Below, piece after piece: positions 1 to 26,804 of a DNA stretch of 26,804 bases. The notes under the pieces were generated by a model. The model was not told the origin of the DNA. It searched no databases and saw only the letters and a program-made list of their open reading frames with translations. Both the position numbers and the translations under genes were made by a program. Positions within the stretch are counted from its first letter, which is position 1; each line of letters starts with the position of its first letter. Source of the stretch: a virus; the IMG/VR virus record IMGVR_UViG_3300030450_002722, positions 1-26,804 of that record. One strand, written 5' to 3'.

Positions 1-2
1 GT

Positions 3-416
3 GTAAAAGATTGGGCGGTTAAATTTTTACACTATATATATTCTGGTGATGATGAACCGGCTAGAAGGACTGCATATCCATCACCAACGAGACACGGAAG
101 AGAAAAAGCTGGTAAATATGGTAATATTCTAAAACTATCTAAAAAGGGTGGTTTACTTGCTAGAATAGACAAGACACAAGACTCACAAAGAAAAGGATCT
201 AGATTTCAAGGAGTTCCAAAAGGCAGGGGTTCCAAGACTTACGGAGTCTGGGAAAGACAGGGTAAAAAAGGTAGAGAAGGATTAAAATTACTTGTAGCTT
301 ATACACCTTTTATAAAACATAAAAAATTTATTGACTTCTATAAAGTTGGCGTAAAAGTAATTCAAAATACTTTTCCCAGGGAAATACACAAAGAAATGAT
401 GCGAAGAATGAAGTGA
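3..416 (+). CDS. Partial tail/morphogenesis protein, minor tail protein Z-like (5' end missing)
   Basis: The frame is open from the left edge to a TGA at 414-416, giving the last 137 residues of a basic protein. The C-terminal part has a beta-rich stretch (GLKLLVAYTPFIKH), then an amphipathic helix ending FPREIHKEMMRRMK. This layout recalls the C-terminus of lambda-type minor tail protein Z / tail completion proteins, where a short beta segment precedes a helix ending in basic residues. The likeness is by eye only. The gene points rightward and converges on the leftward small-gene block with only two bases between the stop codons. If the genome is circular or circularly permuted, this would be the end of the tail module that starts at the right of the window. 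Confidence 0.5.
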   Translation, partial: VKDWAVKFLHYIYSGDDEPARRTAYPSPTRHGREKAGKYGNILKLSKKGGLLARIDKTQDSQRKGSRFQGVPKGRGSKTYGVWERQGKKGREGLKLLVAYTPFIKHKKFIDFYKVGVKVIQNTFPREIHKEMMRRMK

Positions 417-418
417 TA

Positions 419-610
419 CTATTCTTCATTCACCTCTAAATTAAATTCAGCAACTATGTCCTTAAAACCAATCGTTTTACCATTAAAATCAAATTCAACT
501 TCCCAAATTTCAAGTTTATCGCCATCATCTGTTATGCGTATTTCAAACTCTTTATCTTTATACATAAAATGTTGTGCTTCACTTGGTTTTATTTTAAATA
601 CATCACTCAT
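419..610 (-). CDS. Small acidic hypothetical protein (63 aa)
   Basis: Last gene of the leftward operon; function not recognised. It is a small acidic protein with alternating hydrophobic and charged stretches (FEIRITDDGDKLEIWEVEFD), suggesting a small beta sheet. Two ATG codons stand in tandem (613 and 610). The Shine-Dalgarno-like AAGGTGG directly abuts the first, so the second is better spaced. The start lies inside the last codons of the upstream gene, in a different frame, so translation is probably coupled. The C-terminus ends in EVNEE, like several neighbours, because of the repeated junction design. Confidence 0.65.
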   Translation of the reverse strand: MSDVFKIKPSEAQHFMYKDKEFEIRITDDGDKLEIWEVEFDFNGKTIGFKDIVAEFNLEVNEE

Positions 611-863
611 CATCCACCTTTCTTAAATTATTTTTATGATCTTTTTCTAATTTTTCTCTAACAAATTTTTCTCTAAGTTTTTTATGATCTAGTAAAGAAT
701 AATATAATTTATCCCAAGCATTAGTCATTTCGGGTGTAAAATATTCTTCTTCAAGAGATCTCATTTCAGCTAAAGACATACGAAATACTTTATGCTCATA
801 TTCTTCACCAAATTCCCATTCGCAAATTTCAGTTTCTGCAAATACTTCTTCTTTATTACTCAT
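603..863 (-). CDS. Small charged hypothetical protein (86 aa)
   Basis: Not recognised. It is rich in Glu and Lys: an acidic N-terminal half with aromatics (CEWEFGEEYEHKVFRM), then a helical, Lys-rich C-terminal half. No transmembrane segment or cysteine cluster. The RNA-sense leader reads GAGGAGGCCA followed by ATGATG; the second ATG is about 6 nt from GGAGG and is chosen here. The start overlaps the last codons of the zinc-ribbon gene upstream, and its own 3' end overlaps the next start, so it sits in a coupled chain. Confidence 0.68.
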   Translation of the reverse strand: MSNKEEVFAETEICEWEFGEEYEHKVFRMSLAEMRSLEEEYFTPEMTNAWDKLYYSLLDHKKLREKFVREKLEKDHKNNLRKVDDE

Positions 864-1137
864 CATTGGCCTCCTCTAGATCTTCAACGGGATAACCCAT
901 AAATTTTAATTGTCTTAAGACTCTTGTCTTACTGCTTTGTGTTAATTCTTCCCATAAATCTTCTATAATCCACATAACTACTTCTTCCAATCGTTCTTTA
1001 GTATTCATGTTTTCAAACATTTCTTTTTCTTGTATGCAATCAACACAAGTCGTAACTATTTGTGGCATATCACCAAATAGTGTATAGCCACAAGTATCAC
1101 ACTCTAGCGTAGGTTGATAATCTTTATTACTTTTCAT
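856..1137 (-). CDS. Small zinc-ribbon protein (93 aa)
   Basis: Contains a CxxC-x14-CxxC cluster (Cys13, 16, 31 and 34 from this start), a classic treble-clef/zinc-ribbon metal site, followed by an acidic helical tail ending in NDE. The frame extends upstream to a GTG at 1149. The ATG at 1137-1135 is preferred because GAGGG sits about 6 nt upstream, and it overlaps the end of the previous gene by 11 nt. A metal-binding role is well supported by the cysteines. Whether it binds nucleic acid or a host protein cannot be told. A second small zinc ribbon lies directly upstream. Confidence 0.72.
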   Translation of the reverse strand: MKSNKDYQPTLECDTCGYTLFGDMPQIVTTCVDCIQEKEMFENMNTKERLEEVVMWIIEDLWEELTQSSKTRVLRQLKFMGYPVEDLEEANDE

Positions 1138-1300
1138 TTTTTCCCTCACAAGTTAAACAAATAGTTCCCTCATCAGTATAATTAACATAATAGTTTCTAA
1201 CATCTACTGTTCTTTCAGAAAACTCTTTACCACACTCAATACAGGTCCACCCATTTGGATAAGATTGCACTGCTTGTTCTTTGTATAATGTTTTATTCAT
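1127..1300 (-). CDS. Tiny zinc-ribbon protein (57 aa)
   Basis: A short reading frame in the otherwise empty space between its two neighbours. It encodes 57 residues with two CxxC pairs (Cys20/23 and Cys48/51). The segment WTCIECGKEFSER is a typical zinc knuckle and the second pair is CLTC. The start is a double ATG (1303 and 1300) embedded in the NDE codons of the upstream gene; the stop overlaps the start of the next zinc-ribbon gene. The cysteine pattern and the perfect fit into the overlap chain argue that it is real. Function unknown; probably a metal-stabilised adaptor or nucleic-acid binder. Confidence 0.7.
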   Translation of the reverse strand: MNKTLYKEQAVQSYPNGWTCIECGKEFSERTVDVRNYYVNYTDEGTICLTCEGKNEK

Positions 1301-1451
1301 CATTTAACTTTTCTAAAAAAAACTCCATACGGTTAAAATTAACTTTACCTGTTTCTAATTTATGTTCTAATTCTTGAGTTGCTACACTTGGATTATCAGA
1401 ATCAAGCTGAATAGCTATTTTTACAATATAGTTTTCATTCCATATATTCAT
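1293..1451 (-). CDS. Tiny hypothetical protein (52 aa)
   Basis: Short frame filling the space between neighbours. It has a beta-like N-terminus (YIVKIAIQLDSDNPSVATQ) and a helical end (FNRMEFFLEKLNDE). GAGGTGA followed by ATGATG gives a good ribosome-binding site for the second ATG. The start overlaps the last codons of the 92-codon gene upstream and the TAA overlaps the next start. Not recognised. The N-terminal pattern resembles small single-sheet phage proteins, but no family can be named. Confidence 0.65.
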   Translation of the reverse strand: MNIWNENYIVKIAIQLDSDNPSVATQELEHKLETGKVNFNRMEFFLEKLNDE

Positions 1452-1710
1452 CATTCACCTCTTTAAACTCAACAAGTTTATCTGTATCAATTAATTGATC
1501 TGTGCAATCTCCAAACTGACTGCACCAAACTCTAAAATCTTGACCGAACTTTTTTTTCATATGAGCAATATCACCTTTAGAGAAGTGTTCAAATAATTGA
1601 ACTTCTCTCCAAATATTATCACCTGTTCCTTTGAAGTCGTTGTAAATTAATTGATCGTTCTCAATTTTATAACCGCAACAATCGTTGCTAACAATTACTT
1701 TAACTTTCAT
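1435..1710 (-). CDS. Small hypothetical protein (91 aa)
   Basis: Not recognised. Begins with a beta strand (MKVKVIVSNDCCGYKIEN) carrying adjacent cysteines; a third cysteine pair lies in VWCSQFGDC. It is acidic overall and soluble. GAGAGAGAGGTAA precedes tandem ATGs; the second ATG is best spaced and is used. It overlaps the 57-codon gene upstream. The downstream 52-codon gene starts inside its last codons (NDEYME). Confidence 0.68.
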   Translation of the reverse strand: MKVKVIVSNDCCGYKIENDQLIYNDFKGTGDNIWREVQLFEHFSKGDIAHMKKKFGQDFRVWCSQFGDCTDQLIDTDKLVEFKEVNDEYME

Positions 1711-1873
1711 CATTTACCTCTCTCTCAAAAATTTGAGATCTATAACCTTTGTTAATATCTTTTTTAACTCTAAGTTCTGCATTTAATCTATTACGGTATT
1801 GGGCCACTTTAGTAAAGTTCTTTAATATCGGCTCTTTGTCCTGTAATAGTGTTCTCACTTCATATATTTTCAT
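1700..1873 (-). CDS. Tiny basic helical protein (57 aa)
   Basis: Short frame exactly filling the space between two longer genes. It starts at an ATG that overlaps the upstream stop (ATGA) and ends at a TAA that overlaps the downstream tandem ATG. The product is mainly helical and Lys/Arg-rich (VAQYRNRLNAELRVKK), and ends in EVNDES. Function unknown; the charge and predicted helix would suit a small nucleic-acid or protein binder, but nothing more can be said. Confidence 0.62.
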   Translation of the reverse strand: MKIYEVRTLLQDKEPILKNFTKVAQYRNRLNAELRVKKDINKGYRSQIFEREVNDES

Positions 1874-2130
1874 AAATCACCACCACATATTTTTTGTGCT
1901 TCTTTAACATACTCAGTCCATTTAAGATCGTTGTATGCAAAAGTCCTTAACCTATCTAAAACTTCTCTTTGTGAGAAGTCTCTATTGATAGCATCATCAC
2001 CAAATGCTATTTCATAAACTGCTTCAATAAAATTTAATAAATCTTCTAATTTATATATTAAATCATCATCATAATCAGATTCATCAGCTAGTCTTTGTGA
2101 TAGTTCAATCATTATTTGTTTTAATTTCAT
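1870..2130 (-). CDS. Small acidic helical hypothetical protein (86 aa)
   Basis: All-helical, acidic protein (LADESDYDDDLIYKLEDLL) with no recognised domain. The frame is open upstream to an ATG at 2172, but that would run deep into the previous gene. The ATG at 2130 has the operon's standard leader (AAGAGGACTAATT) and is chosen. The last codons overlap the ATG of the next gene as ATGA, so translation is likely coupled. Confidence 0.68.
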   Translation of the reverse strand: MKLKQIMIELSQRLADESDYDDDLIYKLEDLLNFIEAVYEIAFGDDAINRDFSQREVLDRLRTFAYNDLKWTEYVKEAQKICGGDL

Positions 2131-2141
2131 AATTAGTCCTC

Positions 2142-2330
2142 TTAATAATCTGTTGAATCTATAATTGAGCATACTGAAGCCGAATATATATTGTCCATAT
2201 CGAGTAATTTTTTGTATGCTTTATTTACATTATTTTTTGTAGCGTAATACTGATAATGGTCTGTTAATTTTTTATTACCCCAATCTTTATCTTTTTTACA
2301 CCAAACTAATAAATATCCTCTATTTGCCAT
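2142..2330 (-). CDS. Small basic hypothetical protein (62 aa)
   Basis: Not recognised. Has a beta-strand N-terminus (GYLLVWCKKDKDW) and a Lys/Tyr-rich middle. The repeated leader GAGGACTAATT directly precedes the ATG, and the upstream gene's stop codon lies inside that leader. The next gene begins 11 nt after its TAA. Confidence 0.66.
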   Translation of the reverse strand: MANRGYLLVWCKKDKDWGNKKLTDHYQYYATKNNVNKAYKKLLDMDNIYSASVCSIIDSTDY

Positions 2331-2332
2331 AA

Positions 2333-2581
2333 TTAGTCCTCTTTGCTATTAACAATATCGTGAATTAAATCCTTTAAATATTGTCTTATTTCATTAGTCC
2401 TTTGATAATATTTATCGTTTTCTATCCAGTCCTCAACATTTGCATACTTATCTATAAGTTCTTCAAGATCATCAGTTAATAAAATAAATGCTTCTGAAGT
2501 AAGAGTTAGTTCTTTATCGGTAAAAGTAATGTTTCCTTCGTTATCTTCTTCTGTATAGTAATCTACATATTTACTTGCCAT
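2333..2581 (-). CDS. Small acidic hypothetical protein (82 aa)
   Basis: Acidic, largely helical protein. A short beta hairpin-like start (YYTEEDNEGNITFTDKEL) is followed by helices with Glu/Asp/Lys. No motif recognised. Its last codons, GAG GAC TAA, are at the same time the ribosome-binding segment of the next gene. Its own start carries the same leader. Confidence 0.66.
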   Translation of the reverse strand: MASKYVDYYTEEDNEGNITFTDKELTLTSEAFILLTDDLEELIDKYANVEDWIENDKYYQRTNEIRQYLKDLIHDIVNSKED

Positions 2582-2583
2582 AA

Positions 2584-2781
2584 TTAGTCCTCAAAATCCT
2601 CAATACCTTTTACGATATTGCTACAACCTTTTCTTTCGCAAGGTTGACTAAAAGATATTTCATTACAACCATTCCACCCTTTATAATTATCATTATCCAG
2701 AACATGACATAAATCAGAACAATAGATTTTTCTATTAATTACATCACCTTTTTTATCTTCTATTTCATATATGTGTGCCAT
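2584..2781 (-). CDS. Small cysteine-containing protein (65 aa)
   Basis: Contains five cysteines (YCSDLCHVL, GCNEI, PCERKGC) plus a histidine, which suggests a compact zinc-binding fold, though the spacing is not a canonical CxxC/CxxC ribbon. Ends ED, encoded by GAG GAC TAA, which double as the next gene's Shine-Dalgarno region. Function unknown. Confidence 0.65.
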   Translation of the reverse strand: MAHIYEIEDKKGDVINRKIYCSDLCHVLDNDNYKGWNGCNEISFSQPCERKGCSNIVKGIEDFED

Positions 2782-2783
2782 AA

Positions 2784-3098
2784 TTAAAACCCCCTCAAAA
2801 CTAATTGCTTTGGTTCTTTTAATAATCCGCTTACCATTTCAACACGCGGTAGATGTCTTATTGGTGAGTAATCCCCATCATCAACATAAATAAAACTAAA
2901 GTTTATATTTTGATCTTTTAAGTTGTTTAAATATAGTGTTGCATCAACATCTTCTTCTAAATAATAGTTTTTATTATCATGATAAGAATAAGATGAAATA
3001 TGACGCATAGTTAAATTGGTCTGGTTAAATGTATCCTTTGATACTTTAAGCCAAGTGTGTCCGCCATCTTGGTGAAAATATAAAATTAAATCTTGCAT
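2784..3098 (-). CDS. Small hypothetical protein, first gene of leftward operon (104 aa)
   Basis: First gene after the divergent promoter region. Soluble alpha/beta protein with aromatic and acidic stretches (YYLEEDVDATLYLNN; FIYVDDGDYSP); no domain recognised. AGAGGTAATATTAAAA precedes the ATG. Its end (TTGAGGGGGTTTTAA, then TT and the next ATG) follows the same compact stop-TT-ATG spacing as its neighbours. Its place directly behind the promoter suggests early, strong expression (inference). Confidence 0.67.
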   Translation of the reverse strand: MQDLILYFHQDGGHTWLKVSKDTFNQTNLTMRHISSYSYHDNKNYYLEEDVDATLYLNNLKDQNINFSFIYVDDGDYSPIRHLPRVEMVSGLLKEPKQLVLRGF

Positions 3099-3129
3099 TT
3101 TTAATATTACCTCTAATAGTTAAAAATCT

Positions 3130-3159
3130 AATATAACATACCGTCTTACATTTTGTATA
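3130..3159 (-). promoter_or_regulatory. Candidate promoter of the leftward small-gene operon
   Basis: On the - strand, TATACA (3159-3154) and TATATT (3135-3130) are separated by 18 nt and lie about 32 nt upstream of the first leftward ATG. They match the sigma70 consensus at 4/6 and 5/6. The region is AT-rich, so chance matches are possible. The -35 box overlaps that of a + strand promoter. Confidence 0.4.
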
Positions 3160-3181
3160 GCATTATTTTAAAAAGTATGAT
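3153..3181 (+). promoter_or_regulatory. Candidate promoter for the 3220 gene
   Basis: TTGTAT (3153-3158), 17 nt, TATGAT (3176-3181): half of the -35 and 5/6 of the -10 match, with ideal spacing, 38 nt upstream of the start codon. The -35 element shares five bases with that of the leftward promoter, so the two may compete for polymerase. Confidence 0.4.
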
Positions 3182-3219
3182 TTAATAGACATAATTAATT
3201 TTTATGAGGTAATAAAAAA

Positions 3220-3708
3220 ATGGAAATATTAAAAGATAGATACAACTTAAAATTTAAGTGGACAGTATCAAAAGCAGTTAATACTTACGGCTATAATATT
3301 TGTTCGTTATTTGTTAACGGTCAAAAGGTTAGTAGTTGTAATGGTGGTAATTATGATATGCAAGGCACTTGTTTGGGTGATTGGATAGAAAGAGAGTTTG
3401 AAAATGAACTTTTACAATTAAAAGACAAATTTTATGGGTTAACTTTTCATAATCCAAATTGGCAACCACCAGAAGAAATAATTAAAAAAGAGGAAGAGGG
3501 TAAAAGTTTTGGGTTAGAGAGATATCAAGACTTTTATAAACAATCTAGTGATCTGCCAACAGAAAAACATACAATACCTGTTATTGATGGTGCTTGTGGT
3601 GTTAATAGCGTTGAAAAGATACTAAAAGCGGTTGGTTATCAAAATTCTTGTATTGATTATGACAAGGGCATTTATCTGGTTGAGAGGACTATAGAAAGTC
3701 TTAACTAA
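3220..3708 (+). CDS. Hypothetical protein, monocistronic (162 aa)
   Basis: Conserved-looking soluble protein with no recognised enzymatic motif. The N-terminal half is beta-rich (GYNICSLFVNGQKVSSCNGG) with glycine turns, then comes a WIEREFENEL helix and the segment FYGLTFHNPNW. The C-terminal third contains GACGVNSVEKILKAVGYQ. GAGG lies 10 nt upstream of the ATG. It has its own likely promoter and a strong terminator, so it is expressed alone between the leftward and rightward blocks, a common place for regulatory or host-takeover genes. The function is unknown. Confidence 0.75.
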   Translation: MEILKDRYNLKFKWTVSKAVNTYGYNICSLFVNGQKVSSCNGGNYDMQGTCLGDWIEREFENELLQLKDKFYGLTFHNPNWQPPEEIIKKEEEGKSFGLERYQDFYKQSSDLPTEKHTIPVIDGACGVNSVEKILKAVGYQNSCIDYDKGIYLVERTIESLN

Positions 3709-3729
3709 GCGTTTAATGTGGGCGATTAG

Positions 3730-3754
3730 AGGGCGTTACATACGCCCTTTTTTT
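3730..3754 (+). terminator. Intrinsic terminator after the 3220 gene
   Basis: A perfect 7-bp stem AGGGCGT/ACGCCCT (3730-3736, 3742-3748) with loop TACAT is followed by seven T's (3748-3754). Textbook rho-independent terminator 21 nt after the stop codon. Confidence 0.9.
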
Positions 3755-3779
3755 ATGGTTGAGGTAATACAAGCTGAAT

Positions 3780-3887
3780 ATGAAAAAAATAACTATTGAT
3801 AATATATGCTTCTATTTGCGGGAGTTTATAGCATACGGTCTCTCTTCCGCTTCCGATCCTCAAAAAAAAGCAGTAACAAAAACATAA
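3780..3887 (+). CDS. Possible 35-residue ORF
   Basis: ATG at 3780 opens 35 codons (MKKITIDNICFYLREF...) and ends TAA. GAGG is 15 nt upstream, which is far for a Shine-Dalgarno sequence, and there is no obvious promoter after the terminator just upstream. It may be a leader peptide or chance. The rest of 3755-3890 shows nothing else. Confidence 0.25.
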   Translation: MKKITIDNICFYLREFIAYGLSSASDPQKKAVTKT

Positions 3888-3892
3888 AACAA

Positions 3893-3924
3893 TTTATACA
3901 TATAGTATAAAAAGCGTGTATAAT
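3893..3924 (+). promoter_or_regulatory. Candidate promoter with palindromic operator
   Basis: TATACA (3895-3900), 18 nt, TATAAT (3919-3924): a 4/6 -35 with a perfect -10. A perfect inverted repeat, TTTATAC-ATATA-GTATAAA (3893-3911), overlaps the -35 and the spacer, where a dimeric repressor could block polymerase. The start codon at 3960 lies 35 nt downstream with AGAGG in between. Confidence 0.5.
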
Positions 3925-3959
3925 GGGTTCTTTACACATTAAAAGAGGTAATTTTAATT

Positions 3960-4274
3960 ATGAATAAAGAAGGAGTTAAAAAAATTAAGTTAAACATTAT
4001 TAACATGATGCTTAATAGAAATAACGCAGATAAAATTAAAAGTGATGATCTAGAACTTTTTTATAATGCTATAGAACAACACAAACTCAACCGAGCAGAA
4101 GTTGAATTGATGATAAGGGAGTTTGGATTAGAAGTTGTTAGATCTGCTTTAAGATATCAATCGTACAGATTAATAGATACATCTTTATATACAATCTGCG
4201 AAGATATGGAACAAGATCAAAGGCTTGCAAGGTTGAATAAATGTCCGAACTTTGAAATAGGTAATTTTAATTAG
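3960..4274 (+). CDS. Hypothetical helical protein, monocistronic (104 aa)
   Basis: Almost entirely predicted helical and charged (LFYNAIEQHKLNRAEVELMIREFGLEVV); one central segment (RAEVELMIREFGLEVVRSAL) could form a helix-turn-helix-like pair, but no family is recognised. AGAGGTAATTTTAATT precedes the ATG. It stands alone between a promoter with an operator-like palindrome and a terminator, directly upstream of the late operon. A regulatory role is plausible from position only. Confidence 0.7.
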   Translation: MNKEGVKKIKLNIINMMLNRNNADKIKSDDLELFYNAIEQHKLNRAEVELMIREFGLEVVRSALRYQSYRLIDTSLYTICEDMEQDQRLARLNKCPNFEIGNFN

Positions 4275-4294
4275 TTAACCACCAGGGCCAAAGA

Positions 4295-4319
4295 AGGGGA
4301 GCAATAGCTCCCTTTTTTT
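4295..4319 (+). terminator. Intrinsic terminator after the 3960 gene
   Basis: Stem GGGAGC/GCTCCC (4297-4302, 4307-4312) with an AATA tetraloop, followed by seven T's and preceded by A's. It isolates the 3960 gene from the late operon. The stem is the same as that of the terminator after the capsid gene; only the loop differs. Confidence 0.9.
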
Positions 4320-4540
4320 ATTTGTGCTGCGATCACATATATTCATAAAACTTATAAAGCGGGGACACAAACAGATCCACATTATAAGCTACAGTTATAA
4401 TCTAGGTTCCCTAAAGGGTCCATTTTATAGACACAAATAGCTATTTTTTGACCCCCCACCACCCTAATTTTGGGCAGTATATATATACACATACTTGCAC
4501 AAGGTTTCTCACATACAATTACCAATTTTTACACAATCCT
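4320..4540. other. AT-rich intergenic region without a gene
   Basis: No credible reading frame. Three TTATAA elements occur (4352-4357, 4382-4387, 4395-4400); the first two form the inverted pair CTTATAA/TTATAAG, and a perfect TATAAT lies at 4396-4401 but without a usable -35. A C-rich run (4452-4466) and an alternating TA tract (4479-4487) follow. It may hold late-gene control sites, but none can be assigned. Confidence 0.5.
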
Positions 4541-4569
4541 TCCACACTAAGGTTTTTTAGTGCTACAAT
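4541..4569 (+). promoter_or_regulatory. Candidate late promoter (extended -10)
   Basis: TCCACA (4541-4546), 17 nt, TGC-TACAAT (4561-4569): a TGn extended -10 plus a 4/6 -35 with ideal spacing. A small inverted repeat, CACTAA/TTAGTG (4545-4550, 4557-4562), sits in the spacer. Transcription would start near 4576, just before the leader hairpin. No other good promoter is seen before the structural genes. Confidence 0.45.
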
Positions 4570-4584
4570 TATTCAAAGTTAAAC

Positions 4585-4641
4585 GGGTGTGGCTTTCACC
4601 TCCAAAATATTACCTCGAAAGCTACGCCCAATTTAGAGGTG
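4585..4641 (+). promoter_or_regulatory. Leader hairpin displaying anti-Shine-Dalgarno loop
   Basis: GGGTGTGGCTTTC (4585-4597) can pair over 13 bp, with two G-U pairs, with GAAAGCTACGCCC (4617-4629). The 19-nt loop contains ACCTC twice (4598-4602 and 4612-4616). Both are complementary to GAGGT (4636-4640) of the ribosome-binding site that lies just downstream of the stem. TCACCTCC (4596-4603) equals the 3' tail of bacterial 16S rRNA. Loop pairing with the SD would form a pseudoknot that hides the start of the first late gene. The structure is inferred, not folded by program. Confidence 0.5.
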
Positions 4642-4644
4642 TTT

Positions 4645-5223
4645 ATGGAAGAAGATATGATGATGCCTAACGTAGCTCCCGCTCCTATGATGGAAGGGAC
4701 TCCTATGGGGGGTAATTTATCTGAGCAAATGGCACCTGCACAAGTAGAGCTAGACCCAGCTGAAATGCAAGAGGCACAAGGAGCCCTCATGCAGATCATT
4801 CAAATAATTCAGATGTTAATTAATCAAGGTATGTCTGAAGAAGAGATCCAACAATTCCTAGCACAATACGGTATAACCGAAGAGGAGCTAGACCAAGCTG
4901 CTGCAATCTTAGGTGTCGATATAGATGCACTAATCGCAGGTGAGCAACGTATGCCTATGGCTGAAGGCGGTATGCCAGACCCCCTAGCCCCTGCACCCGT
5001 ACCCAGAACACCAGATATGATGATATTCTCAATCAACTCGGATATTAACAACCTGATGCAAGAATATAATATGGCGGTACGTAACAACGAATTTGAACGT
5101 GCTCAAGCTATAGCAGATCAAATAGACGGTCTCCAACAACAAATCATTAATCTACAAGAAAGCAAAGTACCACCTATGGCAGGTCTCAATATGCGTTTTG
5201 GTGGTAGCGCAACGGGAAAGTAG
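4645..5223 (+). CDS. Probable virion protein, zero-frame product of a frameshift pair (192 aa)
   Basis: First gene of the late operon. The protein is acidic, Met/Pro/Gln-rich and low-complexity at the N-terminus (MEEDMMMPNVAPAP). It has helical segments with an EEEIQQFLAQYGITEEELD-type repeat (around residues 68-95), a Pro-rich linker (DPLAPAPVPRTP), a coiled coil (about 130-170) and a Gly-rich end (MRFGGSATGK). The start is the ATG at 4645 with GAGGTG just upstream; the GTG at 4639 lies inside that ribosome-binding site and is unlikely. The gene ends at TAG 5221-5223 immediately after GGGAAAG, so this may be the short form of a longer fusion. Such MAEGGMP-type proteins lie beside the terminase in marine phages; the exact role is unknown. 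Confidence 0.75.
   Translation: MEEDMMMPNVAPAPMMEGTPMGGNLSEQMAPAQVELDPAEMQEAQGALMQIIQIIQMLINQGMSEEEIQQFLAQYGITEEELDQAAAILGVDIDALIAGEQRMPMAEGGMPDPLAPAPVPRTPDMMIFSINSDINNLMQEYNMAVRNNEFERAQAIADQIDGLQQQIINLQESKVPPMAGLNMRFGGSATGK
5214..5220 (+). promoter_or_regulatory. Programmed -1 ribosomal frameshift site GGGAAAG
   Basis: The zero-frame codons are ACG GGA AAG TAG, so the heptamer fits the X XXY YYZ rule (G GGA AAG) and abuts the stop codon. GGGAAAG is the same heptamer used by phage lambda for G/GT frameshifting. The -1 frame is open from 5208 to 7418 with no ATG in its first 200 nt. A weak SD-like GGTGG lies 9 nt upstream. No strong downstream stem was found by eye. Confidence 0.7.
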
Positions 5224-7418
5224 CAAGTCCACCCTTTGACGTTACGCAGAGTCCTTTTTATCCATCTCCTGAGCAAATAGCCCGAGCTGAGAAACGAGAG
5301 GCAGAAGGCCCATTATTAACACCAGCTCAATTAGCTTACCTTGGTTCAGTTTTTGCACCTGGTTCTGGTATCGCAGATGCCGCTGGCAGATTCCCTGAGT
5401 TTCCAAGTAGAGATGTGCCAGTAACTGAAGCATTATCTGGAGCACCTTTGCCTGGAATTGCAGAAAATATTGCAGCTGGTGGTATAGATAGATACTTATT
5501 TGCACCCTTACAAGGATTAGGTGTGATAGGTGATACTGCCTACGGTATTCCCGCAGTAGGCGCAGGTATTGCAGGATTGCTTAAAGCACCTGGAGCTTTA
5601 GCAGCAATCGCTGGTATTGGTAAAGCTAGTAAATCAGGTAAACCTAAAAACCTGCCGATAGAAGATAGAATGGTTGAGTTTACTTTTAATAAAGAAATAA
5701 CAGATGCTTTGGAGCCAATAAGTTTTGATCTAGAGGATTTAGATATTGATATAGATAAATTGACTGAGGTGCAAACAAATTATAGAGTTGACAAATATAA
5801 TCCAAGAGAAAGATATAAAATAGACTTAAATATAGAAGATATAGATCAAATAAAGGATTGGGTTGGAGGTGATCTAAGTAAGAAAAAAGCTGGTTCTTTA
5901 GATTTTATAAATGATATCAATCCATTTATTGATACTTTAGAAAATTCAGGTCTGTCTTTAAACTCACAAAAATATTTACAACGTTTCGCAAATAAAGATG
6001 GCAAAATTAAAGTTTATCGGTACTTAAATTTAGGCAAAGGGGGAGGCAAAAAACTACAAACAGAAACTGGAATTGCTAGCACTACAATTGATCCAAATCA
6101 TGCTGTAAATCAAGGTTTAAAAGAAAGAGTAAAAGAAATATTCATTACGACAGATGACTACGTTGCACCTGACATATTTGCAGGTAAATTTGAGAAAGCC
6201 GCAGCCCAAGAAAAAGCCTTAAAAGAGGGTACTGCAAAATTAGAAAAACTTGTTCGTGATACTTTTGTGGTTGAATATGACATCCCACTAAATCGAGTTA
6301 AAGCTTATGTACCGGCATTAAGAGCTTCTATTAGTGATTCGGCAAAAAATCGTTATGTCGAAGATTTAGCAGAAAATAATTACTCTATGACAATTGATGA
6401 AAAAATAGAAAACCTAGCTGATTATGAAGAGCTAGATATAAGTGATATATCTAGAGATGACGTAATACAAGAAGTGATTTATGAGCAAGAGCTACTAGAA
6501 GATTTAGATTATGATTTACTTCCAGCAGATGAATATGAAGTTATAGCTGATTTAGCAGATCTAAAACCTACGGCAACTTACAATATAGATGCAGATGGGA
6601 ACATTAAATCAACCACACCAATATCAAAACTGGAATCAAGTGGCAAGTTGCGGAAAGCTAGATTTAAAAAAATTGCAGAAAAGAGAGCATACGACAAACT
6701 AGGTGATAAATATAAAGCTATTAGTGAAAAGTTTTCACCTGAAAAATTATCCGCTGGGCTAACGCCTAGTGAAAATGCAGAATATACAAAAATGTTAAGT
6801 AAATTTGCTAATGATAAATATAATTTTGTTAAAAAATATGAAATTGTAAGTACAGCAGATAATATTAAAAATAAAGACTTTGTTTCTCCTGAAATACTCA
6901 TTACCGCTATAAAAGATACACAAAAAAGTCGACCTATTTTTATCGCTAACGAAGTTGATATTACAAGAGCTGTAAGAGGAGATATTTCAGAATTAGAAAA
7001 GATGATTCAAGGAGATGTTTATAGAGTAGACGCATACGATCTATATAAAAACTTTAATGACACTAGAGGTAAGTTAAAAGAATTTTATGGTGATAATATT
7101 GTTTTAAATAGATTAGAAACAAATCCAGATGCAGCACCGGGATTATTGACCAAATGGTTACCAGAGGGCGAGTTATTAAATCAATTCAAAAAAGACCCGT
7201 TTTATGCAAATGCTCAATTGCAAACCAAAAGCATTCCAATTGATGATATATTAGGGATTACGGCAGAGCCTTTAACAAATACTAGAGGCAAAGGATATTT
7301 TGAGGTATTGGTAATGAATGATGAAGCAAAACAACTAGTTGAAAAAGCAAAACCAGAAACAAAAGCAAAACCAGAAACAATAAAAGTTACTTTTGGTGAA
7401 TTTAAACCTATAAATTAA
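5220..7418 (+). CDS. C-terminal extension made by -1 frameshift (732 codons; 924-aa fusion with the 4645 gene)
   Basis: After slippage at GGGAAAG the reading continues GTA GCA AGT, giving a fusion of 192 + 732 residues. Protein-like sequence begins at once (VASPPFDVTQSPFYPSPEQ), well before the only standard start in frame (GTG 5415), so independent initiation at 5415 would discard about 65 coding residues. A Gly/Ala-rich hydrophobic stretch follows at about 290-328 of the fusion. The rest is acidic and Lys-rich, with codon use visibly more AT-rich from about 5640. Fusion residues 455-560 (VYRYLNLG, GIASTTID, then VVEYDIPLNRVKAY) recall the Arg and Ser-Thr motifs of ADP-ribosyltransferase folds, but only weakly. 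It is probably a minor virion or ejected protein. If there is no frameshift, a GTG-initiated 667-aa protein is the alternative. Confidence 0.65.
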   Translation, partial: VASPPFDVTQSPFYPSPEQIARAEKREAEGPLLTPAQLAYLGSVFAPGSGIADAAGRFPEFPSRDVPVTEALSGAPLPGIAENIAAGGIDRYLFAPLQGLGVIGDTAYGIPAVGAGIAGLLKAPGALAAIAGIGKASKSGKPKNLPIEDRMVEFTFNKEITDALEPISFDLEDLDIDIDKLTEVQTNYRVDKYNPRERYKIDLNIEDIDQIKDWVGGDLSKKKAGSLDFINDINPFIDTLENSGLSLNSQKYLQRFANKDGKIKVYRYLNLGKGGGKKLQTETGIASTTIDPNHAVNQGLKERVKEIFITTDDYVAPDIFAGKFEKAAAQEKALKEGTAKLEKLVRDTFVVEYDIPLNRVKAYVPALRASISDSAKNRYVEDLAENNYSMTIDEKIENLADYEELDISDISRDDVIQEVIYEQELLEDLDYDLLPADEYEVIADLADLKPTATYNIDADGNIKSTTPISKLESSGKLRKARFKKIAEKRAYDKLGDKYKAISEKFSPEKLSAGLTPSENAEYTKMLSKFANDKYNFVKKYEIVSTADNIKNKDFVSPEILITAIKDTQKSRPIFIANEVDITRAVRGDISELEKMIQGDVYRVDAYDLYKNFNDTRGKLKEFYGDNIVLNRLETNPDAAPGLLTKWLPEGELLNQFKKDPFYANAQLQTKSIPIDDILGITAEPLTNTRGKGYFEVLVMNDEAKQLVEKAKPETKAKPETIKVTFGEFKPIN

Positions 7419-7423
7419 ATATT

Positions 7424-7870
7424 ATGCAACCAGATGCTTTGAACTTATTAACCCAGATACAACCCGTATCTAAAATAGAGCCCATTAGCCCTACAGAAAT
7501 GCGTACTGCATTTGGCGGTCCCTTGTATCAAATGCTCAACCCTGGCGCACGACAAATCGTAGATAACCTTGGCTTGCGTGGTCAGGGTATCGGCGGGTTA
7601 GCAGCTATGGCTTTTGGGCCTGGCAAAGTTAAAGCACCAGCCACTATTATGAAACGGGTTGATAAGTTAATTAAAAAATATAGAAAGCAACGAGCTAATT
7701 ATGAAAGAGAGTTAGCTAACGTGCCCTATGATGGTATGCCAGCACAAAGAGCTGCTGATAAATATTTAAACAGTTTAAAAAAAACTCAAGCAGAGTTAGA
7801 AATGGTTTACGATAGAAATAGAGGCTTTGGCTTAGGTGATTATATAAGATCAGGTATTGCTGCTAATTAG
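7424..7870 (+). CDS. Conserved-looking hypothetical protein upstream of terminase (148 aa)
   Basis: Has a Gly-rich N-terminal half (GLRGQGIGGLAAMAFGPGKV) followed by a basic coiled coil (KKYRKQRANYERELANVPYD). It lies immediately before the large terminase, where a small terminase subunit is often found, but no DNA-binding helix-turn-helix is evident, so that label is not given. Starts 6 nt after the preceding stop with no good Shine-Dalgarno, suggesting coupled translation. The style matches the N-terminal gene at 4645 and this may be another minor virion component. Confidence 0.65.
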   Translation: MQPDALNLLTQIQPVSKIEPISPTEMRTAFGGPLYQMLNPGARQIVDNLGLRGQGIGGLAAMAFGPGKVKAPATIMKRVDKLIKKYRKQRANYERELANVPYDGMPAQRAADKYLNSLKKTQAELEMVYDRNRGFGLGDYIRSGIAAN

Positions 7871-7875
7871 TATTT

Positions 7876-9345
7876 ATGACCAACCCAAATTTTTCGCACC
7901 TCTCTGATTCTGAAATACGTGAAACCCTCATGTTGCAAGAACGGTTGCAACTATTACAACAACAAAAAGACTGCCAAGGTAATTTTTTAGAGTTTGTCAA
8001 TTACATGTGGCCAGAATTTATTTGTGGTCGCCATCACAAAATATTTGCCCAAAAACTCCAAGAGGTAGCAGAAGGTAAGTGCACTCGGTTAATAATTAAT
8101 ATGCCACCAAGGCACACCAAGTCTGAATTTTGTTCTACCTATTTTCCTGCCTGGATTATGGGTAGGCAACCCAAACGTAAGATTATGCAAACGACGCATA
8201 CCGGCGAACTTGCTGTTCGCTTTGGTCGTAAAGTTAGAAACATGATGGATACGGACGAATACAAACGTATCTTTGAGAATGTAAAACTGCAAGCTGATTC
8301 AAAGTCAGCCGGACGTTGGGAGACTGACAAAGGTGGTGAATATTTTGCCGCTGGTGTAGGTGGTGCGATAACAGGTCGTGGTGCGGACTTATTAATAATA
8401 GATGATCCCCACTCCGAACAAGATGCTTTAAGTCCAACCGCTATGGATGCTTGTTGGGAATGGTACACCTCTGGGCCCCGACAGCGTTTACAACCAAAAG
8501 GTGCTATTATTTTAGTGATGACTCGTTGGAGTGCGTTAGATTTAACGGCACGTTTATTAGAGGGTCAGAAAGAAGCGACAGCAGATCAGTGGGATATTGT
8601 AGAGTTTCCCGCTATTTTTGAAGAATCAGGTAATCCATTATGGCCAGAGTTTTGGGACAAGACAGAATTAGAAAAAGTAAAAGCTTCCCTGCCTACGCAA
8701 AAGTGGAATGCGCAGTGGATGCAAACTCCTACCGCCGAAGAAGGCTCAATTATCAAACGCGAGTGGTGGCAGCCCTGGAAAAATGAATCGTTACCGCCAG
8801 TTAAATATATAATTCAAAGTTATGATACGGCTTTCTCCAAAAAACAAAATGCTGACTACTCAGCTATATCTACTTGGGGTGTTTTTCAACCTACACCGGA
8901 TGAACCTGATTCAATTATTTTGCTTGATTGTCAACGTGGTCGCTGGGATTTTCCTGAGCTCAAACGTATAGCGTACGAAGAATATAAATACTGGGATCCT
9001 GACATGACGATTATTGAATCTAAAGCCTCTGGTACGCCACTTACTCACGAGTTACGCAGATTAGGCATACCAGTAGTTAATTACTCGCCCACTAGAGGAC
9101 ATGATAAGTCTACCAGGATGCACTCAGTAGCACCTATTTTTGAGTCTGGTCTAGTGTGGGCACCAGAGCGTAAGTTTGCAGATGAGATGATAGAGGAGTG
9201 TGCTGCCTTCCCTTTTGGTAAAAATGATGATTTATGTGATACTATGACTCAAGCGCTGATGCGTTTTAGAGAAGGAGGGTTAGTCTCATTAAATGATGAC
9301 TACTTAGAGGACAATAGACCTCCAGTTAAAAGGGTATATTATTAA
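7876..9345 (+). CDS. terL: Terminase large subunit (489 aa)
   Basis: DNA-packaging motor: the ATPase drives genome translocation into the prohead and the C-terminal nuclease cuts concatemers. Visible motifs: a variant Walker A, MPPRHTKS (residues 76-83); Walker B, LLIIDDPH (172-179); the coupling motif LVMTRWS after it; then an RNase H-like nuclease with Asp317 (SYDTAF), ESKASG (381-386) and the acidic DDLCDTM (451-457). The length is normal for the family. The reading frame ends by overlapping the portal ATG (TAATG). There is no clear Shine-Dalgarno, so it is probably coupled to the gene upstream. No small subunit gene is recognisable nearby. Confidence 0.96.
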   Translation: MTNPNFSHLSDSEIRETLMLQERLQLLQQQKDCQGNFLEFVNYMWPEFICGRHHKIFAQKLQEVAEGKCTRLIINMPPRHTKSEFCSTYFPAWIMGRQPKRKIMQTTHTGELAVRFGRKVRNMMDTDEYKRIFENVKLQADSKSAGRWETDKGGEYFAAGVGGAITGRGADLLIIDDPHSEQDALSPTAMDACWEWYTSGPRQRLQPKGAIILVMTRWSALDLTARLLEGQKEATADQWDIVEFPAIFEESGNPLWPEFWDKTELEKVKASLPTQKWNAQWMQTPTAEEGSIIKREWWQPWKNESLPPVKYIIQSYDTAFSKKQNADYSAISTWGVFQPTPDEPDSIILLDCQRGRWDFPELKRIAYEEYKYWDPDMTIIESKASGTPLTHELRRLGIPVVNYSPTRGHDKSTRMHSVAPIFESGLVWAPERKFADEMIEECAAFPFGKNDDLCDTMTQALMRFREGGLVSLNDDYLEDNRPPVKRVYY

Positions 9346-11801
9346 TGGCAATAGAAAAGCAAAACAATCAGCCTGAAGTTCAACTTGAAGGGACTGAGGA
9401 TATGACAGTTGCCTTAGAGGCAATCGAGGAAAGCGGGGAACAAGATTTTGAAATTCAAGAGGATGGGAGTGCTGTTTTAATAGGTGAAGAAGAACCTATG
9501 CAAACAGGCTTTGATAGTAACCTTGCTGAAGTAATAAGTGAAAGTGAACTCGGCAGAATAGCTAGTTCATTACGTGACGGTATTGAAAAAGACAAAGCAT
9601 CACGTGAGGATTGGGAAAAAACCTATACGGATGGCCTAAAGTATTTAGGCATGAAGTTTGATCAAGAAAGATCTGAGCCTTTTGAAGGTGCTTCAGGTGT
9701 CATACATCCACTTTTAGGTGAAGCAGTCACTAATTTCCAAGCGCAAGCCTACAAAGAACTGTTGCCTGCTAACGGTCCAGTCAAAACTCAAGTCGTTGGT
9801 GCTTATGATGCTGCTCTAGAGGAGCAGGCGCAACGTGTTTCTGACTTCATGAACTATCAAATAGTGCATGTAATGGAAGAATATGACGAAGAACTCGACC
9901 AAATGCTATTTTATTTACCATTAGCCGGTTCAGCATTTAAAAAAATCTATTATGATGAGTCATTAGGGCGTGCAGTATCTAAATTTATTGCTCCTGAGGA
10001 CTTAATAGTGCCATATTTCACTACTGACCTAGAAACTTGTCCTAGAATTACGAATGTAGTCAAAATGCCAGAGAATGAAGTGGCTAAAATGCAGGCTATG
10101 GGCTTTTATCGTAAGGTAAAAGTGTCGTATGGCGAAGATACAGCCCAATATGGACAAGTAGAAGAAGAAATAGATGAATTATCAGGTATGGAGCCCGGTT
10201 ATGATACCGGTGAGGTGTCTGTTTTATACGAAGTTCACTGTAATTTAGAGATAGATGGCTTTGAAGATGTGGATGCACAAGGCAATATGACCGGTGTTAA
10301 ACTGCCATATATCGTCACAATAGACAGCAATAACAACAATATTCTTAGTATTTACCGTAATTACGCTGAAAATGATCCGTTGCGACAAAAAATTGAATAT
10401 TTTGTGCATTTTAAGTTTTTACCAGGTTTAGGATTCTATGGTTTTGGCTTAACCCACATGATTGGTGGTTTATCCAAAGCATCAACCTCCATATTAAGAC
10501 AATTAATTGACGCTGGTACTTTAGCTAACTTGCCTGCTGGTTTTAAAACACGTGGTATTAGAATTAGAGACGAAGATACACCAATCCAGCCAGGAGAATT
10601 TAGAGATGTTGATGCTCCAGGTGGGTCATTACGAGAATCTATCCAACCCTTACCATTTAAAGAGCCTAGTGGCACACTTTTAAGCTTACTTAATATTTTA
10701 GTAACTTCAGGTCAAAGATTTGCCTCTATTGCAGAGATAAATGTAGGTCAAGGTAATCCAAATGCACCTGTAGGTACCACACTTGCCTTGTTAGAGCGAT
10801 CAACTAAAGTATTATCTGCTATACATAAAAGATTACACAACTCACAACGCAAAGAGTTTCAAATACTAGCAAATGTATTTCAAGAGTATTTACCGCCTGA
10901 ATATCCTTACGCTATAGCTGGCGGTAATAATCAAGTTAAACTATCTGATTTTGATGAGAGAGTTGATATATTTCCTGTCTCCAATCCAGATATATTTAGC
11001 CAGTCACAAAGAATCGCTATGGCGCAAGAAATGATGCAGTTAGTGCAATCTAATCCAGAAGTGCACGGCCCAACAGGTATCTATGAATCTTATAAACGTA
11101 TGTATGCGGCTATTGGGGTAGATAATATCGATCAGATATTGACACCACCTCCAAGTGGTGAGCCACAGCCAGTCGAGGCGGGGTTTGAGAATAATCAGTT
11201 ACTGTTAGGCAATGTGGCCAAGGCGTTCCCCAATCAAAACCATGATGCCCATATTGCTACCCACATGTCGCTGCTCAATACTCCGCCCGTTCAAATGAAT
11301 GCCCAGGTTCAATCATTAATTCACTCACACATAATGGAGCATTTGCAGATGAAAGCTGATGTGTTGGCACAACAACAAATGCCAGCAGAAGTGTTACAAC
11401 AGTTTCAACAATTACAGGCGCAGGCACAACAAGTATCACCCGCCCAACAACAACAGTTGGTAGTTGAGGCAAATAATATATTGGCACAGTACTCGGCACC
11501 TATCATGTCTGAACTAATTGCAGAATATACGACTAAAATATCATCACCAGAGGACGAAGATCCGCTAGTAGCTATTAGAAAACAAGAACTTGCACTCAAA
11601 GGTCAAGAGTTAGCACTTGATCAACAACAGTTTATTGCACAAGAGCAAAGAAAAGCTGAAGATTCTGCTAGACGTGCACAAATAGATCGTGAGCGCATTA
11701 ATGCTAGTGAAGATATAGCAGAAATGCGTGACGATACTGCAAGAGCACGACTCGATCAGCAAAGGTTGTTTAAAAATATAGATTTACAAAATAGACAATA
11801 A
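9345..11801 (+). CDS. Portal protein (818 aa)
   Basis: Forms the dodecameric portal ring at one capsid vertex, through which DNA enters and leaves; it docks the terminase and the tail adaptors. The acidic N-terminus is followed by the portal core: a conserved GLGFYGFGLTHMIGG segment (about 360-375), long helices around TSILRQLIDAGTLANLPAG, and PFKEPSGTLLSLLNILV. The C-terminal 150 residues are Gln-rich, helical and probably coiled coil, like the barrel/crown extension of long portals. At 818 residues it is longer than T7 gp8 and in the size range of P22- or N4-type portals. Position directly after terminase and 1-nt overlap with it support the call. Confidence 0.93.
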   Translation: MAIEKQNNQPEVQLEGTEDMTVALEAIEESGEQDFEIQEDGSAVLIGEEEPMQTGFDSNLAEVISESELGRIASSLRDGIEKDKASREDWEKTYTDGLKYLGMKFDQERSEPFEGASGVIHPLLGEAVTNFQAQAYKELLPANGPVKTQVVGAYDAALEEQAQRVSDFMNYQIVHVMEEYDEELDQMLFYLPLAGSAFKKIYYDESLGRAVSKFIAPEDLIVPYFTTDLETCPRITNVVKMPENEVAKMQAMGFYRKVKVSYGEDTAQYGQVEEEIDELSGMEPGYDTGEVSVLYEVHCNLEIDGFEDVDAQGNMTGVKLPYIVTIDSNNNNILSIYRNYAENDPLRQKIEYFVHFKFLPGLGFYGFGLTHMIGGLSKASTSILRQLIDAGTLANLPAGFKTRGIRIRDEDTPIQPGEFRDVDAPGGSLRESIQPLPFKEPSGTLLSLLNILVTSGQRFASIAEINVGQGNPNAPVGTTLALLERSTKVLSAIHKRLHNSQRKEFQILANVFQEYLPPEYPYAIAGGNNQVKLSDFDERVDIFPVSNPDIFSQSQRIAMAQEMMQLVQSNPEVHGPTGIYESYKRMYAAIGVDNIDQILTPPPSGEPQPVEAGFENNQLLLGNVAKAFPNQNHDAHIATHMSLLNTPPVQMNAQVQSLIHSHIMEHLQMKADVLAQQQMPAEVLQQFQQLQAQAQQVSPAQQQQLVVEANNILAQYSAPIMSELIAEYTTKISSPEDEDPLVAIRKQELALKGQELALDQQQFIAQEQRKAEDSARRAQIDRERINASEDIAEMRDDTARARLDQQRLFKNIDLQNRQ

Positions 11802-11840
11802 GTGTTGCAAAAAATAATTTAACCCTACATAATTAACAGC

Positions 11841-12047
11841 ATGATTAAACGTACAACAGTAAATCAACAGAAAACACCAAAAGTTTTAACTAATAAAAAT
11901 GGTTATAGCAATAAAGGTACGGTCCCCCTAAAAAGCAACGCAGGTACTTTCGATACTAATACCACTCCAAAACCAGGTATGGGTAAAGGTAAAGCAAGAG
12001 GTATGGGTGCAGCTGAATTTGGTGGCAAGTTTTCTGGTGTTTATTAA
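11841..12047 (+). CDS. Small basic Gly/Lys-rich protein (68 aa)
   Basis: Disordered-looking, basic and Gly/Thr/Lys-rich (KPGMGKGKARGMGAAEFGGK). No cysteine or hydrophobic core, so probably a flexible virion or DNA-binding accessory peptide. The last base of its stop overlaps the next ATG. The family is not recognised. A 39-nt gap separates it from portal, without a visible terminator. Confidence 0.68.
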   Translation: MIKRTTVNQQKTPKVLTNKNGYSNKGTVPLKSNAGTFDTNTTPKPGMGKGKARGMGAAEFGGKFSGVY

Positions 12048-12256
12048 TGTCCGAAGCTTGGCTAAGTAAAAAGTATCTGAAAGAACTAGAACTTAGAAGG
12101 GAGGATGTGCAGGACACTTTACTCGCAGGGTGTAAAGACCATGCGCAATACGAATATCTGCGGGGGCGCTACAGTTCTCTGGCTGACGCAGAAAATATTT
12201 TTAGAGAACTGCTAGGAAGGGTAATACAAAATGACATCGAAGATACAGGTACCTGA
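12047..12256 (+). CDS. Small helical hypothetical protein (69 aa)
   Basis: Charged, predicted fully helical protein (WLSKKYLKELELRREDVQDT; YEYLRGRYSSLADAENIFREL). It overlaps the preceding stop by one base and the GroES-like gene by 26 nt. Function unknown. Its position between portal and scaffold fits a small head-assembly factor, but nothing in the sequence proves it. Confidence 0.68.
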   Translation: MSEAWLSKKYLKELELRREDVQDTLLAGCKDHAQYEYLRGRYSSLADAENIFRELLGRVIQNDIEDTGT

Positions 12257-12728
12257 TCACATAGCCAAAGAAATCGAAGCCGAACAGGCACAATCAGAAA
12301 AACAAGAAACCACAGAACAAGAGTCTAAGCAAGAACTGCCTTATGTTTCACAAGAGGCTAGAGTTCTTGATCCAACATTATTAGACAAATCAGTTTTAGA
12401 ACGTATGCCGCAACCTACTGGTTGGCGCATGCTAATACTACCGTACGCTGGTAAGGGCGTAACAGAAGGTGGTATTCAGTTAGTGCAATCACATGTAGAT
12501 AGAGAAAGACTAGCTACGGTTGTTGGCTATGTTGTAAAGATGGGACCTGACTGCTATAGCGATAAATCAAGATTTGATAAGCCTTGGTGTCAGGAAAAAC
12601 AATGGGTGTTAATAGGTAGGTATGCCGGAGCACGTTTTAAACTTGGAGATGAATCTGAATGCAGAATCATTAATGACGATGAAGTGATAGCAACGATACT
12701 TGATCCTAATGACATTCTTGCAATTTAG
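12231..12728 (+). CDS. Phage GroES-like co-chaperonin (165 aa)
   Basis: The C-terminal 100 residues align by eye with GroES: a first strand (GWRMLILPY, residues 64-72), then a mobile-loop region with GGIQL (80-84) matching GroES GGIVL (the GroEL-contact tripeptide I-V/Q-L), then ATVVGYVVKMGPD like RGEVLAVGNG. The end (WVLIGRYAGARFKLGD ... DEVIATILDPNDILAI) parallels GroES GDIVIFNDGYG ... EEVLIMSESDILAIV. It carries about 60 extra acidic, Gln/Glu-rich N-terminal residues. Like T4 gp31, it probably caps host GroEL to help fold the capsid protein, consistent with its place between portal and scaffold/capsid genes. GGAAGGG gives a good ribosome-binding site inside the previous gene. Confidence 0.88.
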   Translation: MTSKIQVPDHIAKEIEAEQAQSEKQETTEQESKQELPYVSQEARVLDPTLLDKSVLERMPQPTGWRMLILPYAGKGVTEGGIQLVQSHVDRERLATVVGYVVKMGPDCYSDKSRFDKPWCQEKQWVLIGRYAGARFKLGDESECRIINDDEVIATILDPNDILAI

Positions 12729-12736
12729 GGAACAAT

Positions 12737-13639
12737 ATGGAAGAAGCAATAAAACAAGAAGAAGTACAAGAAGAAGCAGTTGTTGATGAGGGAGAAGTTA
12801 TTGAACTTGATGAAGAGGTAACTGAAGAACCAGCAGCATCAACAGAAAGTGAGCCAGTTGAAGAAGCTGAGGTAGAACAACCTGCTGAAGCGCAAGAAGA
12901 AGAACTTACAGATTATAGTGATAAAGTTCAGAAACGTATCAACACGTTGACTCGTAAATTACGAGAAGCAGAACGTGGTCAAGATTATGCAGCGAAGTAT
13001 GCGCAAGAAATGCAAAGGCAAAACCAAGCCTTGCAACAACAGGCTCAGACGTTACAACAATCCACATATTCAGAATCTCAAAACAGACTGACGGCACAAA
13101 AAGCTCAAGCTATAGAGGCATTAAAACAAGCACATGAAAGCTCTGACTTTGATAAAGTTGCAAAAGCCCAAGAGGTGCTATCGCAAATAGCTGTGCAAGA
13201 AAATAATGTGACGCAAAATTTACAAGCTATTCAAGCACGACAAGAACAGGCTCAAGCAGAACCTCAACAGCCTATACAACCACAACAACCTGGCATCCAT
13301 CCAACCACAGAGGCCTGGATTAATAACAATAGATGGTTTTTGGAAGATGAAGATATGTATAACAGTGCTCAAGTTATTGACAGAGAGCTTGTTAGTGAAG
13401 GTTATGTTGAAGGTTCAGATGAATACTTTGCTGAAGTAGATAAAAGAATTAGGGTAAAACATCCTGACAAATTTGATGACGTAGCGGTAAAACCGAGACC
13501 TCAACAAAAGGTAGCTTCGGCTAACAGGTCTGTAGGGAAAGCTGGTAAGAAACAAGTAAAGTTGTCTCCTAGCGAAGTAGCTATGGCAAAAAAATTAAAC
13601 GTACCTTTGAAAGAGTACGCAAAATATGTTAAAAGGTAA
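12737..13639 (+). CDS. Scaffolding protein (300 aa)
   Basis: Very acidic N-terminal 60 residues (Glu/Val-rich), then a long Gln/Lys coiled coil (KRINTLTRKLREAERGQDYA to about residue 175), a Pro/Gln linker, and a C-terminal part with a short basic tail (AKKLNVPLKEYAKYVKR). This acidic, coiled-coil, basic-tail layout and the location just before capsid genes are typical of internal scaffolds such as T7 gp9, which line the prohead and exit. AGGGAA is close upstream of the ATG. No protease motif is seen in it. Confidence 0.85.
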   Translation: MEEAIKQEEVQEEAVVDEGEVIELDEEVTEEPAASTESEPVEEAEVEQPAEAQEEELTDYSDKVQKRINTLTRKLREAERGQDYAAKYAQEMQRQNQALQQQAQTLQQSTYSESQNRLTAQKAQAIEALKQAHESSDFDKVAKAQEVLSQIAVQENNVTQNLQAIQARQEQAQAEPQQPIQPQQPGIHPTTEAWINNNRWFLEDEDMYNSAQVIDRELVSEGYVEGSDEYFAEVDKRIRVKHPDKFDDVAVKPRPQQKVASANRSVGKAGKKQVKLSPSEVAMAKKLNVPLKEYAKYVKR

Positions 13640-13644
13640 TAAAT

Positions 13645-14118
13645 ATGACAGATAATACTGACAAACAAAACAGAACTTCTCGTTCTGCCGACACTCGAGC
13701 TAGTAATGATGCTCGCAAACCTTGGAGCCCACCATCAATGTTGGACACTCCTCCTGCGCCTGAAGGTTATACTTACAGGTGGATACGTGCCGAACTCGTA
13801 GGTGCGGAAGATAAAAAGAATGTAACATCAAGAATGCGTGAAGGTTTCGACCTGGTGCGTTCTGAAGAGTTACCAGACTTTGAGCTTCCTACCATAGATA
13901 ACGGTAAACATGCAGGCGTAGTATCAGTTGGTGGTTTGCTATTGGCTAAGATTCCTAATGAAACACGGGAAGAGAGAAACTCCTACTTTCAAAACCGTGC
14001 ATCAACGCAGCAAGAAGCCGTTGATAATGATCTTCTAAGAGAATCAGATCCAAACTCTCCAATTTTAAATCCAGAGAGAAAAAGCAAAGTAACTTTTGGC
14101 GGTGGTCAACGAAGTTGA
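13645..14118 (+). CDS. Conserved phage head-region protein (157 aa)
   Basis: Has a Ser/Arg-rich disordered N-terminus (about 40 residues), then a compact domain: YTYRWIRAELVGAEDKKNV, SRMREGFDLVR, then ELPDFELPTIDNGKHAG. It ends SKVTFGGGQRS. The YRWIR and REG motifs look like those of a common marine phage family located between scaffold and capsid genes; the biochemical role is unknown. AAGG precedes the ATG at good spacing. Confidence 0.75.
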   Translation: MTDNTDKQNRTSRSADTRASNDARKPWSPPSMLDTPPAPEGYTYRWIRAELVGAEDKKNVTSRMREGFDLVRSEELPDFELPTIDNGKHAGVVSVGGLLLAKIPNETREERNSYFQNRASTQQEAVDNDLLRESDPNSPILNPERKSKVTFGGGQRS

Positions 14119-14156
14119 TTACTAAATATACATTTTAAATATATAGGTGATTTATT

Positions 14157-14717
14157 ATGGCAAATAAGAATGCCCCATTTGGTGCAAGACTTGTTGGCGC
14201 ACTTGGTTCAGGACCTACTTCTAACGGTACAACTGAATACGAGATCGCTTCAGGTGCATCCGGGAACATTTTTTCAGGCGACCTAGTAAAAATGACCAAT
14301 GCTGGTACTATTTTAGTAGCTGCTGCTGGTGATGAAGCATTAGGTGTGTTTAGAGGCTGTAAGTTTACAAACTCTTCAGGAGAAGTTGTTTTTAGCTCAC
14401 ATTTCCCCGACGGCACAGTTTCGTCTGATATTGTTGCATTCGTGCATGATGACCCACACGCTGTATTTGAGATTCAAAGTGCAGGTTCTCCAGCTCAAAC
14501 TGATGTCGGTTTGAACGCTGATATATCCTATACATCTGGCTCTACCAAAACTGGTATGTCAGCTATGGAATTATCAGGAACAACAGCCGCAACTACTGCG
14601 ACTTTTAGAATTATGGGCTTTAGTACAGATCCAGATAACAGCACAACAGGTTCAGCAAACGTGAATGTAATAGTCAAGTTTAATGAGCACTTCTATATCG
14701 ACCCAACAGGAGTATAA
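14157..14717 (+). CDS. Capsid decoration/stabilisation-like protein (186 aa)
   Basis: Gly/Ser/Thr-rich, beta-strand-rich protein beginning MANKNAPFGARLVGALGSGP, without cysteines beyond Cys72 (GCKF). This N-terminal style and the position immediately before the major capsid gene match head decoration proteins that bind the capsid surface. The end (NVNVIVKFNEHFYIDPTGV) is a beta strand. AGGTGA precedes the ATG. The identity is inferred from context and composition; it could also be a minor capsid protein. Confidence 0.75.
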   Translation: MANKNAPFGARLVGALGSGPTSNGTTEYEIASGASGNIFSGDLVKMTNAGTILVAAAGDEALGVFRGCKFTNSSGEVVFSSHFPDGTVSSDIVAFVHDDPHAVFEIQSAGSPAQTDVGLNADISYTSGSTKTGMSAMELSGTTAATTATFRIMGFSTDPDNSTTGSANVNVIVKFNEHFYIDPTGV

Positions 14718-14721
14718 ATAA

Positions 14722-15624
14722 ATGGCAATAAATAGAGCGCAATTAGCGAAAGAATTAGAGCCTGGTTTGAACGCCTTATTCGGTATGGAATATTCTCGTT
14801 ACGAGGCTCAACATTTAGAGATTTACGAAAGTGAATCTTCAGATAGAGCATTTGAAGAAGAAACTCTAATCGTAGGGTTTGGTAATGCTGAAGTAAAAGC
14901 AGAAGGTAGCGGAGTCAGATTTGATAACGCTAACGAAGGCTACACTTCACGTTATACCCACGAGACAGTGGCTTTAGCTTTTGCTCTTACAGAAGAGGCT
15001 ATCGAGGATAATCTTTATGACAGACTTGGCGCAAGATATACCAAAGCACTAGCTAGATCTATGGCGAATACAAAGCAAATCAAAGCAGCAGCGGTACTAA
15101 ACAATGCGTTTAGTGTTACTGGTGGCGATGGTAAAACTTTGATTGCAACAGATCATCCACTAGGCGGCGGTGGCTCACTAGCAAACAGAGCTACAACTAT
15201 GGCTGACTTAAATGAGACATCTCTTGAAGATAATCTTATTAGTATTTCTACATTTACAGATGATAGAGGTCTTAATATAGCGCTTCAGGGAATGAAACTT
15301 ATTGTTCCACCACAGTTGGTATTTGTTGCAGATAGACTACTTAACTCTCCAGGTAGAGTTGGTACTTCAGATAACGACATCAATGCTGTAAACAACATGG
15401 GAATGTTGCCACAGGGTTATGTAGTTAATAACTATCTAACAGATACAGATGCTTATTTCATTAAAACCGACTGTCCTGACGGCTTTAAGTATTTTGAAAG
15501 ATCTCCAATGCAAACTGCATTAGAAGGTGATTTCGATACCGGTAATATGAGATATAAAGCTAGAGAGAGATATTCATTCGGATACTCAAACTTTAGAGCC
15601 GTATTCGGTTCTCAAGGTGCTTAA
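14722..15624 (+). CDS. Major capsid protein, HK97 fold (300 aa)
   Basis: Main shell protein. The sequence has the layout of the Mu gpT-like branch of HK97-fold capsids: N-arm/E-loop region with EETLIVGFGNAEVKAEG, the long spine helix around TEEAIEDNLYDRLGARYTKA, and then DHPLGGGGSLANRATTMADL. The P-domain end is LIVPPQLVFVADRLLNS. The A-domain is TDTDAYFIKTDCPDGFKYFE followed by a basic C-terminal strand. No N-terminal prodomain is apparent and scaffold is separate. It starts 4 nt after the decoration gene with AGGAG upstream, and is followed by a strong terminator, as expected for the most abundant product. Confidence 0.93.
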   Translation: MAINRAQLAKELEPGLNALFGMEYSRYEAQHLEIYESESSDRAFEEETLIVGFGNAEVKAEGSGVRFDNANEGYTSRYTHETVALAFALTEEAIEDNLYDRLGARYTKALARSMANTKQIKAAAVLNNAFSVTGGDGKTLIATDHPLGGGGSLANRATTMADLNETSLEDNLISISTFTDDRGLNIALQGMKLIVPPQLVFVADRLLNSPGRVGTSDNDINAVNNMGMLPQGYVVNNYLTDTDAYFIKTDCPDGFKYFERSPMQTALEGDFDTGNMRYKARERYSFGYSNFRAVFGSQGA

Positions 15625-15670
15625 TAGGAACGATTTATTGTAGCGTTTCCAACTCAACTACAATTTTCTA

Positions 15671-15693
15671 AGGGAGCTTTGGCTCCCTTTTTT
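15671..15693 (+). terminator. Intrinsic terminator after the capsid gene
   Basis: Perfect 7-bp stem AGGGAGC/GCTCCCT (15671-15677, 15682-15688), loop TTTG, and T's at 15688-15693. It divides the late region: portal to capsid upstream, accessory and tail genes downstream. Partial read-through would lower downstream expression. Confidence 0.9.
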
Positions 15694-15694
15694 G

Positions 15695-15797
15695 TTGCTA
15701 AGGTAATCAATAAAGTATAGAATTTAAGAGGTTATAAAATTAATTAGCTTGATGAGGGCCGTAAGGTTTCCATTAATACAAGATAAAGGAGTTCATA
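15695..15797 (+). promoter_or_regulatory. Leader region before the 15798 gene, weak promoter candidate
   Basis: TTGCTA (15695-15700) and TATAGA (15716-15721) are 15 nt apart: imperfect and short, so a weak candidate only. A 17-codon ORF (MRAVRFPLIQDKGVHNG) starts near 15751 and ends overlapping the start of the next gene; it could be a leader peptide or chance. AAGGAG (15786-15791) is a good ribosome-binding site for 15798. Confidence 0.25.
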
Positions 15798-16514
15798 ATG
15801 GCTAATCCACATTTTCAAAACTTAATACTATGGGCAGGTAATACTGTTGCTACGGAGCACAAGAAAAACCAACCTATGTTTGCACCATATCCGTCAGATC
15901 AGACGTTTTATATGTATCACAATGACTTTTTTACATATAACTCTGGTGATTGGACGATTACAACTACAGAAGCTGGCACAGGAAGTGCATCTGAAGCTGT
16001 AACTTCATCAGCAGGTGGAGCTTTATTGCTTACTAACGCTGCTGGAGATAACGACTTAGACTTTTTACAATTAAAAGGTGAAGGTTTTAAACTTAGCACA
16101 AGTAAAAAAGCTTATTTTTCAGCTAGATTTAAAGTAAATGACGTAGACCAATCAGACTTTGTGATGGGTCTTGGTATTACCGATACCACACCACTTGATA
16201 CAACAGACGGTGTATTTTTTATCTCAGCAGATGGAGATGCAGGTCTAGATTTCTTAGTTGAGAAAGACAATACAGCTACAACCACTGAAGATGTAGCAAC
16301 CATGGCTGATGATACTTTTATCACAACCACTTGGTTTATTGATCCAGATGCCTCTAAAGTATTTTACTCAGTAGACAATGCTGCTCCAGTTGGTGTTGCA
16401 ATTACAAACCTACCAGATGATGAGGAACTAACCGTATCATTTGGTATTCAAAATGGTGAAGCTTCAGCACAAACTATGACTATTGACTACGTTGTAGCAG
16501 CAGTCGAAAGATAG
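15798..16514 (+). CDS. Virion structural protein with jelly-roll/lectin-like domain (238 aa)
   Basis: After an N-terminal anchor-like segment (MANPHFQNLILWAGNTVATE), residues 40-235 form a beta-rich region of the concanavalin/LamG style: FFTYNSGDWTITTTEAG, then FSARFKVNDVDQSDFVMGLG, GVFFISADGDAG, and WFIDPDASKVFYSVDN, with repeated strands ending in DYVVAAVER. Such domains in phages commonly decorate heads or fibres and bind carbohydrates. Predicted from pattern, no search. Strong ribosome-binding site. First gene behind the capsid terminator, so probably a surface or head-fibre component. Confidence 0.75.
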   Translation: MANPHFQNLILWAGNTVATEHKKNQPMFAPYPSDQTFYMYHNDFFTYNSGDWTITTTEAGTGSASEAVTSSAGGALLLTNAAGDNDLDFLQLKGEGFKLSTSKKAYFSARFKVNDVDQSDFVMGLGITDTTPLDTTDGVFFISADGDAGLDFLVEKDNTATTTEDVATMADDTFITTTWFIDPDASKVFYSVDNAAPVGVAITNLPDDEELTVSFGIQNGEASAQTMTIDYVVAAVER

Positions 16515-16523
16515 GAGTAAACA

Positions 16524-16925
16524 ATGGCAGATGCAGTAACCTCACAAACTATCCAAGATGGTGAGAGAGTCGCAGTATTAAAATTTACTAATGTATCAGA
16601 CGGTACAGGTGAGTCGGCAGTAAAAAAGGTTGATGTTTCAGCTTTAAATCCTAATAAAGCAGGTGAATCTTGTACGAGTGTTTCAATAGCTCGTATTTAT
16701 TGGGCTTGCGTTGGGATGCGAGTGAACATAGAGTTTGATGCTACATCAAATGTTTTAGCTATGCCATTACCAGCAGATAGCACAGGAGATGAATATTACG
16801 ATTTGTTTTCTGGTATACCCAATAATGCAGGCTCAGGCGTGACTGGTGACATAGACTTTACTACGGTTGGACACTCTAGCGGTGATGCTTATTCTATTAT
16901 TTTAGTTTTAAATAAAAATTATTAA
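16524..16925 (+). CDS. Small beta-rich structural protein (133 aa)
   Basis: Begins MADAVTSQTIQDGERVAVLKF and continues as alternating beta strands with Gly/Asp turns (SIARIYWACVGMRVNIEFDA). It ends with a hydrophobic strand (AYSIILVLNKNY). The composition resembles small phage head or tail accessory proteins. TAGGAG precedes the ATG by 9 nt. Starts 9 nt after the preceding gene, so co-translated. The exact role is unknown. Confidence 0.72.
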   Translation: MADAVTSQTIQDGERVAVLKFTNVSDGTGESAVKKVDVSALNPNKAGESCTSVSIARIYWACVGMRVNIEFDATSNVLAMPLPADSTGDEYYDLFSGIPNNAGSGVTGDIDFTTVGHSSGDAYSIILVLNKNY

Positions 16926-16928
16926 TGA

Positions 16929-17195
16929 ATGGCAGAGTACAAAGGCAAAACTGTAACACTTAATAGACCTAGGGCTATCCCAAAGGGTAGCCCTGGATAT
17001 GGTAAAAAACGTAAAGAAGTCTTTGTTAAAAATCCATCTACGGGAAAAATAAAGCGTATTGCTTTTGGAGATGCTAAATTGGGCATGCATAAGAATGATC
17101 CAAAAAGAAAAAGGTCATACTGTAAACGGAGTGAAAAACTAGGTAATGACAGAATGAAAGCAAATTATTGGGCAAGAAGGGATTGGGACTGTTGA
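16929..17195 (+). CDS. Small basic conserved phage protein (88 aa)
   Basis: Strongly basic, Lys/Arg about a quarter of residues, with two cysteines (SYCKRSEK, RDWDC). The pattern YKGKTVTLNRPRAIPKGSPG, then KEVFVKNPSTGKIKRIAFGD, then a block RKRSYCKRSEK ... RMKANYWARRDW, is one I associate with a small protein common in aquatic phages, function unknown. Codons 14-23 carry a stable hairpin. First member of the basic-protein island that includes the SET gene. Confidence 0.72.
   Translation: MAEYKGKTVTLNRPRAIPKGSPGYGKKRKEVFVKNPSTGKIKRIAFGDAKLGMHKNDPKRKRSYCKRSEKLGNDRMKANYWARRDWDC
16969..16996 (+). other. Stable intragenic hairpin
   Basis: AGGGCTA-T-CCC (16971-16981), loop AAA, GGG-TAGCCCT (16985-16994) pair over 10 bp with one bulged T; flanking CT/GG adds a wobble pair and one more pair (16969-16970 with 16995-16996). 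No T run follows, so not a normal intrinsic terminator. It may slow translation of this gene or mark an RNA-processing site; the protein sequence alone would not require it. Confidence 0.5.
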
Positions 17196-17344
17196 GTTAT
17201 CATTACACTAAAGAATTAGATAAATTAATAAAAGGCCTTGAAAAAGCCTCTAAGTCTCATGCAGCTCAAGTTAAAGTGCTAGAAAAGATAGTAGCACAAA
17301 CAAAAAAGGCTAGAAATGCCAGCAAGAAAAAAAAGAGATCCTAA
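17192..17344 (+). CDS. Small basic coiled-coil ORF with TTG start (50 aa)
   Basis: A TTG at 17192 overlaps the previous stop as TTGA and opens 50 codons. The product reads SYHYTKELDKLIKGLEKASK, then VKVLEKIVAQTKKARNASKK, a clear amphipathic, Lys-rich helix. It fills a 120-nt gap that is otherwise empty in this packed operon, and it overlaps the next gene. AAGGGA lies about 10 nt upstream. TTG initiation is uncommon, so confidence is moderate. Confidence 0.55.
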   Translation: MSYHYTKELDKLIKGLEKASKSHAAQVKVLEKIVAQTKKARNASKKKKRS

Positions 17345-17615
17345 AGTAGGCACAGGTAAAAAACCAAAAGGCTCAGGTCGCCGCCTGTATACAGACGAAA
17401 ATCCTAAAGACACCGTATCTATCAAATACGCAACAATTCAAGATGCTAAAGATACAGTTGCAAAAGTAAAAAAAACAAGAAAACCGTTTGCTAGGTTAAT
17501 ACAAATATTAACAGTAGGAGAACAAAGGTCTAAGTATGGCGGTAAACCAAGGCAAGCAGAAATATTTAGACGTGGCAAGGACGCTATTAGAAAAAAACAC
17601 GGCAGAATTAAATAA
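17316..17615 (+). CDS. Small basic conserved viral protein (99 aa)
   Basis: Highly basic protein with the signature GTGKKPKGSGRRLYTDENPK near the N-terminus, then TIQDAKDTVAKVKKTRKPFA, and a basic helical end (FRRGKDAIRKKHGRIK). I recognise this signature as a family common in aquatic phages and some larger viruses, function not known. The positive charge suggests nucleic-acid contact. It overlaps the TTG-start ORF and shares its stop with the SET gene start (TAATG). Confidence 0.75.
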   Translation: MPARKKRDPKVGTGKKPKGSGRRLYTDENPKDTVSIKYATIQDAKDTVAKVKKTRKPFARLIQILTVGEQRSKYGGKPRQAEIFRRGKDAIRKKHGRIK

Positions 17616-17965
17616 TGTATCCTGTTTACAATAAATTTTATTATAAGCCACTACCTGACTGCGTTGAGGTGCAAAAAAGTCCAATAGAAGGCCACGGTTT
17701 ATTTGCAATTGAAAATATAAATGCAGATTTTGATTTAGGTATGTCGCATATTAAAGTGCCAATAATAAATGGTTATGTAAGAACCTCTATAGGCGGTTTT
17801 TTAAATCACTCAGATGATGCCAATTGTTTTTTAACAGAAGAATTAGATTGGGATGATTATAGGGTATATAATGTTTTTACTGCTAGAAAGATTGAAAAAG
17901 GTGAGGAACTTACTTTAAACTATCATTTAGACGGATTAAATTATGGCGAAGAAAGCAAAGAGTAA
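17615..17965 (+). CDS. Mini SET-domain protein lysine methyltransferase (116 aa)
   Basis: SET domains transfer a methyl group from S-adenosylmethionine to lysine side chains. All core motifs are here in order: GHGLFA (residues 26-31, SAM-binding GxG), GGFLNHSDDANC (60-71, the NHS-x3-NC pseudoknot motif), TARKIEKGEELTLNY (89-103) with Tyr103 at the catalytic position. No post-SET cysteine cluster follows. At 116 residues it is near the size of the PBCV-1 vSET enzyme (about 119). It lies inside an island of Lys-rich small proteins, making those or host DNA-bound proteins plausible substrates (inference). Overlaps the preceding stop by one base and the next gene by 23 nt, so expressed with the structural genes. 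Confidence 0.9.
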   Translation: MYPVYNKFYYKPLPDCVEVQKSPIEGHGLFAIENINADFDLGMSHIKVPIINGYVRTSIGGFLNHSDDANCFLTEELDWDDYRVYNVFTARKIEKGEELTLNYHLDGLNYGEESKE

Positions 17966-18167
17966 AGGTAAAATATGTCCAGAGGGTAAAGCCTGGGCTA
18001 AAAGAACTTTTGATGTTTATCCCAGCGCTTATGCCAATTTAGCTGCCTCCAAATATTGTAAAGATCCAAATTATGCAAAAAAAGCTAAAGGTGGTAAACG
18101 AAAAGGTAAAAGGTTTGGTGGTCCTATACGAGGTCAAGGTATAGTTATGCCGGATAGATTAAGATGA
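17943..18167 (+). CDS. Small basic conserved viral protein (74 aa)
   Basis: Lys-rich N- and C-termini surround a conserved-looking core, ICPEGKAWAKRTFDVYPSAY, followed by ANLAASKYCKDPNYAKK. The Cys-Pro-x-Gly and YPSAYAN patterns recur in small proteins of aquatic viruses; function unknown. The two cysteines are 28 residues apart. It starts inside the SET gene and its stop overlaps the next start, so translation is coupled. The tail GGKRKGKRFGGPIRGQG is a flexible RNA/DNA-binding-like segment. Confidence 0.72.
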   Translation: MAKKAKSKGKICPEGKAWAKRTFDVYPSAYANLAASKYCKDPNYAKKAKGGKRKGKRFGGPIRGQGIVMPDRLR

Positions 18168-18610
18168 GCAAAGGGCAGTTACAAAGTTGGCTTGATGAAG
18201 ATTGGGTAAGATTAGGGGCTGATGGCTCTATAAAAGGCTCATGCGGTGGTAGAAAGAAAGCTGAGGGTAAGCCTAAATGTATACCAAGGAGCAAAGCAAA
18301 TAAGCTATCTAAGTCAGAACGTGCTAAACTTGTAGCTAGGAAAAGAAAAAAGGATCCAAATCCAAACAGAAAAGGTAAACCAATTATGGTATCTAATAAA
18401 TTAAAAAAAGGCGGCACACCATTAGCAAATCCAAAAAAAGCTGATCTTAATAAAGACGGTAAACTTTCTTCTTATGAAAGAACAAGGGGGCTTGCTATAG
18501 AAAAAGCTATGAGGAAACAGAATCGTGCTAAAATGAAAAAAGGTGGCTTTATAGCTAAAGGTTGTGGTGCGGTTATGAACAATCGCAGAAAAGTTACCAC
18601 CATAAGTTAG
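18164..18610 (+). CDS. Basic protein with an EF-hand-like calcium loop (148 aa)
   Basis: N-terminus GQLQSWLDEDWVRLGADGSI, then CGGRKKAEGKPKCIPRSKAN and long Lys/Arg tracts. Near residue 92 it carries DLNKDGKLSSYE, which fits the 12-residue EF-hand/dockerin loop (Asp1, Asn3, Asp5, Gly6, Glu12). The C-terminus is KGGFIAKGCGAVMNNRRKV, a Gly/Cys/Arg motif seen in small marine phage proteins. Calcium binding is plausible but a single loop is usually weak; it may serve in stability of a virion part. Overlaps the gene before. Confidence 0.7.
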   Translation: MSKGQLQSWLDEDWVRLGADGSIKGSCGGRKKAEGKPKCIPRSKANKLSKSERAKLVARKRKKDPNPNRKGKPIMVSNKLKKGGTPLANPKKADLNKDGKLSSYERTRGLAIEKAMRKQNRAKMKKGGFIAKGCGAVMNNRRKVTTIS

Positions 18611-18618
18611 GAGATAAT

Positions 18619-18798
18619 ATGCCAAAGAAAAAAAGTGATGTAGACCCAAAATTACAAGCAAGACTTGACGCAAAAGTTAGACCAGATGCGCCAGTTTCAG
18701 ATGATCGAATTATCTTAGATGCAAAAGGTAATGTCGTAAAACCAAAGAAAAAGGCAGCTGCAAATAAAAAAACTAAGAAAACTACAAAGAAAAAGTGA
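18619..18798 (+). CDS. Lys-rich histone-H1-like peptide (59 aa)
   Basis: Starts at ATG 18619 with AGGAG just upstream; a longer frame from 18562 would overlap the previous gene and is not preferred. The middle is VRPDAPVSDDRIILDAKG; both ends are lysine-rich, ending KPKKKAAANKKTKKTTKKK, which resembles H1-type or other DNA-condensing tails. It could help pack DNA or be a SET substrate; neither is shown. Confidence 0.65.
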   Translation: MPKKKSDVDPKLQARLDAKVRPDAPVSDDRIILDAKGNVVKPKKKAAANKKTKKTTKKK

Positions 18799-18806
18799 GG
18801 AACTAA

Positions 18807-19103
18807 ATGTTTAAGAGAACTAAAATGTACGCTATGGGCGGCGGAGTGAAAGGGAGAAAATACGCTGCTAAAGGCGGTGGTATGAAAAAAACTAAATATA
18901 TGGCTGGTGGCGGAGCCGCTAAAGGATCTAAGTATATGGCCAGAGGTGGAGCTATGAAAGGTTCTAAGTATATGGCCAGAGGTGGAGCTATGAAAGGTTC
19001 TAAGTATATGGCTGCTGGCGGTGGCATGAAAAGATCAAAGTATGCATCCGGTATGGGAGCAAATAAAAAATCTAAATATAGAGCAAAAGGCGGCGCAAGA
19101 TAA
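18807..19103 (+). CDS. 12-residue KxSKYMAxGG repeat protein (98 aa)
   Basis: Nearly the whole protein is about eight tandem copies of a 12-residue unit with consensus K-G-S-K-Y-M-A-x-G-G-x-M. Lysines and tyrosines recur in register, giving a very basic, Gly-rich chain with no hydrophobic core, probably disordered or forming stacked turns. GAGG lies 8 nt upstream of the ATG. It ends the small basic-protein island. Repetition at the DNA level (36-nt units) shows recent expansion. Function unknown; possibly virion DNA binding or a glue-like structural role. Confidence 0.7.
   Translation: MFKRTKMYAMGGGVKGRKYAAKGGGMKKTKYMAGGGAAKGSKYMARGGAMKGSKYMARGGAMKGSKYMAAGGGMKRSKYASGMGANKKSKYRAKGGAR
18921..19028 (+). 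repeat. Three 36-bp tandem repeat units
   Basis: Units at 18921-18956, 18957-18992 and 18993-19028. The first two differ at a single base; the third diverges only in its second half. All stay in frame and encode the 12-residue repeat. Flanking units are more degenerate. Confidence 0.9.
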
Positions 19104-19123
19104 TTAAGACATAAGGGGGAACT

Positions 19124-19810
19124 ATGTCATATTTAATTTCCAACATACCGCAGTTTAAATGTTGGGTTCGTAGAGAATTTACTGCAAATCATCAAAACTA
19201 TCATGGTGAATACCTGCATGCATTAGCATTCGCAGTCAACACTATTCCAGACAGATCATTATCATTTCAAGTTGTGTTCACAGGTTGTGAAACTGATTTT
19301 GAAGGCTATCCAGACGAAAACGTACACGGTGGCGCTATGTGGGCAAGAATGCCAATAGAGGCACTTGTAGCTGACATAAAGCTAGATGAATGGCCAAAAG
19401 CTATGGAGGATCATTTAGCTCAACCTTGGGATTGTCTTAGTCATCATCATTCTGTTGTTGTTCTAGATAGAGTCAGCTCATCACCTTGGATATGCAAAAT
19501 TGGTGGTGAATTTTATACCGGTAGATATATGTTTACGGTAGATTATACAGAGCACAGTATCGCTGATGATCCTGCGCAACATAAACAAAGTCATGTGCTA
19601 TACTTAACGGACGCTGGTGAATATACTGGTAATTTTGTAGCTTTACCTAATAATAGAGTTAGAGCAACGAATCCAGCTTTATGGCGTACTGGAGAGGGTC
19701 CACCAGATTTTTCTCCAAGTCAGTATATACATTCGGCTGAAAAACATGAGAGTTATATGGATCCGGATATAACGTTTGATAATCTATATAACCAGGGAGA
19801 TAGAGAATAA
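19124..19810 (+). CDS. Conserved marine-phage protein of unknown function (228 aa)
   Basis: Begins MSYLISNIPQFKCWVRREFT and keeps a mixed alpha/beta composition: HALAFAVNTIPDRSLSFQVV, then HGGAMWARMPIEALVADIKL and AQPWDCLSHHHSVVVLDRV. The region HKQSHVLYLTDAGEYTGNF and an end rich in charged residues follow. I recognise this as a family lying before the neck genes in uncultured marine phages; no activity can be assigned from motifs. The histidine cluster (SHHHS) is notable for possible metal binding. Strong ribosome-binding site (AAGGGGGA). Its stop overlaps the next start. Confidence 0.72.
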   Translation: MSYLISNIPQFKCWVRREFTANHQNYHGEYLHALAFAVNTIPDRSLSFQVVFTGCETDFEGYPDENVHGGAMWARMPIEALVADIKLDEWPKAMEDHLAQPWDCLSHHHSVVVLDRVSSSPWICKIGGEFYTGRYMFTVDYTEHSIADDPAQHKQSHVLYLTDAGEYTGNFVALPNNRVRATNPALWRTGEGPPDFSPSQYIHSAEKHESYMDPDITFDNLYNQGDRE

Positions 19811-20481
19811 TGGCGTTATCAGGAAGCACAAACTTCGAACCTAATATAACTGAGTTTATTGAAGAAGCTTATGAAAGATGTGGCCTTGAGTTAAGAACAG
19901 GGTATGATTTAAAAAGCGGCATCAGATCAGCTAATTTAATGTTAGCAGAATGGGCAAATAGAGGCCTAAATCAGTGGACGATAGAACAAGCAACTCAAAC
20001 GGTTACAGAAGGCACTAGCAGTTATTCACTTAATTCAAATATTATAGATGTTTTAGACGTTGTTCTACGTAGAACAGTGAATGATGTGCAAACTGATATA
20101 AGCATGAATAGGATTAGTAGATCAGAATATATTAATATCCCAAACAAAAATACCAAAGCAAGACCTTCACAATTTTTCTTAGATAAATTAAGCACACCAT
20201 CTTTAAAAATATGGCCTGCACCTGAAAACTCTACAGATGTACTAGTATTTAATAAGCTTGTTAGAATGGATGATGCAGATGCGGCAACAAATACTATGGA
20301 TATGCCATTTAGGTTTTTCCCTTGTTTTGTAGCAGGGTTAGCTTATTACATATCACAAAAAAGAGCACCACAACTTACTCCACAACTTAAATCTTTGTAT
20401 GAAGAAGAATTTAGGAGAGCGGCAGACCAAGATGAAGATAGAGCTTCATTTAAAGTAAGGCCAAGACTTAGAGTTCTTTAA
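19810..20481 (+). CDS. Head-tail adaptor/neck protein (223 aa)
   Basis: N-terminal helical segment ITEFIEEAYERCGLELRTG followed by GIRSANLMLAEWANRGLNQW is the pattern of podovirus tail adaptor proteins (P22 gp4 / T7 gp11-type), which seal the portal and join the tail. The middle is beta-rich and the C-terminus helical (LKSLYEEEFRRAADQDEDR). It directly follows the capsid/accessory block, overlaps the preceding gene by one base, and is next to a second adaptor two genes on. Assignment rests on pattern and position. Confidence 0.75.
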   Translation: MALSGSTNFEPNITEFIEEAYERCGLELRTGYDLKSGIRSANLMLAEWANRGLNQWTIEQATQTVTEGTSSYSLNSNIIDVLDVVLRRTVNDVQTDISMNRISRSEYINIPNKNTKARPSQFFLDKLSTPSLKIWPAPENSTDVLVFNKLVRMDDADAATNTMDMPFRFFPCFVAGLAYYISQKRAPQLTPQLKSLYEEEFRRAADQDEDRASFKVRPRLRVL

Positions 20482-20822
20482 TGGCGTACGCAACTGGCAA
20501 ATTTGCAAAAGCTTTATGTGATAGATGCGGTTTTGAATATAAGTTATTAGATCTTAAAGAAGAATGGAACGGATTAAAAACTTGTAGAAGTTGTTATGAG
20601 CCAAAACACCCACAATTAGAGCCACTAACGGCAACCGCTGATCCGGAGGCTCTATATAAGCCTAGGCCTAATAATGATCATGAAGTTGGCGAAGGTTTTG
20701 TTGTAGTAGTCAACAATGATATTACTAGATACAATACTATGAACCCAGCAACTTTGGGCACTAACTTTAGTGTAAGTGAAATGACAGGAGGCTTAGGGAC
20801 GGTTACAATACAAATATCATGA
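20481..20822 (+). CDS. Zinc-ribbon neck-region protein (113 aa)
   Basis: N-terminal treble-clef-like cluster: CDRC (Cys13/16) and CRSC (Cys35/38), with WNGLK in between, then a PKHPQ tail. The C-terminal half (VVVVNNDITRYNTMNP...) is beta-rich. Zinc-ribbon proteins of this type sit between adaptor genes in marine podoviruses and are probably structural. Starts on the last base of the previous stop and overlaps the next start as ATGA, so expression is coupled. Confidence 0.75.
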   Translation: MAYATGKFAKALCDRCGFEYKLLDLKEEWNGLKTCRSCYEPKHPQLEPLTATADPEALYKPRPNNDHEVGEGFVVVVNNDITRYNTMNPATLGTNFSVSEMTGGLGTVTIQIS

Positions 20823-21493
20823 CATTAGCAGAGTTAAAAACATTAATACAAAACTATACAGAAAATACTGAAACTACATTTGTAAATAGTTTAGATGATT
20901 TTATTGAAAATGCAGAAAATAGAATATTTGATTTGGTGCAGTTTGATTATTTTAGAAAAAACGTAACTGGATCACTAACAACTGGTAATACGTATTTAAC
21001 AACTCCAACAGATTATCAACTAAGTTTTTCATTAGCTGTTGTAGATAGCAACGGCGACTATCATTACTTAGACAAGAAACATCCATCTTTTATGCGTGAA
21101 TACAGCGTAGACCCTACAGATTCAACGCTAAGGGGTCTACCAAAGTATTACGCTGATTTTGATAAAGAGCTCTCTACAGCGTCTAACAATGGATCTACTA
21201 TTATTGTAAGTCCAGTGCCAGATGCTAATTACACAGTAGAGTTGCATTATCTTTACAAACCTAATTCACTGGTTACTGATACAACAGGAACCTGGCTATC
21301 TAATAATGCTAGGAATGCTCTGTTGTATGGTAGTTTAATTGAAGCTTATATATTTATGAAGGGGGAACAAGATCTTCTACAAGCTTATGAGCAAAGATTT
21401 GCTTCATCTGTTAACAGATTGAAAAACAGAGCAGAAGCAAGAGGTAGAAGGGATGAATACCGATATGACTCTTTGAGGACTTCGGTATCGTAA
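20819..21493 (+). CDS. Phage adaptor protein (224 aa)
   Basis: N-terminal helices (MTLAELKTLIQNYTENTET, FIENAENRIFDLVQ), a beta core (GNTYLTTPTDYQLSFSLAVV), PKYYADFDKEL, a strand pair (YTVELHYLYKPNS), then helices with LLYGSLIEAYIFMKGEQDLL and an Arg-rich end. This order fits the phage adaptor (head-tail connector) family that binds below the portal. Together with the gene at 19810 it suggests a short-tail neck. Four bases overlap the preceding gene. Confidence 0.8.
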   Translation: MTLAELKTLIQNYTENTETTFVNSLDDFIENAENRIFDLVQFDYFRKNVTGSLTTGNTYLTTPTDYQLSFSLAVVDSNGDYHYLDKKHPSFMREYSVDPTDSTLRGLPKYYADFDKELSTASNNGSTIIVSPVPDANYTVELHYLYKPNSLVTDTTGTWLSNNARNALLYGSLIEAYIFMKGEQDLLQAYEQRFASSVNRLKNRAEARGRRDEYRYDSLRTSVS

Positions 21494-21499
21494 AAAATT

Positions 21500-22231
21500 A
21501 TGGAAAAAATCGAGAGCTTGAAAGGGGCGACTATAGCCATAGTCGGTATGGGAAAAAGTTGGTTTGATTATAATCTAGCTAAATCACACGGTACACATTT
21601 TGATGAAGTCTGGGCAATTAATGCCGTAGGCAGCGTAATTTATCACGATAGGGTATTTATGATGGATCCTGCGTCTAGATTTTTAGAATCAGATGATGCC
21701 GGCGGTCAAACAACTAGTATGGTCGAAATGTTACTTAACCACGAAGGGCCTATTTACACTTGTCAATTAGACGATAGATGTCCTGGTTTAGTAGATTATC
21801 CTGTTCATGAAGTCGTAAGAGACACCAACTGTCATTACCTTAACAATACCGTTGCTTATGCCATAGCATTTGCATACTGGAATGAAGTAAAAAATATCAA
21901 AATGTTTGGTGTTGATTTTTCTTACAAAGGTAATTTGCATTTTGCAGAGGCAGGAAGAGGTTGTGTAGAGTTTTGGCTATCAAAATGTATTAATGCAGGT
22001 ATGCAAATAGAGGTTGCAGCATCCTCAACTTTATTAGATACGGACGTGCCTGCTCCTCAAAAACTATACGGTTACCATAGATTAGCCGATCCTTTAATTG
22101 TTTTTGAGGATGAATCTGGGTTAAATGTAAAAAATATTAGTGAAATAGAAATTACTAAAAAAGAACAAAAACCTGTCTTAGTTGATAGAAATGACTCACA
22201 TTTAAAGCCACCGGAGCCAAATAAATGGTAA
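21500..22231 (+). CDS. DUF115/GT42-like Rossmann protein, possible glycosyltransferase (243 aa)
   Basis: N-terminal nucleotide-binding strand and Gly turn (ATIAIVGMGKSW, residues 10-21), a second strand FDEVWAIN (34-41), then NNTVAYAIAFAYW (115-127) and IKMFGVDFSYKG (133-144), followed by conserved-looking His147, Glu150 and a helix to the end. The order and the G-V-D-F motif recall DUF115/MptE-like proteins and the GT42 sialyltransferases (which have GIDF after an SG-x-A helix). Those enzymes handle nucleotide-activated sugars; if this protein does, it could modify a phage or host glycan. It sits among tail genes with no Shine-Dalgarno, so likely coupled to the adaptor. Activity is unproven. 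Confidence 0.6.
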   Translation: MEKIESLKGATIAIVGMGKSWFDYNLAKSHGTHFDEVWAINAVGSVIYHDRVFMMDPASRFLESDDAGGQTTSMVEMLLNHEGPIYTCQLDDRCPGLVDYPVHEVVRDTNCHYLNNTVAYAIAFAYWNEVKNIKMFGVDFSYKGNLHFAEAGRGCVEFWLSKCINAGMQIEVAASSTLLDTDVPAPQKLYGYHRLADPLIVFEDESGLNVKNISEIEITKKEQKPVLVDRNDSHLKPPEPNKW

Positions 22232-22488
22232 AAAAATATATTCACGTAAATCAACATAAAATAAGAGCTAATAAAAAAAATGGCACAAATGAGCCTGTTA
22301 TAACGGTCAAAGAAGGCAGGACTAACACTTACTGCCACGAAGTTAAAATTACAGGTGAGGTAACAGTAAAGTATGGCGGTAATGACAAGCCATTATTGCC
22401 TTGTGGTGCAAGAGTAGTGATTGAAACTGATGGCTTTGTTGAAATATTAAATCCACAAAAATATTTAGAGGCTTGTGTAAATGAGTGA
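22225..22488 (+). CDS. Small conserved beta-rich phage protein (87 aa)
   Basis: Begins MVKKYIHVNQHKIRANKKNG, then ITVKEGRTNTYCHEVKITGE, and strands ending VVIETDGFVEILNP. Beta-rich with no catalytic motif. The style matches a small protein common in the tail region of marine phages; function unknown. It overlaps the gene before by 7 nt (ATGGTAA) and the next start by 8 nt. Confidence 0.72.
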   Translation: MVKKYIHVNQHKIRANKKNGTNEPVITVKEGRTNTYCHEVKITGEVTVKYGGNDKPLLPCGARVVIETDGFVEILNPQKYLEACVNE

Positions 22489-22777
22489 TATAACCCCAGC
22501 AGGTATGCCTGAGCTTGGTGTAATAGAGGCAAAAACAACAAGTTTTGGTGGTCATCCTCCTGAGTTTTGGGCTGAAAGACTTACAGAAAAGATAGTGAGT
22601 TACTCAGAAGATAAAGATCCACATATAAGAGAACAAGCAAGAGCTTATAAAGATGCTATCTATCAGGTTTGTTTGATTTATATAAAAAATGCGTTAAAAT
22701 CTTATAAAGCCTCTCTAATACAAGATTTAATCGGTGGTGGAGAGGAAGATTTAGCAAAAATTATTAGAGGTATTTAA
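22481..22777 (+). CDS. Small helical conserved phage protein (98 aa)
   Basis: N-terminal tail with FGGHPPEFWAERLTEKIVSY, then a mainly helical body (REQARAYKDAIYQVCLIYI) and a charged end. The GHPPEFW segment is a recurring marine phage pattern in my recollection. Probably structural or a chaperone-like factor of the tail operon; no function is known. Overlaps its upstream neighbour. Confidence 0.7.
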   Translation: MSDITPAGMPELGVIEAKTTSFGGHPPEFWAERLTEKIVSYSEDKDPHIREQARAYKDAIYQVCLIYIKNALKSYKASLIQDLIGGGEEDLAKIIRGI

Positions 22778-22778
22778 T

Positions 22779-23207
22779 ATGGCTATAAGCTCTACTTTAA
22801 CCACAAGTTTCAAAAAAGAACTACTTGAAGCTGTGCATAATTTTAAAAACTCTGGTGGTGATACCTTTAAATTAGCCTTATATACAAGTTCAGCTACTTT
22901 AGGTGCTACAACTACAGCTTTTACCACTACAGGACAAGCTAGTGGCACAAACTATACATCTGGCGGTAATAACCTTACAAGAGTTGATCCAACGTCTAGT
23001 GGTACTACCGGATTTACTGATTTCGCAGATTTAACTTTTGGAACTGCTACCATAACTGCAAGAGGTTGTATGATCTATAACTCTTCTGACAGTAATAAAT
23101 CTGTTGCTACTATTGATTTTGGTGGTGACAAAACATCTACAGCTGGCGACTTTACAATAGTATTTCCAGCAGCAGCAGCAAGCACAGCGATTATCAGAAT
23201 AGCCTAG
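22779..23207 (+). CDS. Conserved phage virion protein (142 aa)
   Basis: Begins MAISSTLTTSFKKELLEAVH and continues GDTFKLALYTSSATLG, then a Thr/Gly-rich beta domain (NNLTRVDPTSSGTTGFTDF) and an end STAGDFTIVFPAAAASTAII. I recognise this as a widespread phage structural family of unknown precise place in the virion, often beside tail fibre genes. GAGGT lies 9 nt upstream. No cysteine motif other than one Cys. Confidence 0.78.
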   Translation: MAISSTLTTSFKKELLEAVHNFKNSGGDTFKLALYTSSATLGATTTAFTTTGQASGTNYTSGGNNLTRVDPTSSGTTGFTDFADLTFGTATITARGCMIYNSSDSNKSVATIDFGGDKTSTAGDFTIVFPAAAASTAIIRIA

Positions 23208-23211
23208 CCTT

Positions 23212-24039
23212 ATGGCTAATATAACTGGTTGGGGTCGAGGCACCTGGGGAGAAGGGCCTTGGAGTGAGCCTATACCAGTTACCCTTACAGGCGTAGTAGC
23301 TACAAGTGCGCTTGGTACTGTTTCAGTTGTAGCAAAAGCCAACGTATCCCCATCTTCTCAAGTAGCAACATCTGCATTAGGTACAGTTGCGGTTGACGCA
23401 GAGGCGAGTGTATCAATTAGTGGTCTATCATCTACTTCCGCACTTGGCACCATGTCAACAATTGCAAAAGCTAATGTTATACCGTCTGGTCAAGTAGGCA
23501 CGAGTGCATTAGGAACCATAACTGTAAGCGGAAAAGCAAATGTTAGCGTTACCGGCTTAGCAGGAACTTCAGCTATTGGTGGAGTCGGGGTAAATGGTGA
23601 TGCTGTAGCTAATGCTACTGGTGCAGTTGGATCGCTTGGCGGAGTTCTAGTTGACGTAGATGGCGAGGCTAATGTTGTAATTAATGGGGTAGCGGCTACA
23701 AGTGCAGTAGGATCAGTAACGACACATAATGCTGTTAAGTTTGGTATTGATGGCGTTGCTGTTACTGGGTCAGTAGGAAGTGTAACTATTGCATTAGGGG
23801 CCACAGTATTTCCGATAGGTGTTGAAGCAATAGGTAGCACCTTTGATGTCAACGTATGGGGTCTTGTAGACGAGTCGCAAACAAGAAATTTCTCTGATGT
23901 AACAGATACACAAACCTCTAGTTTTAGTGCAATAAATCAAACACAAACACAAAATTATGCTAATATTGATGATGACCAAAGTTCATCCTTTGCTGAAATT
24001 AATGAAACACAAACCCCAGATTGGGAAGAGGTAGCTTAA
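23212..24039 (+). CDS. Tail protein with 22-residue and 11-residue repeats (275 aa)
   Basis: N-terminal WGRGTWGEGPW motif, then about eight beta repeats with exactly 22-residue period: the TSALG-type element recurs at residues 31, 53, 75, 97, 119, 141, 163 and 185 (weaker at the end). A different C-terminal block has five 11-residue repeats with Q at 223, 234, 245, 256, 267 and an aromatic at 227, 238, 249, 260, 271 (F, F, Y, F, W). The form suggests a trimeric beta-fibre or shaft with an extended end, probably part of the tail or fibre. No Shine-Dalgarno; translated together with the gene before. Confidence 0.75.
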   Translation: MANITGWGRGTWGEGPWSEPIPVTLTGVVATSALGTVSVVAKANVSPSSQVATSALGTVAVDAEASVSISGLSSTSALGTMSTIAKANVIPSGQVGTSALGTITVSGKANVSVTGLAGTSAIGGVGVNGDAVANATGAVGSLGGVLVDVDGEANVVINGVAATSAVGSVTTHNAVKFGIDGVAVTGSVGSVTIALGATVFPIGVEAIGSTFDVNVWGLVDESQTRNFSDVTDTQTSSFSAINQTQTQNYANIDDDQSSSFAEINETQTPDWEEVA

Positions 24040-24042
24040 AAA

Positions 24043-26804
24043 ATGGCAACGTATGTAAATGATTTAAGATTAAAAGAGATAGCAACAGGTGATGAGTCAG
24101 GTACTTGGGGGACCTCGACAAATACCAATTTAGAGCTGATTGCTGAAGCATTTAGCTTTGGTACAGAGGCGATTACAACTAATGCAGATACACACGCAAC
24201 TACTATTGCAGACGGTTCTACAGACCCTGGTAGATCTATTTATTTAAAATATACAGGTACACTTGATTCAGCTTGTACTATAACGATTGGCCCAAATACC
24301 GTATCTAAACTATGGTTTATTGAAAACGGTACATCTGGATCACAAAACATTATTATTTCACAAGGATCTGGAGCAAACGTCACGATTCCAGCAGGTCATG
24401 TAAAAGCTGTATATTCAGACGGTGCTGGCTCTGGCGCAGCTATAGTAGATGCTTTTACCGATTTAAACTTAGCAGGCACTACAACTGTAGATGTTTTAAG
24501 TGGCAGCGGTAATGCAACTATTGGCGGCACATTAGGAGTAACAGGTATAGTTACCTTAACAGATGATCTTATTATAGGTGATGGTAAAACCATAGGATCT
24601 GCCTCTGATGTAGACGCTATGACTATAGCCTCTAACGGACAAGTCACTTTTTCACAAACTCTTATTGGTACTGCACTAGACATATCTGGCGATATAGACG
24701 TAGATGGCACATCTAACTTAGATGTAGTAGATATAGATGGAGCTGTAGATATGGCTTCTACTTTACAAGTAGACGGAGCTATTACATCCTCTTCCGCAGC
24801 CACTATAACGACAGCAGATAATAACCCACAAATGACTCTAGTTTCTACAGATGCAGATGCAAATGTAGGACCTGTTTTAAAATTATATAGAAACTCTAGT
24901 TCACCTGCTGATGATGATTTATTAGGAAGAATACAATTTACTGGCGAAGATGATGCTGGTAACGAAAGCACTTTTGCACGATTAAATGTAATAGCTACTG
25001 ATATTTCTAATGGTTCTGAAGATGCAAGAATGGAGTTTGCACCAGCAGTAGCAGATGATTTTACGCCTACTATGAGTTTAACATCAGGTAATGTTGGTAT
25101 AGGAACTACAAGTCCTACAGGTAAATTAGAGATAGCAGCAACAGGTACAAATGCAGCACCACACATAAAATTAGTAGAAGATAGTGATACTAGAGAGTTT
25201 AATATTTTTAACGATGGTTCAGGTAATGGTCATTTGGTTTTAGCTGATAGTGATGATGACACTCCAGATACTGAAATTGTTTTAAATGACAATGGCATTA
25301 TTACAATGCTTACTGGTAATACAGAAAGGATGCGTATTAATTCTTCAGGAAATCTTATTTTAGGCACAACTACTGTAGCAGCAGCTAATACAGCAGCAGA
25401 TGATTTTGTAATTAAAGGAAGTGGAACTGCTGTTGGTATGACAATATCGCAAGATAGTGATTCAGGAACAGGAACTATATTTTTTGGTGATACTTCAAGC
25501 AGTTCAGCAGCAGGTTTTAGATACAATCACAACACAGGTGATATGGCAATATCTGCTGAAGATAATGTTACCTTTGATTGTGATGCTATTGGAGTGGGAA
25601 CTACAAGCCCTGGCAAATTGCTACATCTTAAAGGTTCAGCAGCGCAAATTAGAATTGAAGATAGTGATGGTACAAATCAAATAGCAGATATAACAAGTGA
25701 TTCAGGCGATATGTTTCTTACTAGTAGAAACAACACTTCACACGGAGAAATAATTTTTAGAAGATTTAACGGAACTTCAGTTTTAGAAACTGCAAGGTTT
25801 GATGATTCAGGTAATTTTGGTATAGGAACTTCGAGTCCTTCAGAACCTTTACATGTTAACGAAGGAACAGGTGGAGTATCTACAACATTATTATTACAAA
25901 ATAGTTCTGCATCTGTTGATGGCAGAGGAACAAATCTAACTTTTAAAAGTTCAAGCACAGAGATTGGTCAAATACAATCTAAAACATCTTCAGATGCAAC
26001 AAGTGGTATTTTAGCTTTTAAAACTGCAAGTTCAGGCACACTTTCAGAGCAGATGAGAATAGATAAAGATGGAAATGTTGGTATCGGAACTGCAAGTCCT
26101 GATTGTGAATTAAATATTGTAGACGCATCTACTCCAACTGTAAGAATTAAAGACACAACTAATAATTGTCAACTTCAACTATATGCTCAAAATTCAGATG
26201 CTCATATTGGCACATCAAGCAATCATGCATTGATAGTAGACACAAACGATACTGAAAGAATGCGTATTGCATCAAATGGCTCTATAGGCATAAATCAAAG
26301 CAGTCCATCTTCTACTTACAAATTGGATGTTAATGGCAATATAAGAGTAACAGGTGATGCTCCATCATTTAATTTAAGAGAAGATGATTCATCAAATCAA
26401 CATTGGCAACTTGGCTCATTTGCAGGTGTTTATGCAATTAGAAATGTAACAGCAGGCACTTTTCCTTTTCAGGTAAATACAACAGGTGTTGGTATAGGAA
26501 CAGCAGCATCCTCTACACTGCATCTTAAAAATGGTAATAGAGACCTTAACTTTACACTTGCAGATAGTCCAGCTTCAGGAGATGCAGGAGTTCAAATAAC
26601 AGCAGGCGCAAGTGATTTCTTAGGTCTTTTTGCAGGATCATCTAATGGTGAGTTGTTACTTGGCTCAAATGGTTCTGAGAAAATGCGTCTTGATGCTTCA
26701 GGAAATGTTGGTATAGGAGAGACTTCACCTTCAGCACCTTTAGATATTGCTGCATCTTCAGCAGGTATAGAGTTACAAACAACAGACAATACTTCTTTTG
26801 GATA
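24043..26804 (+). CDS. Tail fibre protein, 3' end cut by the window (at least 920 aa)
   Basis: The frame is open from ATG 24043 to the right edge. The N-terminus MATYVNDLRLKEIATGDESG, followed by WGTSTNTNLELI, is a typical fibre attachment domain in marine phages. Most of the rest is made of fibre repeats: (E)(R/K)MR(I/L) then GNVGIGT-SP, for example near residues 349 (VGIGTTSP), 590 (FGIGTSSP), 678 (VGIGTASP) and 888 (VGIGETSP), with ERMRI motifs near 428 and 740. Such repeats usually end with an intramolecular chaperone (peptidase S74) domain, which would lie beyond the window. It is the probable receptor-binding protein. Long minus-strand frames inside it are shadows of the repeat composition. 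Confidence 0.9.
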   Translation, partial: MATYVNDLRLKEIATGDESGTWGTSTNTNLELIAEAFSFGTEAITTNADTHATTIADGSTDPGRSIYLKYTGTLDSACTITIGPNTVSKLWFIENGTSGSQNIIISQGSGANVTIPAGHVKAVYSDGAGSGAAIVDAFTDLNLAGTTTVDVLSGSGNATIGGTLGVTGIVTLTDDLIIGDGKTIGSASDVDAMTIASNGQVTFSQTLIGTALDISGDIDVDGTSNLDVVDIDGAVDMASTLQVDGAITSSSAATITTADNNPQMTLVSTDADANVGPVLKLYRNSSSPADDDLLGRIQFTGEDDAGNESTFARLNVIATDISNGSEDARMEFAPAVADDFTPTMSLTSGNVGIGTTSPTGKLEIAATGTNAAPHIKLVEDSDTREFNIFNDGSGNGHLVLADSDDDTPDTEIVLNDNGIITMLTGNTERMRINSSGNLILGTTTVAAANTAADDFVIKGSGTAVGMTISQDSDSGTGTIFFGDTSSSSAAGFRYNHNTGDMAISAEDNVTFDCDAIGVGTTSPGKLLHLKGSAAQIRIEDSDGTNQIADITSDSGDMFLTSRNNTSHGEIIFRRFNGTSVLETARFDDSGNFGIGTSSPSEPLHVNEGTGGVSTTLLLQNSSASVDGRGTNLTFKSSSTEIGQIQSKTSSDATSGILAFKTASSGTLSEQMRIDKDGNVGIGTASPDCELNIVDASTPTVRIKDTTNNCQLQLYAQNSDAHIGTSSNHALIVDTNDTERMRIASNGSIGINQSSPSSTYKLDVNGNIRVTGDAPSFNLREDDSSNQHWQLGSFAGVYAIRNVTAGTFPFQVNTTGVGIGTAASSTLHLKNGNRDLNFTLADSPASGDAGVQITAGASDFLGLFAGSSNGELLLGSNGSEKMRLDASGNVGIGETSPSAPLDIAASSAGIELQTTDNTSFG

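Follow-up and report, generated by a model that had tools for sequence, protein, structure and literature searches.

Gene P of this viral DNA very probably ends in a conserved programmed -1 frameshift, a change of frame that ribosomal slipping would produce. In the window, by which we mean the whole stretch of 26,804 nucleotides that was analysed, the shift would join the 192-aa product of P to an extension, Q, of 732 residues, upstream of the gene for the terminase large subunit (TerL). Comparison with related loci suggests that the slip site is a fixed slot whose attached module changes. The elements concerned are the following.

4635 to 4641, plus strand: Shine-Dalgarno (SD)-like AGAGGTG of gene P, which would serve both the short and the long protein
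4645 to 5223, plus strand: gene P (putative carrier), ATG at 4645, 192-aa zero-frame product, with homologues in many loci
5182 to 5220, plus strand: last 13 codons of P, with frozen synonymous sites (none of 11 informative columns varies)
5200 to 5205, plus strand: GGTGGT, a weak candidate for an internal SD-like stimulator, 8 nt before the slip site
5214 to 5220, plus strand: slippery heptamer G_GGA_AAG, in the zero frame ...ACG GGA AAG TAG
5221 to 5223, plus strand: zero-frame stop TAG, 0 nt 3' of the heptamer
5208 to 7418, plus strand: extension Q in the -1 frame, 732 residues past the slip, TAA at 7416-7418
7424 to 7870, plus strand: gene R, 148 aa, with its own ATG 5 nt past the Q stop and no SD; in relatives fused directly to P through the -1 frame
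7876 to 9345, plus strand: terminase large subunit TerL (phrog_38, E 1.7e-117), with no SD, starting 5 nt past the R stop

A first-pass annotation of the sequence had read the end of P as the heptamer GGGAAAG abutting the zero-frame TAG, followed by a -1 frame open from 5208 to 7418. Both points are borne out by the reading frames: G GGA AAG at 5214-5220 is an in-frame X_XXY_YYZ heptamer, and the stop follows directly at 5221-5223. Recomputed, the two proteins have the sizes that had been given, 192 aa for the short form and 192 + 732 = 924 aa for the predicted P+Q fusion. The -1 frame does lack an early ATG; its first ATG is codon 153 of the extension, and the first of any ATG, GTG or TTG is the GTG at 5415, extension codon 68. 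P had also been described as adjoining the terminase gene. It lies upstream of TerL, but R stands between the extension and TerL. The P start pairs with the anti-SD at -9.5 kcal/mol, the strongest duplex of the 12 window gene starts compared, and the P protein is Met/Gly-rich with helical segments.

We looked for the same arrangement in related loci. P is encoded in 13 viral contigs, and every contig that reaches the end of P keeps the slip heptamer against the stop together with an open -1 frame. Three P contigs end inside the gene and are uninformative alone; L006, L016 and the duplicates L009/L010 are covered by longer copies. A scan by TerL alignment gave 80 loci of a marine podovirus-like lineage, with TerLs 84-100% identical. 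The site upstream of TerL reads GGGAAAG then TAG or TAA in the window's clade (G-type) and AAAAAAC then TAA or TAG in the others (A-type), always with a gap of 0 nt. An open -1 frame follows the GGGAAAG site in the window, L002, L005, L010, L015, L021, L024, L032, L033 and L034, and follows the AAAAAAC site in 31 loci, near-copies included. L068 differs, with AAAAAAT then TAA and an extension of just 16 codons. On the TerL tree the slip site is retained while extension length differs between neighbours. As background we collected, from the window and 82 related loci, every ORF on either strand with 80 aa or more (n=1171). An X_XXY_YYZ heptamer abuts the ORF end in 45 of the 1171, and in 41 of these the -1 frame also stays open for 90 codons or more. 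Each of the 41 is the P gene, although, with near-copies among the loci, they should not be taken for 41 independent events.

The homologue comparison proposed by the first-pass annotation, namely whether slippery site, stop and intact -1 frame are kept together, thus came out in favour of the frameshift many times, with both heptamers at one place. The annotation had also cautioned that a sequencing or assembly indel could mimic such a site. Nothing beyond the general risk of single metagenome contigs speaks for an indel, or for a decaying pseudogene. The arrangement recurs in contigs of many other metagenomes, it is built with two different heptamers, and purifying selection on the extension persists (see below); the indel is excluded, and we give this explanation as a whole practically no credence.

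Outside the lineage we did not find the arrangement. A tblastn search with P of a GenBank phage collection gave no match, and a search of the window's own record returned the window alone. The closest TerLs in the phage collection are ∼60% identical and belong to 023Pt_psg01, the pelagiphages HTVC027P and HTVC023P, and DSL-LC04; an equivalent frameshift is absent from the position before TerL in cultured HTVC023P, HTVC027P, 023Pt_psg01 and DSL-LC04. The genome collection held a single distant TerL relative, a contig of a Gammaproteobacteria MAG, which lacks the slip arrangement. In the distant relatives L147-L152 an ATG overlaps the TGA of the preceding gene, and the P-like and downstream genes are separate; in L153 the parts are encoded as separate ORFs with ordinary starts. 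Because the distant relatives have separate, normally started genes, the frameshift appears to have arisen within the present lineage and to have given way to direct fusion in some members.

Is the -1 frame translated as the continuation of P? The window, L034 and L002 carry one and the same Q, with 94-96% protein identity, and our dN/dS estimates are based on these three. Over the whole of Q dN/dS is 0.14-0.17, and in the first ∼70 codons, from the slip to the GTG at 5415, it is 0.065-0.11, a sign of purifying selection. The open -1 frame, 731 codons past the stop of P, is therefore under selection at the protein level (0.065-0.17 in all). At the end of P none of 11 informative columns varies synonymously, compared with 20 of 43 upstream (Fisher p 0.004), a freeze that is indicative, the rows being related.

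A different reading would make the 732-codon frame a separate gene, started internally at GTG 5415 or later, or reached by reinitiation near the stop. There is indeed a GTG at 5415, and distant homologues of R (L145-L152) have their own starts. However, this GTG pairs with the anti-SD at -1.7 kcal/mol and has no SD, whereas most other window genes tested have one, with values of -4.4 to -7.7. The codons ahead of it are those with a dN/dS of 0.065-0.11, homologues align across the 5415 region with no start codon there, and a start near the stop is lacking in any -1 frame. A homologous gene beginning separately at 5415, which the first-pass annotation had named as evidence against a fusion, was not seen; in L059 and L062 the homologous frame continues unbroken back to the slip site of each locus. 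In relatives where R follows the slip site directly, the protein sequence encoded from the slip to the first ATG is conserved (SIVEPISPTEM, VGSITPISPFEM), and L040 and L053 have not one ATG ahead of the conserved R core. We consider a separate gene very improbable and retain the frameshifted extension.

How would ribosomes slip at this site? A 3' stimulatory structure is common, but not universal, at programmed -1 sites. The impression that no strong stem lies downstream was confirmed by folding: in nine stretches from eight loci, simple folds gave no stem-loop more than 1.5 sd better than shuffles (z -1.5 to +1.0). The upstream GGTGGT gives a best anti-SD pairing of about -6.3 in most G-type loci and is absent in A-type loci. 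Frameshift efficiency may be low, because no stimulatory RNA structure was found and the SD-like element is weak. What stays constant is the heptamer with the stop abutting it, which fits slipping during slow termination. In E. coli, G_GGA_AAG is described as strongly prone to shifting, and the g-t genes of haloviruses use G_GGA_AAG or A_AAA_AAC as -1 sites, depending on the member (PMC5009743).

The A-type sites carry more As than the heptamer needs: of the 29 sites checked, 27 have a run of ten (A10) and two a run of eleven (A11), and the first lysine codon of the heptamer is invariably preceded by an xAA codon, though GAG and CAG are common in these genomes. Long A runs are a known cause of transcriptional slippage (reviewed in PMC5009743). 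Since the run exceeds the heptamer's need, slippage of RNA polymerase may contribute at A-type sites. That it accounts for the A-type frame change, leaving only the window's G3A3G to the ribosome, seems improbable to us: the window's clade has G_GGA_AAG, with no long run, at the same place, and in both types the heptamer sits tight against the stop, as in stop-assisted ribosomal slipping. Polymerase slippage cannot explain the window's own frame change, for which we keep ribosomal slipping.

The site is anchored, and what is attached to it varies. Modules of 730 aa, 490-710 aa and 96-280 aa alternate at the one slot between close relatives. Within the window's group of four on the TerL tree, the extension measures 731 aa in the window, 727 aa in L034, 277 aa in L024 and 139 aa in L015. 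Behind the G-type site, Q stands alone, with a separate R gene, in the window, L034 and L002; another module and then R share one frame in L010 and L032; and R follows directly in L005, L015, L021, L024 and L033. A relative of Q, 47-48% identical, lies behind an A-type site in L059 and L062, where it is fused to R, and Q-like segments occur within other large ORFs in L111 and L113. Relative to Q, the window's R occupies the -1 frame; a second frameshift from Q into R was considered and rejected, as the end of Q has no heptamer. Neither Pfam nor PHROG gave a usable match for P, Q, R or the other extensions.

Homologues with a single uninterrupted frame, which the first-pass annotation had listed as an argument against frameshifting, do exist in six loci (L037, L038, L039, L042, L049 and L069), but there P and the downstream part are joined in one frame with no slip site. 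By the TerL tree, in-frame fusion would have arisen at least three times, a number that cassette recombination could lower. These fusions suggest that the joined P::extension protein is tolerated or wanted.

We then compared Q with known folds and motifs. The residues and the domain that bear on its identity are the following.

5985 to 6629, plus strand: predicted ADP-ribosyltransferase (ART)-like domain of Q, from motif and fold comparison
6018 to 6020, plus strand: Q R269, invariant in a 13-row alignment (A7)
6078 to 6086, plus strand: Q STT289-291, invariant in the same 13 rows (A7)
6531 to 6533 and 6537 to 6539, plus strand: Q E440 and E442, likewise invariant (13 rows, A7)

The Arg, the STS-like element and the ExE of R-S-E ARTs occur in Q in this order (R269, S289-T290-T291, E440-x-E442), and we take the order and the type of spacing to be those of R-S-E ADP-ribosyltransferases. 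The AlphaFold model of Q is poor overall, with a mean pLDDT of 41, and only parts of residues 250-465 reach 70-82. In VIA-align the first 27 rows are ART-fold proteins, matched to model residues 250-476 at Z 5.1-7.9, and values up to 7.9 are in the range where the tool warns that a match may be a common arrangement; next, in row 28, comes a chain of the cyanophage A4 pre-ejectosome (Z 4.7). The matches at model residues 258-472, the span taken as the domain, are mostly ARTs. We assigned 26 of the 27 best rows to the ART fold by title or general knowledge, and the remaining one, IcmQ, has an ART-like NAD module. Because a Z of this size can be background, the assignment is based on motif and fold jointly. 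A Foldseek search with the Q model of PDB and BFVD gave no match below E 0.001, a PDB sequence search with the Q profile gave nothing, and the Pfam MuF and ART models matched none of the window genes. Motif and model together make it likely that Q is an ADP-ribosyltransferase-like protein.

The position of the slip site relative to TerL may add a second effect. In the window TerL is followed by the portal, the major head protein and a GroES-like gene, and the genes leading up to it form a chain: the Q stop, 5 nt, the R start; the R stop, 5 nt, the TerL start, with R and TerL both lacking an SD. TerL has no SD in 32 loci (median -0.1, versus -4.4 kcal/mol for the portal), and in 31 of the 32 the upstream frame either stops 3-9 nt short of TerL or runs 14 nt into it. 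The one exception is L068, where the long-frame test found no upstream frame ending near TerL. Because TerL lacks an SD and begins at the end of the upstream frame, terminase dose may be set by the same slip; if TerL is reached by reinitiation, ribosomes would have to slip first. We put forward this dosage gate tentatively, as an additional effect with slightly less than even prospects. It would be compatible with a tethering of cargo by P, and cargo tethering with it.

One could go further and regard the slip as mainly regulatory, a way of passing a low flow of ribosomes to the SD-less TerL and R by termination-reinitiation, with the fusion secondary. The 32 SD-less TerLs and the 31 adjoining upstream frames fit this idea. 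So does the TerL start of three in-frame fusions (L037, L042 and L049), which is GTG instead of ATG at loci where all ribosomes would arrive and could be a compensation. However, those three loci share a similar R cassette, so that the GTG may be one inherited event, and L069, also an in-frame fusion, has ATG at TerL. The 84% clade has a separate large ORF between a short extension and TerL. Moreover, a mainly regulatory slip leaves unexplained why the extensions are long, selected and exchangeable and why one bears an ART signature. We judge this explanation unlikely and continue with the fusion protein as the main product.

Taken together, these results lead us to favour, with moderate confidence, a model in which frameshifting makes P::cargo fusions from an exchangeable slot. 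Ribosomes would load on the strong ribosome-binding site of P, and most would terminate at 5221 to give the 192-aa short protein. A minority would slip back one base on G_GGA_AAG, helped by the stop codon that follows directly, and read 732 further codons to give a P::extension fusion. The slot would hold an ART-like protein in the window and, in relatives, R alone or other domains followed by R. P, made in abundance, would act as the carrier and would probably be a protein of the virion or of the capsid interior. A few of its copies would tether cargo to be packaged and delivered, much as in retroviral Gag-Pol or in phage Ig-like extensions, while the same slip may set the terminase dose through the SD-less TerL. 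The carrier role of P is a guess, because P has no convincing match among virion protein families and a naturally occurring P::R fusion gave a poor fold model (pLDDT 57). Phage T4 packages the ART Alt in its head and injects it, and delivery along with the DNA has been proposed for variable multidomain proteins encoded next to portal and terminase genes (PMC5512222). The modules of 96-730 aa make the extension such a variable multidomain protein beside the portal-terminase genes. We see about an even chance that the extension is a tethered cargo, with P in the virion and the cargo injected. The fullest version, a Gag-Pol-like strategy with a fixed carrier, a slot for virion-delivered effectors including an ART, and the same slip gating the ribosomes that reach the terminase, is possible but appreciably less probable.

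If the model holds, it would be a new use of frameshifting, a decoding slot for evolving effectors, and it predicts trans-frame peptides in virions. It also gives a rule for annotating marine phages, in which ORFs of this kind before TerL, having no start of their own, are otherwise truncated or missed. That a single position has changed between G_GGA_AAG and A10C makes it a natural experiment on slip-site evolution.

Most phage frameshifts that have been described well belong to tail chaperones or to coat and tail proteins. Lambda G/GT uses the same heptamer, G_GGA_AAG, for a -1 shift that gives a short and a long form, and the first-pass annotation had made this comparison. The likeness stands for the decoding signal but fails for the locus, which is not that of a tail chaperone: G/GT sits between the major tail protein and the tape measure, whereas P sits upstream of TerL, has no stimulatory structure that we found and carries an exchangeable extension. 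The PHROG and Pfam tail chaperone families matched neither P nor the extension, and no sequence similarity to G/GT was found.

Closer in logic are the Ig-like frameshift extensions of T3 gene 10, Lactobacillus phage A2 and Listeria phages, in which a minority of a structural protein is extended C-terminally; they too are mobile, with frameshifted and in-frame versions among relatives (PMC5009743). Here, in contrast, the extensions reach 730 aa and carry an ART-like signature or R, the base protein is encoded upstream of TerL and is not a known coat or tail protein, and modules are exchanged at a site that keeps its place against the stop. Pfam Ig-like models had no match in 19 extensions, and the fold matches of the window's extension are ART-like.

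T4 Alt, the head-packaged ARTs and the polyvalent proteins (PMC5512222) share with Q an ART-like domain in a large variable protein near the packaging genes, with predicted delivery, but the module described here is linked to its putative carrier by a frameshift, not in frame or alone; our full-text literature search found no paper that names polyvalent proteins together with ribosomal frameshifting. PRFect (PMC10885494) flagged a MuF-like virion gene and a VIP2-like ART gene as possibly joined, with single fusions elsewhere, a passing computational remark without analysis of the site or its conservation. Retroviral Gag-Pol follows a like logic, with an abundant short structural protein and few enzyme-bearing long copies; the likeness is one of analogy, not homology.

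The first-pass annotation knew of no description of this case. We likewise found, in open-access full text, no account of modules being exchanged at a conserved slip site ahead of TerL and, in the literature, no paper tying pelagiphages to such a frameshift; the single paper that matched both pelagiphages and ribosomal frameshifting deals, judging by title and abstract, with ribosomal proteins of viruses. Mobile C-terminal domains added to phage structural proteins by frameshifting (PMC5009743) and the use of G_GGA_AAG in lambda are already known; the conserved slip site before TerL with its interchangeable modules is apparently new.

At the 29 A-type slip sites, where relatives of the window carry AAAAAAC against the stop of P (in the window, the 192-aa zero-frame product), the run of A residues was A10 in 27 sites (as in locus L050, 1613-1622) and A11 in the other 2. 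Runs of this length exceed what a slippery heptamer needs and are a possible sign of transcriptional slippage at these sites.

The gene for the terminase large subunit (TerL) starts with GTG rather than ATG in three related loci (L037 3318, L042 5978 and L049 2189), and all three have P fused in frame to R, the gene at 7424..7870 in the window. Very large ORFs of a separate family (~730-1500 aa) lie directly upstream of TerL in the clade with 84% TerL identity:

L094 2508-6998, very large ORF
L105 3609-6998, very large ORF
L086 369-2735, very large ORF
L153 3809-5998, very large ORF

The N-terminus in this family resembles MATRAEVLEKLKTAASEGNIREAYREFEELPIVDQ, and no Pfam match was found for the family.

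In the window, 18807-19103 and 23212-24039 encode repetitive proteins, with repeats of the KYMARGGAMKGS and TSALGTV types. The product of 19124-19810 matched phrog_3704 (E 6e-31), a family labeled ferredoxin, and had no Pfam match; that label may be wrong. A 116-aa ORF (17615-17965) matched the SET domain (PF00856, E 1.2e-9), a match that points to a protein-methyltransferase-type gene, unusual for a phage late region. Finally, 12231-12728 encodes a GroES-like co-chaperonin (phrog_3188, E 4e-14), as HTVC023P-type pelagiphages likewise do.
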